From the NCBI GenBank assembly GCA_014323865.1, contig JACONG010000016.1, forward strand, positions 608,523 to 672,522: DNA of 64,000 nt, written 5' to 3'. This DNA comes from Rhodospirillales bacterium. Its GTDB lineage: Bacteria > Pseudomonadota > Alphaproteobacteria > SP197. Both the position numbers and the translations under genes were made by a program. A model generated the notes under the pieces. The model saw nothing but the letters and a program-made list of their open reading frames with translations, made no database searches and was not told where the DNA came from. Shown one piece after another: positions 1 to 64,000 of this stretch; the first letter of the stretch is position 1; each line of letters begins with the position of its first letter.

Positions 1-832
1 CCATGGCATGGGCATCCTCTAACATCCTGGTGACCAGCATGGGATGAAACACATGATGGTCAGGAAACGAACGTGTGTGGCGCACATCGGCACCGATGGA
101 TTCAAGCGTAGCGAAGAACTTGCCCGGCCGCGCGATACCGGCGAAGGCGTAGACCGGCTCGCCCTGGAACGCCAGCGCTTCGGCGACGGGTTCGATCTGG
201 GCATGGAGGACGACAAGACCGGCTGCGGCAAGCGGGCACGCAAAACCCTGTCGGTCTTCGCCCACGATCACGGCCACCCGGCACCTTGCGGTCGCATCGG
301 CAAGCGGCTCGCGCAGGGGGCCGGCTGGCATCACCCGGCCGTTGCCCAGGCCCCATGGGCCGTCGATCACCAGCAGGGACAGATCCTTGGTGAGCTGAGG
401 GTTCTGCAGGCCGTCGTCCATCAGCAGGATCTCGGCATCGTCGGCCATGGCGCGCGCTGCGCTACGCACCCGATCGGCCCCGACCCAGACATGGGCGTGG
501 CGAGCCAGAAGCAGTGGTTCGTCGCCGACATCGCGTGCACTGTGGCGGTCGGGATCAACCCGGACCGGCCCCCTGAGCCGTCCACCATAGCCGCGCGACA
601 GGATATGGGGCCGCCAGCCCTGCGCCGAGAGACGTTCGGCCAGGGCGGCGGTCACCGGGGTCTTGCTCGCGCCACCGGCCGTGACGTTGCCGATGCAGAC
701 GACGGGCGTTTGGATATATGCAGGTTTTGTGCTCGCCTGGCGCCAGCGGGTACCGAGCGTCCAGAGCACCGAGAGCGGCGAAAGCAGATGTGCGGCGAGC
801 CCGTCGTGCTCCCAGAAGGATGGACGCTTCAT
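1..832 (-). CDS. lpxK: Tetraacyldisaccharide 4'-kinase LpxK, 3' end cut by window
   Basis: LpxK is the inner-membrane kinase that phosphorylates the 4' position of the lipid A disaccharide. 277 codons are visible from the ATG at 832 with no stop, against a usual length of about 330, so the C-terminus lies outside the window. The N-terminal membrane anchor is followed by the P-loop at residues 53-59, which reads GGASKTP; Ser replaces the more usual Gly. The conserved MDDGLQ motif is also present. The start overlaps the waaA stop in TGATG, which implies translational coupling and fixes the start. It is the last visible gene of the leftward lipid A operon. Confidence 0.93.
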   Translation of the reverse strand, partial: MKRPSFWEHDGLAAHLLSPLSVLWTLGTRWRQASTKPAYIQTPVVCIGNVTAGGASKTPVTAALAERLSAQGWRPHILSRGYGGRLRGPVRVDPDRHSARDVGDEPLLLARHAHVWVGADRVRSAARAMADDAEILLMDDGLQNPQLTKDLSLLVIDGPWGLGNGRVMPAGPLREPLADATARCRVAVIVGEDRQGFACPLAAAGLVVLHAQIEPVAEALAFQGEPVYAFAGIARPGKFFATLESIGADVRHTRSFPDHHVFHPMLVTRMLEDAHAM

Positions 833-2097
833 CACACGGTGCCCTGCAAGACGGGCGCGAGCGCCTCGAAGGTGGCATCCAGAATGCCGGCTGCGTCCGC
901 TTCGGCCCGCGCCCGGGCGCGATCGCCGATCTGCCGTGCAGCTTCAGGATCGCCGAGCAGGCGGCCGACGATCAGGCCGAGGGTATCGTGATCGGCGATC
1001 TGAACTGCGCCGCCGGCCGCGAGCAGCGCCTCGGTGGCGGTCTGGAAGTTCTCCATATGCGGTCCGAACAGCACGGCCCGGCCCAGAAGAGCCGGCTCGC
1101 GCGGATTGTGGCCGCCTTCGTGGAGCAGCGACTTACCGACCAGCACAGGGTTGCCGAGTCTGAGATAGAGACCCATCTCGCCCATGCTGTCGCCCAGGAA
1201 GACCTGCGTCGACGGCCCGGGAAGCTCGTTGCGTGAGCGGCGCACGACGCGGAAGCCGCGATCGGTCAGCTCGGTCTCGATGGCATCGCCCCGGTCGACG
1301 TGACGCGGGACGATCACGGTCAGGAGGTCTGGCATGGCGTTTGCGATCTGGCGATGAACCTCGGCGACCAGCCGCTCCTCGCCGTCGTGCGTGCTGACGG
1401 CAAGCCAGGTCGGCCGTTCACCGATCGCATCACGGACCCGCGCAAGCGCCTCCGCGTCGGCCTCGAGCGGCATGGCGGCGGCCTTGAGATCGCCCGCGAA
1501 TGTCACGTTGCGGGCACCGAGTGCTGTCAGTCGTGCGCCGTCGGCCTCGCTCTGGGCGAGCACCACCGAAAACCTGCCGACCATGGTGCTGGCGAGCGAC
1601 GGCATGCGGCGCCAGCGGGCGAAGGAGCGCGGCGACATGCGGCCGTTCACCAGCGCAGTTGGAATCCCGCGCCGACGCGTTTCCGCCAGCAGGTTGGGCC
1701 AGAGTTCGGATTCGACCCAGAGCGCCGCATCGGGCGCCCAGCGATTGAGGAATCGGGCGACAGCGCGGGGCCCGTCGAGCGGGACATACTGATGAAAGCA
1801 GCCCTCGGGCAGGCGGCGGCCGAGGACGGCGGCCGAGGTCTTGGTGCCGGTCGTGACCATCACATGGTTGCCGCCGGCGGCGATGCGTTCGACCAGCGGC
1901 AGGACAGAGAGCGATTCGCCGACGCTGGCACCGTGCAACCAGATCAGGCGGCCCTCGGGACGGACACCGCGCCCGCGGCCCAGCTTCTCGTCGAGCCTGG
2001 CCTCGTCCGCTTTGCTGCGCCACAGGCGCACACGCAGCAGAAGCGGCGCGAGCGGTTCGGCGGCCGAGGTCGCCAGGCGATAGAGCGTCCCGATCAC
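832..2097 (-). CDS. waaA: 3-deoxy-D-manno-octulosonic acid (Kdo) transferase
   Basis: This enzyme transfers Kdo from CMP-Kdo to lipid IVA at the inner face of the cytoplasmic membrane. It has 421 residues, normal for the family. An N-terminal membrane anchor is followed by HGASVGE (55-61, with the likely catalytic Glu61), ESELWPN (129-135), and the C-terminal nucleotide-sugar motif containing GGHNPREP. It lies 7 bp downstream of msbA and overlaps lpxK by one base, so the three are almost certainly co-transcribed. Confidence 0.95.
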   Translation of the reverse strand: MIGTLYRLATSAAEPLAPLLLRVRLWRSKADEARLDEKLGRGRGVRPEGRLIWLHGASVGESLSVLPLVERIAAGGNHVMVTTGTKTSAAVLGRRLPEGCFHQYVPLDGPRAVARFLNRWAPDAALWVESELWPNLLAETRRRGIPTALVNGRMSPRSFARWRRMPSLASTMVGRFSVVLAQSEADGARLTALGARNVTFAGDLKAAAMPLEADAEALARVRDAIGERPTWLAVSTHDGEERLVAEVHRQIANAMPDLLTVIVPRHVDRGDAIETELTDRGFRVVRRSRNELPGPSTQVFLGDSMGEMGLYLRLGNPVLVGKSLLHEGGHNPREPALLGRAVLFGPHMENFQTATEALLAAGGAVQIADHDTLGLIVGRLLGDPEAARQIGDRARARAEADAAGILDATFEALAPVLQGTV

Positions 2098-2104
2098 GGG
2101 CCGG

Positions 2105-3892
2105 TCAGCCGTCGGCGGCAGCCTTCAACGCGGAAGGCTCATCAGTGACCTGCAGGCTGCGCAGCCGGGCGTATAGGCCACCGCGCGCCAGGAGTTCGAC
2201 ATGGCTGCCCTGTTCGGCCACGCGGCCTTCGTTCATGACGTAGATAACGTCGGCATCCGCAACGGTCGACAGCCGGTGGGCGACGACCAGCGTGGTCCTC
2301 CCCTTGGCAAGGCGCGACAACGCGGCTTGGACCTGGCGTTCGGCTTCGGAGTCGAGCGCGCTGGTCGCTTCATCGAGCAACAGGATCGGCGCGTCGCGCA
2401 GGATAGCGCGCGCGATCGATAGCCGTTGGCGCTGACCGCCGGAGAGCTTCACGCCGCTTTCGCCGACGATGGTGTCGTAACCCTCGGGAAGGTCCACGAT
2501 GAAGTCGTGGGCTGCGGCGTCGCACGCAGCGGCCTCGATCTCGGCTTGGCTGGCGTCCGGCCGTCCGTAGGCGATGTTCCCACCCACGGTGTCGTTGAAC
2601 AGTGCGACCTCCTGGCTGACCAGCGCGATGTTGTCGCGCAGGCTGGCGAGTGTGACGGCACGGACGTCCTGGCCGTCGACGGTTACCGCGCCGGACCCAG
2701 CGTCATAAAAGCGCGGGATCAGGTTCAGTACCGTGGACTTGCCGGCACCCGAGGGGCCGACCAGCGCCGCCGTCCTGCCAGCCGGCACCTCCAGCGTGAC
2801 GTCCTTCAGGGCGGGAACCTCGCCGTAAGCGAAGCTGACGTTCTCGAAACGCACCGCGCCACCGGAGACCGCGAGAGTGCGTGCGTCGTCGCGATCACGG
2901 ATCTGCGGCTCGACATCAATCAGGGCGAAGACGCGCTGGGCTGCGGCCAGCCCCTCCTGAAGATGATTGTTCAGCTTGGCGAGGTTCTTGAGCGGCTGGT
3001 AGGCCAGCAGCAGCGCGGTGACGAAGCTGAAGAAGGCGCCCGGGGTCGTCTCGCTCGTGATGACCTGACCGCCGCCATAGACAATGATGGTGGCGATCGC
3101 GATACCGGCCAGCATTTCCATGATCGGTGATATCGCGGCCTTGGCCCGCATTGTCTTGAAGATGCGGATGAAGAGTGTGTCGATGCGCTCGCGCGCGCGT
3201 TTGACCTCGTAGCCCTCCTGGCCGTAGGCCTTGATGTGGCGAATGCTGCGGAAGGTCTCCGACATGAATCCGGTCACGGTCTCGAGCTCTGCCCAGGCCA
3301 GGCTTGCACGCTTCCTGACCTTGCGTCCGATGCGGGTCACCGGCACGAGCGCCAGCGGGAAGACGAAGAAGGCGACGAGCGCCAGCGCCCAGTCCTGGTA
3401 GAACATCAGCGCGACCAGGAAGGTCAGCGTCAGGATATCCTTGGCCATCGCAGTCAGCGTGTTCGCCACTGTGTCGCGCATCAGGTCGACGTTGTTCATG
3501 CAGCCTGCGATCAGCCCACCTGTCGAAGCGCCGTGGAAGAACGCGAGGTCGGCGCGGATCAGGCTTTCGTAGACCCGCTGGCGGATGTCGGCGACGATCC
3601 GCATCGAGACCCGCGCCATGATCACGGTCTGGGCGTAATCGGCCATGCCCTTGATGGCGAAGACGGCCAGCACGGCGATGGTGATGGTCCAGAGCCGACT
3701 GTGGTCCTTTTCGATGAAGACCTCATCGAGGATCGGCTGGACCAGCCAGGCATAGGCCGCCGTGGTGGCGGCCACGAGCCCCATGAACACCACGGCCAGC
3801 AGCATCTGCGGGATGTAGCGCTTGATATGTTCGCGCAGCAGCCGCCCAACGATTGTCTGCGTCGGCAGATGGGCCGTTTCGGATTCGCTCAT
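2105..3892 (-). CDS. msbA: MsbA-type lipid A flippase, ABC transporter
   Basis: This is a 595-residue half-transporter with the transmembrane domain first (about 25-310) and the ATPase domain second. The nucleotide-binding motifs are Walker A at 379-386 (GPSGAGKS), signature LSGGQ at 483-487, Walker B ILLLDE at 503-508 and H-loop His539. MsbA exporters flip lipid A-core across the inner membrane. Sequence alone cannot rule out another lipid or drug substrate, but its place immediately before waaA and lpxK supports the lipid A role. A 73 bp gap separates it from cysQ upstream. Confidence 0.9.
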   Translation of the reverse strand: MSESETAHLPTQTIVGRLLREHIKRYIPQMLLAVVFMGLVAATTAAYAWLVQPILDEVFIEKDHSRLWTITIAVLAVFAIKGMADYAQTVIMARVSMRIVADIRQRVYESLIRADLAFFHGASTGGLIAGCMNNVDLMRDTVANTLTAMAKDILTLTFLVALMFYQDWALALVAFFVFPLALVPVTRIGRKVRKRASLAWAELETVTGFMSETFRSIRHIKAYGQEGYEVKRARERIDTLFIRIFKTMRAKAAISPIMEMLAGIAIATIIVYGGGQVITSETTPGAFFSFVTALLLAYQPLKNLAKLNNHLQEGLAAAQRVFALIDVEPQIRDRDDARTLAVSGGAVRFENVSFAYGEVPALKDVTLEVPAGRTAALVGPSGAGKSTVLNLIPRFYDAGSGAVTVDGQDVRAVTLASLRDNIALVSQEVALFNDTVGGNIAYGRPDASQAEIEAAACDAAAHDFIVDLPEGYDTIVGESGVKLSGGQRQRLSIARAILRDAPILLLDEATSALDSEAERQVQAALSRLAKGRTTLVVAHRLSTVADADVIYVMNEGRVAEQGSHVELLARGGLYARLRSLQVTDEPSALKAAADG

Positions 3893-3965
3893 TGGCCTGC
3901 CGGGTAACCTTGGAGTTCTGGGGTTTTACCGCATCCGGGGCCGAACCGAAATCGCGGGCGGGGGA

Positions 3966-4757
3966 TCAATCGATCCGGGCGACGACGTCGACGAGCGCCT
4001 TGTGCAGCGCGGGATTGGCCGCAATCAGCGAGGGCTGGCGCGCCGTCTGCTCATTGTAGTGGTAGATGGCGCCTTCACGGTCGGTCGACAAGCCCCCGGC
4101 CTCGGCGACGATCAGATCGGCCGCGGCGAGGTCCCAGTCGCTCTTCGGTCCCAGTGACAGCGTGGCGTCGTAGATGCCACAGGCGACCAGCGCCATGCGG
4201 TAGGCGACCGAATTGACCGCATCGTAGGTCGCGGGCGTGACGTTCATGGCTTCGATCGTGCTCTTGATTATGCGGGCGCTAGCCAGCAGGCGCGCACCGT
4301 CGAAGCCGTCATGGCCCGAGACGTGGATCGCCGCGCCGTTGAGCCGGGCCCCGCTGCCGAGCGAGGCATCGAAAAACTCGTCGGTCGCCGGATTGAAGAC
4401 ACAGCCGCAGACCGGGCGTCGGCCTGCCACCAGCGCTGCAGCGACCGCGAATTCGGGCCTTTCCTCCAGAAAAGCACGGGTTCCGTCGATGGGATCGACG
4501 ATCCACACCAGCTTCTCGCCCAGACGCGTCTTGTCGTCCTCGGTCTCTTCCGAAAGCCAGCCGTAGGACGGGAAGGCGCCGAGCAGCCGGTCGCGCAGCA
4601 GGCTGTCGACGGCGAGGTCGGCCTCGCTGACAGGATCGCCCCTGCCCTTGGTCCATTGCTTGGGCTTGCACCGAAAGTACGACAGCGCCAGCGCACCGGC
4701 CTCGCGCGTCACCTCCTTCAGCAGCGCGTGTTCGTTGTCGAACTCCACGTTGCTCAA
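3966..4757 (-). CDS. cysQ: 3'(2'),5'-bisphosphate nucleotidase / inositol monophosphatase family
   Basis: This is a 263-residue magnesium-dependent phosphatase. The metal-binding motifs are all present: DPVSEAD (41-47), SEE (69-71), WIVDPIDGTRAF (85-96) and SDWDLAAAD (about 205-213). CysQ enzymes remove PAP made during sulfate assimilation; a general inositol monophosphatase is the main alternative. No in-frame Met gives a good N-terminus, and the best start is a TTG whose second T begins the pmbA stop (TTGA overlap), suggesting coupled translation. Relatives are often found beside pmbA and Kdo transferase genes in alphaproteobacteria. Confidence 0.85.
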   Translation of the reverse strand: MSNVEFDNEHALLKEVTREAGALALSYFRCKPKQWTKGRGDPVSEADLAVDSLLRDRLLGAFPSYGWLSEETEDDKTRLGEKLVWIVDPIDGTRAFLEERPEFAVAAALVAGRRPVCGCVFNPATDEFFDASLGSGARLNGAAIHVSGHDGFDGARLLASARIIKSTIEAMNVTPATYDAVNSVAYRMALVACGIYDATLSLGPKSDWDLAAADLIVAEAGGLSTDREGAIYHYNEQTARQPSLIAANPALHKALVDVVARID

Positions 4758-6097
4758 CGACCTGCGACCGTCATGCCGTCGATCCGAACGTGTGGCGTAT
4801 CGGTGCCGAACAGGAACTTGAGGTCATTCGCGGGCACCAGGTTGGCGTACATGTCCCTCAGGTTGCTCGCGATCGTGATCTCGTTGACCGGATGGGTGAT
4901 CTCGCCGTTCTCGATACGGAAGCCGCCCGCGCCACGGCTGTAATCGCCGGTCACCCCGTTGACGCCGAAGCCGATGAGATCGGTGCAGTAGAGGCCGTCC
5001 TCGATATCGGCCATCAGCTCCTCAGGCGTCGCCGTGCCGGCCTCGAGCCAGAGATTGGAGGGTCTTGGCGACGGCTGGCCCGACGTACCGCGGGTGGCGT
5101 GTCCGGTCGGCTGCAGGCCGAGCTGGCGTGCCGAACGGCAATCCAGCAGCCAGGTCGTCAGCTTGCCGTCGGCGACAAGATCGCGCGCCGATGTCGCCAG
5201 ACCCTCGCCGTCGAACGGCCGCGAGCGCAAGCCGCGTACACGGTGGGGATCCTCCCGCAGGTTGACACCGGGCGCGAAAACCTGCTCGCCCATGCAATCC
5301 TTCAGGAAACTCGTACCGCGGGCGATGGCGGGGCCCGAGATGGCGTCGATGAAGTGGCCGATCAGGCTGCGCGCCTGGCGGTCCTCGAACACGACTGGCA
5401 TCGTCCTGGTTGGGAGCTTCTGCGGGTTGAGCTTGCGCACCGCGCGGCGGGCGGCCTCGGCCCCGATCTCGGCCGGGGTCGGCAGGTCGGCCATGTGGCG
5501 GGCGAGACGATAGTCGCCGTCGCGCTCCATGCCGAGGCCTTCGCCGGCGATCACCGAAGCGCCGACGCTCGACGAGGTGCCCACGAACGAACCCTGGAAC
5601 CCGTTGCTGGCAGCCATGGCCTGCACCATGCGGTGCCAGCCGACCGAGGCACCTTCCGAGTTGGTGACGCCCTCGACAGCGCGGGCAGCATCCTCGGCCT
5701 CGGCCGCCATGGCGATCATGCACTCGGGCGCGGGTTCGTCGTTGGCATCAAGATCAAGGTCGGGGTTGTCGGCGGTCAGGAGGTCGGCATCCGCCAGGCC
5801 GGCGAACTCGTCCTCGGGCGCGATCCACGCCATGGCGACCGCGCGGCTGACCAACTCGTTGATCGTCTCCTCGGAGGCATCGGTCGTGGAGACCGCGGCC
5901 TGGCGCTGGCCGACGAAGACGCGCAGGCCCATGTCGTTGGATTCGGAGCGTTCCAACTCCTCCAGCTCACCGAGCCGCAGGTTCACGGAGAGCGAGGTGT
6001 CGCGGAAGGCAGTGGCATCGGCGCTATCCGCGCCTGCGGCCAGTGCACGTTCGACGAGCTGGCCCGCGAGATCGAGGGGGGAGGGTGTGTCTGTCAT
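4754..6097 (-). CDS. pmbA: TldD/PmbA family metalloprotease (PmbA/TldE-like)
   Basis: This is a TldD/PmbA family protein; in well-studied bacteria these cleave modified peptides or antitoxins as TldD-TldE pairs. I use the ATG at 6097 (447 residues, MTDTPSP start); an ATG at 6109 adds four residues and cannot be excluded. PmbA/TldE subunits usually lack the zinc motif of TldD, and I see no HExxxH here, so this is the PmbA-type partner. The partner tldD is not in the window. It opens the leftward operon that continues into cysQ by a 3-base overlap. Confidence 0.87.
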   Translation of the reverse strand: MTDTPSPLDLAGQLVERALAAGADSADATAFRDTSLSVNLRLGELEELERSESNDMGLRVFVGQRQAAVSTTDASEETINELVSRAVAMAWIAPEDEFAGLADADLLTADNPDLDLDANDEPAPECMIAMAAEAEDAARAVEGVTNSEGASVGWHRMVQAMAASNGFQGSFVGTSSSVGASVIAGEGLGMERDGDYRLARHMADLPTPAEIGAEAARRAVRKLNPQKLPTRTMPVVFEDRQARSLIGHFIDAISGPAIARGTSFLKDCMGEQVFAPGVNLREDPHRVRGLRSRPFDGEGLATSARDLVADGKLTTWLLDCRSARQLGLQPTGHATRGTSGQPSPRPSNLWLEAGTATPEELMADIEDGLYCTDLIGFGVNGVTGDYSRGAGGFRIENGEITHPVNEITIASNLRDMYANLVPANDLKFLFGTDTPHVRIDGMTVAGR

Positions 6098-6109
6098 GAC
6101 CGGTGACAT

Positions 6110-6431
6110 AGACCATTCCCGCACCGGGTCAATGCGCTGGGCCCCGGGGCACAAAAGCGTGCATCGCGTCGGCTATTTGATCTTGCCATGTTCTTCAATT
6201 GAAAGGATCCAACGGGTCGCCAATCATCGGTTCTGAAGTCACGCGAGCCGTAAACAAACAAAGTGATTCACACGGAGGCACAGAGCCAAAGAGTGGTCCG
6301 GAAGCGTGTCGCGTTCGGGGAGCCTTCACTACAGATGCTGGTTGTTTGGCGTGCAGGGCGCGCCGATCAACACGATGAATGCGCAGACATCCTGGCGAAA
6401 CCGCTCACAACCTCTGTGTTTCTGTGTGAGA
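6110..6431. repeat. Gene-free spacer with a long inverted repeat (possible MITE remnant)
   Basis: No convincing gene lies between pmbA and leuA. The spacer holds a pair of 17-base arms, 6269-6285 (CACACGGAGGCACAGAG) and 6412-6428, which match as an inverted repeat at 14 of 17 positions and enclose about 125 bp. The right arm ends 4 bp beyond the leuA stop. The arms and size look like a small non-coding mobile element, but I see no target duplication and no second copy in the window. Confidence 0.5.
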
Positions 6432-8153
<1,722 letters not shown>

Positions 8154-8161
8154 TTAACTGC

Positions 8162-8186
8162 GACCGGCGCTCTCGGCGCTGCGGTC
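8162..8186 (-). promoter_or_regulatory. Hairpin just upstream of the leuA ribosome site
   Basis: In the leuA transcript this segment folds as GACCG, CA bulge, GCGC, CGAGA loop, GCGC, CGGTC: a nine-pair stem ending 20 nt before the leuA ATG. Its 5' half can instead pair with the element at 8386-8395 (GGCGCCGGTC), giving mutually exclusive structures. It lacks a U-tract, so any control would act on translation or through another terminator rather than as a plain terminator. Confidence 0.45.
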
Positions 8187-8408
8187 TTCCAAATTCACTT
8201 GTTCACGGACGCAAGGCTCGTCTCCGGCAGCTCGCGTCCCTCGCCGTACGCGAAGGGAGATAGTCGCAGGCCACAGCGGAAGGGCTCGCAGCGAGAAAAC
8301 GCGCTCACGGCAAACACATCGGTGAAGGGCTGGAAGATCGAAGACATCGGGACTGGCTGGCTGGTGACAAGGCAAACGGCAATGGGACCGGCGCCTCGCG
8401 TGCGCCGA

Positions 8409-8453
8409 TCAGATAAGCAGTAGGCCTAGAGCCAAGGTATGCATCTTGATCAT
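8409..8453 (-). CDS. Candidate leucine-rich leader peptide of leuA
   Basis: This 14-residue ORF reads MIKMHTLALGLLLI and stops with TGA. Five of its 14 codons are leucine (TTG, CTA, CTA, CTG, CTT), two of them the usually rare CTA, and a terminal Ile is present. It sits about 270 nt ahead of leuA on the same strand and begins about where the promoter at 8461-8489 should start transcription, so it may be leaderless, as known for the Sinorhizobium trp leader peptide. The codon content and place fit amino-acid attenuation. Such a short ORF could be chance. Confidence 0.5.
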   Translation of the reverse strand: MIKMHTLALGLLLI

Positions 8454-8460
8454 GGACGAG

Positions 8461-8489
8461 GAAATAGGCGGGATGGGTCAGGGAGTCAA
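8461..8489 (-). promoter_or_regulatory. Putative sigma-70-type promoter for leader-leuA
   Basis: On the minus strand TTGACT (8489-8484) and TATTTC (8466-8461) are separated by exactly 17 bp. The predicted start falls at or within a few bases of the leader peptide ATG at 8453. The -35 box lies at the edge of a lower-GC foreign-looking segment (8487-8660). Confidence 0.55.
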
Positions 8490-8660
8490 GTTACAAGCAT
8501 TACGACCAGAACGCTGCGACTTGACTCCAAAAGACGAGGACTCCACTTCAAGTTCCAGTCTGGCATTTCAATAACTGCAGGCGTGAAAGGATTGGGTAAG
8601 ACGACCCTAATCAACATTATGTTGCGGTTACTTGCCGACCCTTTCGAGTTACCTGGAAGT
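8487..8660 (+). pseudogene. Fragment of an AAA/SMC-like ATPase N-terminus
   Basis: About 57 codons encode a P-loop segment including ITAGVKGLGKTTLINIMLRLL, close to the N-terminus of large SMC-like ATPases that carry the motif GVNGLGKTTL. There is no convincing start, and the reading frame runs straight into the antisense of a truncated lipoprotein, so this is a scrap. Its base composition is clearly lower in GC than its neighbours, which suggests transfer. The full-length family and its role cannot be named from this piece. Confidence 0.5.
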
Positions 8661-8826
8661 CGAGCTCGGCGAATCCGTCGATGGCGTGGCTTGAGGCGGC
8701 GCTGAACTGGGTGGCGTCGACCTGCATGCCGCGCGCCTTGTTGCTGGTACAGGCCGACAGTGTGAGCGCCAGCAGGACCAGGCCCGTCCACGGCCGGAGG
8801 TCCACACATCGTTTAGGTTTCACCAT
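8617..8826 (-). pseudogene. Truncated lipoprotein
   Basis: An ATG at 8826 opens a lipoprotein signal peptide with lipobox LSAC, followed by about 35 residues of mature protein. The frame then enters the antisense of the ATPase scrap and stops, giving 69 residues of which the last dozen look foreign. I read it as the 5' end of a lipoprotein gene cut by insertion or deletion. The product family is unknown. Confidence 0.45.
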
Positions 8827-8913
8827 GGCATATCTCGCTCCCATTGATGTCGGGAAGCGGACCACAGGGACCGTCGGGCGGTTGCGAAACCCTTCACTTC
8901 GTATCGGGCGTGT

Positions 8914-10422
8914 TCACTTCCAGATGGCCTTGCCACTGCCCGGAAGACCGAGGTCGGACCAGATGGAATCCACCTTTTTGATGACCTCGTCGGTCATGCG
9001 GATTTTTGTGCCCCATTCGCGGTCGGTCTCGCCGGAGAGTTTGTTGGTGGCGTCGATGCCGAGCTTGCCGCCGAGGCCCGAGATGGGGCTCGCGAAATCG
9101 AGGTAGTCGATCGGCGTGTTCTTGATGACGGTGATGTCGCGGGCGGGATCCATGCGGGTGGAGATCGCCCACATCACGTCCTTCCAGTCGCGTGCGTTGA
9201 TATCGGCGTCCACGACGATGACGAACTTCGTGTACATGAACTGCCGGAGGTAGGACCAAACGGCCATCATCACGCGCTTGGCGTGGCCCGCGTAGGCCTT
9301 CTTCATCGAGACCACGGCGATGCGGTAGCTGCATCCCTCGGGCGGCAGCCAGAAATCGACGATCTCCGGGAACTGCTGTTGCAGGAGCGGGATGAAGACC
9401 TCGTTGAGCGCCTCGCCCAGCACGCTCGGTTCGTCGGGCGGACGGCCGGTGAAGGTTGAGAGATAGATCGGGTCGCGGCGCATGGTGACTGCGCTGACGC
9501 TGAAGACGGGGAAGGGCTCGACCGCGTTGTAATAGCCCGTGTGGTCGCCATAGGGGCCTTCGTTGCCACAGTCGCTGAGCGAGACATGGCCCTCGAGCAC
9601 GATCTCGGCCTCGGCGGGCACCTTGAGCGGCACAGTCTTGCAGTCGACCAGCTCGCTCTTCGTCCCACGCAAGAGACCCGCGAACTGATACTCGCTGAGC
9701 GTATCGGGCACTGGCGTGACGGCCGCCAGGATGATCCCGGGATCGGCGCCGAGCACGACGGCGGCGGGCAGCGGTTCGGGCTTGCTGTCCTTCCAGCGGG
9801 CGTGGTGCTGGGCTCCGCCGCGGTGTTTCAGCCAGCGCATCAGCGTGGTGTTCCGGCCCGTCACCTGCATGCGGTAGATGCCGAGGTTGGGTGTATCGCG
9901 CTTGTCGCCGCCCGGCCCTTCCGTCACGACCAGCGGCCAGGTGATCAGCGGCGCGGGTTCGCCAGGCCAGCAGGTCTGGACCGGCAGGCGGGTGAGATCG
10001 ATCTCATCGCCCTCGAGCACAATCTCCTGGCAGGCAGCCGACAAGACCGTCTTCGGCTTCATCGCCATCATGGTCTTCAGCAGCGGGAACATGGCGACGG
10101 CCTCGCGCCAGCCGCCGGGCGGTTCGGGCTGGCGCAGGAAAGCCAGGGTCTCGCCGATCTCGCGCAGTTCTTGAGGTGTGCGCTCCATCCCCATGGCGAC
10201 GCGGTTCACCGTCCCGAAAAGGTTCACCAGCACCGGCATTTCCGACGCAGCGCCATCGGCTCGGGTGACGTTCTCGAAGATCACTGCAGGACCTTCCTCG
10301 GCCAGAAGACGGGTCTGAATCTCCGTCATCTCCAGTACCGACGAGACCGGCGCGGCGACACGTTTCAGTTCGTCGGCCACCTCCAGCTTGGCGATGAAGT
10401 CACGCAGCGATCGATAGGCCAT
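8914..10422 (-). CDS. ubiD: UbiD family decarboxylase (4-hydroxy-3-polyprenylbenzoate decarboxylase)
   Basis: UbiD removes the carboxyl group from the polyprenyl-hydroxybenzoate precursor in ubiquinone synthesis, using prenylated FMN supplied by UbiX. I choose the ATG at 10422 (502 residues, MAYRSLRDF start), which matches the usual N-terminus; an upstream Met would add 21 unlike residues. Conserved segments include NLGIYRMQV, a [10 protein letters not shown] loop, ADPGIILAA and [13 protein letters not shown], which carry the cofactor and metal ligands. No ubiX is in view. Other UbiD-like decarboxylases are possible, but the length and motifs fit UbiD itself. Confidence 0.92.
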
Positions 10423-10618
10423 GGCCGCCTTCGTGGGGCAAGCCCGTTCGGGGGTCAAGGACGCTCGTCGTGTTTGTCGGGGCAAAGCGGCCTGCCGGAC
10501 GGCCTGTGCGACAACACAGTTGTGATCATTTTGTCATTCTATGCCGTTATCCATGATTGAGGCCGGTCATGGATTTGCTACATGATCCGGCGCGCGGCTC
10601 AGTGACGGAAGATCGATG

Positions 10619-11182
10619 ATGTCAAGGCACATCGTCACGGTGTTTGTTGTCCTCGGTTTTGCCATAGCCGGGGCGGCCTCGGCGCAGCTTGACGCCGGGA
10701 CCCGGGCGTTGGTCGACGCGAGCGATGTCGACGGTGTCGCTGCCGGGCTGACCCCAGATTCACCAGAACGATCCCGATGCGCTTGCCGTCGCCATGCAGA
10801 GCGTCGCGTAACCCGTCGATCGCCGGTGCGGCGCTCAACGCGACGACCCGCGCACTCCATGCCACGGGCAACCTGACGCAACAGCAGTTGGGCGCAGCCG
10901 TGCAGTAGGCGGTGAAGGCGGCGATCCGGTGCATGTCCCAGGCGGTGTCCGTGATTTCCGGTGACGACCCCGCGCCCGCCCGAACGGATGTGCACAACGC
11001 TGCCGCCAACGCGTTCTCGCCGAGCATGCAGAGCGACGTTACCCCGCAGGAGATTCTGAACGCGCAGAATGCCGCGCCGATCGTCGTGCCGCCCCCGCTG
11101 CCGGGGGACGAGAACCAGCCACCGCCCGAAGCGCTCGACCTGGTCGAGGAGAATCCGGCCCAGGGCGGTTCGGAGAGCTGAT
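10619..11182 (+). pseudogene. Decayed secreted protein of unknown function
   Basis: The ATG at 10619 opens a clear signal peptide ending near ASA-Q. After about 40 residues the coding signal moves to other frames: a segment reading QNDPDALAVAMQSVA, then a long Ala/Asn-rich helical stretch with an in-frame TAG at 10906-10908, then a Pro-rich tail ending at 11182. At least two frameshifts and one nonsense change are needed to join them. The product resembles small secreted alphaproteobacterial proteins with NPxA-type repeats, but I cannot name the family. Confidence 0.5.
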
Positions 11183-11264
11183 CCCGGCCGTGTTCTCGGC
11201 CAAGGCTTGACCGGTCCTCGCGGCGCGTGAGAATGCGCCCCGCCGAGAGACACCGGAGAGAACT

Positions 11265-12236
11265 ATGGCCGACAAGCCCGAGATGTGGGGCGATCACGCG
11301 ATCACCGCCGACGATCTGCACGCCTTCCCGATGGAGCTCACCTATGCGGGCGTGCCGAGCTTCCTGCGCCGGCCCTACCGCAAGGACCTCAGCGAGGCCG
11401 AGGTTGCCGTGGTGGGCGTGCCGTTCGATACGGCGACGACCAACCGGCCCGGCACCCGCTTTGGTCCGCGCGGCATCCGCGCGGCCTCGGTCGATCTGGC
11501 CTTCGAGCAGCTCGTCTACGGTTGGGATTTCCATCCAGTCAAGGATATGAAGATCGTCGACCATGGCGACGTACCCTTCGAGTTCTCGCTGCCTGCGGGC
11601 GTGCCCGACCAGATCGAGAAGTACGTTATCTGGATGCTCGAGCAGGACGTCATGGTGCTCACGCTGGGCGGTGACCACTTCATCTCCTGGCCGCTGATCA
11701 AGGCGCATGCCAACAAGCACGGCAAGCCGCTCTCGCTGATCCACTTCGATGCGCACTCCGACACCTGGGCGGACGAACACGACGAGGGCGTCAACCACGG
11801 CACGATGTTCTGGCACGCCACCAAGCAGGGTTATCTCGAACCCACCCGCTCGGCCCAGATCGGTCTCAGGACCGTCAATCAGGACCTCATGGGCTTCAAC
11901 GTCTTCGACGCCCCCTGGGTCCACAGGCACGGCACCGACGCGGTGGTCGAGGAGGTTCGTCACATCGTCGGCGACAACAAGGCCTACCTCAGCTTCGACA
12001 TCGATTGCCTCGACCCCAGTTATGCGCCGGGCACCGGGACACCGGTCTGCGGCGGGCTCACGAGCCACCAGGCGCGCGAGATCCTCAAGGGGCTTTCGGG
12101 CCTCAACATCATTGGTGCTGACCTCGTCGAGGTCTCACCGCCCTTCGATCATGCGGAGATCACGGCGCTGGCCGGCGCTACCCTGGCCCTCGACTTCCTC
12201 TGCCTCTTCGCGAAGGCGCCATGGCGCAAGGGGTGA
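11265..12236 (+). CDS. speB: Agmatinase / ureohydrolase
   Basis: This is a manganese enzyme of the arginase superfamily; agmatinases hydrolyse agmatine to putrescine and urea. It has 323 residues. The metal-ligand motifs are intact: GGDH (135-138), DAHSD (162-166) and SFDIDCLDPS (243-252). A purine-rich site (GGAGAGAACT) precedes the ATG at 11265. No arginine decarboxylase or putrescine gene is adjacent, so a related guanidino substrate such as guanidinobutyrate remains possible. Confidence 0.88.
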   Translation: MADKPEMWGDHAITADDLHAFPMELTYAGVPSFLRRPYRKDLSEAEVAVVGVPFDTATTNRPGTRFGPRGIRAASVDLAFEQLVYGWDFHPVKDMKIVDHGDVPFEFSLPAGVPDQIEKYVIWMLEQDVMVLTLGGDHFISWPLIKAHANKHGKPLSLIHFDAHSDTWADEHDEGVNHGTMFWHATKQGYLEPTRSAQIGLRTVNQDLMGFNVFDAPWVHRHGTDAVVEEVRHIVGDNKAYLSFDIDCLDPSYAPGTGTPVCGGLTSHQAREILKGLSGLNIIGADLVEVSPPFDHAEITALAGATLALDFLCLFAKAPWRKG

Positions 12237-12241
12237 CGCCA

Positions 12242-12600
12242 ATGCGTCCCTTCGTGTTCGTTCTGGCTCTCGCGGTGGCAGCACTGCCTGCGTCAGCGCA
12301 GGGCTATCTCACCAAAGACGAGAGTCATGACCAGGTCATCAGGGGCACGATTTCCGATGTGAAGGAGTACGGCAAGAGCCGGACGGAGACCTAATCACCC
12401 GGATAGGCGCTTTGAGAGCACCTATCAGGGGGGAGACGTTCTCGGGCACCTGGAAAGTCTCGGGCGAAGTTGCTCTGCACCGTCGATGGTGACGATCCCA
12501 ATCTCGTCGGCTGCTGGGCCATCCTGCTCGACGGCGATCAGGTCACCTTTATAAGCGAACACGACAACAATGCCAGCACCGGAACGCTCTCGAAGGAGTA
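12242..12600 (+). pseudogene. Decayed small secreted protein
   Basis: The ATG at 12242, 5 bp after the agmatinase stop, opens a good signal peptide (to ASA-Q) and 30 more residues before TAA at 12392-12394. Coding signal continues past this stop, first as FESTYQGG and a TFSGTWKVSG segment and then, after a frameshift, as LLCTVDGDDPNLVGCWAI up to the TAG ending at 12600. The full product would be about 115 residues. A real 50-residue secreted peptide ending at 12394 is possible but less likely. Confidence 0.5.
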
Positions 12601-12617
12601 GGGCTACCGCCTCTCCA

Positions 12618-12696
12618 CACTGCCATCCCGAGCGACCGGCGGGAGAGCCGGGATCCCGAATCGGCGGCGCTGCGGACCTTGTCCGGGATGACACTG
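12618..12696. repeat. Interspersed palindromic repeat
   Basis: The arms 12618-12630 (CACTGCCATCCCG) and 12684-12696 (CGGGATGACACTG) form an inverted repeat matching at 11 of 13 positions, with an inner CCGGGATCCCG palindrome. The GGGATGAC-type ends resemble intergenic palindromes common in alphaproteobacteria. It lies in the gene-free stretch between the decayed secreted protein and xsc. Confidence 0.5.
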
Positions 12697-12835
12697 CAGG
12701 TGCTACAGCGCTCTAACCTGCGGTGAGCTGCCGCACCCGACCAGTCCTCTTCCAACCCCACCGCGTCATGGTCCCACTCGATGGGGCAATCCACCGTCCG
12801 CCGTTCGAGCGTGCGGCTACTTTGGACGATGGATG

Positions 12836-12852
12836 CCCCGGTCAAGTCGGGG
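12836..12852. terminator. Hairpin repeat downstream of xsc
   Basis: CCCCG (12836-12840) and CGGGG (12848-12852) flank a 7 nt loop, inside a GATGCCCCGGTCAAGTCGGGG context that resembles a widespread alphaproteobacterial intergenic repeat. It lies about 25 bp beyond the xsc stop and could end that transcript, but there is no U-tract, so a repeat with no terminator role is equally possible. Confidence 0.35.
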
Positions 12853-12876
12853 TATGACAGGGTTTGTTTTGGCCGT

Positions 12877-14655
12877 TCAGCCCGCTGCCAGCTGCCGGAC
12901 CATGTCGTCTTCGTCGATGCCGGCGACGACGACGGGCTTCTTCATGGCATCGCGGCGGAAGGGCTCGCCGAGTTCCTGGTTGAGCACGACCTCGATGAAG
13001 GTGGTGACGCCCTGCTTCTGGGCCTCGCAGCTTTCCTTCAGCGCCGCGGTGAGTTCGTCCTGTGTCGTCGCCTGCACGCCCTTGAGACCGCAGCCCTCCG
13101 CCACCTTGGCGTAGGAGAGGTTCGGATTAAGCTCGGTGCCGACGAAGTTGTTGTCGTACCACAGCGTCGTGTTGCGCTTCTCTGCGCCCCACTGGTAGTT
13201 GCGGAAGATCACCATGGTGATGGCAGGCCAGCCCTCGCGGCCGCAGGCGGTCATCTCGTTCATCGAGATGCCGAAGGCGCCGTCGCCGGCGAAACCGACC
13301 ACGGGCACGTCCGGGCAGCCGATCTTGGCACCCAGGATCGAGGGGAAGCCATAGCCACAGGGACCGAACAGGCCCGGCGCCAGATACTTCCTGCCTTCCT
13401 CGAAGGTCGGGTAGGCGTTGCCGATCGCACAGTTGTTCCCGATGTCGCTGGAGATGATCGCATCGCCCGGCAGACCGGCCTGAATCGCGCGCCAGGCCAT
13501 GCGGGCGGACATGTGCTCGGGCTCGCGCGACCGCACGTCGGCGTTCCACGAGGTGCCGGGATCGTCGTCCTCGTGGTCCATGCTGGAGAGCTCCTGCAGC
13601 CAGGCCGACTTGGTCTGGTGGATCGTCGCCCTGCGTTCCTCGCGCCCGGTGTCGCCGGCCGTTGCCGAAAGCTGGGACAGGATCTGTCGCGCCACCTTGC
13701 CGGCGTCGCCGCAGATGCCGACCGTGACCTTCTTGGTCAGACCGATACGGTCTGGGTTCATGTCGACCTGGATGATTGCCGCTTCCTTCGGCCAGTAGTC
13801 GATGCCGTAGCCCGGAAGCGTGGAGAACGGGTTGAGGCGCGTGCCGAGCGCGAGCACGACATCGGCTTTGGCGATCAGCTCCATCGCCGCCTTCGAGCCG
13901 TTGTAGCCCAGCGGCCCGGCGGCCAGCGGATGAGAGCCGGGGAAGCTGTCGTTATGCTGATAGCCCGAGCAGACCGGCGCATCGAGTCGCTCGGCCAGCG
14001 TTTGGCAATCGGGGATCGCGCCGCCGATCACGACGCCCGCGCCCGACAGGATGACCGGGAACCTGGCACCGGACAGGAGCGCGGCGGCTTGGGCGATCGC
14101 GTCCTCGCCGCCGCCTTGGCGTTCCAGGCCGATCGACTGCGGCAACTCGATATCGACCTGCTGGGTCCAGATGTCGCGCGGGATGTTGATCTGGGCGGGT
14201 GCCGAGCGGCGCTGGGCCTGTTCGATCACGCGGTTCAACACCTCGGCGATGCGCGTGGCGTCACGCACCTCCTCCTGGTAGCAGACCATGTCCTTGAACA
14301 GCGCCATCTGCTCGACCTCCTGGAAGCCGCCCTGGCCGATCGTCTTGTTGGCCGCCTGCGGGGTGACCAGCAGCATGGGCGTGTGGTTCCAGTAGGCGGT
14401 TTTGACCGGGGTTACGACGTTGGTGATGCCCGGCCCGTTCTGGCCGATCACCATGCCGATCTGGCCGGTGGCGCGGGTCAGGCCGTCGCACATGAAGCCG
14501 GCGTTGCCTTCGTGCGCGACATCCCAGAAGGTGATGCCCGCCTTGGGGAAGAGATTGGAGATCGGCATGAAGGCCGAGCCGATGATGCCGAAGCAGTGTT
14601 CGATGCCGTGCTTCTGCAGAACCTTCACGAAAGCTTCTTCGGTCGTCATCTTCAT
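12877..14655 (-). CDS. xsc: Sulfoacetaldehyde acetyltransferase
   Basis: Xsc is a thiamine-diphosphate enzyme that converts sulfoacetaldehyde and phosphate to sulfite and acetyl phosphate, the desulfonation step of taurine breakdown. The ATG at 14655 gives 592 residues, the expected size, and begins MKMTTEEAFVKVLQ as in the family. Visible features are the N-terminal ThDP catalytic region with HEGNAGFMCDG, GQNGPGITN, and the C-terminal ThDP/Mg region with GDGAFGISMNE and N-YQWGAEK. An AGGGA site lies 9 nt upstream. It follows the MocR-type regulator gene on the same strand, and tpa lies divergently beyond it. Confidence 0.93.
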   Translation of the reverse strand: MKMTTEEAFVKVLQKHGIEHCFGIIGSAFMPISNLFPKAGITFWDVAHEGNAGFMCDGLTRATGQIGMVIGQNGPGITNVVTPVKTAYWNHTPMLLVTPQAANKTIGQGGFQEVEQMALFKDMVCYQEEVRDATRIAEVLNRVIEQAQRRSAPAQINIPRDIWTQQVDIELPQSIGLERQGGGEDAIAQAAALLSGARFPVILSGAGVVIGGAIPDCQTLAERLDAPVCSGYQHNDSFPGSHPLAAGPLGYNGSKAAMELIAKADVVLALGTRLNPFSTLPGYGIDYWPKEAAIIQVDMNPDRIGLTKKVTVGICGDAGKVARQILSQLSATAGDTGREERRATIHQTKSAWLQELSSMDHEDDDPGTSWNADVRSREPEHMSARMAWRAIQAGLPGDAIISSDIGNNCAIGNAYPTFEEGRKYLAPGLFGPCGYGFPSILGAKIGCPDVPVVGFAGDGAFGISMNEMTACGREGWPAITMVIFRNYQWGAEKRNTTLWYDNNFVGTELNPNLSYAKVAEGCGLKGVQATTQDELTAALKESCEAQKQGVTTFIEVVLNQELGEPFRRDAMKKPVVVAGIDEDDMVRQLAAG

Positions 14656-14729
14656 GGTCGTCGTTTCCCTGTCGGTCTGTTGCGGGCGGACGTCCCCCGA
14701 CCATCGTGGCGTGATCCTACGGCTGCGCT

Positions 14730-14750
14730 GTGACACCAGCTTAGTGCCAG
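14730..14750 (-). promoter_or_regulatory. Tandem CTGG repeats upstream of xsc, possible TauR site
   Basis: On the minus strand CTGGCACTAA (14750-14741) is followed directly by CTGGTGTCAC (14739-14730), giving two CTGG half-sites 11 bp apart about 80 bp before the xsc start. Rhodobacter TauR is reported to bind CTGGAC(C/T)TAA-type direct repeats. The resemblance is partial, and a role in xsc control is inference. Confidence 0.3.
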
Positions 14751-14780
14751 TTGATCTCAAGACTTCGAGCCAGAGTCGGC

Positions 14781-16265
14781 TCAGACCCGCCCGGCCAGCA
14801 GCTCTTCGGCGATCGTCGCGAGCCGTTCGATGCCGGGCTCAATGCGCTCTTCGGGGATCGAGGAAAAACCGAGCCGCATGTGGTGCCGGCCGTCGCGCGG
14901 ATCGGCGAAGTAGATGTCGCCAGGTTCGATGACGATGCCGTCCTCGAGCGCCAGACCGGCCAGCCGACAGGTGTCGAGCGTCTTCGGCCCTTCGAGCCAA
15001 TAGGACGTGCCGCCGAAGGCGGGTGCGCGCGACCAGCCGGGGAAGTGCCGTTCGAGCGCCGCCCCCAGGGCCTTCCATCGGCTTGAGTACGTGCGATGCA
15101 GGCGCGCGACCAGTGCGTCGTGGTGACCGAGGGCTAGGAAGAGCGCGACGACCCGCTGGTTGTTGCCCGGCGGGTGGCGCAGCATCAGACGCCGCAGGGC
15201 GCGGACCTCGTCGATCAGTTTGCGCGGTCCGACGAGGAACCCCATGCGCAGGCCGGGCATGAGCGACTTCGAGAGGCTGCCGACATAAAGCACCCGTTCC
15301 GAGCCGCCGAGCGACTTCAGGGCCGGAGTCGGCGCGCCGCTGTAGTTGGTCTCGAACTCGTAGTCGTCCTCAATGACAAGCGAATCATGCTGGCCGGCCC
15401 ATTCCAGAAGCGCGTAGCGCCGTTCGAGCGACATGGTCACGCTGGTCGGCGATTGATGGCTCGGCGTGACATAGACCATGGCGGCATCGTCGAGCCGGTC
15501 CGTGCGGATGCCGCCACGGTCAACCGGCACGGGGCGGACATCGGCCGACATCAGGCCAAAAATGTTGCGCACGTCGGGGTAGCCAGGATCCTCAATGGCG
15601 ACCGGCGTGTCTAGCTTCACCAGCAGGCTCGATATCATATAGAGCGCATTCTGGGCGCCCATGGTGACGAGGATCTCGTCATCCGATGCGATAATGCCGC
15701 GCCGGGTCAAGACGCGCTGCCGCAGTTGCTCCACCAGCATGGGATCGTCTTCGGTGAAACGATCGTCGGTCCAAGCGTCGAGCCACTTGCGGCTCATCGC
15801 CTGGCGCATGCAGTCGCGCCAGTCGGCGATCGGAAACAGCGCGTCGTCGGCCTGGCCGTAGATGAAGGGGTAGGGGCAGTCGTGCCAGTTCCTTGGCTTG
15901 GCGATGTTGGTCTGGGCGCTGGGCCGGCGTCGCAGGCGTGAAGCCCAGTCGACCGGCGGCCCGGTCTCCCGCGCGGAGACGGTCCCGCAGTCCGGCGGCT
16001 CGACCATGCCGTCGCGAATCTGATCGGTAACGTAGAAGCCGGAACGTTCGCGCGCCTCGAGATAACCGTCGGCGGCGAGCGCCTGATAGGCCAGCATCAC
16101 CGTGTTGCGCGAGACGTTGAGCCGCTGTGCCATCGCACGCGTGGACGGAATGGGCGCTCCGGCTGGCAGCTGTCCGGTCAGCATGGCTTCGACCAGACGC
16201 TCGCGAATCTGGTTCTGCAGCGTCGACGTCTCGAGCCGTTCGATGTGGATCATGCTGTCACGCAT
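14781..16265 (-). CDS. tauR: MocR/GntR-type regulator with aminotransferase domain (TauR-like)
   Basis: This 494-residue protein has an N-terminal GntR winged helix (about 10-80, containing STRAMAQRLNVSRNTV) fused to a class I/II aminotransferase-like domain. The PLP lysine motif SLSKSLMPGLRMG is intact, as in MocR regulators that sense amino compounds through PLP. It sits between xsc and the divergent tpa, the position of TauR, the taurine-responsive activator of Rhodobacter. The start could instead be the Met 12 nt downstream (MIHIERLE). The TauR name rests on context more than on diagnostic residues. Confidence 0.82.
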   Translation of the reverse strand: MRDSMIHIERLETSTLQNQIRERLVEAMLTGQLPAGAPIPSTRAMAQRLNVSRNTVMLAYQALAADGYLEARERSGFYVTDQIRDGMVEPPDCGTVSARETGPPVDWASRLRRRPSAQTNIAKPRNWHDCPYPFIYGQADDALFPIADWRDCMRQAMSRKWLDAWTDDRFTEDDPMLVEQLRQRVLTRRGIIASDDEILVTMGAQNALYMISSLLVKLDTPVAIEDPGYPDVRNIFGLMSADVRPVPVDRGGIRTDRLDDAAMVYVTPSHQSPTSVTMSLERRYALLEWAGQHDSLVIEDDYEFETNYSGAPTPALKSLGGSERVLYVGSLSKSLMPGLRMGFLVGPRKLIDEVRALRRLMLRHPPGNNQRVVALFLALGHHDALVARLHRTYSSRWKALGAALERHFPGWSRAPAFGGTSYWLEGPKTLDTCRLAGLALEDGIVIEPGDIYFADPRDGRHHMRLGFSSIPEERIEPGIERLATIAEELLAGRV

Positions 16266-16306
16266 CGGCGATACCTCCAGCGGCGTGGCCCCATCACTCC
16301 GTCAAT

Positions 16307-16316
16307 CTGGACCTAC
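16307..16316 (+). promoter_or_regulatory. TauR-like half-site upstream of tpa
   Basis: CTGGACCTAC matches the reported TauR repeat CTGGACCTAA at 9 of 10 positions and lies 71 bp before the tpa start, in the 121 bp region between the regulator gene and tpa. I could not find a clear second copy next to it, which TauR sites normally have. Confidence 0.4.
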
Positions 16317-16386
16317 AAGAAGGCCAGAACACTCCCGCAGTATCAGCCCGATAATCCGAATCCAAGAGTCTGTGGAGTCCCTTGCC

Positions 16387-17724
16387 ATGAACATGGTTGC
16401 CAAGCCGCTCGAGCAGTTCGTCAGCAATTCGCTGGAACAGCACTGGATGCCGTTCACTGCCAACGACGACTTCAAGTCTGCCCCCCGTCTGGTGACCAGG
16501 AGCGAGGGCATGTACCTCTGGAACCAGGACGGCAACCGTCTGATCGACGGCTCGTCGGGCCTGTTCAACGTGGCGGCGGGTCACGGCCGGCGCGAGATCG
16601 CCGACGCGGTCTACGCCCAGATGCTGCAGAACGACTACACCGCACCCTTCCAGCTCGGCCAGCCAACCTCGTTCGCGCTTGCGGCCAAGCTCAGCCAGAT
16701 CCTGCCGGAACCCTTCAACCACGTGTTCTTCACGAACTCCGGTTCCGAATCGATCGATACGGCGCTCAAGATCGCCATGGCCTACCACCGCGCCAATGGG
16801 CAGTCGCAGCGCCTGCGATTCGTCTCGCGTGAGCGCGCCTACCACGGCGTCAACATGGGTGGCGTCTCGCTCTCGGGCATGGTGAAGAACCGTGAGACCT
16901 TCCCTGTCACGATGCCCAACGTCGTGACGATCCGTCACACTTGGGATCCGGAGAACTGCTTCACGCGCGGCCAGGCCAAGCGCGGGGCGGAGTTCGCCGA
17001 CGACCTGCAGCGCCATTGCGAGACCTACGGCGGTGCAACCATCGCTGCAGTCTTCGTGGAGCCCGTAGCCGGTTCGACCGGCACGCTGGTGCCGCCCAAG
17101 GGTTACCTGCAGCGCCTGCGTCAGCTGTGCGACGAGCACGGCATCCTGCTTGTGTTTGATGAGGTCATCACCGGCTTCGGCCGGCTTGGTGCGCCGTTTG
17201 CGTCGCACAGCTTCGATGTCACGCCCGATATCATAACCATGGCCAAGGCCCTGACCAACGGTGCCATTCCCATGGGTGCGGTCGCTGTGCGCGACTCGGT
17301 CTATGAGACCGTCACCAATGCCGCGCCGGAGAACGCCATCGAGTTCTTCCACGGTTACACCTATTCGGCGCATCCGGCGGCCTGCGCGGCCGGCCTGGCG
17401 ACGCTCAAGATCTACGAGGACGAAGGTCTCTTCGAGCGCGCAGCCGCGCTGTCGGATTACTTCCTGGATGCGATCTGGTCGCTCAAGGAGATCCCCGTCG
17501 TGCGCGACCTCAGGGGCTACGGTCTGATGGCTGGCGTTGAGGTGTTTCCGGAGGAGGGTAAGCCTGGCGCACGCGGCAACGCCCTGCAGAAGACGCTTTT
17601 CTGGAACGGCTGCCACGTCAAGTGGACGGGCGACAGCGCCATCGTGGCCCCCCCTCTGATTGCCGAGCGCCAGCACATCGACGAGATTGTCGACTGCATC
17701 AGGAAGACGCTCGAGGAGATCTGA
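16387..17724 (+). CDS. tpa: Taurine:pyruvate aminotransferase
   Basis: Tpa moves the amino group of taurine to pyruvate, giving sulfoacetaldehyde, the substrate of Xsc, and alanine. The ATG at 16387 gives 445 residues. It is a class III PLP aminotransferase: NSGSESIDTALK (117-128), PLP-contact DEVITGFGRLG (258-268) and the Schiff-base lysine K287 in MAKALTNGAIPMG. Another omega-amino-acid substrate is possible by sequence, but the flanking xsc, tauR-like and ackA genes make taurine the best reading. It is followed by ackA after 6 bp. Confidence 0.9.
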   Translation: MNMVAKPLEQFVSNSLEQHWMPFTANDDFKSAPRLVTRSEGMYLWNQDGNRLIDGSSGLFNVAAGHGRREIADAVYAQMLQNDYTAPFQLGQPTSFALAAKLSQILPEPFNHVFFTNSGSESIDTALKIAMAYHRANGQSQRLRFVSRERAYHGVNMGGVSLSGMVKNRETFPVTMPNVVTIRHTWDPENCFTRGQAKRGAEFADDLQRHCETYGGATIAAVFVEPVAGSTGTLVPPKGYLQRLRQLCDEHGILLVFDEVITGFGRLGAPFASHSFDVTPDIITMAKALTNGAIPMGAVAVRDSVYETVTNAAPENAIEFFHGYTYSAHPAACAAGLATLKIYEDEGLFERAAALSDYFLDAIWSLKEIPVVRDLRGYGLMAGVEVFPEEGKPGARGNALQKTLFWNGCHVKWTGDSAIVAPPLIAERQHIDEIVDCIRKTLEEI

Positions 17725-17730
17725 CGCCTC

Positions 17731-18879
17731 GTGACCGCCGCGTTGCTCGTACTCAACTGCGGTTCCTCGTCGGTCAAGTTCGCCCTCTTCGACCGCGCGC
17801 TCGAGCGCCTGTTCGACGGCCAGGTGGAGAACATCGGCGACGGACTGACGCCGCGGCTCAAGACATCTGCTGGCGGCGACGATCTGCCCAACGATCTCTC
17901 GGATCACGTCGATGTCCTTGGCCATCTTCTGGTCGACGTCGTTCCGCCGCGTGCCGGGCGGATCGTCGGTGTCGGGCATCGTGTCGTTCACGGCGGCACC
18001 GGTTTCGATGCACCGGTGCGCATCGAGCCGACGACGCTTGAGGCGATCACCGCCCTTGCGCCTTTTGCACCGGCGCACCAGCCGCACAATCTGGCCGGCA
18101 TCGCCGCGGTTGGCCGCACGATGCCCAAGGTGCCGCAGGTTGCCTGTTTCGACACGGCGTTCCACCGCACCATTCCCGAGCACCGCCAACTCATGCCGCT
18201 GCCCCGGCGTTTCGCCGATGCCGGTCTGCGACGCTTCGGCTTTCACGGGCTCTCCTATCAGAGCATCTGCACGCGCCTGCCCGATCTTCTCGGCGCCCGC
18301 GCTTCGGGCCGCATCGTGATCTGCCATCTGGGCAACGGTTGCAGCCTGGCCGGCGTCGTTGACGGCAAATCGGCTTACACCTCAATGGGCTTCACACCTC
18401 TGGACGGACTCATGATGGGCCGCCGGCCCGGCCGCCTCGATCCCGGCGCCGTGTTGTGGCTGGTGAACCATCACGGCGGTGATGTCGGCGTGGTCGACGA
18501 ACTGCTCAACCGCGAGGCTGGCCTGGCTGGGGTCTCTGGCCTCTCGCCAGATATGCGAACGCTGATGGTCACTGACGACGACAGGGCTGAACTTGCGGTA
18601 ACGATGTTCGTCGATTGCCTCGTCCAGGAGATCGGCGGCGCCGCCGCGGCGATCGGTGGTCTCGACGCGCTGATCTTCACCGGCGGCATCGGCGAGAATG
18701 CCGCGCCGATCCGAGAACGCACCACCGAGGCCCTAGCCTGGATGGGAGTCCGGATCGATCGCGATGCCAACAGACTGCAGCGCAGCACCATCAGCACGCC
18801 GATGTCGGATCCGTCGGTGCATGTCGTCGCGACCGACGAGGAGCATATAATCGCATTGGCTGTAATGAATCTGTCATGA
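17731..18879 (+). CDS. ackA: Acetate kinase
   Basis: AckA makes ATP and acetate from acetyl phosphate and ADP, reversibly. It has 382 residues from a GTG start 6 bp after tpa, so the two are one operon. Family motifs are LVLNCGSSSVKFALF near the N-terminus, GHRVVHGG, FDTAFH, RFGFHGLSYQ, CHLGNGCSL, MGFTPLDGLMMG and FTGGIGENA. In most taurine clusters phosphotransacetylase (pta) takes this place. Here kinase would let the cell draw ATP directly from the acetyl phosphate made by Xsc. No pta is visible in the window. Confidence 0.94.
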   Translation: MTAALLVLNCGSSSVKFALFDRALERLFDGQVENIGDGLTPRLKTSAGGDDLPNDLSDHVDVLGHLLVDVVPPRAGRIVGVGHRVVHGGTGFDAPVRIEPTTLEAITALAPFAPAHQPHNLAGIAAVGRTMPKVPQVACFDTAFHRTIPEHRQLMPLPRRFADAGLRRFGFHGLSYQSICTRLPDLLGARASGRIVICHLGNGCSLAGVVDGKSAYTSMGFTPLDGLMMGRRPGRLDPGAVLWLVNHHGGDVGVVDELLNREAGLAGVSGLSPDMRTLMVTDDDRAELAVTMFVDCLVQEIGGAAAAIGGLDALIFTGGIGENAAPIRERTTEALAWMGVRIDRDANRLQRSTISTPMSDPSVHVVATDEEHIIALAVMNLS

Positions 18880-18901
18880 TTACCCGAAAATGTGGCTGAA
18901 T

Positions 18902-18918
18902 GGGTTGTCTCACAACCC
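18902..18918. terminator. Hairpin after ackA
   Basis: GGGTTGT (18902-18908), a CTC loop and ACAACCC form a perfect 7 bp stem 22 bp after the ackA stop. Its position suits transcript ending, but no run of T follows on either strand, so it may only stabilise RNA ends. Confidence 0.4.
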
Positions 18919-18962
18919 CAACTCCCTATAGTGCGGCTTTGGATTATGTGCTGGAGGATGTC

Positions 18963-19375
18963 ATGCCACGTTCTGTTATTGTTCTGTTGTTCGGTGCTCT
19001 CTCTCTCTCTCCATGGGAGCATGTTCCACGATTGTCGAGGGCACTTCTCAGGAAATAGGTGTTGCAACCGAACCGCCAGGCGCGTCGTGCGACATCCACC
19101 AAGGTGATGCCTATCTCGGGACGATTGTGCCGACACCGGGTTCCATCACGGTCGCGAAGGAGTCGAGTTCGATCCTCGTGTCCTGTGAAAAGGATGGATA
19201 CCAGAATGCCAGTAAACATTTGGACCCGGATTTTGCCGCAATGACTGCGGGCAACATTATTTTCGGCGGCCTGGTTGGTGTAGTCGTTGACGCGGTATCG
19301 GGTGCCAGCAACAAGTATCCGAACTCCGTTTCCTTGGTCTTGCGTCGGAAAACAAGCGAGGCTCTTATCGAATAG
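18963..19375 (+). pseudogene. Lipoprotein split at a (CT)7 repeat; possibly phase-variable
   Basis: A GGAGG ribosome site precedes the ATG at 18963, which opens the signal sequence MPRSVIVLLFGALSLS. A (CT)7 tract at 18997-19010 then puts the mature part, starting MGACSTIVEG, out of frame (its frame runs 19013-19375). With six CT units the two parts join exactly and give a lipobox ending GAC and a 136-residue lipoprotein. The mature part has a short PEGA-like beta region and a glycine-rich GGLVGVVVDAVSG segment. Either it is a decayed gene or repeat slippage switches it on and off. Function unknown; a damaged paralogue follows. Confidence 0.55.
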
Positions 19376-19449
19376 GGCAGCCGGTATTCTGGCTTGTGCT
19401 CGACGGCCGAGGCTCTACGGTCACCCGGTGATTCGAAACCGGATACAAG

Positions 19450-20067
19450 CCGAGGCCACGAGTTCCCGCCCTGATCGCCCTCTCCGTTGCCGCACTGCTA
19501 GCCGCCTGTGCCACGGTGGTGACTGGCACGACCCAGGATATCGTCATCACGACCCAGCCCGACGGTGCGGTCTGCGTGCTCGAGCGGGATGGCGACGTTA
19601 TCGCGACGATCGAATCGACGCCCGCCACCGTCGAGATCGAGTGCGCTCGGACACCGATCAGACTCGGTTGCAGCTAGGCCTATCATCTCGACGCCAACCG
19701 CGTCGTGTGATCTCGGATTTCGAGGGCTTTGCGGCCAGCAGCATCGTGTCCGGTGCGCTGGTCGGCATCGTCGTCGACGCCTCCTCGTCCGGCGCAGTCA
19801 ACGAGTACCCCGATGAGATCCCGGTGATGCTGCCGCCGGCCAGCTTCAACTCAGCTGACGAACGCGATGCCTTCTTCGACGTTCTGGAGGCCGATACCCA
19901 GTATCGCGCTGGCGAGGTGCTGTCGGCGGCCCAAGCGAGCGGGCTATGCCGCAAGAACCCGGACAATCGGGACTGCGTCGCCCTGCTGTTCGGAGATCGA
20001 GAGCGGTCAACGGCAGGAGTTCGTGCTGATCGAGGAGCAGCGTTCGACCACAACGGTCGGCAGGTGA
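19450..20067 (+). pseudogene. Decayed paralogue of the preceding lipoprotein
   Basis: The segment encodes ALIALSVAALLAACATVV, a lipoprotein signal and lipobox, then a mature domain aligned with the upstream copy (GTTQDIVITTQPDGAVC; GALVGIVVDASSSGAVNEYP), and finally an extra roughly 80-residue tail beginning FNSADERDAFFDVLEA. There is no start codon in the signal frame, a TAG interrupts it at 19675-19677, and a frameshift follows near 19705. The pair looks like a tandem duplication. Function unknown. Confidence 0.5.
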
Positions 20068-20093
20068 TCCGAGGCAGAACGTTCCGCCCCGTC

Positions 20094-20675
20094 CTAGATC
20101 GTCTGTGCGGTCGAAATGATCCCGTCGACCTCCGGCTTGAGGTGGTCGAAATAGTGCAGGCGCGGTGCCGTGAAGATGATCAGGTGCAGGCGTCCGTTCA
20201 TGATCGCGGCCGTGGCGAGGGTGCGATACTCGAGATCGTTGCTCTTGGTCGCGAACGAAAACTCGAACTGCACACCCTCGGCGCCGGCAAATGTATGCGG
20301 CCGGACGTACTGCGTCGTGATCGGGCCGGTCGAATAGAACCGTGAGATCGAGTCCTCGACGAGTTCCTGGATGTCGGACGCTGACATGTCGGCGCGATAG
20401 ACGGCGAACGGCCGCTCGTCGCCCTTGGCCACGAACATCGGATTGCCATCGTCGAGGGCTGCGTAGATCAGGATCTGATTGAGCGGCAGACCATCGGCCG
20501 TCCAGACCGCGGTCGGCCCCTGCTGCGGAAGATAGCTCTCGCCGATCTGCGACCACGACTGGCCCGTCTGAAGGCTCAGGTCGCCGACTTGGATACGCCC
20601 GGTGTCGATTTTCTTGTAGGGCGCGCAGGCGGCGGCGGCGAGGATCAGGATGGCAGCGATCAGTCGGGTCGTCAT
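20094..20675 (-). CDS. Putative lipoprotein, unknown function
   Basis: This 193-residue protein has a short signal peptide with lipobox AAAC at about residue 17. The remainder is a soluble domain with mixed beta and helical character and no motif I recognise; it looks like a stress-type envelope lipoprotein only in general form. It is the third gene of a leftward set with the M48 peptidase (15 bp gap) and another lipoprotein, so an outer-membrane or periplasmic role linked to the peptidase is a reasonable inference. Confidence 0.72.
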   Translation of the reverse strand: MTTRLIAAILILAAAACAPYKKIDTGRIQVGDLSLQTGQSWSQIGESYLPQQGPTAVWTADGLPLNQILIYAALDDGNPMFVAKGDERPFAVYRADMSASDIQELVEDSISRFYSTGPITTQYVRPHTFAGAEGVQFEFSFATKSNDLEYRTLATAAIMNGRLHLIIFTAPRLHYFDHLKPEVDGIISTAQTI

Positions 20676-20690
20676 GGTCGAGGCTCCCGG

Positions 20691-21857
20691 TCAGGTTGAC
20701 GGCAGGTAGGAACGGATGAGTTCGGCGTCGGGCGCATCCGGTGCGCGGCGCAGGTATTCGCTGAAGGCGTCTGCGGCGAGATCGTCGCGGCCCTGGCGCT
20801 GATGGATCAGCCCGATCGCACGCCATGTCTCCCCAGGCGAGCCTTCCATGCCGGCCGCGTCGTCGAAGAGGCCCAGGGCGCGGTCGAGATCGCCGCTCCG
20901 GCCGCGCAGGCGATAGACCTCGCCCAGATAGTAGGTCAGCTGGCCGTCGCCCGGCTCCTGCCGCTGCAGCCGCTCGATCACGACGATTGAACGTTCCGGC
21001 TGGCGCAGGCCGACCTCGTCTTCGAGCATCTGCCCGCGCAGGTAGCGAACCTCCTCCAGATAGGGCGTCTTGCCGATCTCGGCGACCGAGCTGTCGTAAC
21101 GAGTCGCGGCTGCGCGCAGGGTGTCGCGGCGCTCTTCGGGCTGGGGGTGGGTGGCAAAGAAGATGTCGGTCTGCCTGGTGTGCGGATCGGCCGCCGACTC
21201 CTCGATCAGGTTCTGCCAGACCAGCGGGGCCTGATCGGCGGCGTACCCGGCGCCGGTCATGAGGTCGAGTCCGATCGCGTCGGCCTCGCGCTCCTGGTCA
21301 CGGTTGTAGGCGTAGATTTCCGCAAGGGCGACGAGAGTGGGAAGATTCGCGAGCGTGCCGCCGCCGGCAACGGCGATCCCCATGCCGAAGAGCTGGGCGG
21401 TAGTCACCGACGCGCGAATCGTGCGCCAGCGCTCCAGGCTGTGGCGTTCGATGAAGTGGCCGATCTCATGGCCGATGATGGTGGCAAGCTGGGCCTCGTT
21501 TTCGACGCGTAGCAGCAGGCCGGACCAGACCTCCATCATGCCGTTGGGAGCCATCGACGCGTTGAAGTAGGGCGTGTTGACGAGATAGACTCGGAGGTTC
21601 GTGCAGTGCGATCCCGCCAGACGGCAGGCGACGTCGGTCAGATAAGCCTCGGCATTGCCTTCGTCGATGCGCGCCGGCGAACGTTCGAGCTGCGTCTCGA
21701 AGTCATCGAAGAGTTGCCAGAGCCCGGCCTCGTCGGTGTGGGCGGCAGGCTGATGATCACTCTGCAAACGTCCGGTGTCGAGCGTCTGACAGGACGTGAT
21801 AAGCGGCATCGTGCAGGTGCACAGACCGCCCAGTAACGCACGCCGGTTCAGCATCAT
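20691..21857 (-). CDS. M48 family metalloprotease lipoprotein with TPR region
   Basis: This is a 388-residue BepA-like M48 zinc peptidase. The signal peptide carries a lipobox with Cys23; the catalytic HEIGH motif is at 130-134, and the third ligand lies in the READAIG segment near residue 195. The C-terminal third (about 270-385) has tetratricopeptide-like helices. BepA relatives degrade misfolded outer-membrane proteins in the periplasm. The start overlaps the stop of the upstream lipoprotein gene (ATGA), so the genes are translationally coupled. Confidence 0.88.
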   Translation of the reverse strand: MMLNRRALLGGLCTCTMPLITSCQTLDTGRLQSDHQPAAHTDEAGLWQLFDDFETQLERSPARIDEGNAEAYLTDVACRLAGSHCTNLRVYLVNTPYFNASMAPNGMMEVWSGLLLRVENEAQLATIIGHEIGHFIERHSLERWRTIRASVTTAQLFGMGIAVAGGGTLANLPTLVALAEIYAYNRDQEREADAIGLDLMTGAGYAADQAPLVWQNLIEESAADPHTRQTDIFFATHPQPEERRDTLRAAATRYDSSVAEIGKTPYLEEVRYLRGQMLEDEVGLRQPERSIVVIERLQRQEPGDGQLTYYLGEVYRLRGRSGDLDRALGLFDDAAGMEGSPGETWRAIGLIHQRQGRDDLAADAFSEYLRRAPDAPDAELIRSYLPST

Positions 21858-22567
21858 GTGCTCGGCAGACCGCTCATGAGATCGTCGACCGCCGCGCCGG
21901 CATCTTTGGGATTGCGCAGGTCGCCGCTTTCACGCACCAGCGATCCGAACCACGCCACCTCGCCGGTATCCAGGTCGACCAGCGTGGCGTATCCCATCTG
22001 GGTGCCGCCTTGGGCGTAGCCGAAGAGAACGGCCGTTGCGATGTTCATCAGGACCCGTCCGTCCGACGAGTGGCTGTCCTTCATGAAGACGAAGAGCGCG
22101 TAGTCGGCCCGGCTGTGCTGGCGCAGAAGCGCAACCGCCTTGCCCATGGTCCAGTCGAACTCAGACGATTTGTTCGGCAGCCGCAGTCCGGGGACATAGC
22201 GATATTGCAGCATGGCACGGCCGACGACCTCGTGCAGCTTCATGATCTGGTGCATCTCGTCCTGCTTGTCGGCCGGAACGTCCTCAAAGGCGAAGGGAAT
22301 GGGCTCGACACCGCGCTCGGCGCTCTCGGCATTGATTGCGGCGGCAACATTTTCGCGAGCCGCAGCGGTCCAGTCGGCACGCGGCTCTTCTAGGCCGCCG
22401 GCGGTCAGTTCGTAGATCTGGATGTCGAGCGGCATCAGCAGGATCGCCTGATCGGTCGGCGAGAACTCGGGAGGCGCGGTGGGATGAGATGCCTGCTGGG
22501 CCGCACAGGCCGAAAGCATGACGCCCAAGGCCGCGACAAGGCCGCAGCGCAGCAACGGTCGAGACAT
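21854..22567 (-). CDS. Putative lipoprotein, unknown function
   Basis: This 237-residue protein starts at the ATG at 22567 (MSRPLLRCG), giving a signal peptide with lipobox LSAC. The mature part includes a Pro-rich linker, then a globular domain with a repeated theme of small aliphatic strands ending VDLDTGEVAWF, suggesting a CsgG-like or beta-sandwich fold, though I cannot assign it. It is first in the operon with the M48 lipoprotein peptidase. A GGGGGATG ribosome site precedes it. Confidence 0.75.
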   Translation of the reverse strand: MSRPLLRCGLVAALGVMLSACAAQQASHPTAPPEFSPTDQAILLMPLDIQIYELTAGGLEEPRADWTAAARENVAAAINAESAERGVEPIPFAFEDVPADKQDEMHQIMKLHEVVGRAMLQYRYVPGLRLPNKSSEFDWTMGKAVALLRQHSRADYALFVFMKDSHSSDGRVLMNIATAVLFGYAQGGTQMGYATLVDLDTGEVAWFGSLVRESGDLRNPKDAGAAVDDLMSGLPST

Positions 22568-22670
22568 GGTGACATCCCCCATCCAACGAGAACCGCAGCT
22601 GAGGGTAACAACACTCGATGGCGGATTTGAAGCGTTTTCCGACAAACAGACGACTGAAGCCCTGTCTGCA

Positions 22671-22900
22671 TCAGGCGCGGGCGTCCTCGGCGACCATCGC
22701 GGCATACTTCTCACCGATCATGATGGCAGGAGCATTGGTGTTGCCCGACACGACAGTCGGCATGAGGTCGAGCAATCGGCGACGCGCAGATTGTCGATGC
22801 CCTGCATGCGCAGCCGCTCGTCGACAACGGTCATGGGGGTCAGGCCCCATCTTGCAGGTCGTCGGCGCCTCGCGGATCGCGGCGGTCCCGGCGAGGGTAC
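22671..22900 (-). pseudogene. C-terminal remnant of a GMC oxidoreductase
   Basis: Read leftward, the pieces CKMGPD, TVVDERLRMQGIDNLRVADC and IMIGEKYAAMVAEDARA give the C-terminal signature of GMC flavin oxidoreductases such as choline or alcohol dehydrogenases. They lie in alternating frames, so at least two frameshifts are present, and everything before the C-terminal 80 residues is missing. The final stop at 22671 is original. Confidence 0.65.
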
Positions 22901-22992
22901 CGCTGGTCGAGTCTTCGGACACTGTCCGGGCCTATCAACGAAACGTGGTCCGTAACGCCTGCGGCTTCCGCGCTGTCAGGCAACGCCCCTGC

Positions 22993-23265
22993 CTAGCAGG
23001 CGTTCTGCAGGAACTGCTCAAAACATTCGAACCCCTGCTGCGCAACGCCGGCTAAGAGGTCGTCGCGATCCCGAAAGTGGCGATAGGGTGCGGCGGCGCT
23101 GACACCGGCCGAGCGCGCCGCCTCGGCGAAGGTGAAGCCACCCGTACCCTTCGCACCGATCAGGTTCAGTGCGGCCTCGATCAGCGCCTCGCGCAGGTTG
23201 CCGTGATGGTACTTGCGTCGCTACCCGGAGCGATCATCGTCGTGTTTGTCGTTGGACCAAGCCAT
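22993..23265 (-). pseudogene. TetR-family regulator N-terminal remnant
   Basis: From an ATG at 23265 the frame reads through TAG at 23223-23221 into KYHHGNLREALIEAALNL and FTFAEAARSAGVSAAAPYRHF, a textbook TetR helix-turn-helix, then stops at TAG 22995-22993. The ligand-binding domain is absent. The adjoining GMC remnant and this regulator may have been one oxidase-regulator unit. Together they fill the 760 bp between the lipoprotein operon and DUF1178. Confidence 0.65.
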
Positions 23266-23329
23266 GTGAAGGGTCTTTGACATCAATTTCCAACGCGACG
23301 CAGCAAACGCCTGAAACGGCAGGCGCATT

Positions 23330-23803
23330 CTAACCGTTCAGCTTGGGAAGATGCGGCAGCTCGCCGAACTCAATGCCCTCGTCGCGCAACTCTTCGGCCT
23401 GCTCCTTGGTCGCCTGGCCGTAGATGTTCCGCTTGTCGGCCTCGCCGTAATGAATCTTCTTGGCTTCCTCGGCGAACTTTGCGCCGACATTGTCGAAGTT
23501 CTGCTCCACGTGCTCCTTTACCGCCCGCACCATGGCCATCATCTGACCCGCCTTCTCCTTCTGCTGGGCAAGCGTGACCTGATCGGATGTCGGCGTCGAA
23601 GCCTCAGATGGCGGATTCATGCCCTTGGCCGAGGCCTTGGTCGTCGCCACATTCGGTGCCATCAGGGCTTTCTCGATGTGCGTGTCACTGCAGATCGGGC
23701 ACGCGATCTCGCCCGCCTTGGCCTGAGCCTCAAAGGTTGCCGTACCGGCAAACCAGCCTTCGAAGACGTGGCCGTTGCCGCATTTCACGTCAAACACGAT
23801 CAT
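23330..23803 (-). CDS. DUF1178 family protein
   Basis: This 157-residue protein of a conserved alpha- and betaproteobacterial family has no assigned function. The N-terminus MIVFDVKCGNGHVFEGWF and a CPIC pair at about residues 36-39 suggest a small zinc-ribbon-like head; the centre is low complexity (PPSEASTPTS), and the conserved C-terminal part runs VRAVKEHVEQNFDNVG to GIEFGELP. A GGAG site lies before the ATG. It is divergent from a methyltransferase gene and next to the nitrilase-grxC pair, a common alphaproteobacterial arrangement. Confidence 0.9.
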   Translation of the reverse strand: MIVFDVKCGNGHVFEGWFAGTATFEAQAKAGEIACPICSDTHIEKALMAPNVATTKASAKGMNPPSEASTPTSDQVTLAQQKEKAGQMMAMVRAVKEHVEQNFDNVGAKFAEEAKKIHYGEADKRNIYGQATKEQAEELRDEGIEFGELPHLPKLNG

Positions 23804-23895
23804 GACGTGGAAGACTCCTGCAAAATCAAATCGTTAGGTCTGGCTCAACGGAAACTATATAGGGCCTTGACCCCACTGAACAAGGTGACAACACG

Positions 23896-24438
23896 ATGAC
23901 AGAACCGTCGCATCACCATGATGCTTCGCAGGCTCCTAGCGACTGGATCACCCGGTTTGCACCGCTGGTGCCGCCGGACGGGGCGGTGCTTGACCTTGCC
24001 GCGGGTGGCGGACGACACAGCCGCCACTTCCTGGAACGCGGCCATAGCCTTACCGCTGTCGACCGCACCATTGAGGGGCTTCACGACCTTCTGAACGCGG
24101 ATCGGGCCGAGGTCCTGGAGCATGATCTGGAGGATGGCAGCCCCTTGCCTCTGCCGGAGCGTATCTTCGACGGTGTGGTGGTCACCAACTACCTCTATCG
24201 TCCCATTCTCCCGGACATCGTTGCTGCCGTCGCATCAGGCGGCATCCTGCTCTACGAGACCTTCGCGCTCGGCAACGAACGTTTCGGCCGCCCGCGCAAT
24301 CCGGACTTCCTGCTCAAGCCCGGCGAGTTGCTCGACGCTGTCGCCGGTCACCTGCGCGTTCTGGCTTACGAAGATCTGATCGTCGACACGCCGGCTCCGG
24401 CCGCTGTGCAGCGCATCTGCGCGCAGCGCGAGGCCTGA
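23896..24438 (+). CDS. Small class I SAM-dependent methyltransferase
   Basis: This 180-residue protein has the methyltransferase motif I as VLDLAAGGGRHSRHFL (about 30-45), then an acidic motif II AVDRTIE and a motif near TNYLYRPIL. The substrate is unknown; short relatives resemble TehB-like or tellurite-resistance methyltransferases. It sits in the 92 bp divergent pair with DUF1178 and ends 3 bp from the convergent nitrilase gene, leaving no room for a terminator. Confidence 0.8.
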   Translation: MTEPSHHHDASQAPSDWITRFAPLVPPDGAVLDLAAGGGRHSRHFLERGHSLTAVDRTIEGLHDLLNADRAEVLEHDLEDGSPLPLPERIFDGVVVTNYLYRPILPDIVAAVASGGILLYETFALGNERFGRPRNPDFLLKPGELLDAVAGHLRVLAYEDLIVDTPAPAAVQRICAQREA

Positions 24439-24441
24439 GGC

Positions 24442-25290
24442 CTACTCCGCCGCCTGGCGTTCTGCCGTGTGCGGTCCGGTGTAGGGACGGTCGTGATCGA
24501 GCGCCGGGATCGTGGCGCGTACCTTGGCAACCTCGGCAAGGTCGGCCTCGGCGATGCAATAGCCGACATCGGTGCCGGCATCGGCCAGCACATTACCCCA
24601 AGGCCCGATGATCAGTGAATGGCCGCAGGTGCGGCGAGCGCCGGGGTGATTGCCGGTCTGGCACGGGGCGAAGACGAAGGCACCGCACTCGATGGCGCGC
24701 GCCCGCAGAAGAACCTCCCAGTGGGCATCGCCCGTAACCTTGGTGAAGGCCGCTGGCACGGTGAGCATCACGGCACCGGCCCGCGAGAGATTGCGATAGA
24801 GTTCCGGGAAGCGCAGGTCATAGCAGATCGTCATGCCCAGCCCGCCCCAAGGCGTCTCGGCCAGCACAGCCTTGTCACCGGGGTTGAACATCACGGACTC
24901 GCGGTAGCGGGAGCCATCGGGAAGATCGACGTCGAACATGTGGATCTTCTCGTAGTCGGCCACGGTGCAGCCCTCGGAATCAAACAGGAATCCGTGATTC
25001 GCGAGCGAGCCGTCCGCCCGCAGCGCGGCCACGGAACCTGCCTGCAGCCAGACACCGGTCTCCTTCGCAACCGCTGCAAAGGCCTTCAGTGCCGGATGAT
25101 CGGCTGGCCGGTAGGCGTTCTCGAGCCGGTCCTCCTCGCTCGCCGCCATCAGCGCCACGTTCTCGGGAAGGCCGACCAGATCGGCACCGGCGGCCGCCAC
25201 CTTACGCACGAGGTCGCACGCGGCAGCGACATTCTCGGTCATGTCGAGCTGCGCATTCACCTGAACGCAGGCGATCTTGAGTTTGGTCAT
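24442..25290 (-). CDS. Carbon-nitrogen hydrolase (Nit1/nitrilase family)
   Basis: This is a 282-residue nitrilase-superfamily amidase. The catalytic triad is intact: Glu43 in LPEN, Lys115 in YEKIHMFDVDL and Cys156 in ICYDLRFPELYR. The YEKIHMFDVD segment is typical of the Nit1 branch, whose members hydrolyse deaminated glutathione; that would suit its tight link to glutaredoxin. Its ATG overlaps the grxC stop (ATGA), so the two are coupled. Substrate assignment is by family only. Confidence 0.88.
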   Translation of the reverse strand: MTKLKIACVQVNAQLDMTENVAAACDLVRKVAAAGADLVGLPENVALMAASEEDRLENAYRPADHPALKAFAAVAKETGVWLQAGSVAALRADGSLANHGFLFDSEGCTVADYEKIHMFDVDLPDGSRYRESVMFNPGDKAVLAETPWGGLGMTICYDLRFPELYRNLSRAGAVMLTVPAAFTKVTGDAHWEVLLRARAIECGAFVFAPCQTGNHPGARRTCGHSLIIGPWGNVLADAGTDVGYCIAEADLAEVAKVRATIPALDHDRPYTGPHTAERQAAE

Positions 25291-25550
25291 GCGGCCAGTC
25301 CCAGTTTCCCGTCGAGCTCCCCGGCGTGTTCGAGAGCGTAGAGCTCGTCGCAGCCGCCGATCAGCTCGTCGCCGATAAAGATCTGCGGCACAGTGCGGCC
25401 GCCCCCGGAACGCTCGGTCATCTCGGCGCGCTTGACCTGGCTCATCGTCACGTCGATCTCGTCGAACGCAACGCCCTTGGCCTTCAGCATTTGCTTGGCG
25501 CGCACGCAGAAGGGGCAGAACATGGTGGTGTACATAACGACATCGACCAT
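25287..25550 (-). CDS. grxC: Glutaredoxin 3
   Basis: This 87-residue dithiol glutaredoxin uses glutathione to reduce protein disulfides. The redox motif CPFC is at 12-15, and the glutathione-site segments TVPQIF and GGCDEL follow. The ATG at 25550 is preceded by a strong GGAGGAG ribosome site, which fixes the start over longer upstream options. It overlaps the nitrilase gene downstream. Confidence 0.94.
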   Translation of the reverse strand: MVDVVMYTTMFCPFCVRAKQMLKAKGVAFDEIDVTMSQVKRAEMTERSGGGRTVPQIFIGDELIGGCDELYALEHAGELDGKLGLAA

Positions 25551-25611
25551 GACGGGCTCCTCCGGGAGGCTGGACCTTATAATGCTTTCCGCAGGCGCGA
25601 AACGATCAGGC

Positions 25612-26358
25612 TCAAGTGGTTTCGCGCACCACGCGTGCAAGGGTGATGACACCCACGTGACCGGCACCCGCACGCTTCAACGCCTTGGCGCAGGCGTCGA
25701 CCGTCGCGCCCGTGGTCATAACGTCGTCGACAACGACGACGCTGGCACTCACGATGATTCCCTTGTACCGCGTCCGTATGGCAATCGCACCGCGCAGGTT
25801 CTCTATCCGCTGGCGACGATTGAGACCGCCCTGTGACGGCGTCGCGCGTCGCCTGACCAGGAGATCCGGTGTCGGGCGCAGGCCTCGCTTCTTCGCCAGC
25901 GCGTTTGCGAGCAGTGCCGACTGGTTGTAGCGCCGCCGCCAAAGACGTGTGCGATGAAGCGGAACAGGACAGATCAGGTCGGCTTCGCTGAGCAACGCGC
26001 TTCCCGCGCCGTCGAGCCATGCCGTGAAGGCTTTCAGGTGGTGAAGCTTGTCGCTGCGCTTGAACCCGACGATCAGGCGCGCCGCGAGATCGTTGTAGCG
26101 CAAGGCCGAACGCGCCTCGTCGAAGGCCGGGGGATGCGCTAGGCACCCACCGCAGATTGCATCCGGCCCTTCGTCGTGACCGAACGGCAGACCACAGCTC
26201 GCGCAATAGGGCGATGCGATCATGTCAAGCTCAAGCCAGCAGGACGGGCATAACGCACTGACTCCATCGACGATGATGCCACAGGCCAAGCATCGTTGCG
26301 GCAGGACGGTATCGAGGGCCCGTCGTGCGGCACGGCCCAAGGCAGTGGTCTGCGACAT
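25612..26358 (-). CDS. comF: ComF family protein (phosphoribosyltransferase-like)
   Basis: This 248-residue protein has an N-terminal zinc-finger-like region with four CxxC pairs (CLAC, CPSC, CASC, CGGC) and a C-terminal PRTase fold with the PRPP motif VVVVDDVMTTGAT. ComF proteins act in DNA uptake or replication restart in several bacteria; the role here is unproved. I prefer the ATG at 26358 to a longer in-frame start because it gives the usual N-terminus. It lies upstream of grxC and divergent from a methyltransferase, a frequent alphaproteobacterial order. Confidence 0.88.
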   Translation of the reverse strand: MSQTTALGRAARRALDTVLPQRCLACGIIVDGVSALCPSCWLELDMIASPYCASCGLPFGHDEGPDAICGGCLAHPPAFDEARSALRYNDLAARLIVGFKRSDKLHHLKAFTAWLDGAGSALLSEADLICPVPLHRTRLWRRRYNQSALLANALAKKRGLRPTPDLLVRRRATPSQGGLNRRQRIENLRGAIAIRTRYKGIIVSASVVVVDDVMTTGATVDACAKALKRAGAGHVGVITLARVVRETT

Positions 26359-26434
26359 GGTGTGATTCCACGCCGGCGCACACACGCCGTCAACCACCGA
26401 TTGCCCCGCGCTCCGTGAGCGTGCACAAGACTGC

Positions 26435-27316
26435 ATGAACGACGCCCAGGCCCCGTTCGACACACGTGCTCTCCGGCTCCATCGCGACCGGGCTGCCGGC
26501 AACGCGACCGACAGCACGGAGTTCCTGTTCCACCAAGTCGGGCTGCGCTTGCTCGACCGGCTCGATGACGTCAAGCGGATGTTCCCCGTTGCCGTCGAGC
26601 TCGGTGCGCGCGACGGCACCCTGCGATCCGGTCTCGAACAGCGCAACGGCATCACCTGGCTTCTTCAGACCGACCGGTCATCCGGCTTCGGCCGCATGGG
26701 TCGCGGGCCCCGTCTCGTCTGCGATGATGACCTGCCGCCCTTGGCGGAGTCTTCGGCCGATCTCGTGGTCAGCAACCTCTCGCTCCACTGGGTCAACGAC
26801 CTGCCCGGCTGCCTCTCGCAGATCCGCTGCGCGCTGAAACCTGACGGCCTCTTGCTGGCTGCCATTCTCGGCGGCGAAACGCTCCATGAGTTGCGGACCG
26901 TCTTGGCGGAGGCCGAAATCGCCATCACTGGCGGTCTCTCGCCGCGTCTCTCGCCGATGGTCGATGTACGGGATGCCGGCGCCCTCCTTCAGCGTGCGGG
27001 GTTCGCGCTGCCGGTCGTCGACATCGACCGGCTCGACGTCGACTATCCCGATGCACTCGCCCTGATGCGCGACCTGCGTGCCATGGGCGAGACCAACGTC
27101 GTGAGTGAACGCCCTCGTGGTCTCGCGAGGCGCGATGTCCTGCTGCCGGCCATAACGCTCTACGCCGAGAGGTTCGGCAACGCGAGCGGACGCGTCCCGG
27201 CGACCTTCGACGTCATCTACCTGACGGGCTGGTCGCCGCACGAATCGCAACAGCAGCCTCTGCGTACCGGCAGCGGCCAGACCCGCCTCACCAATATCCT
27301 TGGCGATGAGGACTGA
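26435..27316 (+). CDS. NDUFAF5/BioC-like methyltransferase
   Basis: This 293-residue class I methyltransferase resembles the alphaproteobacterial relatives of human NDUFAF5, which modifies a complex I subunit. The N-terminal FDTRALRLHRDRAA motif and the LSLHWVNDLPGCL segment are characteristic. The SAM loop VELGARDGTLRSGL is weaker than usual because its glycines are partly replaced. It is divergent from comF with 76 bp between. A BioC-like malonyl carrier methyltransferase is the alternative. Confidence 0.85.
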   Translation: MNDAQAPFDTRALRLHRDRAAGNATDSTEFLFHQVGLRLLDRLDDVKRMFPVAVELGARDGTLRSGLEQRNGITWLLQTDRSSGFGRMGRGPRLVCDDDLPPLAESSADLVVSNLSLHWVNDLPGCLSQIRCALKPDGLLLAAILGGETLHELRTVLAEAEIAITGGLSPRLSPMVDVRDAGALLQRAGFALPVVDIDRLDVDYPDALALMRDLRAMGETNVVSERPRGLARRDVLLPAITLYAERFGNASGRVPATFDVIYLTGWSPHESQQQPLRTGSGQTRLTNILGDED

Positions 27317-27345
27317 AACGAGTTGCACTGAAGAACATCGCTTGT

Positions 27346-27375
27346 TTGACTTTATCCCTTCCTGGGGGATAGGAT
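27346..27375 (+). promoter_or_regulatory. Promoter with embedded operator for the RcnR/CsoR-type gene
   Basis: TTGACT (27346-27351) and TAGGAT (27370-27375) are 18 bp apart. Between them the palindrome TATCCC, TTCCTGG, GGGATA (27353-27371) carries the G/C tract typical of RcnR/CsoR-family operators. A repressor bound here would block RNA polymerase, so the gene at 27382 probably controls itself. Confidence 0.55.
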
Positions 27376-27381
27376 AATCAT

Positions 27382-27648
27382 ATGAAACACGTGACGCATG
27401 ACGACGTGATCAAGCGACTGAAGCGCGCCGACGGGCACCTCCGCAAGGTCATCCAGATGATCGGAGACGAACGCGCCTGCATCGATGTGGCGCCGCAGCT
27501 TCACGCCGTCTGCAAGGCGGTCGAGCAAGCCAAGCGAATCTACGTGCACGATCACGTCGACCACTGCCTCGACGCCGGTGTCTCGCGATCGGGCAAGACT
27601 GCCCGTTCCTTGGTCGCCGAGTTGAAGGAGATCACTCGCTACCTCTAG
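27382..27648 (+). CDS. RcnR/CsoR-family metal-sensing repressor
   Basis: This 88-residue all-helical DUF156 repressor keeps the metal-ligand set His3, Cys33, His58 and Cys62. His3 recalls nickel/cobalt-sensing RcnR, while the Cys-His-Cys pattern with its 25 and 4 residue spacing is that of copper-sensing CsoR, so the metal cannot be settled. The following rcnA fragment favours nickel or cobalt. A palindromic operator lies in its promoter. Confidence 0.87.
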   Translation: MKHVTHDDVIKRLKRADGHLRKVIQMIGDERACIDVAPQLHAVCKAVEQAKRIYVHDHVDHCLDAGVSRSGKTARSLVAELKEITRYL

Positions 27649-27651
27649 GTC

Positions 27652-27926
27652 ATGGATATCACCGCGCTCATTGCCCAAGGGACACTGGAACCGTCACACT
27701 CTTCGCCATGGCGTTGCTGCTCGGCGCTCTCCACGGTCTAGAGCCCGGCCACAGCAAAACCATGATGGCAGCGTACATTATTGCCGTTTGCGGCCGGGCC
27801 CTTCAGGCAGTGCTTCTCGGCATATCAAAGGAAATCTCCCACAGTGTCATCGTCTGGGTCCTGGCGATTCTCGGCCTGCTGATGATCTACTCAGGCTGGA
27901 GCCACAGCGCCTCGATCGGATTGTGA
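27652..27926 (+). pseudogene. rcnA: RcnA-type nickel/cobalt efflux fragment
   Basis: From ATG 27652 the frame begins MDITALIAQGT, then a frameshift leads to LLLGALHGLEPGHSKTMMAA, the diagnostic RcnA/NicO helix with its metal-site histidines, and on through one more transmembrane helix before stopping at 27926. The intact protein should be 300 or more residues; here about 90 survive. The regulator gene in front is intact, so it may now be a repressor without its pump. Confidence 0.75.
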
Positions 27927-27985
27927 CGAAGCGGAACCGGGGACGGTTCCCCACTCTTCGCATGAATTCGATCGAGATCGAAAAG

Positions 27986-28384
27986 CTAGAGCAGGTCCCG
28001 CAACATGGCGACCAGGGGCTCGTCGGCCGGGGGCATGGGATAGGTACGCATGCGAACCGGACATACCCACTTCAGCTCCGTGTGTTCCAGGGCCTGCACC
28101 TGTCCGTCCCATTTCCGGCAGACGTAGAGCGGCATCAGCAGATGGAAGTCGTCGTAGGCGTGGCTCGCGAAGGTGAAGGGTGCGAGGCACGACTCGGTGA
28201 CGTCGATCGCGAGCTCTTCCCTGAGTTCGCGGATAAGGGCCGCTTCCGGCGTCTCGCCGTCACCGACCTTGCCGCCAGGGAACTCCCACAAACCCGCCAT
28301 GGCCTTGCCTTCGGGTCGCTTCGCGATCAGAACCCGGTCATCGGCGTCGACCAAGGCGCAGGCCACAACCAGAACGCTCTTCAT
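27986..28384 (-). CDS. mutT: Nudix hydrolase, MutT-like 8-oxo-dGTP diphosphatase
   Basis: This is a 132-residue pyrophosphohydrolase that would cleanse oxidised dGTP. The Nudix box spans 38-60, with GETPEAALIRELREEL as its core and all required Glu residues. The alphaproteobacterial order argJ-GNAT-mutT is kept except for a transporter scrap between argJ and the acetyltransferase. Its ATG overlaps the acetyltransferase stop (ATGA). Confidence 0.9.
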   Translation of the reverse strand: MKSVLVVACALVDADDRVLIAKRPEGKAMAGLWEFPGGKVGDGETPEAALIRELREELAIDVTESCLAPFTFASHAYDDFHLLMPLYVCRKWDGQVQALEHTELKWVCPVRMRTYPMPPADEPLVAMLRDLL

Positions 28385-28932
28385 TGCAGTTCCTCGGACC
28401 AGAACAACCGGTAGGCTTCGCACAGAATGCCGCGTCCGCGGGCCGGAGCAGGCAGGACGTGCTCGCCAAACCGCCGGAGGCCGGCCTTGGCCAAGACCCG
28501 GCACGAGGCGGTATTCTCGATCATGGCATAGGCTTCGATCAGATCGAGCCGGAGATAGCCGAAGCCAAAGCGGATCAGCGACCGTGCTGCTTCTGTCGCA
28601 TAGCCGTTGCCCCAGGCCCAGGGGGCGTAGGCATAACCGAGCTCGCCCGTCATGCGGTCGTCCGACAGCGTGATGTCGGCCACGCCGATCATATCCTCGC
28701 TTTCATGGGGGATCACGGCAAAGACCCAGCCGCCACCCTCGCGCCGTTGCGCGACAGCCTGCTTGGTAAAGGCCTCGGCACAGCCCGGCGGATAGGGATG
28801 CGGGATGTTCGCCGTGTAGCGCGCGACCTCCCAGAGCCGTGCAAAACGGTTGAGCGCAAGCGCATGCGCCGGAACCAGCGGCTCCAGCACTAGACGTTCT
28901 GTCGTGATGGTCTGCGGTGCGTTGACTGGCAC
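28381..28932 (-). CDS. GNAT family N-acetyltransferase, RimJ-like
   Basis: This 183-residue acetyltransferase belongs to the RimJ/RimL group: TERLVLEPL at the N-terminus, acetyl-CoA loop at WAWGNGYATEAARSL and NTASCRVLAKAGLRR near the C-terminus. Members acetylate protein N-termini or small molecules; the target here is not deducible. It is translationally coupled to mutT. Confidence 0.87.
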   Translation of the reverse strand: MPVNAPQTITTERLVLEPLVPAHALALNRFARLWEVARYTANIPHPYPPGCAEAFTKQAVAQRREGGGWVFAVIPHESEDMIGVADITLSDDRMTGELGYAYAPWAWGNGYATEAARSLIRFGFGYLRLDLIEAYAMIENTASCRVLAKAGLRRFGEHVLPAPARGRGILCEAYRLFWSEELQ

Positions 28933-29083
28933 GCGCGTCCCCTGAATCTGCAGATCGCCCCTACCCCATTCTTCCCGCGTGCGCCACGTCTGGCGGCCGT
29001 GTTAGGCGGCCCGGTCCACAACGGTTTTTGCACCCTATGCCCTCGTCCGAGCCGGCTATGCCGAGGCCTACCACTAGACCTAA

Positions 29084-29358
29084 ATGCTGTCGTGGATCAG
29101 GGCGGCCTATCTCTTCCTGTCGAGCCTGCAGGTTGTCGCCAAACACGCACTCCGCGGCCTGAAGGACTCGCTGGTGCCGATGTGGCTCATGGCCGCCAGC
29201 CTGTGGGGCGGCGGTCTCGCGGGCGGTCCACTGCTGGCTTGCAGCCTGGAACTTGGTGCAGCCGGTCTTTGGTATGCACTAGCCGGCGGAACCTTCTTGG
29301 CCAGCGTGCTGATGGCACTGCGCTTCGAACGTTTGACCCGCACTCAGGTGCGGTAGTC
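29084..29358 (+). pseudogene. C-terminal remnant of a MATE efflux transporter
   Basis: About 90 residues encode two or three membrane helices with the sequence HALRGLKDSLVPMWLMAAS, characteristic of the last helices of MATE (NorM/DinF) transporters. The start and at least three quarters of the gene are missing, and in-frame stops lie just upstream near 29080. It is wedged between argJ and the acetyltransferase and overlaps the argJ 3' end by 15 bp on the opposite strand. Confidence 0.6.
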
Positions 29359-30591
29359 GGCGTTGATCTCAATGTAGCCGTGGGTCAGATCGCAGGTCCA
29401 GACGGTGGCTTTGCCGCGCCCGACCCCGACGTCGATATGGATCACGATGTCCTGGCCGGCCATGTGCGCCGCGATCAGCGCCTCATCGTAGTCGAACGGC
29501 GGCGCGCCTTTGATCGCGACGGCATGGCCACCGACGTGAATATCCAGGCTGGTCTCGGCGATATCCTCGCCCGACTTGCCGACCGCCATCACGATGCGAC
29601 CCCAGTTCGCATCGCCGCCCGCGATCGCCGTCTTGACAAGCGGCGAGTTGGCGATGGCAAGCCCGATCCGGCGGGCCGCGCGGGCTGATTTCGCTCCGGA
29701 TACAGCGACTTCAATGAACTTCTGAGCGCCCTCGCCATCCCGAACGACCTGGTGTGCAAGATCAAGGCAGACCGCATCCATGGCCTTGCGGAAGGCGCGC
29801 AGGGCAGGATCGCAGACCTTGGTCACGGACGGATGTTTGGCGTGGCCGGTGGCAAAGAGCTGCAGCGTGTCGCTGGTTGAGGTATCGCTGTCGACGGTAA
29901 TGCTGTTGAAGGACTGGTCGGCCGCCGTCTGCAGCAGCGCCTGGAGCACAGCAGCGGGAAGCTTCGCATCGGTGAAGACATAGGCCAGCATGGTCGCCAT
30001 GTCGGGGGCGATCATACCCGAGCCTTTGGCGATGCCGGTGATCGTCACCGGCCTGCCACCGATCTCTGTCACAACCGACGCCCCCTTGGGGAAGGTGTCG
30101 GTGGTCATGATGGCCACGGCGGCATCGTGCCAGGCACCCGGCTTCAGACGTTTATGAAGCTCCGGCAGTTCCTTGACGATCTTGGCGATCGGCAGGGTTT
30201 CGCCGATCACGCCGGTCGAAGCGACATAAACATCACCGGCACGCGCACCGATGAGATCGGCAACCCCCTGGGCAGCAGCTTTGACCGCGTCATCGCCCGC
30301 CTTGCCCGTGTAGACGTTGGCGTTGCCCGAGTTGACCACCAGCCCCCTTGCACGGCCCTTCGGCAGGTTCTTACGGCACCAGCGTACCGGCGCACCGGCC
30401 GTCCTCGACTTGGTGAACACGCCCGCCACCGTCGCCGGCTTCTCGAACGTTGCCAACATCAGGTCGAGCTTGGTGCTTGATGCCTTGATACCGCAACGAC
30501 CGGTCCCCAAGCTGACGCCCGCGACCGGATGCATCACCGGGAAACGTTCCGGCGCCAGCGGCGAGACCGCGGTAGCGGGGGCCTTGGCCAT
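29344..30591 (-). CDS. argJ: Bifunctional ornithine acetyltransferase/N-acetylglutamate synthase
   Basis: ArgJ recycles the acetyl group from N-acetylornithine to glutamate in arginine synthesis. This 415-residue proenzyme cleaves itself at the ATML motif, present here with nucleophile Thr200 (MATMLAYVFTD). Residues Thr126-Gly127 (ASTGVIGE) form the oxyanion region. It has the usual length and lies 11 bp after the parvulin gene, so the two are probably co-transcribed. Confidence 0.95.
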   Translation of the reverse strand: MAKAPATAVSPLAPERFPVMHPVAGVSLGTGRCGIKASSTKLDLMLATFEKPATVAGVFTKSRTAGAPVRWCRKNLPKGRARGLVVNSGNANVYTGKAGDDAVKAAAQGVADLIGARAGDVYVASTGVIGETLPIAKIVKELPELHKRLKPGAWHDAAVAIMTTDTFPKGASVVTEIGGRPVTITGIAKGSGMIAPDMATMLAYVFTDAKLPAAVLQALLQTAADQSFNSITVDSDTSTSDTLQLFATGHAKHPSVTKVCDPALRAFRKAMDAVCLDLAHQVVRDGEGAQKFIEVAVSGAKSARAARRIGLAIANSPLVKTAIAGGDANWGRIVMAVGKSGEDIAETSLDIHVGGHAVAIKGAPPFDYDEALIAAHMAGQDIVIHIDVGVGRGKATVWTCDLTHGYIEINADYRT

Positions 30592-30602
30592 GGCGTTAGG
30601 CC

Positions 30603-31430
30603 CTATTCGGTCAAGAGGTCCGGGATCACAATCTCCACATCGGCGTCGGCATTCAAGCGCTCCAACTCGTCGATCACCGCATCGCGCGCCAGCATCTCAG
30701 TTATTTCCTCGCGGGTCGGCATCGGCAGAACGCGGCGCTCCTCCATCTTGATGACATGCCAGCCAAACGGCGACTGCACGGGCCCGGAAACCTCACCGGC
30801 CTGAAGAGCATACGCGGCGGCCTCGAACTCAGGCACCATGTCGCCCTGACGGAACCAACCAAGATCGCCGCCCTCGGCGCCCGACGGTCCGATCGAAAGC
30901 TCCTTGGCCAGCTCGGCGAATTCCTCGCCCGCCTTGGCGCGGTCGGAGATCTCCTGTGCTTCGGCTTCGGTACCAACGAGAATGTGACGGGCACGGACCT
31001 CATCGGACATGCCACTGGACCCCCACTCGGCGATCATCTGGTCGTAAGCCGCCTGAATGGCCTCATCTGTAAGCGCCGCCTCGACCTTCTGCTGCATGTA
31101 GTACTCGCTAAGCAGGTCACCCTCGAGCACCGCAAGCTCGGTCTGATAGAACTCGTCCCGGTCGACACCGTCGGCCCTGGCGGCCGACACGATCAGCTCC
31201 TGGTTGATCAGCCGCTCCAGCACGGGTCCGAAGAGCTCCTCGATCGGCCCCTGCTGGTACTCGGCGGGTAGCTGGATGATGTAGGCGGCAACATCGTCAC
31301 GCGTTATTTCGATGCCGTTGACGCGGGCGACCACATAGTTGTTGTCGAGGCTCTCGTCCTCCTGGGCATGAACGATCGGCGCACAGGCGATCGTTGCGGT
31401 CGCCAAAAGGGCGGTCATGGCTCGTTTCAT
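30603..31430 (-). CDS. Periplasmic parvulin-type peptidyl-prolyl isomerase
   Basis: This 275-residue protein starts at 31430 with a signal peptide ending near VHA-Q. A SurA_N-like helical region (about 30-130) precedes one rotamase domain (ARHILVGTEAEAQ to GWHVIKMEERR). Such proteins help fold exported proteins in the periplasm. It is divergent from secA across 173 bp, an arrangement common in alphaproteobacteria, and linked to argJ downstream. Confidence 0.9.
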   Translation of the reverse strand: MKRAMTALLATATIACAPIVHAQEDESLDNNYVVARVNGIEITRDDVAAYIIQLPAEYQQGPIEELFGPVLERLINQELIVSAARADGVDRDEFYQTELAVLEGDLLSEYYMQQKVEAALTDEAIQAAYDQMIAEWGSSGMSDEVRARHILVGTEAEAQEISDRAKAGEEFAELAKELSIGPSGAEGGDLGWFRQGDMVPEFEAAAYALQAGEVSGPVQSPFGWHVIKMEERRVLPMPTREEITEMLARDAVIDELERLNADADVEIVIPDLLTE

Positions 31431-31603
31431 CAAGGTTACTCCAGGGGCTTCAGCGGCGCTAGAGACCATATCGTGCGCTCGTGCACAAGCCGGTGACGAT
31501 CACGATCCGGCGATTGTCCAATCGTTGACAGTCAAACGGCTGGCCCCTATCTGTCCGGGGACAGCGGCGCCCGGAATCCGGGCGAAACACGGATGATCAT
31601 CTG

Positions 31604-34371
<2,768 letters not shown>

Positions 34372-34375
<4 letters not shown>

Positions 34376-35328
34376 CTGACGCCCTGGCGTCCCATGTCCA
34401 TGAACTTTTCGCGGCGAGCCTGGAGCAGCGTTCCGGGCTCGGCGTTTTCAAGCTCCGACAGAGCGCGCCCGATGGCGCGGCCGACGTCGGCCACGGTTGC
34501 CGCCGGATCCCGGTGGGCGCCGCCCAGCGGCTCCTTGATGACCTCGTCGATGACCTTGAGATGAATGAGATCGTTGGCGGTGAGTTTCATCGCCTCGGCG
34601 GCGGTTTCGGCCTGATCGCCGCTGCGCCACAGGATCGAGGCGCAGCCCTCCGGTGAGATCACCGAATAGACGGCGTGTTCCAGCATCAGAACGCGGTCTG
34701 CCACGGCAATCGCAATCGCGCCTCCAGACCCGCCCTCGCCGATCACGACCGAGACGAACGGGACCTTGATCTCGAGGCAGGTTTCGATCGAGCGCGCGAT
34801 CGCTTCAGCCTGGCCGCGCTCCTCGGCGCCGATTCCAGGGTAAGCGCCTGAGGTATCGACCAGTGAAATCACCGGCAGGCTGAAGCGGTTGGCCAGATTC
34901 ATCAGGCGTACCGCCTTGCGGTACCCTTCGGGCCGGGCCATGCCGAAGTTGTGCCTAACGCGGCTTTCGGTGTCGCTGCCCTTCTCGTGGCCCATCAGCA
35001 GCAACGAGCGACCGTGGAGCGTGCCCAGCCCTGCGACCAGCGCGTGGTCCTCGCCATAGAGACGATCGCCCGCGAGCGGGACAAAGTTCTCCAACAGCTG
35101 CTCGATGTAGTGGCTGGTATGCGGCCGCTCCGGATGGCGCGCCACCTGGGTCTTCTGCCACGGCGTCAGCTTGGTGTAGGTCTGAACGAGCAGCCGGTCG
35201 AGCTTGCTCTCAAGCCGTGACACCTCTTCAACGATGTTGACAGTATCGTTGTCGGACAGCCGGCGAAGCTCCTTGATCTTGCTCTCAAGCTCCGCAAGAG
35301 GCCGTTCGAAATCGAGGTAATGCTGCAT
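34372..35328 (-). CDS. accA: Acetyl-CoA carboxylase carboxyltransferase subunit alpha
   Basis: AccA pairs with AccD to move the carboxyl group from biotin to acetyl-CoA for fatty-acid synthesis. It has 318 residues, the normal size. Conserved segments are [10 protein letters not shown] at the N-terminus, [22 protein letters not shown], and the CoA pocket [13 protein letters not shown] with [10 protein letters not shown]. The gene ends tail-to-tail with secA and begins 32 bp after the malyl-CoA lyase gene, possibly in one transcript. Confidence 0.96.
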
Positions 35329-35359
35329 CGGCCTGCACTGCTGCCTTCGGAACTATACC

Positions 35360-36340
35360 TTATCCCGTCGCGGCGATCTGGTTGGCCTTGCGCACCATCA
35401 CCTCGGCCTGCTTGATTGAGGCGATATCGATCAGGCGGCCGTCGAGCGACACCGCACCCTGGCCGCTCTTCTGCGCCTCTTCCATGGCCTCGAGGATACG
35501 CTTGGCCTGTGTCACCTCCTTCTCCGACGGGCTGTTCAGCTCGTTGGCGAGTGTGATCTGGCTGGGGTGGATCGCCCACTTGCCCTCGCAGCCGAGCGCC
35601 GCCGCACGGTTGGCTTGGGCCTTGTAGCCGTCGCCATCCTTGAAGTCGCCGAACGGGCCGTCGATCGGGCGCAGGCCCGCTGCTCGGGCGGCCACCACCA
35701 TGCGCGAGATGGCGAAGTGCCACATGTCGCCCCAGTGGAAGTCGCGCGGGTTGTCGCCGTCGATGTCGGTCAGGACGCCATAGAGCGGGTTCGGACCGCC
35801 GATCGTGGTCATGCGCGCCTTGGTCGAGGCGGCATAGTCAGCGACGCCGAAGTGCAGGCTCTCATTGCGCTTGCTGGCGTTCGCGTTGGCCTCGACATTG
35901 GCCATGCCGAGCGCGGTCTCGATGATCAGCTCGAAGCCGATGCGCTTTTCGCGGCCCATGGCGTCCTCGACCTGGGTCACCAGCATATCGACCGCATAGA
36001 CATCCGACGGAGTACCGACTTTGGGGATCATGATGAGGTCGAGCCGGCCGTCGGTCTGCTCGATAATGTCGACGACATCGCGATACATGTAATGGGTGTC
36101 GAGACCGTTGATACGGACCGACAGGGTCTTCTCGCCCCAGTCGATGTCGTTGATCGCCTCGATCACGTTCTTGCGCGCCTGCGGCTTGTCGTCGGGCGCG
36201 ACCGCATCCTCGAGATCAAGAAAGATCACGTCGGCGCCGCCCGCAGCGGCCTTTTCGAAGAGTTCCGTGCGGCTGCCCGGAACAGCCAGTTCACTGCGAT
36301 TCAGGCGTGCGGGCGCGGGCTCGACAATGGTGAAGCTCAT
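35360..36340 (-). CDS. mcl1: L-malyl-CoA / beta-methylmalyl-CoA lyase (CitE family)
   Basis: This 326-residue CitE-like lyase has the family motifs VPGSRTELFEKA, FLDLEDAVAPDDK (Mg site), SVRINGLDT and WAIHPSQI. The length and the ADYAASTKARMTTIGG region match the Mcl1 group, which splits malyl-CoA and beta-methylmalyl-CoA to glyoxylate plus acetyl- or propionyl-CoA in the ethylmalonyl-CoA cycle. The methylmalonyl-CoA mutase and meaB at 55-58 kb fit the same pathway. A citrate or citramalyl lyase beta-chain is less likely. It is inserted between xerD and accA, which adjoin in many relatives. Confidence 0.82.
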   Translation of the reverse strand: MSFTIVEPAPARLNRSELAVPGSRTELFEKAAAGGADVIFLDLEDAVAPDDKPQARKNVIEAINDIDWGEKTLSVRINGLDTHYMYRDVVDIIEQTDGRLDLIMIPKVGTPSDVYAVDMLVTQVEDAMGREKRIGFELIIETALGMANVEANANASKRNESLHFGVADYAASTKARMTTIGGPNPLYGVLTDIDGDNPRDFHWGDMWHFAISRMVVAARAAGLRPIDGPFGDFKDGDGYKAQANRAAALGCEGKWAIHPSQITLANELNSPSEKEVTQAKRILEAMEEAQKSGQGAVSLDGRLIDIASIKQAEVMVRKANQIAATG

Positions 36341-36417
36341 GGGATGCGGTCCTTATGTCGGAATGGGTCCGGGCCGTCCTGCCGGCGGCGCGTCAATGCA
36401 CGGCGCGCGTTGCCGTG

Positions 36418-37296
36418 TCAAGCGAGCGGATGATACCCGAACACCGTGGATTTCAACCGCTCTTCCAGAACATGGGTGTAGATCTGGGTTGTTGAGATAT
36501 CGGCATGGCCCAGCATGGTCTGAACCGAACGCAGATCGGCACCATGAGCGAGCAGATGGCTGGCAAAGGCATGGCGCAGGATGTGCGGCGAAACCCGTTC
36601 CGGCGCGATCCCCGAAGCTATGGCGAGTTGCTTCAGCATCTTGCCGACGACCTGACGGGTCAGGTGCCCGGAGGCTCCATGGGACGGAAACAGCCAGGGC
36701 GATGGGCAATTCTGCGCGGCGAGCCATGCCCGGACAGCTTGAGCCGCCTCCTCACCTACTGGAACCAGCCGTTCGCGTCCACCCTTGCCGGTCACGATGA
36801 TGAACGGCGCATCGGCCCGCAACGCACGGCTGGGAAGGCTTACGAGCTCGCTGACACGCAAACCCGTAGCATAGAGCAGTTCGATCAATGCGGCCCGCCG
36901 CAGCCCTGCGACAGAGGAATCGGCGCGCGCCGCCCGGAGCAGAGTATCGGTCTCGTCCTCGCTTAGGACTTTCGGCAGCGGGCGGTCGGCCCGTGGCGCT
37001 TCAAGCGTCGTGGTCGGATCGTCGTCGCGTTCGCCCTCGGCGTAGAGAAAACGGTAGAACTGGCGCAGGGCCGACAGCCGGCGGGCCGCCGTGCGTTTGC
37101 TCGCACCCCGTCTCTGCAGCGCAGTGAGATAGGCACGGAGATCGTCACTCCCAGCGTTGCTCGCGCTGACGCGGCGCTTCTCGAGAAAACCCTCCATGTC
37201 TTTGAGATCGCGTCTGTAGGCCGCCACTGTATTGGCGGCGGCACCACGCTCGGCGACCATCATCTCCAGGAAGGTTTCGACGAGCCATGCGTCCAC
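36418..37296 (-). CDS. xerD: Tyrosine recombinase XerD
   Basis: XerD with XerC resolves chromosome dimers at dif. From a GTG at 37296, 7 bp after the preceding stop, it has 292 residues. All catalytic residues are present: Arg147, Lys171, His238, Arg241, His264 and Tyr273. The N-terminal SAM-like core-binding domain spans about 5-90. Its chromosomal place, divergent from aroK with a secreted protein gene between, is the usual alphaproteobacterial xerD locus, so it is a housekeeping recombinase rather than a phage integrase. Confidence 0.92.
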   Translation of the reverse strand: MDAWLVETFLEMMVAERGAAANTVAAYRRDLKDMEGFLEKRRVSASNAGSDDLRAYLTALQRRGASKRTAARRLSALRQFYRFLYAEGERDDDPTTTLEAPRADRPLPKVLSEDETDTLLRAARADSSVAGLRRAALIELLYATGLRVSELVSLPSRALRADAPFIIVTGKGGRERLVPVGEEAAQAVRAWLAAQNCPSPWLFPSHGASGHLTRQVVGKMLKQLAIASGIAPERVSPHILRHAFASHLLAHGADLRSVQTMLGHADISTTQIYTHVLEERLKSTVFGYHPLA

Positions 37297-37303
37297 GATG
37301 GGC

Positions 37304-39067
37304 TCAGATCGCGTTGGCGAAGGCCGCTTCCATGGCAAGAAGCCGGGCTTCTCGCCCCAGATCGATCGCGCGCAGCACTTCGATGACCTCGCCCAAGACA
37401 ATCGGGTCGGCACCGGCCGGCCCGTCCGAGCCCAGAAGTACGAGCGACAGCAGAACGGCATCGCCAACGCGGCCGTCGCGGGCGGCAGCGGCCAGCGCCA
37501 CACGCTCTCCGGCGTTGCTTGTCTGTTGTGCCGTCGCTTGCGTTGTCGCGGGCGCCGCCAGGGCATCGACAGTCAACGATTCGGCGGCCCTGTCGTCGAG
37601 CGCGGCCATGAGGGCCAGGAAAAGCTCAGTCTGCTCGGGAAGCCGTTCTGGTGCGATCCGTGCCCTGGCATCGCGCCACGTCGCCATTCTGGAGCCGTCG
37701 TCGGCCAGCTGTTCGCCGAAGGCCAGGCGGAAGATCGGCCAGAGGGCAGCCGCCTGCGCGGCGGCAACCTGATCGTTGCGCGCGCGATCTTCCAGCAGCG
37801 GCCACCAGCGGGCCGCAGCCTCAGGCTCGCCAGCCGCGAGCAGCGCCATGCTTGCATCGCCAGAGAACCAGGCGACCTCCGATCCCGCCACGATTCCGAT
37901 CACGTCCGGCGCGATGCCGCGCGATGCCGCGAGGAAGCCCAGTTGCCCATCGTCTCGTGCGGCATGGCGAAGAAGGCTGGAGAGCGCCTCGGCCTTGGCT
38001 GCGGGCAGCGTCTGGCGCTGCGCGGCCTGGAACAGCAGAGCCCGCCCCAGCGGTCCCGTCGTCTGGTCCGCGCGGCTCAGGGCATTGACGATCTGCTCCT
38101 CGTTGAACGAGGCGGCACTGTAGAGCCGGCCCAGCGTGGCACCGTCCATGGTGCCCGCCGCGACGGCGCGTTCGGCGGCGACCAGACGGGTTTCAAACGG
38201 GAGCGCGTCGAGCATTGCCGCCGCGCGCATGATTGGCGCCGGCGCGTCATCAAGCAGCGCGGGGTCGAGCGTGGTACCAGTCGCAAGCGTCATGGCAAAC
38301 AGCAGGGGGTCGGCGCCCGCGAGCGAATCGAGGGAGACGGCCTGGCCGCTTGCGAGGCCGTGGTCGAGCGCCATAAAGCGGTCGTCGAGCTGAGCCCCCG
38401 TGTCCTCAAGCACCGCCAGACCGAGGTCGGCGGCGGCATTCTGACCGGCCAGGCGCTGGCAGAAGACAAGGGTCATGGCAGTGCCGTCGTCAGTGCCGGT
38501 CGCAAGCGCGTTCTGCGCGACCTGGCATGCGGCATCGTTGTCCCCGCGCAGCAGGAGCAGCTCTACCTCGCTCTGATAGGCGGCCGGTGTCATGGCCCGC
38601 TGGCCCGCGCTGTCGACCAGACCGGCGACATCGTCCTGGCGGCCGATCGCGATCAGCCGATCGGTTCTGGCGCCGAGAAAGTCGCCGATGTCGCCCAGAG
38701 GCAAGGCCCCCGACGTCAGCAACAGGCGACGGGCCAGATCGGTCATGACCTGGGAGCCCGTGCCGCTCTCGATCCGAGGCACCAGCAGGGCGACGGCCCG
38801 GGCATTGCTGCCGCGCCAAAGATCGGCACCCAGGCCATCGTCAGCATTGAGCGTACCGGCCGCGCCAGCGTTGACCGATTCAAGAACCTCGACCTCAAGC
38901 TCCGAACCCGACTCGGCCGTCACGGATCCGGATCTGGCATTGTCGGGTTCGCCGAGCGGAATGATGACAAGCGGCTCGTTGTCTTCCTGCGCGCCGGCCG
39001 GTCCCGCGGCAACACCGAGAGACAGGACAAACGCCGTAGCGACAACGCTACGGATCGAAACGGTCAT
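37304..39067 (-). CDS. Large secreted repeat protein, alphaproteobacterial conserved
   Basis: This 587-residue protein starts at the ATG at 39067 with a signal peptide ending PAGA-Q. The rest is Ala/Leu-rich and helical with repeat-like blocks (for example DAACQVAQNALATG, LLFQAAQRQTLPAAKAEAL), suggesting a TPR or similar solenoid in the periplasm. Comparable long secreted proteins, sometimes labelled antifreeze-glycopeptide-like, sit at this xerD-aroK locus in relatives, but function is unknown. It follows a 46-residue membrane protein gene that overlaps its 5' end. Confidence 0.78.
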   Translation of the reverse strand: MTVSIRSVVATAFVLSLGVAAGPAGAQEDNEPLVIIPLGEPDNARSGSVTAESGSELEVEVLESVNAGAAGTLNADDGLGADLWRGSNARAVALLVPRIESGTGSQVMTDLARRLLLTSGALPLGDIGDFLGARTDRLIAIGRQDDVAGLVDSAGQRAMTPAAYQSEVELLLLRGDNDAACQVAQNALATGTDDGTAMTLVFCQRLAGQNAAADLGLAVLEDTGAQLDDRFMALDHGLASGQAVSLDSLAGADPLLFAMTLATGTTLDPALLDDAPAPIMRAAAMLDALPFETRLVAAERAVAAGTMDGATLGRLYSAASFNEEQIVNALSRADQTTGPLGRALLFQAAQRQTLPAAKAEALSSLLRHAARDDGQLGFLAASRGIAPDVIGIVAGSEVAWFSGDASMALLAAGEPEAAARWWPLLEDRARNDQVAAAQAAALWPIFRLAFGEQLADDGSRMATWRDARARIAPERLPEQTELFLALMAALDDRAAESLTVDALAAPATTQATAQQTSNAGERVALAAAARDGRVGDAVLLSLVLLGSDGPAGADPIVLGEVIEVLRAIDLGREARLLAMEAAFANAI

Positions 39068-39188
39068 TCGGGATCGTCTCTTCAACACGGTGGGTCGGCG
39101 GCGGAATGTCCCATGTCGCGAGGAAGGCGACTCCTCCGACAACGACGGCAATCAGCAAGAGCACGACCAATCGAACGAGAAAGCGCAT
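39048..39188 (-). CDS. Conserved 46-residue membrane peptide
   Basis: The ORF encodes MRFLVRLVVLLLIAVVVGGV as a single transmembrane segment, followed by a short periplasmic or cytoplasmic tail with WDIPPPTHRVEETIPNDRF. The WDIPxPT...IPxDRF pattern is one I associate with small alphaproteobacterial proteins at this locus. It overlaps the start of the next gene by 20 bp in another frame. It is easily missed by gene finders. Function unknown. Confidence 0.6.
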   Translation of the reverse strand: MRFLVRLVVLLLIAVVVGGVAFLATWDIPPPTHRVEETIPNDRFDP

Positions 39189-39295
39189 GACCCCGCCTGT
39201 ACGTCCATGGGAAGTTCGGAAGAATCTATGTTATGTCGCATTATGGCGCGGATGTGGCAATCGCTGCGGTTCAACCTATCAACACAAGAACACAC

Positions 39296-39838
39296 GTGAG
39301 CGACAACGACCTCCCCAGACCGGATCGGACGATCGCCCTGGTCGGGCTGATGGGCGCCGGCAAGTCGACCATCGGTCGTCGGCTGGCGGCGCGCCTCGAG
39401 ATTCCCTTCGTGGACGCCGACAACGAGATCGAGACCGCGGCCGATTGCACGATTCCGGAGATCTTCGAACGTCACGGGGAGCAGGAGTTCCGCGACGGCG
39501 AGCGGCGCGTCATCGCGCGGCTGCTGGGCGGCTGGCCCAAGGTGCTCGCCACCGGCGGCGGTGCCTTCATGAACGACGAGACGCGCAAGCGGATCAAGGC
39601 ACGGGCGATTTCGATCTGGCTGCGCGCAGATCTGAACCTGCTGATGTCGCGGGTAAGTCGCAGGGACAACCGCCCTCTGCTCAAAAAGGGCGATCCGCGC
39701 AAGACCATGGAACGGCTGATCGCCGAGCGTTACCCCGTCTATGCCGAGGCCGACATCGTGATCGACAGCAACGAGGACCCGCACGATGCCATCGTCAAAC
39801 GCATCGTCGAGGCCTTGCAGCAGCACGAGGCGGCATGA
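39296..39838 (+). CDS. aroK: Shikimate kinase
   Basis: AroK phosphorylates shikimate in aromatic amino acid synthesis. The GTG at 39296 gives 180 residues; an ATG at 39233 would add 21 less typical residues, and neither has a strong ribosome site. Walker A LMGAGKST lies near residue 20, the shikimate-binding FVDADNEIE and GGGAFM segments follow, and the lid is RRDNRPLL. Its stop overlaps the aroB ATG (ATGA). Confidence 0.93.
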   Translation: MSDNDLPRPDRTIALVGLMGAGKSTIGRRLAARLEIPFVDADNEIETAADCTIPEIFERHGEQEFRDGERRVIARLLGGWPKVLATGGGAFMNDETRKRIKARAISIWLRADLNLLMSRVSRRDNRPLLKKGDPRKTMERLIAERYPVYAEADIVIDSNEDPHDAIVKRIVEALQQHEAA

Positions 39839-40965
39839 GCACATTGGAAACGCTGACGGTTCCGCTTGGTGAGCGTGCTTACGACATCCTTGTCGGTGAC
39901 GGCCTGATCGATCGCGCGGCGGAGTTCATGGCACCCGTCTTGAAGCGGCGGCGTGTCGTGGTCGTGACGGACGAAATCCTTGCCAAGCTGCATCTCGCAA
40001 GGCTGACGGCCGCGCTCGACCGCGGCGGCATCCGTCATGACACGATCATCCTGCCACCTGGCGAGCAGACCAAGGACTTCGCGCATTTTGAGGTCCTGAT
40101 GAACCGCCTCCTCGACCTCGGCCTGGAGCGCCGGGATTCGCTGGTCGCACTTGGCGGTGGCGTGATCGGCGATCTCACTGGCTTTGCGGCGAGCGTGCTG
40201 TTGCGCGGTGTCGACTTCGTCCAGCTCCCCACGACCCTGCTGGCCCAGGTCGACAGTTCGATCGGCGGCAAGACGGGCATCGACACGCATCACGGCAAGA
40301 ACCTGGTGGGCGCCTTCCACCAGCCGCGCCTGGTGCTGGCCGACACCGGCATGCTGGCCACCCTGCCGCCCCGCGAACTGATGGCCGGCTACGCCGAAGT
40401 CGTGAAGTACGGCTTTCTCGGCGACCGCCCCTTCTTCGAGTGGCTTGAAGAGAACGGCGCACGGGTGATCGGCGGCGACACTGACGCGCAGCGCCATGCG
40501 GTACTGACCAGTTGCGCCAACAAGTCGAGCATCGTCGTGGCCGACGAGAAGGAGGGCAACCTGCGCGCCCTCTTCAATCTCGGACACACCTTCGGCCATG
40601 CCCTTGAGGTGTCCTGCGGCTTCGATGGCAATCTGATTCATGGCGAGGCGGTCGCCATCGGCATGGCGATGGCCTTCGGTTTGTCCCATCAGCAGGGCCT
40701 GTGCCCGGGGCAGGACGCCGAACGCGCGGTGCGTCACATGCGTGCCATCGGCCTACCCGTGCATCCCGACGATCTCGGCCTTCCCGCGCAGGACGCCTCG
40801 GCGCTTGTGGCGCACATGTCAAAAGACAAGAAGGTCCAGGACGGCCAGATCGCCTTCATTCTCCTGCGCGGCATCGGCAATGCCTTCATCACCCGCGAGA
40901 TCGTGCCCGAAACCGTGCGCGACTTCCTTGCCGAGATGCTGGCGCGCCCTTCCTCCGCGGCCTGA
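39835..40965 (+). CDS. aroB: 3-dehydroquinate synthase
   Basis: AroB makes 3-dehydroquinate from DAHP using NAD and a metal ion. It has 376 residues. Conserved segments are PPGEQTKDF, GGGVIGDLTGFAAS, DSSIGGKTGID and HTFGHALE (metal-binding His). Translation is coupled to aroK by a 4 bp overlap, the common proteobacterial arrangement. A CNNM/CorC-type gene follows after 35 bp. Confidence 0.96.
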   Translation: MSTLETLTVPLGERAYDILVGDGLIDRAAEFMAPVLKRRRVVVVTDEILAKLHLARLTAALDRGGIRHDTIILPPGEQTKDFAHFEVLMNRLLDLGLERRDSLVALGGGVIGDLTGFAASVLLRGVDFVQLPTTLLAQVDSSIGGKTGIDTHHGKNLVGAFHQPRLVLADTGMLATLPPRELMAGYAEVVKYGFLGDRPFFEWLEENGARVIGGDTDAQRHAVLTSCANKSSIVVADEKEGNLRALFNLGHTFGHALEVSCGFDGNLIHGEAVAIGMAMAFGLSHQQGLCPGQDAERAVRHMRAIGLPVHPDDLGLPAQDASALVAHMSKDKKVQDGQIAFILLRGIGNAFITREIVPETVRDFLAEMLARPSSAA

Positions 40966-41000
40966 TGCCGCACCACCCTTCACGATCCCGGTGACATGTC

Positions 41001-42281
41001 ATGTTCGGAGTGCTCGAACTCTTCATCGTTCTCATCGCCATTTTCATCGTCTGCTCGGCCGTCTTCTCAGGCTCCGAAACGGCGCTGACTGCGGCCAACC
41101 GGTCCAAGATCCACAACCTGGAACTCGGCGGAAACCGGCGTGCGGCCAAGGTGACGGCCCTGATTCAGGATCGCGAGCGCCTGATTGGTGCGATCTTGGT
41201 CGGCAACAACCTGTTCAACATCGCCGCGGCGTCGATGGCGACCTACGCCTTCACCGAACTGGTCGGCGAGGCTGGCGTGATCTACGCCACGACCGCCATG
41301 ACCATTCTGGTCGTCGTGTTCGCCGAGGTCCTGCCGAAGACCTATGCGATCCGCCACTCCGAGCGCTTCGCACTGGCGGTCGCGCCCATCATGCGCGTCG
41401 TGGTTTGGGTCTCGCGGCCTATCACTTGGGCGCTGCACGTCCTGGTCAGCCTGATGTTGCGGATGGTCGGTGCCCCGGACGTGGAGGATCTCACCCCGTC
41501 GGATGAAGAGATCCGCGGTACGCTTGCGCTCTACAAGCACGAGGGTGGACTGGTGAAAGACGAACACGCCATGCTCGATGGCGTGCTCGATCTGAGCGAG
41601 GTCGAGGTCGGCGAGATCATGACCCATCGTCGCTCGATGGAGACGATCAACGCCGATGACGCCTCGCACGAGATCATCGCCGCGGCCCTTCGAAGCCCGC
41701 ACACGCGTGTCCCGCTCTGGCGTGACGACACCGACAACATCGTCGGCGTTTTGCACGCCAAGAACCTGCTGCGCGAACTGCATCGACGCGGAGGATCAAG
41801 CGAGGGCTTGGACGTCCTGACGATCGCGAGCGAGCCCTGGTTCGTGCCCGATACCACCACCCTGAGCGAGCAGCTCTCGGCCTTCCGCGAACGCCACGCC
41901 CACTTCGCGCTGGTGGTCGACGAATACGGCACGCTGATGGGCCTGGTGACGTTGGAGGACATCCTTGAGGAGATCGTCGGCGAGATCGAAGACGAGCACG
42001 ACATCGTGACGTCCGAAGCGGCGGTCGATGCGGACGGTTCGATCACAGTCGAGGGTGCTGCGACAATCCGTGACGTGAATCGCGAGTTCGACTGGAACCT
42101 GCCCGACGAGGAGGCGACGACCATCGCCGGCCTCGTCATTCACGAAGCCCAGCAGATCCCCGACATCGGCCAGGTCTTTGTCTTCCACGGCTTCCGCTAT
42201 GAGATCACCGGCAAGCAGCGCAACCAGATTACGCAGCTGCGGGTCATACCGCTTCAGGACTCCCGGGGCGGCGAGGACTAG
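41001..42281 (+). CDS. CNNM/CorC-type hemolysin-family membrane protein
   Basis: This 426-residue protein has an N-terminal DUF21 membrane domain with three to four helices (about 5-190; FSGSETALTAANRSKI is the family hallmark), a tandem CBS pair (about 200-330; the second contains VVDEYGTLMGLVTLEDILEE) and a C-terminal CorC_HlyC domain. Family members handle magnesium or cobalt transport. It lies downstream of aroB in many alphaproteobacteria. Confidence 0.91.
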   Translation: MFGVLELFIVLIAIFIVCSAVFSGSETALTAANRSKIHNLELGGNRRAAKVTALIQDRERLIGAILVGNNLFNIAAASMATYAFTELVGEAGVIYATTAMTILVVVFAEVLPKTYAIRHSERFALAVAPIMRVVVWVSRPITWALHVLVSLMLRMVGAPDVEDLTPSDEEIRGTLALYKHEGGLVKDEHAMLDGVLDLSEVEVGEIMTHRRSMETINADDASHEIIAAALRSPHTRVPLWRDDTDNIVGVLHAKNLLRELHRRGGSSEGLDVLTIASEPWFVPDTTTLSEQLSAFRERHAHFALVVDEYGTLMGLVTLEDILEEIVGEIEDEHDIVTSEAAVDADGSITVEGAATIRDVNREFDWNLPDEEATTIAGLVIHEAQQIPDIGQVFVFHGFRYEITGKQRNQITQLRVIPLQDSRGGED

Positions 42282-42286
42282 TCCGC

Positions 42287-43183
42287 ATGCAGCTCATTGC
42301 AGCTCTCGTTCCGGTCCTGACGCCGATCGCCGTTGCCATACTGGCTGGTATCGCCTGGGCGCGCTGGGGCAAACTGGCCGATCCAGCGAGCCTGACCCAG
42401 ATAATCCTGAATGTCGGCACGCCATGCCTGGTCTTCTCGACGATTTCGACGCTGTCGGTGCCCGCGCTGGAACTGGGCGTCATGGCGCTGGCTGCGGTCA
42501 TGATGCTGCTCATGTTTCTGGGTTCGGGCTGGTTGCTGTTGAAGGTCGTGCGCCTGCCGTCGGGCGTCTATCTGCCGCCAGTCGTGTTCGGCAACCTCGG
42601 CAATCTTGGTCTGCCCTTGAACCTCTTCGCCTTCGGCGACGCCGGCCTTGAGCTCGGCCTCATCATGTTCGCCGTGCAGTCGGTGCTGTTCTTCACCATC
42701 CACTTCTGGCTGATATCCGGCTCGCCATCGCCCCTCGAGATGCTGAAAACGCCGCACATCTATGCGATCTCGGTGGCCCTCGCCTTCACGCTGACCGACA
42801 CCCATCCGCCGCTCTGGCTGACCAACACGACCGACCTGATCGGCGGCCTGACGATACCGCTGATGCTGATCATGCTCGGGGGCTCGCTCATGCGCATGAA
42901 GGTCGTGTCCTTCGTCCGGCCTTTCAGCGTCGTTGTGCTGCGCGTGATCCTCGGCTTCGTCGTCGCCTATCTGCTGTGCGAGGTCCTCAGCCTCGAGGGG
43001 GTCGCCCGTGGCGTCGTGACCATCGCCTGCTGCATGCCGGGCGCAGTTTTCAACTATCTGGCCTCTGTAAAGTTCGATAATTCGCCCGGCGAGGTCGCGA
43101 GCTACATCGTGCTCTCGACCGTCGTTATCCTGGTCCTGACGCCCGTGATCGTTCCGGTCGCCTGGTGGATGGCGGGCATGTGA
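42287..43183 (+). CDS. AEC (auxin efflux carrier) family transporter
   Basis: This 298-residue membrane protein has about ten hydrophobic helices in two halves, typical of the AEC family. The NVGTPCLVF and FGNLGNLGLPL segments and the GGSLMRMKV motif are family marks. Bacterial members carry malonate, malate or other small acids; the substrate here cannot be read. It starts 5 bp after the CNNM gene and probably shares its transcript. Confidence 0.9.
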   Translation: MQLIAALVPVLTPIAVAILAGIAWARWGKLADPASLTQIILNVGTPCLVFSTISTLSVPALELGVMALAAVMMLLMFLGSGWLLLKVVRLPSGVYLPPVVFGNLGNLGLPLNLFAFGDAGLELGLIMFAVQSVLFFTIHFWLISGSPSPLEMLKTPHIYAISVALAFTLTDTHPPLWLTNTTDLIGGLTIPLMLIMLGGSLMRMKVVSFVRPFSVVVLRVILGFVVAYLLCEVLSLEGVARGVVTIACCMPGAVFNYLASVKFDNSPGEVASYIVLSTVVILVLTPVIVPVAWWMAGM

Positions 43184-43199
43184 CCCATCACCGCGACGA

Positions 43200-43845
43200 T
43201 CCCGATCGTCTGACGCAGGACCTCAATGGCCACACGCACCTTCTCCGGCACGTAGGATCAACTGGGATAGACGAACCGGGCCGCTGTTTCGAAGCTGGTG
43301 GCGCTGACATCGTGGCGCGGGAACAGGTCGACCAAGCGCCCGGTTGTCAGATCCTCGCCGACAAGCCAGTCGGCCAGCAGACAAGAACCGAGGCCGGCGC
43401 GCGCAGCGGTCCGGAGCGCCTGCGCATTGGAGATCGCAATGCCGGAGCGGACGGGAACCGCCTCTTCGATCCCGTCTTCATCACGAAACATCCAGTGTGA
43501 CCGATATCCTGGCAACGTGAACACGAGGCAGTCATGCTCGAACAAGTCTACCGGGCGGTCGGTATGCCCGTTATCTGATACGTAGGCTGGGCTGGCGCAC
43601 ACGAAATAACACGTGACCAGAAGCTTGCTTGCGATGACGTCACCTTCGACTCGCTCGCCGAGCCGGATGGCAAGGTCGATGCCGTCACGTACCAGATCGA
43701 GATTGGCGTCGGTGAGTACTAGCTCGACCGCGAGATCAGGGCAGTGTTGTCGCAGTTCGGTCAGGTGCGGCACGACACAGGTCTCGCCGAACGTCACCGA
43801 CGCGCTGAGTCTGAGGGGCCGCGGGGACCGATCGAATCGAGTCTG
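43200..43845 (-). pseudogene. LysR-family regulator, DNA-binding domain lost
   Basis: The segment encodes most of a LysR substrate-binding domain (LRLSASVTFGETCVVPHL to LVDLFPRHDV) but ends at its 5' side where an SDR fragment begins, so the helix-turn-helix is missing. A TGA at 43258-43260 interrupts an otherwise continuous frame: beyond it SYVPEKVRVAIEVLRQ completes the normal LysR C-terminus. Truncation plus nonsense change mark it as dead. Confidence 0.7.
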
Positions 43846-43871
43846 GTTTCGTCGCAGGCGTGGGCAACGCG

Positions 43872-44556
43872 ATGACCAATCTTGATGGCACCGTGGCGCT
43901 GGTGACGGGCGCCGGCCGCGGCATCGGTGCCGCAACCGCGACGGAAACCGACCGCCCGCGGCGCGAAGGTGATGCTGACGGCCCGTTCGGCCGAACTGAT
44001 CGAGGCCCTGGCCAACGAGATCGTTGCCAGCAGTGGATCGGCCCTTGCCACATCCTGGTCAACAACGCCGGTGTCATCGACCCTGTAGTGCGGCTGACCG
44101 AGAGCGATCCCGAAGCCTGGGCGCAGGCGGCCGACATCAAACTACAAGGGCGTTTACTTCGACCTGCGTGCGGCGCTGCTGATCATGGAGGCGCCGGGCT
44201 CGGGCGTCATGGTCAACATCATCCCGGGCGCGGCGACCGGCGCGCTGGAAGGTTGGAGTCATCATTGTTCGAGCAAGGCTGCCGCCCTGTTGCTGACCCG
44301 CCGCGCCCACAAGGAGGTCGGTGAAAGCGGCATCAGGGTCGTCGGGCTGAGCCCGGACACCGTGGCGACCGAGATGCAGGTCCAGATCAAGGCCCCGGGC
44401 ATCAATCCGGTCAGCCAACGTGACCCCGCCGTCCACATTCCGTCCGAACGGGTGGCCAGGGCATGGCTCTGCACCGACGACGCCGGCGACCTCTTCGGCG
44501 ACGACATCTCGCTTTGCGACCCCGCCATACGCCAGCGCGTCGGTCTGCCGGTCTGA
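43872..44556 (+). pseudogene. Short-chain dehydrogenase/reductase, frameshifted
   Basis: The start is normal (MTNLDGTVALVTGAGRGIGA, the NAD-binding loop), then the frame shifts repeatedly: NNAGVIDP and the catalytic-site region lie in different frames, and the last 130 residues (from VYFDLRAALLIMEAPGSG) in yet another. The usual YxxxK is replaced by HCSSKAA, so the Tyr is lost too. An internal deletion removes roughly 30 residues after the Rossmann loop. It abuts the LysR remnant. Confidence 0.7.
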
Positions 44557-44650
44557 CACGCTCTACACGAGCATCGGGTTTCATGTCTTGAAGGCCGTGC
44601 GGAAGCGGCTTTATGCTGCACCGCACAATCAGATCTTGGATCGCCCCCCA

Positions 44651-45226
44651 ATGCCCCTGCCCGAACCGGCCCGCCGCGAGTTGATCCATACCCGTGAGAT
44701 CGTCACCCGCGCCTATGAACGCGAGGACGGTCTGTTCGACCTCGATGCCTATCTGGCCGACGTGAAGACCTACGGCTTTCCGAACAAGGACCGGGGCTAC
44801 ATTGAGGCGGGCGAGCCACTCCACGCTATGTGGATCCGGCTGACGATCGACGAGAACTTCATCGTACAGGATGTCGTGGCCAAGATGGATCACACGCCTT
44901 ACCACTTCTGCACGCGCATTGAGCCCGACCACAGGAAGCTCATCGGCGTCCGTATCGGGCCCGGCTGGAACAGGAAGGTCCGTGAGCATCTCGGCAGCAC
45001 CCACGGCTGCACCCACCTGCGCGAGATGCTGGGCCGCATGGCGACCGTGGCCATGCAGGCGCTCTATGGCCGCAAGCGCCGCGACGGCGAGGAGATCGAC
45101 GACGAACCCGGAAAGAAGCCCTGGGTGATCGACGGCTGCCACACCTGGGCCAGCGACAGCTCCGTGGTCGCGCGCGAGTTTCCCGACTGGTATACTGGTC
45201 CACTGGGCGAAAACGCCGCCGAATAG
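44651..45226 (+). CDS. DUF2889 family protein
   Basis: This 191-residue protein has segments characteristic of DUF2889: LIHTREIVTRAYEREDGLFD near the N-terminus, a central IGVRIGPGWNRKVREHLG, and CTHLREMLGRMATVAMQAL. The Cys/His pairs (HGCTHL, DGCHTW) could bind metal. Function is unknown. It is followed by a maleate isomerase-like gene 22 bp on, with an AGGCACGGCG site between. Confidence 0.85.
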   Translation: MPLPEPARRELIHTREIVTRAYEREDGLFDLDAYLADVKTYGFPNKDRGYIEAGEPLHAMWIRLTIDENFIVQDVVAKMDHTPYHFCTRIEPDHRKLIGVRIGPGWNRKVREHLGSTHGCTHLREMLGRMATVAMQALYGRKRRDGEEIDDEPGKKPWVIDGCHTWASDSSVVAREFPDWYTGPLGENAAE

Positions 45227-45248
45227 AAACCGCTCCGGAGGCACGGCG

Positions 45249-46037
45249 ATGCAGGCTGACGTACCCGAGATTGCCGACAGCCGTTCCCGCGGTCGCGCCC
45301 GTATCGGCATCATCACGCCGTTCACGAACACCAATCTCGAAGCCGACATCGCCCTTCTGCGGCCCGACGGCGTCTCCTGCCATGTCATGCGGGCTGGCGG
45401 TTACGACCTTGATGCAGTGCCCGATTCCGAGCAGATGCGGAAGTTCGCGCTCGCCGGTCTCGATGACGTGCTCGCCATGCTGCTGCCTGCCAAGCCCGAC
45501 ATCGTCCTCTACGGCTGTACCTCGGCAACGCTCTCGATGGGACCGGACTACGACCGCAACTTCTGCGCGATGATCGAGGACAAGTCCGGCGTCCCCGCCG
45601 TGACGGCTGCCGGTGCCCTGGTCGAGGCGCTCAACGACCTCGACGCCCGCACGATCGGTTTCTGCTCGCCCTACACCGAGGAGCTCAACCGCGAGTCCGC
45701 AGCCTTCCTCGGCGCCAGCGGCCGGCAGGTCATCCAATCGGCCTATGTCGGCGAGGACCTCGACAGCGACGGCCAGAACGCGCTGACGCCCCCGGTCGTG
45801 TTCGACCTTGGCCTGCGTGCCGACCACCCCCAGGCCGATGCGATCGTCATGTCGTGCACCGACATGCGCGCGGTTGAGGTGATCACCGCACTCGAGTCGC
45901 GTACTGGCAAACCGGTTGTCACCAGCAACCAGGCCCTGTTTCATGTCGCCAACAAGCGGCTCGGCCTCAACAATCGTGTGATGGGCCGTCTGGGCGAGAC
46001 CGGAACTCCGGTGCTCAGCGGTGCGCGTCAACCTTGA
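45249..46037 (+). CDS. Maleate isomerase / arylmalonate decarboxylase-like (Asp/Glu racemase fold)
   Basis: This 262-residue enzyme keeps both nucleophilic cysteines of the fold, in YGCTSATLSMG and MSCTDMRAVE. Related enzymes are maleate cis-trans isomerase, hydantoin racemase and arylmalonate decarboxylase; the GIITPFTNTNLEAD start is closest to maleate isomerase. The substrate is uncertain. Its 3' end overlaps the convergent bolA gene by 10 bp. Confidence 0.82.
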   Translation: MQADVPEIADSRSRGRARIGIITPFTNTNLEADIALLRPDGVSCHVMRAGGYDLDAVPDSEQMRKFALAGLDDVLAMLLPAKPDIVLYGCTSATLSMGPDYDRNFCAMIEDKSGVPAVTAAGALVEALNDLDARTIGFCSPYTEELNRESAAFLGASGRQVIQSAYVGEDLDSDGQNALTPPVVFDLGLRADHPQADAIVMSCTDMRAVEVITALESRTGKPVVTSNQALFHVANKRLGLNNRVMGRLGETGTPVLSGARQP

Positions 46038-46297
46038 CCGGGCGCCTTGGCATCGATCGTCAAGGCGTGGATGTCGGTCTGCATCTCCTCGGCCAGCGCC
46101 TTGTAGATCAGGCGCTGTCGGGCGACGCGGTTGATGCTCTCGAAGGCGCCTGAAACGACACGTATGCGGAAATGGCTTTCGCCCTCCGGCCGGGTGCCGA
46201 CGTGGCCGGCATGGAGGTGTGATTCATCGATCACCTCGAGCTCCGTCGGGTCCAGCGCCGTTTCGAGCTTGGTCCGGATTGCCGTTGCCACACGCAT
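46028..46297 (-). CDS. bolA: BolA-like protein
   Basis: This 89-residue protein has the BolA fold signature: DESHLHAGH with the iron-site histidines, the FRIRVVSGAFESINRVARQRLIYKAL helix region and a short tail. BolA proteins work with monothiol glutaredoxins in iron-sulfur cluster handling. It is divergent from the DnaJ-domain gene. Confidence 0.92.
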   Translation of the reverse strand: MRVATAIRTKLETALDPTELEVIDESHLHAGHVGTRPEGESHFRIRVVSGAFESINRVARQRLIYKALAEEMQTDIHALTIDAKAPGQG

Positions 46298-46382
46298 CGT
46301 CGATCTCCTGCATGTCTGCTGACACAGATGTCAAGGCCAAGGGTTTCTTGCAAGACCCAAGGCTGGTTCCCATACTCCCAAG

Positions 46383-46985
46383 ATGGCACGATCACGCTCT
46401 CAGCGTGCGCTCGACGAGATGGGAGCCATCCCCGAGCGCCTCTGCAACTGGCCCGGCTGCGGCAAGGCCGGAGAGCACCGTGCGCCCATGTCGCACAATC
46501 AGATCGGCGAGTTCCAGTACCTCTGCCTCGACCACGTGCGTGAATTCAACATCCAGTGGAACTTCTTCGAGGGCTGGAACCGTGACGAGATCGAGGCTTA
46601 TCAGCGGGAAGATCTGACATGGCATCGCCCGACATGGCGGCCCGACGAGCGCCTGATCCGCAGCAAGGCCTTCCGCGAAGCCTTCCTGAACGACGATTTC
46701 CGCAACCCCTTCGGCTTCATGGACCAAGACGAAGGCCGGCAGCGCAACGGCGGGAACGCGCGCGCCAAAGACGACGGCACGCTTGAGGAGGGGCGGCGAG
46801 CCTTCTCGATTCTCAAGCTCAAGCCTGGCACCGACAAAGCGTCCATCAAACGCCGTTTCAAGGAAGAGGTGAAGGCCTGCCACCCCGATCTCAACGGCGG
46901 CGACAAGGAGGCTGAGGACCGCTTGCGCGACGTCATCTGGGCCTACCGCCGCCTGACCGACGAGGCACGCACCGAGACTCGTTGA
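46383..46985 (+). CDS. DnaJ-domain protein upstream of cobS
   Basis: This 200-residue protein has an unassigned N-terminal half with a possible zinc pair (CNWPGCGKAGEH and CLDHVREF) and a C-terminal J domain (about 138-200) with the HPD motif in KACHPDLNGGDKEA. It should stimulate an Hsp70 partner. A DnaJ-like gene next to bolA and ahead of cobST is a standard alphaproteobacterial order. Confidence 0.9.
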   Translation: MARSRSQRALDEMGAIPERLCNWPGCGKAGEHRAPMSHNQIGEFQYLCLDHVREFNIQWNFFEGWNRDEIEAYQREDLTWHRPTWRPDERLIRSKAFREAFLNDDFRNPFGFMDQDEGRQRNGGNARAKDDGTLEEGRRAFSILKLKPGTDKASIKRRFKEEVKACHPDLNGGDKEAEDRLRDVIWAYRRLTDEARTETR

Positions 46986-47147
46986 AATCCGCGTTCGTCG
47001 GCTTGTAAGCGGCTATCGGGCCGTGCCAATGTAACCCGCGTTTGAACCGGTCCGGCTGCCGGCTCAGACGTTTGGGATGTGCGGTCCCGGCGGCAAGGGC
47101 CAAACGTTCCGGCCCATATCCAAGTACCTCAAAGACGACGTATAGAG

Positions 47148-48149
47148 ATGGTGACAGAACCCTGCGATATCGGCCTGCTTCCCGAAGGCCAGCCCGACAC
47201 GACCGTGAAGGTCCCCAAGACTTTTGGCATCGACACGACGATGGAAGTGCCAGCGTACTCCAAGCGAACCGAGCATGTGCCGGACGTCGACAATGCCTAT
47301 GTCTTCGACCCGCAGACGACGCTCGCGATCCTTGCAGGCTTCGCCCACAACCGCCGCGTCCTGATCCAAGGCTATCACGGCACCGGCAAATCGACCCATA
47401 TCGAGCAGGTTGCCGCGCGCCTCAACTGGCCGTGCATCCGCGTCAACCTCGACAGCCACATCAGCCGCATTGACCTGATCGGCAAGGACGCGATCGTTCT
47501 GCGCGACGGCAAGCAGGTCACCGAGTACCGCGAGGGTATCCTGCCTTGGGCAATCCAGCATCCGATCGCGCTCGTCTTCGACGAGTATGACGCCGGCCGG
47601 CCGGACGTGATGTTCGTGATCCAGCGCGTGCTGGAGGTACAGGGCAAGATGACGCTGCTCGACCAGAACAAGGTGATCCACCCGCACAAGTCGTTCCGCC
47701 TGTTCTCGACCGCCAACACGGTCGGCCTCGGCGACACGACTGGCCTCTATCACGGCACCCAGCAGATCAACCAGGGCCAGATGGACCGCTGGTCGATTGT
47801 CTCGACGCTCAACTACCTGGAGCACCAGGAAGAAGAGAAGATCATCCTTTCCAAGATGTCGGGCTTCGACAACAAGAAGGGAAAGGAGACGATCAAGCAG
47901 ATGGTCGCCGTCGCCGATCTCACCCGCGGCGCCTTCATGACCGGCGACATCTCGACCGTCATGTCGCCCCGTACGGTCATCACCTGGGCCGAGAACGCCG
48001 AGATCTTCGGCGACCTGGGCTTCGCCTTCCGGCTCACCTTCCTCAACAAGTGCGACGAGACCGAGCGCCCGCAAATAGCGGAGTTCTATCAGCGCTGCTT
48101 CGGCCAGGAGCTACCGGAGTCGGCGGTTCTCCAGAACGCGGCGCAGTAA
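47148..48149 (+). CDS. cobS: Cobaltochelatase subunit CobS
   Basis: CobS is the MoxR-type AAA ATPase of aerobic cobaltochelatase (CobNST), which inserts cobalt in B12 synthesis. It has 333 residues. The P-loop GYHGTGKS is at 75-82, with Walker [10 protein letters not shown] and the sensor segment [11 protein letters not shown] following. The ATG at 47148 gives the usual N-terminus. It sits 33 bp before cobT; cobN is not in the window. Confidence 0.95.
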
Positions 48150-48182
48150 CGGGGCGCTGGCCCCGCCGTGGAGTCCTGACCG

Positions 48183-50063
48183 TTGAGCTGTGACGAAAAC
48201 AGGGTCGAGACGTTCAAGCGCGCCGTTGCGGGTACGATGCGTGCGATGTCGCGCGACGCCGAGCTTGAGGTCAACTTCGGTGTCCAGGAGCCGTTGGTTT
48301 CGGGTCACAGTGCCCAGCTGACCCAGCCGACGCGCGATCTTGATGTCCATACCGTGGCCATGACTCGCGGCGAGGCCGATCAGTTGGCACTCAAGATGCG
48401 CCATCATGACGCCAAGACCCACGCCCGCCGCCGCCCGATGGGCGAGATTGGCCGCACGATCTACGACGCGGTCGAGGATGCGCGTTGCGAGTGCCTCGGC
48501 ATCAATCGCATGAAGGGTGTGGCCGGGAACGTCTCGGTGGTGCTCGAGGAGCGTTGCCGCAACAAGGGCCTCCACCGGATCGTCGATCAGGACGAAGCGC
48601 CGCTGGCCGACATCATCGGCCTTCTGGTGCGAGAGAAGCTGACCGGCATGGCGCCGCCGCCTTCGGCCAAGAAGGCCGTCGACATGATGCGCAGCTGGCT
48701 CGACGACAAGATCGGCGACGACATCGACAATCTCGGCGACGTGATGCGCCACCAGGATGCCTTTGCGCAGCTGATGCGCAAGCTGATCACGCATCTCGAT
48801 CTGCCCGACGAGGAGACCGACCAGACCGCCGAGCAGACCGATCCAGATGCCGCCGACGATCAGAGCGATCCCGACCAGGCCGAAGGTGAGGCCGAGGGCG
48901 AAACCGGCGAGAGCGGAAGCGACGATCAGAGCGATGCCGACAGCATGGATGAGCAGGCTGCCGAAGACGACGCCATGGCCGCCGAAGCCGAGGACTCCGA
49001 CAATGACCAGATGGTCCCGTCTGGTGCAGACGATACCGAACCCTCGGGGCAGATGCGCTGGCCCGAGGACATGTACGGTAATCGCCGCGAGCCGACCTAC
49101 AAGGCATTCACGCAGGAGTTTGATGAAATCGTCGATGCCCAGGATCTCTGCGACCCAGAAGAACTGACCCGGCTTCGGACCCAGCTCGACCAGCAGATCG
49201 CGCATCTGCGCGGTGTCACCTCCAAGCTTGCCAACCGCCTGCAGCGCAAGCTGATGGCCCAGCAGAATCGGGCCTGGGAGTTTGATCTGGAGGAAGGCCT
49301 TCTGGATTCGGCACGATTGTCGCGCATTGTCGTCGCCCCGCTGGTGCCGCTCAGCTTCAAGATCGAGCACGAGACCGAGTTCCGCGACACCGTGGTCTCG
49401 TTGCTGATCGACAACTCCGGTTCCATGCGCGGTCGTCCCATCGGCATCGCCGCGATGAGCGCCGACATTCTGGCCCAGACGCTGGAGCGCTGCGGCGTGA
49501 AGGTGGAAATCCTCGGCTTCACGACGCGCACCTGGAAGGGCGGACGCAGCCGTGAGAAGTGGCTGTCGGACAGCAAGCCGATCTCGCCGGGCCGGCTCAA
49601 TGACCTGCGCCATATCGTCTACAAGGCCGCCGACGCGCCCTGGCGCCGGGCGCGCAAGAGCCTTGGCCTGATGCTGCGCGAGGGCCTGCTCAAGGAGAAC
49701 ATCGACGGTGAGGCCCTGCTCTGGGCCCATGAGCGCCTGATCGGCCGCCCGGAGCAGCGCAAGATCCTGATGGTGATCTCCGACGGTGCCCCGGTCGACG
49801 ATTCCACGCTGTCGGTCAACTCGGGCAACTACCTGGAACGCCATCTGCGCGATGTGATCGGCTGGATCGAGGGCATGTCCCCGGTCGAACTGATCGCCAT
49901 CGGTATCGGCCATGACGTCACGCGCTACTACCGCCGCGCCGTCACCCTGGTCGATGTCGAGCAGCTGGGCGGCACCGTGCTGGGCGAGCTCACATCGTTG
50001 TTCGACGAAGAGACCCCGGCCATGTGTGCGCTCGCCGCACGCTGCTCACGGCGCGCCGCCTGA
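48183..50063 (+). CDS. cobT: Cobaltochelatase subunit CobT
   Basis: CobT forms the chaperone-like complex with CobS. It has 626 residues from a TTG start, chosen because it reaches the typical [18 protein letters not shown]-terminus. An acidic, low-complexity linker (about 203-292) separates the N-terminal domain from a C-terminal von Willebrand A domain with the metal-ion site DNSGS near residue 410. The stop overlaps the convergent tetR stop by 18 bp. Confidence 0.95.
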
Positions 50064-50729
50064 TCCGTTCCCGTTGCGCTGAGCGTCGAGCCCGGCAATC
50101 ACGGTCTTCAGGCCGAAGTCGAATTCCTCCTCGATCGTGACGTTGTACATCGCGCCGGCCAGGCTCGCCGTGACCGGATAGCGGTCGTCCGAGAGTGCCC
50201 CTTCGAGATCGCGCCGTTCCTCAGGCGAATAGGAGCCGTGCCAATCGGTCAGCTCGCCCCATGTGAAGGTCTCCGTGTAGGACATCAAGAGTTGCGCGCT
50301 GAAGACGGTCTCGGTCTTCGCGAACCCTGCCGCGCGCAGCACGCTGTAGAACGCTTCGTTGATATGGACCTCGTTCTCGGCCCATTTCTCGTTGAGCACA
50401 TAGACAAGGAATCCGCCGCGGTGACGATGCCCGAGAGCACGAAAGGCGCGGCACAGCGCCTCGACCTGGTCCTTCCAGCCACCCTCGGGCTCGGGCAGTT
50501 CGAAGTCGTCCAGGAAGCGGCCGACCACGGCATGCAGCAGTGCCTCCTTGTTGGGCATGTAGTGGTAGATCGCCATGGGATCGACGCCGAGGTCGCCCGC
50601 CAGCGTACGCATGGTGAGATCGGAACCCGGCTTCGCATCAAGCAGATGAAGGGCCGCTTCGACGATGCGGTCTCGGGAAAGATGAGGACGTCCGGCCAAG
50701 GGCAACTCTTTGTTCTTGACGCACCGCAT
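50046..50729 (-). CDS. TetR/AcrR family regulator
   Basis: This 227-residue protein has an N-terminal helix-turn-helix (about 15-60, with [20 protein letters not shown]) and a TetR_C-like ligand domain with a tryptophan-rich pocket region. It is divergent from the amine oxidase gene at 50778 with only 48 bp between, and that space holds two palindromes that are probably its operators. It likely represses both itself and the oxidase. Confidence 0.88.
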
Positions 50730-50730
50730 T

Positions 50731-50760
50731 CTACACTGTAGAAATTTTTCTACAACGTAG
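50731..50760. promoter_or_regulatory. Tandem palindromic operators between tetR and amine oxidase genes
   Basis: CTACACTGTAG (50731-50741) and CTACAACGTAG (50750-50760) are two near-identical 11 bp palindromes 19 bp apart, nearly two helical turns. The outer and inner halves also form an 18 bp palindrome at 50737-50754. This fits two TetR dimers binding side by side. It lies 2 bp from the regulator start and 18 bp from the oxidase start, so binding would block both promoters. Confidence 0.65.
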
Positions 50761-50777
50761 AAGACAGAGCGCCCCCC

Positions 50778-52115
50778 ATGGACCGTCATCAGTTTTCTCC
50801 GATCAGCCGGCGCAGCTTTCTCACCGGTCTCGGCGCCACCCTGGCTCTTCCGACGGCGCTTCACGTCCAAGTGCCGACCAATCCCGATGTCGTGGTCATC
50901 GGCGCCGGTGCCGCAGGCCTTGGCGCGACCAAGACTCTGATCGATCGCGGCATCTCGGTCGCGCTGATCGAAGGCTCCGACCATATCGGCGGTCGCGCGG
51001 TCACCGAAACCTCGACCTTCGGCGTGCCCTATGATGTCGGCGCGCACTGGCTCCACCACGACAGCCGCAACCCTTTCAACCAGTATGGCAAGGACAACGG
51101 CTTCACGATCTACCGCGCGCCCGACAACTACCGGGTCTTCGCCGACGGTCGCGCGGTCTCGGACTCCGAACAGTCGGCCATGTGGCGGACTTGGGATTTG
51201 ATTTACAGCGCCATCGGCGACAAGGCCGATCGCGGGCTTGATGTCTCTGCCGCCAAGGCTGCCGAAAGCGTGCGCGATGAGTGGACCGCGACGGCTGCCA
51301 TGGGGATTGGTCCCTGGAGCATGGCCAAGGATCTTGCCGACTTCTCGGTGATCGACTGGTGGAAAGGCCTCGACGGCTCCGACTACTTCTGCAAGGAGGG
51401 CTTCGGCACGCTGGTGGCGCACTACGGCGCTGCGATTCCGGTCTCGCTCAACACCAAGGCGATGACGATCGACTGGAGCGGCCCGGGCGTGAAGGTCGAG
51501 ACCGACCAGGGAATGATCGAAGCCAAGGCCGTGATCGTCACGGTGTCGACCGGCGTTCTGGCCAATGACGGCATCGCCTTCGCGCCCGCGCTCCCGGCCG
51601 AGAAGATGCAGTCCTTCCACGACATTTCCATGGGCTACTACGATCACATCACCCTGCAGTTCAGCAGCGATGTGTTCGAGTTGGGCGAAGACGGCTACGT
51701 GCTATTTCAGGTCGGCGATGACGGCAAGGGCTTCGGCACGCTGACCAACGCCGGCGGCCACGGCCTGGCCTATTGCGACGTGGGCGGTTCGTGGGCGCAG
51801 GAACTCCAGGGATGTCCCATCGCCGAACGTGTCGATTACGCACTCTCCACCCTGCGCGGCCTGCTCGGCAGCAGCATCGACAGCAGTTTCGTGAAGGGCG
51901 ACGCCACATCGTGGGGCAAGAACCCATGGACGATGGGTTCCTACGCCTCAGCAACCCCCGGCGCCTATTCAATGCGCCGGGTGCTGCGCAACTCGGTCGA
52001 CGATCGCATCTTTTTCGCCGGCGAAGCCTGCCACCGGACCCAATGGGCGACGGTCGCCGGTGCGCTCAAGTCCGGTCAGGACGTAGCCAACGACGTCGCG
52101 CGCGAGGTCGGCTAG
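50778..52115 (+). CDS. Tat-exported FAD-dependent amine oxidase-like protein
   Basis: This 445-residue flavoprotein begins with a twin-arginine signal (SRRSFLTG at about 10-17), so it is exported folded to the periplasm. The FAD loop VVVIGAGAAGLGA (about 34-46) and IEGSDHIGGRA follow, and the C-terminal ATTVAG-like FAD segment is FFAGEACHRTQWATVAGA. Substrates of this monoamine-oxidase-like group vary. It is divergent from the TetR gene, and its stop overlaps the broken dienelactone hydrolase. Confidence 0.85.
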   Translation: MDRHQFSPISRRSFLTGLGATLALPTALHVQVPTNPDVVVIGAGAAGLGATKTLIDRGISVALIEGSDHIGGRAVTETSTFGVPYDVGAHWLHHDSRNPFNQYGKDNGFTIYRAPDNYRVFADGRAVSDSEQSAMWRTWDLIYSAIGDKADRGLDVSAAKAAESVRDEWTATAAMGIGPWSMAKDLADFSVIDWWKGLDGSDYFCKEGFGTLVAHYGAAIPVSLNTKAMTIDWSGPGVKVETDQGMIEAKAVIVTVSTGVLANDGIAFAPALPAEKMQSFHDISMGYYDHITLQFSSDVFELGEDGYVLFQVGDDGKGFGTLTNAGGHGLAYCDVGGSWAQELQGCPIAERVDYALSTLRGLLGSSIDSSFVKGDATSWGKNPWTMGSYASATPGAYSMRRVLRNSVDDRIFFAGEACHRTQWATVAGALKSGQDVANDVAREVG

Positions 52116-52720
52116 CCCAGGTTCTCGTCGAAGAACGCCACGGTCCGCTCCCACGACAGCGCCGCATCGGCCTTGTCGCAGCGGCTGCTCGAGGGGCTGG
52201 CGAAGGCATGGTCGGCTTCGTACCAGTAGACGCCGGCCTCATCCATCGCAGCCGTGAACTTGTCGACCATCGGCGCGTTGATCCACTGGCCGTGCGTCGG
52301 GAAGTGATCGAGCACCGGGTCCTGCAGCGCTGAAAGCTGCTCGGCCGTGCGATCGACATTGCCGTAGTAGACGATCGTCGCCTCTACGGGGCGCGCCATC
52401 AAGGCGTTGAGCGACCAGCCGCCGCCGAAATACCAGCCGACCGTACCGATGGCACCAGTGGCATTGTCACGACCGCGCAGCCAGTCGATCCAGGCCTCCA
52501 GGGTTTCGGTCGCTTCGCTCTCGACCACCTGATTCATGTAGCTCTTGGCATCATCCGGATTGTCGGTCACTTTGCCTGCGTAGAGATCGACTGCCAAGGT
52601 GCCGTAGCCTTGGTTGACGAACCCCGCCGCCACCGCCTTGATGCTATTGTTGAGATCCCCACCATTCGTGGATCAGCGGCACGCTGGGTGCCGGCGCCAT
52701 TTGTGGTGCCCCCTAGGCGG
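52112..52720 (-). pseudogene. Dienelactone hydrolase with lost catalytic Cys and a frameshift
   Basis: The body of the gene is recognisable as dienelactone hydrolase (TLAVDLYAGKVTD, GRDNATGAIGTVGW, YYGNVD). The nucleophile motif, normally G-(W/Y)-C-x-G-G, reads GWYFGGGWSL, so the Cys is Tyr; a single TGC to TAC change would do this. The N-terminal part (PLIHEWWG) is in another frame, shifted at about 52650. Relaxed selection is likely. Confidence 0.65.
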
Positions 52721-52839
52721 CCGAAACCTCCAGCCCCGATCCGGTGGTAATCGTCACCGTTTCGAGAGAGGATGCTGCAGCGAGTGCCGCTGCCGGATCG
52801 GCCAGAACCGCAATCAGGCTTCTGGCGGCCACGGGCACC

Positions 52840-53241
52840 GCCGCAGCCGGCGATCTGGATGCCTATTTCACGCTCGTCCGAGAGGTCCAGGATCTTCACG
52901 TCGCGGAGCGTCCGGACCTCCTTTAGCCTACCGTTCTGAACAACACCTTTCGCGCGCACTTCGCCGATGCCGTCAGGCAGCTGCACAAGGAGATCGTCAT
53001 CGCATGGCTGGATGACGAGGCCGTCAGCGCCGTACACTGCGAGATGTCGAGCCTTGATCCCACGGGTGTCTATCTGATCGACCGCCCGATGATCTGGATC
53101 GAGTCGATTTCCGTGCGGCCTTCCCATAGCAGGAAGGGGATCGACAGTAACTTGATCCCGCTCGTCCGCGAGGTCGACGCTCGACACTGCATCGCCGACA
53201 TCGGTCAAACTGGTCAACACGTTGCGGCCCTCGGGCTTTGA
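52840..53241 (+). pseudogene. GNAT acetyltransferase with an in-frame TAG
   Basis: DLDAYFTLVREVQDLHVAERPDL is followed directly by TAG (52924-52926), and then by PTVLNNTFRAHF to WIESISVRPSHSRKGIDSNL in the same frame. The last segment is the acetyl-CoA site of a GNAT acetyltransferase. The tail beyond LVREV is degenerate. One nonsense change plus a damaged C-terminus mark it as a pseudogene. Confidence 0.55.
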
Positions 53242-53301
53242 CTGCGGCCCCCGTCGTCTCGACGCTTGCCTGGTGATGGCGACCACGGAGCGCGTGACAT
53301 C

Positions 53302-53730
53302 ATGAACAGAGAACCGCAGGAGATCGTGCTTCAGGGCCGCTCGGTCTGTGGTCACAACGTGGTGGGCGATACCCTAGTGTCGCAACAGAACTCCGGCGTC
53401 CGCTATGACCTAGACCCGGAAACGTGTCTGATCTCGAACCGCCAGCACGACCTCTACGGCGAAGCGATGGCGGGGCGCATCCTGGTGTTCGCGAATCCGA
53501 AGGGCGGGGTGGCCGCATCATGGTCCCTGGCCAGCCTTGCGGAACGTGGTATCGCGCCCTGCGCCATCATCTTCCGCAGGGCCAGCCCGGTCTTCGTGCA
53601 GGGTGCCATCTTCGCCAGGCTGTCGATTGTTCACGAACTCGCGCAGGATCCCTGCGCGACCATCAGGAAGGCCGATCGGTGCACGCTCGTTCCATCTGAA
53701 GGGTGCGTCACGGTTCGGCGTAGCGGCTGA
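53302..53730 (+). CDS. Aconitase X swivel-domain (DUF126) small subunit
   Basis: This 142-residue protein matches the small, swivel domain of AcnX enzymes: GVRYDLDPETCLISNRQHDLYGE, then GRILVFANPKGGVAASWSLA, and RRASPVFVQGAIFA. In AcnX dehydratases (cis-3-hydroxyproline dehydratase or phosphomevalonate dehydratase) it works only with a large catalytic subunit, normally encoded next door. None is in this window, so the gene is either an orphan or a last remnant of a lost operon, although its own frame is intact. Confidence 0.75.
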   Translation: MNREPQEIVLQGRSVCGHNVVGDTLVSQQNSGVRYDLDPETCLISNRQHDLYGEAMAGRILVFANPKGGVAASWSLASLAERGIAPCAIIFRRASPVFVQGAIFARLSIVHELAQDPCATIRKADRCTLVPSEGCVTVRRSG

Positions 53731-53745
53731 CGAAGCCGCCCGCTG

Positions 53746-54357
53746 TCAGGCGCTCTTCGGTCCGCTCAGGAGCTGCGGCGCGAAGACATCCATCAGGGCG
53801 CGATACGGAATGAGAAGGCCCAAGGCCATCGCAGCCTTGATCGCGTAGTCACCCGTGGCAAGCTGAATCCAGCTTGAGTTCTCGGGAACGAAGATCGGGA
53901 AGAACACGACGAAGAAGAGATAGAAGAAGATCAGCGTGTCGACCGCCGAGGCGACCACCGAAGAGACCAGCGGCGCGCGCCACCAAGTGCCCTTGCGAAG
54001 GCGCTGGAAGATCACGATGTCAAGCAGCTGGCCGCACAGGAAGGCCGTCCCTGAGGCGATGGCCGTGTTGACGGCGATTTCCGACAGCACGTTGGGTGCA
54101 CCCTGGAAGGGTATCCAGTCGGCCAGGAAAGCCGACATCAGGACGCCGACGACAAAGCCGACGACCACGACCTTGGCAGCCTTGACCGGTCCGAAGGCAC
54201 GGTTCGAAAGGTCGGTCACCAGGAACGCGAACGGAAAGGTGAACGCGCTCCAGGTGAGCCAGTCGTTGATCGGGTACTTGACCAGAATGTTCGAGGCGAC
54301 GACGACCAGGACCATCGCGGCGATGGGCCAGGCAAGCGTCAGACGACCGGCTGTCAT
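53746..54357 (-). CDS. Queuosine precursor transporter (YhhQ/VUT family)
   Basis: This 203-residue membrane protein has about six helices and the family hallmark segments NDWLTWSAFTFPFAFLVTDL and SGTAFLCGQLLDIVIFQRLR. Members import preQ0 or preQ1 for tRNA queuosine. No que genes lie nearby. The 3' end is close to that of the AcnX small subunit, with the two genes convergent. Confidence 0.88.
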   Translation of the reverse strand: MTAGRLTLAWPIAAMVLVVVASNILVKYPINDWLTWSAFTFPFAFLVTDLSNRAFGPVKAAKVVVVGFVVGVLMSAFLADWIPFQGAPNVLSEIAVNTAIASGTAFLCGQLLDIVIFQRLRKGTWWRAPLVSSVVASAVDTLIFFYLFFVVFFPIFVPENSSWIQLATGDYAIKAAMALGLLIPYRALMDVFAPQLLSGPKSA

Positions 54358-54395
54358 AGCCCGCGTGCTCCCGTGCGGATTGTCTCAGGCTTGGT

Positions 54396-54692
54396 TCAGG
54401 CGGCGGGCTTCTTGACCATCGCCTTTTCGACGCGACGCTTCAGGCGCAGGGCCGAATCGGGGAGTTTTGCGTCCCGCTCCCCCAGAAGGAAGGAATCGAT
54501 ACCGCCCCGCTTCTCGACCGTGCGCAGAGCATTGGCCGACACACGCAGGCGAACCTGCTGGCCGAGAGCCTCGGAAAAGATGCTGACATTGACCAGATTC
54601 GGGCGGAAGGTCCGCTTGGACTTGTTTTCCGCGTGGCTGCGGTTGTTGCCGACCATGACCGACTTGCCCGTGAGATCACAGGTGCGCGACAT
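54396..54692 (-). CDS. rpmB: 50S ribosomal protein L28
   Basis: This 98-residue L28 has MSRTCDLTGKSVMVGNNRSHAENKSKR at the N-terminus in the usual order (the first 20 are diagnostic) and FRPNLVNV further on. An AAGGAG site precedes the ATG at 54692, which fixes the start. The length of 98 is typical for alphaproteobacteria, longer than in E. coli. Confidence 0.95.
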   Translation of the reverse strand: MSRTCDLTGKSVMVGNNRSHAENKSKRTFRPNLVNVSIFSEALGQQVRLRVSANALRTVEKRGGIDSFLLGERDAKLPDSALRLKRRVEKAMVKKPAA

Positions 54693-54784
54693 GACATTGC
54701 TCCTTAAAGATAAATGGCAGCGCTGCCAGCCCAGCGCACCGTCCGAATTTCGGACACGCTCTATACGCAAGGAGTCTGGGCCGG

Positions 54785-55150
54785 TCAACCTCGAGCGGCG
54801 CTCTCGGGCACCTGTTCAGCGAGTGTCTTCGGTGCCGTCATCCGGTAGCTCCGTTCCACGAGCAGTGTCACCTCGTCCCAGCCGGGGTTCTCGTCCAGAT
54901 ACATGCCAACCCATCCCTTCGGGCCGACGTAGGGGGGCACGAAGAACCTTTCGGAATCAGCACCGACCAGAATGGTCTGGCTACCCTTGGGCGCCTTGAA
55001 CGAGATCGCCGGGCGGCCCTCCCGATCGGCCATGATAACGAAGATCTTGTCGCGCACGCGAAATGTGGCGCGTTCCCAGGTTTCCCGCTCCTCAGCCTCG
55101 GGCAGAGCGAGGCAGACAGCACGCAGGCGGTCTTCAGCGCTCAGGGCCAA
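54785..55150 (-). CDS. MmcQ/YjbR family protein
   Basis: This 121-residue protein of the YjbR fold has LPEAEERETWERATFRVRDKIFV near the N-terminus, and WVGMYLDENPGWDEVTLLVERSYRMTAPK later. Members have a CyaY-like fold and are suspected DNA binders; function is unproved. Its 5' end overlaps the meaB 3' end by 10 bp, so it may be expressed with meaB and the mutase. Confidence 0.85.
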   Translation of the reverse strand: MALSAEDRLRAVCLALPEAEERETWERATFRVRDKIFVIMADREGRPAISFKAPKGSQTILVGADSERFFVPPYVGPKGWVGMYLDENPGWDEVTLLVERSYRMTAPKTLAEQVPESAARG

Positions 55151-56100
55151 GCCTCCTCGCCCAGCAGGGCCTGGGCGGCGCGGCGCAACGACAGCCGACC
55201 CGCGGCGACCTCGCCCTCCAGATTGTCCAGAAGCTCCCGTTTGCGGGGATCGGTATTGAGCCGTGCCGTCGCGAGCCGCACCACCTCGTCCCTCAACGCC
55301 GCCTGCGCCTGAGTGCCACGTTTGCCGGCCAGATGTTCGCTGGCGGCCACGAAGTAGTCCGACACGGACGTCCAGACAGCGTCCATGCCCGCGCCGGTCA
55401 GGGCAGAGCAGGACTTGACCCTGGGCGTCCAGAAGGTCTCATGGGGCCGCATTAGAGCCATGGCGGCACGATGGTCGGAGACGACATGACGCGCTGCATC
55501 GACCAGAGAACCATCGGCCTTGTTGACCAGGATAAGGTCGGCCAGCTCCATCACGCCACGCTTCACGCCCTGCAGACTGTCGCCCGCGCCGGGCGCCAAG
55601 AGCAGCAGAAAGACGTCGGTCATCGCCGCCACGGCCGTTTCGGATTGCCCGACACCGACCGTCTCCACGATGACGAGATCGTAGCCCGCGGCCTCGACCA
55701 GTCTGATCACGTCGCGCGTGCGCCGCGCCACGCCACCGAGTTCGCCGCCCGACGGCGATGGCCGGATGAAGGCGCGTGCATCCCGCGCCAGCCTCTCCAT
55801 GCGTGTCTTGTCGCCCAGGATCGAACCGCCGCCAAGCGTCGAGGACGGGTCGACCGCCAGCACGGCAACCCGCCGGCCCTGCTCCAAGGCGTGCAAGCCG
55901 AAGACCTCGACAAAGGTCGATTTTCCCACACCCGGTGCGCCCGAGATGCCTACGCGCCAGCTTTCCGTTGTCGAGGGATCGAGCGCCTCCAGCATCGTCG
56001 CCGCCTGCTCCTCGTCGTCGGCGCGTGACGATTCCACCAGCGTGATGGCGCGCGCCAGCGCCCGACGGTCGCCGTTCCGAATGGCCTCAATGACGGACAT
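55141..56100 (-). CDS. meaB: Methylmalonyl-CoA mutase-associated GTPase MeaB
   Basis: MeaB is a G3E P-loop GTPase that protects and reloads the B12 cofactor of methylmalonyl-CoA mutase. It has 319 residues. Walker A is GAPGVGKST (54-62), with VDPSS, the ETVGVGQSE switch and the base-recognition NKAD. It lies 11 bp after the mutase gene, as expected for a functional pair. Confidence 0.94.
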   Translation of the reverse strand: MSVIEAIRNGDRRALARAITLVESSRADDEEQAATMLEALDPSTTESWRVGISGAPGVGKSTFVEVFGLHALEQGRRVAVLAVDPSSTLGGGSILGDKTRMERLARDARAFIRPSPSGGELGGVARRTRDVIRLVEAAGYDLVIVETVGVGQSETAVAAMTDVFLLLLAPGAGDSLQGVKRGVMELADLILVNKADGSLVDAARHVVSDHRAAMALMRPHETFWTPRVKSCSALTGAGMDAVWTSVSDYFVAASEHLAGKRGTQAQAALRDEVVRLATARLNTDPRKRELLDNLEGEVAAGRLSLRRAAQALLGEEAWP

Positions 56101-56111
56101 GGCGTCGGCGG

Positions 56112-58247
56112 TCAGGCCGCCTGGCGCTCATCGCCGACGATGTCGAGGATCTCGGCGGCGGCTTTCGGGATGTTGGTGCCGGGACCGTAGACCGCGGCGA
56201 CGCCAGCTTCCTCGAGCATCGCGTAGTCCTGCGGCGGCACGACACCACCCACGATGACCCGGATGTCGGAGGCACCCTGATCCGAGAGCGCGGCGATGAG
56301 CTGCGGTACCAGCGTCTTGTGACCGGCCGCCTGGGTCGACACGCCGATGATGTGGACGTCGTTCTCGATCGCCTGGTGGGCGGCCTCCTCGGGCGTCTGG
56401 AAGAGCGGCCCGACGTCAACATCGAAACCTATGTCGGCAAACGCCGTTGCGATCACCTTAGCACCCCGGTCATGGCCATCCTGGCCGAGCTTGACCACCA
56501 GCATACGCGGGCGGCGACCGTTCTCGTTGGCGAAGGCCTCGACCCGACCACGGATTGTCTGGAATTCCCCGTCACCCTCCCAGGCCGCACCGTAGACGCC
56601 GGAGATCGACCGGGTCACGGCACGATGGCGGGTGAACACGACTTCCATGGCGTCCGAAATCTCGCCCACAGTGGCACGGGCCCGTGCTGCTTCGATGGAC
56701 AGCGCGAGCAGGTTGTCGTCGCCACGGGCGCCCTCCTCCACGGCCTTCAGCGCGACCTGGCAAGCGGCCTCATCTCGGCTGGCGCGGACCTGCTGCAGGC
56801 GGGCGACCTGGGCCTCGCGCACGGCAGTGTTATCGATGTCGCGCACGTCGACCTCGTGCGGCTCGTCGGCTTGGTACTTGTTGACGCCGACAATGGTCTC
56901 CTCGCCGCGGTCGACACGGGCCTGCTGCCGCGCCGCACTCTCCTCGATCCTGAGCTTGGGCATGCCGGCCTCAATCGCCTTGGTCATACCGCCCATGGCT
57001 TCGACCTCGTCGATCAGGCCCTGGGCCTTGTTGACGAGCGAGGCTGTCAGCGCCTCGACGTAATAGCTGCCGCCGAGCGGATCGACGACATGGGTGACGC
57101 CGGTCTCCTCGCTCAAGATCAACTGGGTGTTGCGCGCGATCCGCGCCGCGAAATCGCTGGGCAGCGCCAGCGCCTCGTCGAAACTGTTCGTGTGCAGGCT
57201 CTGGGTCCCACCGAGGACGGCTGCCATGGCCTCGTAAGCGGTGCGCACGATATTGTTGTAGGGGTCCTGCTCGGTCAGCGACACGCCGGAGGTTTGGCAA
57301 TGGGTGCGCAGCATGGAGGACTGCGGCTTCTGCGGACCGAAGGGTTCCATCAGGCGTGCCCACAACAGGCGCGCGGCGCGCAGCTTGGCGACCTCCATGA
57401 AGAAGTTCATGCCGATGGCGAAGAAGAAGCTCAGACGCGGCGCGAAAGCGTCGATGTCGAGGCCGCGCGAGAGCGCCGCACGCACGTAATCGACACCATC
57501 GGCCAGCGTAAAGGCGAGCTCCTGCACCGCCGTCGCTCCGGCTTCCTGCATGTGATAGCCACTGATCGAGATCGAGTTGAAGCGCGGCATATTGCCGGCC
57601 GTGTGCGCGATGATATCGGCGACGATCCGCATGCTCGGCTCGGGCGGATAGATGTAGGTGTTGCGGACCATGAACTCCTTGAGGATGTCGTTCTGTATGG
57701 TCCCCGAGAGCTGTTCCTGGCCGGTCCCCTGCTCCTCGCCGGCCACCACGAACATGGCGAGCACCGGCAGCACCGCACCGTTCATGGTCATCGAGACCGA
57801 CATCTGGTCGAGCGGGATGCCGTCGAACAGGATCTTCATGTCCTCGACGCTGTCGATCGCCACGCCGGCCTTGCCGACGTCGCCCACGACGCGCGGATGA
57901 TCGCTGTCGTAGCCGCGGTGGGTGGCGAGATCAAATGCGACCGACAGGCCCTTCTGGCCGCCGGCAAGAGCCTGACGGTAGAACGCGTTTGATTCCTCGG
58001 CGGTCGAGAATCCGGCGTACTGGCGGATCGTCCAGGACCGGTTGGTGTACATCGTCGCGCGCACGCCGCGCGGATAGGGCGAAAAGCCCGGCAGGGTGTC
58101 GATGTCCTGCAATGCTTCGAGGTCAGCCGCCGTGTAAAGCGGCTTCACGGCGATGCCTTCGGGTGTCTGCCAGACCAGATCGTCGGCCGACCCGCCCCTC
58201 AGTTCCTTTTCCGCGCGCTCGCACCAGTCAGGGGGCAACGCCGTCAT
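56112..58247 (-). CDS. scpA: Methylmalonyl-CoA mutase
   Basis: This mutase interconverts methylmalonyl-CoA and succinyl-CoA with adenosylcobalamin. The ATG at 58247 gives 711 residues, the usual single-chain form. The substrate barrel has [12 protein letters not shown] and [13 protein letters not shown]; the B12 domain carries DGHDRG (near residue 585) and the [12 protein letters not shown] and GGVVPPQD loops. The motifs match methylmalonyl- rather than ethylmalonyl-CoA mutase. It is co-directional with meaB and depends on cobalamin, to which cobST relate. Confidence 0.95.
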
Positions 58248-58306
58248 CGTCCAGAACCTTTCATTTCGCACTTGCGAGATGAGTATCGACGGCGGCCTGT
58301 GGCCCG

Positions 58307-58903
58307 TCAATCCAGCATGATCGCGACGTCACCCGGCGTGCCGTCCCCACTATTGATCGGATAGACGTCGTCGGGACGGGCGGAGAAGGCCATTAGGCAG
58401 CCCATCAAGGCCTCGACTTCGACATAGGCACCCGGTTTCGAGGTTGGCCGGACGTAGTCGATCGTGCAGCCGTCAACCATCGGCGCCAGCATGAAGAGGT
58501 TCCAGGGTGCGGATGTGATCGGGAACGAATGACCGTGCTGCGCAAGCGCGGTGACCAGGTTGTCCGCGCAGTTGACGTGGCCTTCGCCGCCCTCGTTGCG
58601 AGCTTACATCGCCCTGCTGCAGGCTGCAATCAGGGTGTCGTGCTCCCCGGGTGAGATGTCGGCCGCGATCTTCAGAATGGGCCGGTAACGGTTGGTGATC
58701 AGCTCGTCGCCGGGCTCGAACACGACGCGTTGCAACACCTCACGGCAGTGCTCCATTGAGAGCATCTCGCCCGTTTCGTTGTCAGGGAAGGCCCAAGTGT
58801 CGACCACCTGGGTATCGTGCATGTTGACCACCCGAAGCCTGCGTCCCCTCTTGAGGGGAACCGCAAGACCCTCACGGGCCGGAAGGGTCATCCGTGCCGC
58901 CAT
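58307..58903 (-). pseudogene. DUF1989 (urea carboxylase-associated) gene with one in-frame TAA
   Basis: The frame is continuous over 199 codons except for TAA at 58606-58604, between CSRAM and ARNEGGEGHVNC. Relatives have Tyr there, so a TAC to TAA change would explain it. The rest, including VVDTWAFPDNETGEML, ITNRYRPI and the C-terminal CTIDYVRPTSKPGAYVEVEA, matches DUF1989 proteins tied to urea or amide metabolism. It starts close upstream of a broken Sel1-repeat gene. Confidence 0.7.
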
Positions 58904-58974
58904 CGTCCGTCCTATGGTCTGTTGTGCAGGTGCGAAATGACGGACCCCACCGCCCTAGCCATGGCCGGGGTTGT

Positions 58975-59836
58975 GACACGGCCAGTCCGTTGTAGACCTG
59001 CTGGGCCTGTTCGCGGATGTCCGGCGCTTCGTCGATCCGCGCCGAGATGCCCGCCCAGTTCATGGCGACTAGGGTAAGCCACCGGTTGAGCGCACCGTCC
59101 TCACCCTCAGCGAGCGGTGCCAGCATGTCGGCGATGATAAACGCCGACCGCAGGTCGCCGTCATTGAACGCGATTCTCAGCAGGGTGTTGGCCTTGCCGG
59201 TATCAGTCGGGAAGTCGTCGCGCCCGAGCTTGTAGTGCAGCCCCAGATCCTTGGCGGCCTCGACGCTGTCGCCGTCGACCGCGCGGACGCACCAAGTCTC
59301 ACCGCCTGTTCGATGTTGCACTTCGTGCCGTCACCGCGCCAGAACCATCCCGCGCCTCGGTCCATGGCAGGCACGTCACCGGCCAGCGCATCCTGCAGGC
59401 AGAGTTCCAGCGCCTTGCGCCGGTCCTGTTCGACTACGTTGCCGTAGGCATAGAACAGTTCGGCCTCGCAATAGGTCGCAACATGGCCGTTGCCAGCGTC
59501 CCCTTCGAGCCATTTCAGTTGGTCGGTGCCCGTGCTGATCGCGTGGCCGCTATCGTAGCAGTTCACGATGGCGTACTGCGCGTCGACGTTGCCCGCTTCG
59601 CCGGCCTTGATGTAACGATCGCACGCCTTGGTCGGGTCCCTGTTGACGTCTTCGCCCTCTTCGTAGAGGCGCGCCAAGACCATTGCCGCCCGCATATCGC
59701 CGTTGATCCTTGCCGACTCCAGCATGTTGACAGCAATCGTGTGGTTGCCATCTTCCAACGCCTTCATGCCGATGTCGTAATCAACCCGGGCAAACGTGGT
59801 CGAAACGGCGGCCAACACCGTCACTGCCCAGAACAA
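58975..59836 (-). pseudogene. Sel1-repeat secreted protein, frameshifted
   Basis: The ATG at 59836 opens a signal peptide (MFWAVTVLAAVSTTFA), followed by Sel1-like repeats of about 36 residues (for example AAMVLARLYEEGEDVNRDPTK, DAQYAIVNCYDSG). Near 59290 the frame shifts; the next repeats (VEAAKDLGLHYKLGRDD) continue in another frame. The 3' end then runs into neighbouring sequence without a clear stop. Intact relatives act in envelope or secretion processes. Confidence 0.65.
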
Positions 59837-59921
59837 TCACAACCCCATGGTGACGCCTCCACCCGGATCGCGCCGGGCAAGGGTGGCGGCCCCACCGTCG
59901 CGATGCAAGGCGGAGGTTTGC

Positions 59922-60407
59922 CTAGAAGCTGTTCCAGCCGGCCGTGAAGCCGCTGAGAGAGAGCGGGATCTGTGCAATCTGCCCAAAGGGATCCCCGATA
60001 GTGACCGTGGCCTGGATGCCTGCTTTCATGCGATCGGCAAGGTCATGATCGAGGTTGATCTGCGTCATGCAGCCATTGGAGAAGCACGCCACGTAACTGA
60101 CGGTTCCCAGATCGAACCCGTCGACCTGCATGTTCAGGCCCGCGGGCAGAAAGACGCCCAAGGGTACGGTCAGCCGCAGAAGAGGCTCCTCGCCGGCCGG
60201 CTTGGCGACAAACGCCGTCATAACCCGCTCGGTTTCGCCAGGATTCGAGGCCGCCTGGAACAGGAAACAGTCCTGCTGGCCGACGGCGTTGAGGTTGCAG
60301 TAGAACTCCCAGGATCCGTGCGTCGCCTGAAGCGTGGGCTGCCTCTCCTGTGCGATCGCCGAACCGGCAAACGAGACAACGAGACACAAGGCCAGGGCCA
60401 AACGCAT
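59922..60407 (-). CDS. Invasion-associated locus B (IalB)-family protein
   Basis: This 161-residue secreted protein has a signal peptide ending near AIA-Q and the IalB pattern: a WEFYCN...DCFLF pair of cysteines, LRLTVPLGVFLPAGL and the CFSNGCMTQ motif near residue 112. IalB of Bartonella aids erythrocyte entry, but the family is widespread in free-living alphaproteobacteria. A GAGGAACAG ribosome site precedes the ATG. It is the only intact gene among the decayed ones at the right end. Confidence 0.87.
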   Translation of the reverse strand: MRLALALCLVVSFAGSAIAQERQPTLQATHGSWEFYCNLNAVGQQDCFLFQAASNPGETERVMTAFVAKPAGEEPLLRLTVPLGVFLPAGLNMQVDGFDLGTVSYVACFSNGCMTQINLDHDLADRMKAGIQATVTIGDPFGQIAQIPLSLSGFTAGWNSF

Positions 60408-60639
60408 GAGCTGTTCCTCTCGGAAGCCGAATGATCCGATCGCACCACAGAGACCGGGCCCGGCCCAAGTGGGCCACGCTCTAGCGAGACCGGTGTTCCG
60501 ATGCAATCCCCGGGGCAAACACGACACCGCGAAGCATCCCGCCAGGGACCAACCAGCGCCGCGAAGCGTGGAAGCCCTCGGTCGACACCGGGCTAAGTTC
60601 GCGCCCCGCCCCAGCGACGTCAAACCAAGTATTCTCGAG
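60408..60639. other. Spacer without recognisable gene
   Basis: Between the IalB-like gene and the aminotransferase remnant I see no coding signal, repeat or clear promoter. Confidence 0.5.
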
Positions 60640-61590
60640 ATGGACGACACCAGTTTCAACTACCCGGATCGGCCTAACGATTTCGAATCGCTGGCTGCCC
60701 TTCACGACCAACAAGGGTTTCAAGCAGACCCCGCGGCAGCTCGCCAGCGCCAAGGACATGCACTACCAACCCCCGGACGGGCGCCAGATCCTGGATGGCA
60801 CGGGGGCTGTGGCGCTGCAATGTCGGCCACAGGCGGGAGAAGATTGCCGAAGCGATCAAGGTCCAGGCTGACCGCATGGACTTCGCGCCCACCTTCAACA
60901 TGAGACACCCCGCCGCCTTCTAGCTCCCAATCGCTTGGTCGAGCTGATGCCCGGCAACCTTGATCACGTCTTTCTCACCAGCTCCGGCTCCGAGTCCGCC
61001 GATACGGCGCTGAAGATCGCGCTTGGCTATCACTACGTGCGCGGCAACGGCTCGAAGATGCACCTCATCGGCCGCGAGCGCGGCTATCACGGCACCAACT
61101 TCGGCGGCACCTCCGGCGGCGGCATCGTCAAGAACAGGCAGTTCTATGGCGGCCCGATCTCGGGCGTCGACCACATCCGCCACACCCTCGACATCAAGCA
61201 CAACGCCTTCTCGAAGGGTCAGTCCGAGTGGCGTGCGCACCTGGCCGACGATCTGGAGCGTCTGGTGCAGTTGCACGACGCCTCGACCATCGCCGCGGTG
61301 CTCGTCGAACCCGTCGCCGGCTCGACGGGCGTCCTGATCCCGCCCAAGGGCTATCTGCAGCGCCTGCGTGAGATCTGCGACAAGCACGACATCCTGCTGA
61401 TCTTCGATGAGGTCATCACCGGCTTCGGCCGCCTGGGCACGAGCTTCGTGGTCGAACACTTCAACGTCGAGGCCGACATCGTGACCACCGCCAAGGGCCT
61501 GACGAACGCCGCCGTACCCATGGCGCGGACTTCACCCAGAATGAAGATCTGCGACGCCTTCATGGAGAACACGAAGGCCGGCATTGAGCT
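60640..61590 (+). pseudogene. Omega-amino acid:pyruvate aminotransferase, broken and truncated
   Basis: The ATG at 60640 begins MDDTSFNYPDRPNDFES, as in beta-alanine/omega-amino acid:pyruvate transaminases. Several frameshifts follow (to about 60900), a TAG lies at 60921-60923, and from 60935 the frame is open through HVFLTSSGSESADTALK, DEVITGFGRLG and the KGLTNAAVPM region carrying the PLP lysine. After FMENTKAGIELF the gene stops and an efflux adaptor begins in the same frame. It is related to, but distinct from, tpa at 16.4 kb. Confidence 0.75.
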
Positions 61591-62461
61591 TTTCGGCGAC
61601 GCCCAGAACGTACAGGAAGGCGATTTGCTCTTCCTGATCGACCCCGCATCCTTCGAGGCCGACGTTCAGCTCGCAGAAGCCAATGTCGCCAAGGCGTCGG
61701 CGGCCGTCGAATCGACCTCCAACCAGTTCGAGTGGACCCAGACTCTCTACGACCAGGGCGATGTGACCAAGGCACGGCTCGACGAGGATCAATCCGCAGC
61801 GCGCCATGCCGCCGCCGAACTGCTCGCGACGGAGGCTCAGTTCAACCAGGCCTAGGTTCAGTTGAGCTACACCTTCGTGCTCCCGCCCATCTCCAGCCGC
61901 ATCTCGGAGAGTACCTACAGCGTCGGTGCCCTGGTCGACACGTCGAGCGGTTCACTCGCCCAGATTATCAATCGTGACCCGATCTACATCACCTTCGCCG
62001 TCAGCGAGACGACCATGCCGGAGGTCAAGCAGCGCCGGGGCGAAATGGGCTCGATGCACCTTCGATGCGGCAGCGGGTCTGGAGACCTTCGTCGTGCCGC
62101 GCATTCTGCTGCTGAAAGGGAGGCTACTACAGCGAGATCGACTTCGTCAGCGCTACCGTCGACACGCAGACCGGCACGACCGGCATCTGCGCTGTGTTTC
62201 CCAATCCGAACGAAATCCTGTTGCCGGGTCAGTTTATCACTGTCGTGATTGAGGACTCGAAGCCGACGATGGCGGTGACCGTGTCTCAGGTCCCCGTGCA
62301 GCAGGACAAGGATGGTGCCTTCATGCTGGTCGTCGACGGCGAGAACGGCACGGACGACATCGTCGAAACCGGGCTCAACCCCGGCGACACCGTGATCACG
62401 CAGGGCGTCCTGAAAGTGCGGGCCGGTCAACCCGGTGCAGGCCGAAGCGGCTGCCCAGTAG
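61590..62461 (+). pseudogene. RND efflux periplasmic adaptor (MFP), 5' truncated and broken
   Basis: The frame carries on from the aminotransferase remnant at GDAQNVQEGDLLFLIDP, the biotinyl-like domain of a membrane fusion protein, through a coiled-coil hairpin (about 61650-61850). TAG at 61853-61855 interrupts it; VQLSYTFVLPPISSRI follows in frame. A frameshift near 62050 and others follow, but the terminal beta domain (LLPGQFITVVIED) and the native stop at 62461 survive. The 5' signal peptide is gone. Confidence 0.7.
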
Positions 62462-62464
62462 CCG

Positions 62465-64000
62465 ATGTTCTCGCACTTCTTCATCGATCGACCGGAGTTC
62501 GCGTTTGTCATATTGATCCTGATCACGATCGCGCTCAGTGTGCTGCCGGTCTCCGAGTTCCCGGAGATCTCTCCGCCTCAGGTCAGCGCCAGAGCCTTCT
62601 ATCCCGGCGCCAACGTGGATGTCGTGGAATCGACCGTTGCCGTCCCGATTGAGACCGAGACCAACGGCGTCAACGATATGACCTAAATGAGCTCGACGAG
62701 TTCCGGGTTCGGCAGCTACAGCCTGTTGATCTCGTTCGGGATCGGCACCGATGCCGACATCACGGCGATCAACGTCCAGAACCGGGTGGTGATCGCCACA
62801 AACAAGCTATCCGAGGAGGTCCGTCGCCAGGGCATCGCGATCCAGCCGCAGAACATCCAAACGACGGCTGGTCAGATCGGTGCGCCGCTGATCGAGCAGG
62901 AGCTGCAGTTCCAGTACTCCATCGTTGCGCAAGGTAGCCTGACCTCGCCCGATGAGTTCGGCGAGATCGTCATCTGTTCCGATCGCACGGGCGCCGATCT
63001 CAAGCTGCGCGATATCGCGCGTATCGAACTCGGCGCCGACACTTACAGCTCCTAGGGTCAACTCAGCGGCGCGCTGGCTGCCTCGCGCGGGCCATCTATC
63101 GGGCGCCCGGCACCAACGCTCTTGCGTTCGCTGAAGCCGTACGTGCGGAGCGCGACCGGTTGTCGGTGCGGTTCCCCGACGATGTCGCCTACGAGGTGGT
63201 CTACGACACCACGCTCTTTGTGCGGACCAGGATCGACGAAGTGATCATTACACTCGTAACAGCCTTTCCTGCTGGTCGTCTGCGTGACCTACATCTTCCT
63301 GCAGGACTGGCGCGCGACGATCATCCCGGCGCCTGCCATCCCGTTCTCGCTGATCGGCACCTTCGGCGTGTTGCTGATGATGGGCTATTCAGCCAACATC
63401 ATCTCGTTCTTCGTGCTGATTCTCGCAATCGTCGTAGTCGAGAATGTTCAACGTTTGGTGGCCGAAGAGGTCTTGGACTCCCGTAAAGCGACCAAGAAGG
63501 CGATAACCCAGATCTCGGTCGCGGTGATCGTCACGATCTCGGTCGCAGTGGTGATCTTGTCCTTCAACGCCCTGACGTTTAGTCCTGCACTCTGTTCGCC
63601 GCTGATGCGTTCGGAGAATCTCGCCACACGCGGACCGCTCGGCTGGTTCAATAAGGCCTTCGACACCACACGAATCGGCTATGTCGCGACGGTCCGCAAG
63701 ATGGCCCGCATGGCTGCGGTCAGCCGGGTCATCCTCGGCGGCGTCCATGCCAGCTCCTTCCTGCTGTTCACCAACCCGCCGACTGGCTTCCTTCCGGAGG
63801 AAGATCGCGGCGCATTCTTCATCGATATCCAATTGCCCGATGCTGCATCGTTCTCACGGACCGAGGAGATGGTGAACCAGAGTGAGGAGTTCATCAGCGG
63901 TGTGCCAGGGTTCGAGAGCATCATCACCGTGCCGGGCTGCGGCCTGCTCGGCGGTTCGAGCGCGTCGAACGCCGGCCATGCGGTCGTCGTGCTCGATCTG
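62465..64000 (+). pseudogene. RND (AcrB-type) efflux pump, broken, runs off the window
   Basis: The native start MFSHFFIDRPEFAFVILILI is intact 3 bp after the adaptor stop. TAA at 62684-62686 and TAG at 63053-63055 are single in-frame stops, the latter followed in frame by GQLSG. Further on there are frameshifts near 63085 and 63260. In helix 4 the usual VVDDAIVVVENVER reads AIVVVENVQR: about nine residues with the paired proton-relay Asp are deleted. A block after EVRRQGIAIQ is also missing. This pump cannot work. Confidence 0.75.

Follow-up and report, generated by a model that had tools for sequence, protein, structure and literature searches.

We interpret the region upstream of leuA in the window (the whole 64,000-nucleotide stretch of DNA analyzed here) as a leucine-sensing leader that would act by ribosome position, that is, by attenuation, and that ancestrally had two sensors in tandem. 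From comparison of related sequences, we assign this reading a probability of roughly three in four. The promoter, two short open reading frames (ORF1 and ORF2), their frames, their Leu codons and the hairpins that accompany them were all evident in that comparison (Table 1). The evidence that we regard as decisive in placing the leader beyond chance is the conservation of its DNA within the genus, together with the recurrence of the same layout of promoter, ORF and hairpin across the class. Because most species lack a U-tract and the alternative hairpin T1 is without class-wide support, we describe the leader as attenuator-like and the termination step as a proposal.

Table 1. Features of the leuA leader in the window.
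Feature	Position	Strand	Basis
-35 box, TTGACT	8489..8484	minus	Sequence; TTGAC(A/T) at the same place, with 17-nt spacing, in all close relatives
-10 box, TATTTC	8466..8461	minus	Sequence; 17-nt spacer from the -35 box
ORF1, leader peptide MIKMHTLALGLLLI followed by a stop	8453..8409	minus	Sequence; counterparts in relatives
Hairpin A1	8410..8386	minus	Folding and family alignment; the 5' half begins inside the ORF1 stop codon
Candidate alternative hairpin T1	8396..8370	minus	Inference; AGGC..CGG with CCG..GCCT, reusing the 3' arm of A1
ORF2, second leader ORF, MSSIFQPFTDVFAVSAFSRCEPFRCGLRLSPFAYGEGRELPETSLASVNK	8347..8195	minus	In-frame equivalents in relatives
Leu-Arg-Leu control-codon motif of ORF2, CTGCGACTA	8269..8261	minus	Sequence; CGACT invariant in the element-2 alignment
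Hairpin that follows the Leu codons of ORF2; A2 counterpart, diverged	8257..8238	minus	Sequence only
Last hairpin upstream of the leuA ribosome site	8186..8162	minus	Nine pairs, 2-nt bulge
SD-like site of leuA, AAGGAAGAG	8155..8147	minus	Sequence
leuA, 2-isopropylmalate synthase, proposed regulated gene	8141..6432	minus	Pfam HMGL-like, IPMS_D2, LeuA_dimer

The ATG of ORF1 lies 7 nt past the end of the -10 box and has no ribosome site, and based on this spacing we predict that the ORF1 transcript is leaderless. Five of the 14 codons specify Leu (TTG, CTA, CTA, CTG, and CTT), two of them being the rare codon CTA; at the local Leu frequency, the probability of at least five Leu residues in 13 codons is about 0.005. 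Of the ORF1 residues, 28% are Leu, and 60% of the ORF1 Leu codons are CTT or CTA, compared with 7% in nine window genes. The 17 bp-spaced promoter, the 14-codon ORF and its five Leu codons are all present in the sequence as reported in a preliminary description of this region. A generic promoter and terminator scan made no call in the leader, since TATTTC ends in C and a U-tract is absent, and a search of Rfam produced no credible match there, with Leu_leader and all other families falling below the gathering cut-off. We consider that ORF1 very probably senses leucine supply. Adjoining the -35 box on the plus strand is an open stretch (8490-8660) that is like a P-loop fragment (..FQSGISITAGVKGLGKTTLINIML..); its only Pfam match is a sub-threshold P-loop one (RsgA_GTPase, 14.7 bits), and the stretch looks like the debris of an inserted gene. 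Elsewhere in the window, a minus-strand gene (12877-14760) encodes a TPP-dependent enzyme with all three TPP domains (Pfam), the product of which resembles, by eye, a sulfoacetaldehyde acetyltransferase-like acetolactate synthase homolog.

The DNA between 8490 and 8307 is conserved at 68-73% in several genomes of the same genus, and equivalents of ORF1 were found in all 13 leuA leaders of the window's family that could be read at that point. Each of these leaders has TTGAC(A/T) and, mostly 17 nt further on, a -10 box; the ATG follows after about 7 nt, and the 14 codons, in which Leu codons hold constant positions, end in a stop and an immediate GC hairpin. The preliminary description had proposed checking relatives for conservation of the peptide and its Leu codons; both proved to be conserved, as all 11 distinct family peptides have the same length of 14 residues, with Leu9 and Leu11 invariant. 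Searches with LeuA among relatives, the family and the class, extended into the flanking DNA, provided 122 leuA upstream regions, of which 121 were usable. A promoter-linked, Leu-rich ORF with an ATG start was present in 73 of these 121 regions; dinucleotide shuffles gave 0-1 and the reverse strand gave none. Promoter statistics were compiled from 59 curated ORF1 leaders, 57 of which have a -35/-10 pair (with a 17-nt spacer in 44), and an SD-like site precedes ORF1 in none of the 59. In 44 of the 57 promoter-bearing leaders the gap from the -10 box to the ATG is 6-7 nt, which shows the predicted leaderless initiation to be a conserved design, presumably maintained by selection in this regulatory class. 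These comparative data lend good support to the earlier proposal that a Leu-rich leader peptide, leaderless and transcribed from a promoter of its own, would sense leucine on behalf of leuA.

The ORF1 stop codon either adjoins the GC hairpin A1 or sits in its loop, the stop triplet being within the loop in 26 of 45 leaders. In the window this local hairpin, previously placed at 8406-8390, was confirmed with the limits given in Table 1. In the family alignment (nine members), 94% of the pairs in the A1 helix are kept, compared with 26-54% in slid controls, and covariation is small, a single pair having both of its bases changed. An alignment of element 1 yielded no consensus pairs because the loop lengths vary, and A1 was therefore judged by the family alignment and by folding; the region around the ORF1 stop folds as a hairpin in nearly all of 59 leaders (mean z -1.6). 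Taken as a whole, the leader does not exceed its shuffles in stability (z -0.07). The z value of T1 is -1.0 in the window and -1.6 to -2.6 in three sister genomes. As a general terminator T1 was rejected, its class-wide mean z being -0.1; we regard it as a weak terminator-like candidate, and as the best candidate for the read-out in the window's family.

The preliminary description missed ORF2 and its Leu-Arg-Leu codons. In the window, ORF2 encodes 50 amino acids and begins 61 nt past the ORF1 stop. Such a second in-frame ORF (element 2) is present in 45 leaders, with its ATG about 65 nt (usually 50-75) after the ORF1 stop; it typically ends in Leu-Arg-Leu-x-Gly-Gly-Arg-Arg-like codons within a hairpin, A2, and its Leu codon is mostly 4-10 nt ahead of A2. 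In 41 of the 45 leaders, the frame that holds CGA-CTT (Arg-Leu) can be read without a stop from an ATG 15 or more codons upstream, while the other two frames are open in only 1 and 7 of the 45, respectively. The distance from the ATG to the CGA is exactly 27 codons in the window and in three other genomes (G005, G002, and G009). The amino-acid sequence of ORF2 is not conserved across relatives, and this free drift fits a leader peptide, with the open frame as the one positive sign of translation. The A2 helix itself is well conserved: in a 25-sequence alignment 88.9% of its cells are paired, compared with 27-60% when slid, 10 of its 13 pairs have changed on both sides, covarying across genera, and RNAalifold independently gives the same helix. 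CGACTT also turns up in element 1 as well as in element 2 across genera, and the preference for CGA, a rare Arg codon, is strong, exceeding what the Leu codons need; this suggests either a duplication that relates elements 1 and 2 or a role for the slow codon.

A covariance model of element 2 (R1) was searched in 277 genomes, and its 30 best matches were all upstream of leuA. Other target genes for element 2 were considered and rejected, the weak matches in two genomes (G268 and G222) sitting among unrelated ORFs. The model also matches rhizobial leuA leaders (Agrobacterium vitis, Sinorhizobium, Chelativorans, Mesorhizobium, and others), and since a model trained on other lineages recognizes them, we conclude from sequence similarity that the rhizobial leader is homologous to element 2. 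Rhizobia have element 2 alone, those Reyranella leaders that were read have element 1 alone, and many Rhodospirillales-like lineages have both. In five of the rhizobial leaders (L076, L077, L079, L093, and L105) we saw, by eye, a possible second, two-tier hairpin, with GAGGAGC..GCTCCTC outside and an inner GC helix, which shares its 3' arm with the leader-stop hairpin.

In the window, the element-2 model has no match at 8270-8200 and a canonical A2 was not found there; four family members (L022, L016, L019, and L020) have weak matches. Because the model fails in the window, the second stage appears to be diverged or decaying in this genus, with ORF2 kept and element 1 intact. No recognizable element 2 was found in the same-genus genomes G001, G003, G006, and G007. 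These belong to a second clade of the genus (leaders L024-L027) in which the leuA leader is short, and the small ORF that follows A1 (MSTEHSSGRC..) has a TGA overlapping the leuA ATG (TGATG), an overlap that suggests translational coupling to leuA.

From these features we infer that the leader ORFs are translated, that ribosomes stall on them, and in which direction and at which level (transcription) control would act. In the mechanism we propose, transcription would start at the ORF1 AUG, and a ribosome would engage the nascent RNA at its 5' end, with no Shine-Dalgarno site involved. With ample leucyl-tRNA the ribosome would quickly pass the rare CTA/CTT codons to reach the stop, covering the 5' arm of A1, and with scarce leucyl-tRNA it would stall a few codons before the stop. 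The position of the ribosome would thereby set which hairpin forms behind RNA polymerase and what share of transcripts reaches leuA, the stalling caused by scarcity altering the stop-codon hairpin so that more transcripts reach the gene. In the window's family, a switch between A1, as antiterminator, and T1, as terminator-like hairpin, with one arm in common, is plausible. In most of the related leaders the sensor is repeated, as ORF2, with its second Leu-Arg-Leu stretch, runs into A2, and a leader with both elements would present two leucine checkpoints in series.

An intrinsic terminator with a U-tract was not found before leuA in the window. The missing U-tract, which the preliminary description had noted for the final hairpin, does not set this leader apart; in our class sample a U-tract after A1 or A2 is missing in most species, making its absence general. 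No class-wide alternative partner for the arms of A1 or A2 was supported either: alternative pairings of the A1 3' arm gave p 0.9998 across the class. Pairings of the Leu codons with the region after A2 gave p 0.90 (ORF1) and 0.07 (ORF2), with none conserved. The classical 2:3 pairing, here the A1 3' arm with the A2 5' arm, was rejected (p 0.85), and so was an AAGTCG segment that could pair with the Leu codons, which did not reach significance. The positive-control comparisons for A1 and A2 are circular, their arms having been chosen from folds, and were excluded as evidence. Separately, the 3' arms of A1 and A2 are more complementary to each other within than between genomes (45 leaders; p 0.0024, 11 cross-comparisons).

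The lack of support for class-wide alternative pairings would fit an explanation in which transcription stops or pauses at A1 and A2 directly (possibly with help from Rho or NusA) and a ribosome stalled on the adjacent Leu codons would block their folding, with alternative structures unneeded. Consistent with this are the short distance between the ORF2 Leu codon and A2, the frequent placement of the stop codon in the A1 loop, and the U-rich tails present in single genomes (G304 and G022 after A1, G030 after A2). However, a U-tract is lacking in most members, and the hairpin would be melted just as well by a ribosome that waits at the stop; we consider this explanation possible but somewhat doubtful.

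Compared with attenuation by ribosome position, translational control, in which the leader would alter access to the leuA ribosome site via the last hairpin, as proposed for the actinobacterial LEU element, seems unlikely to us. The nine-pair hairpin that the preliminary description had recorded just before the ribosome site is present, and most family members have some hairpin there, 13-37 nt upstream of leuA, with differing sequences; this recurrence and the absence of a U-tract would be in keeping with translational control. However, the last hairpin ends before the SD, leaving it free, and the distance from A2 to leuA varies widely in other lineages. The pairing of 8395-8386 with the 5' arm of the last hairpin, put forward previously as an alternative to the first hairpin, is possible in the window (-12.6 kcal/mol), but only in this genome: in nine family members, matched arms gave -8.0 kcal/mol and mismatched arms -7.7 kcal/mol, so the competing-hairpin scheme is not conserved. 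With the SD uncovered and a link to the leader hairpin absent, the earlier suggestion of translational control by the last hairpin is unsupported. That ORF1 is no sensor but what is left of a signal-peptide gene (MIKMHTLALGLLLI, stop, then SAHA) is scarcely credible. The hydrophobic run followed by S-A-H-A past the stop is signal-peptide-like, but every relative has the stop in place after 14 codons with the hairpin next to it, the layout recurs upstream of leuA in dozens of genera, and the family-wide conserved position of the stop refutes this reading.

Like the enterobacterial leu operon attenuator (leuL; Rfam Leu_leader), the leader studied here has rare Leu codons (CTA) clustered in a short ORF ahead of leuA and a hairpin where that ORF stops, and its sensing would likewise go by ribosome position. 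It differs in its leaderless start, its much shorter peptide, the absence of a clear U-tract terminator, the lack of an Rfam match and, in most relatives, the tandem arrangement with a further Leu ORF. Tandem attenuators are known from Salmonella mgtCBR, a Mg operon with two different leader ORFs that answer different signals, whereas the two ORFs of our leaders both have codons for leucine. In mgtCBR, too, a single long leader contains a pair of short ORFs (PMC3641672). The Sinorhizobium (S. meliloti) trpL attenuator (rnTrpL/peTrpL) is an alphaproteobacterial amino-acid attenuator with a 14-aa leader peptide and, as predicted for ORF1, is leaderless, its transcript starting at the AUG of the peptide (PMC10117765), but it senses tryptophan, not leucine, has a single sensor and differs in gene and sequence. 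The rhizobial leuA leader encodes an LLLLxLxRGCRV peptide with a hairpin around its stop, and differs in having a single sensor, a longer ORF and no element 1. The actinobacterial LEU element (Seliverstov et al., 2005, PMC1262725) likewise has a Leu-rich ORF upstream of leuA and lacks an obvious terminator. Its Leu codons, however, form a pseudoknot-type fold with the leuA SD, and a conserved pairing of that kind was not found in our leaders.

Single leader-peptide leucine attenuators are already known, as is a leaderless leader peptide (S. meliloti trpL, PMC10117765). Our literature search returned no description of tandem Leu leader ORFs before leuA, although an earlier report of single alphaproteobacterial leuA leaders is possible. 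We think it probable that in many alphaproteobacteria leuA is under two serial leucine-sensing ORFs, the first leaderless and the second internally initiated, an arrangement undescribed as far as we have searched, and that the window's lineage is losing the second stage. As Rfam is blind to both elements in the window, annotation pipelines likely miss them. Sensors of the same amino acid in series would offer a simple and testable way to obtain steep or two-level control, in which leaderless and internal initiation are separated within one transcript, and since natural lineages exist with element 1, with element 2 or with both, what each stage contributes can be tested directly.
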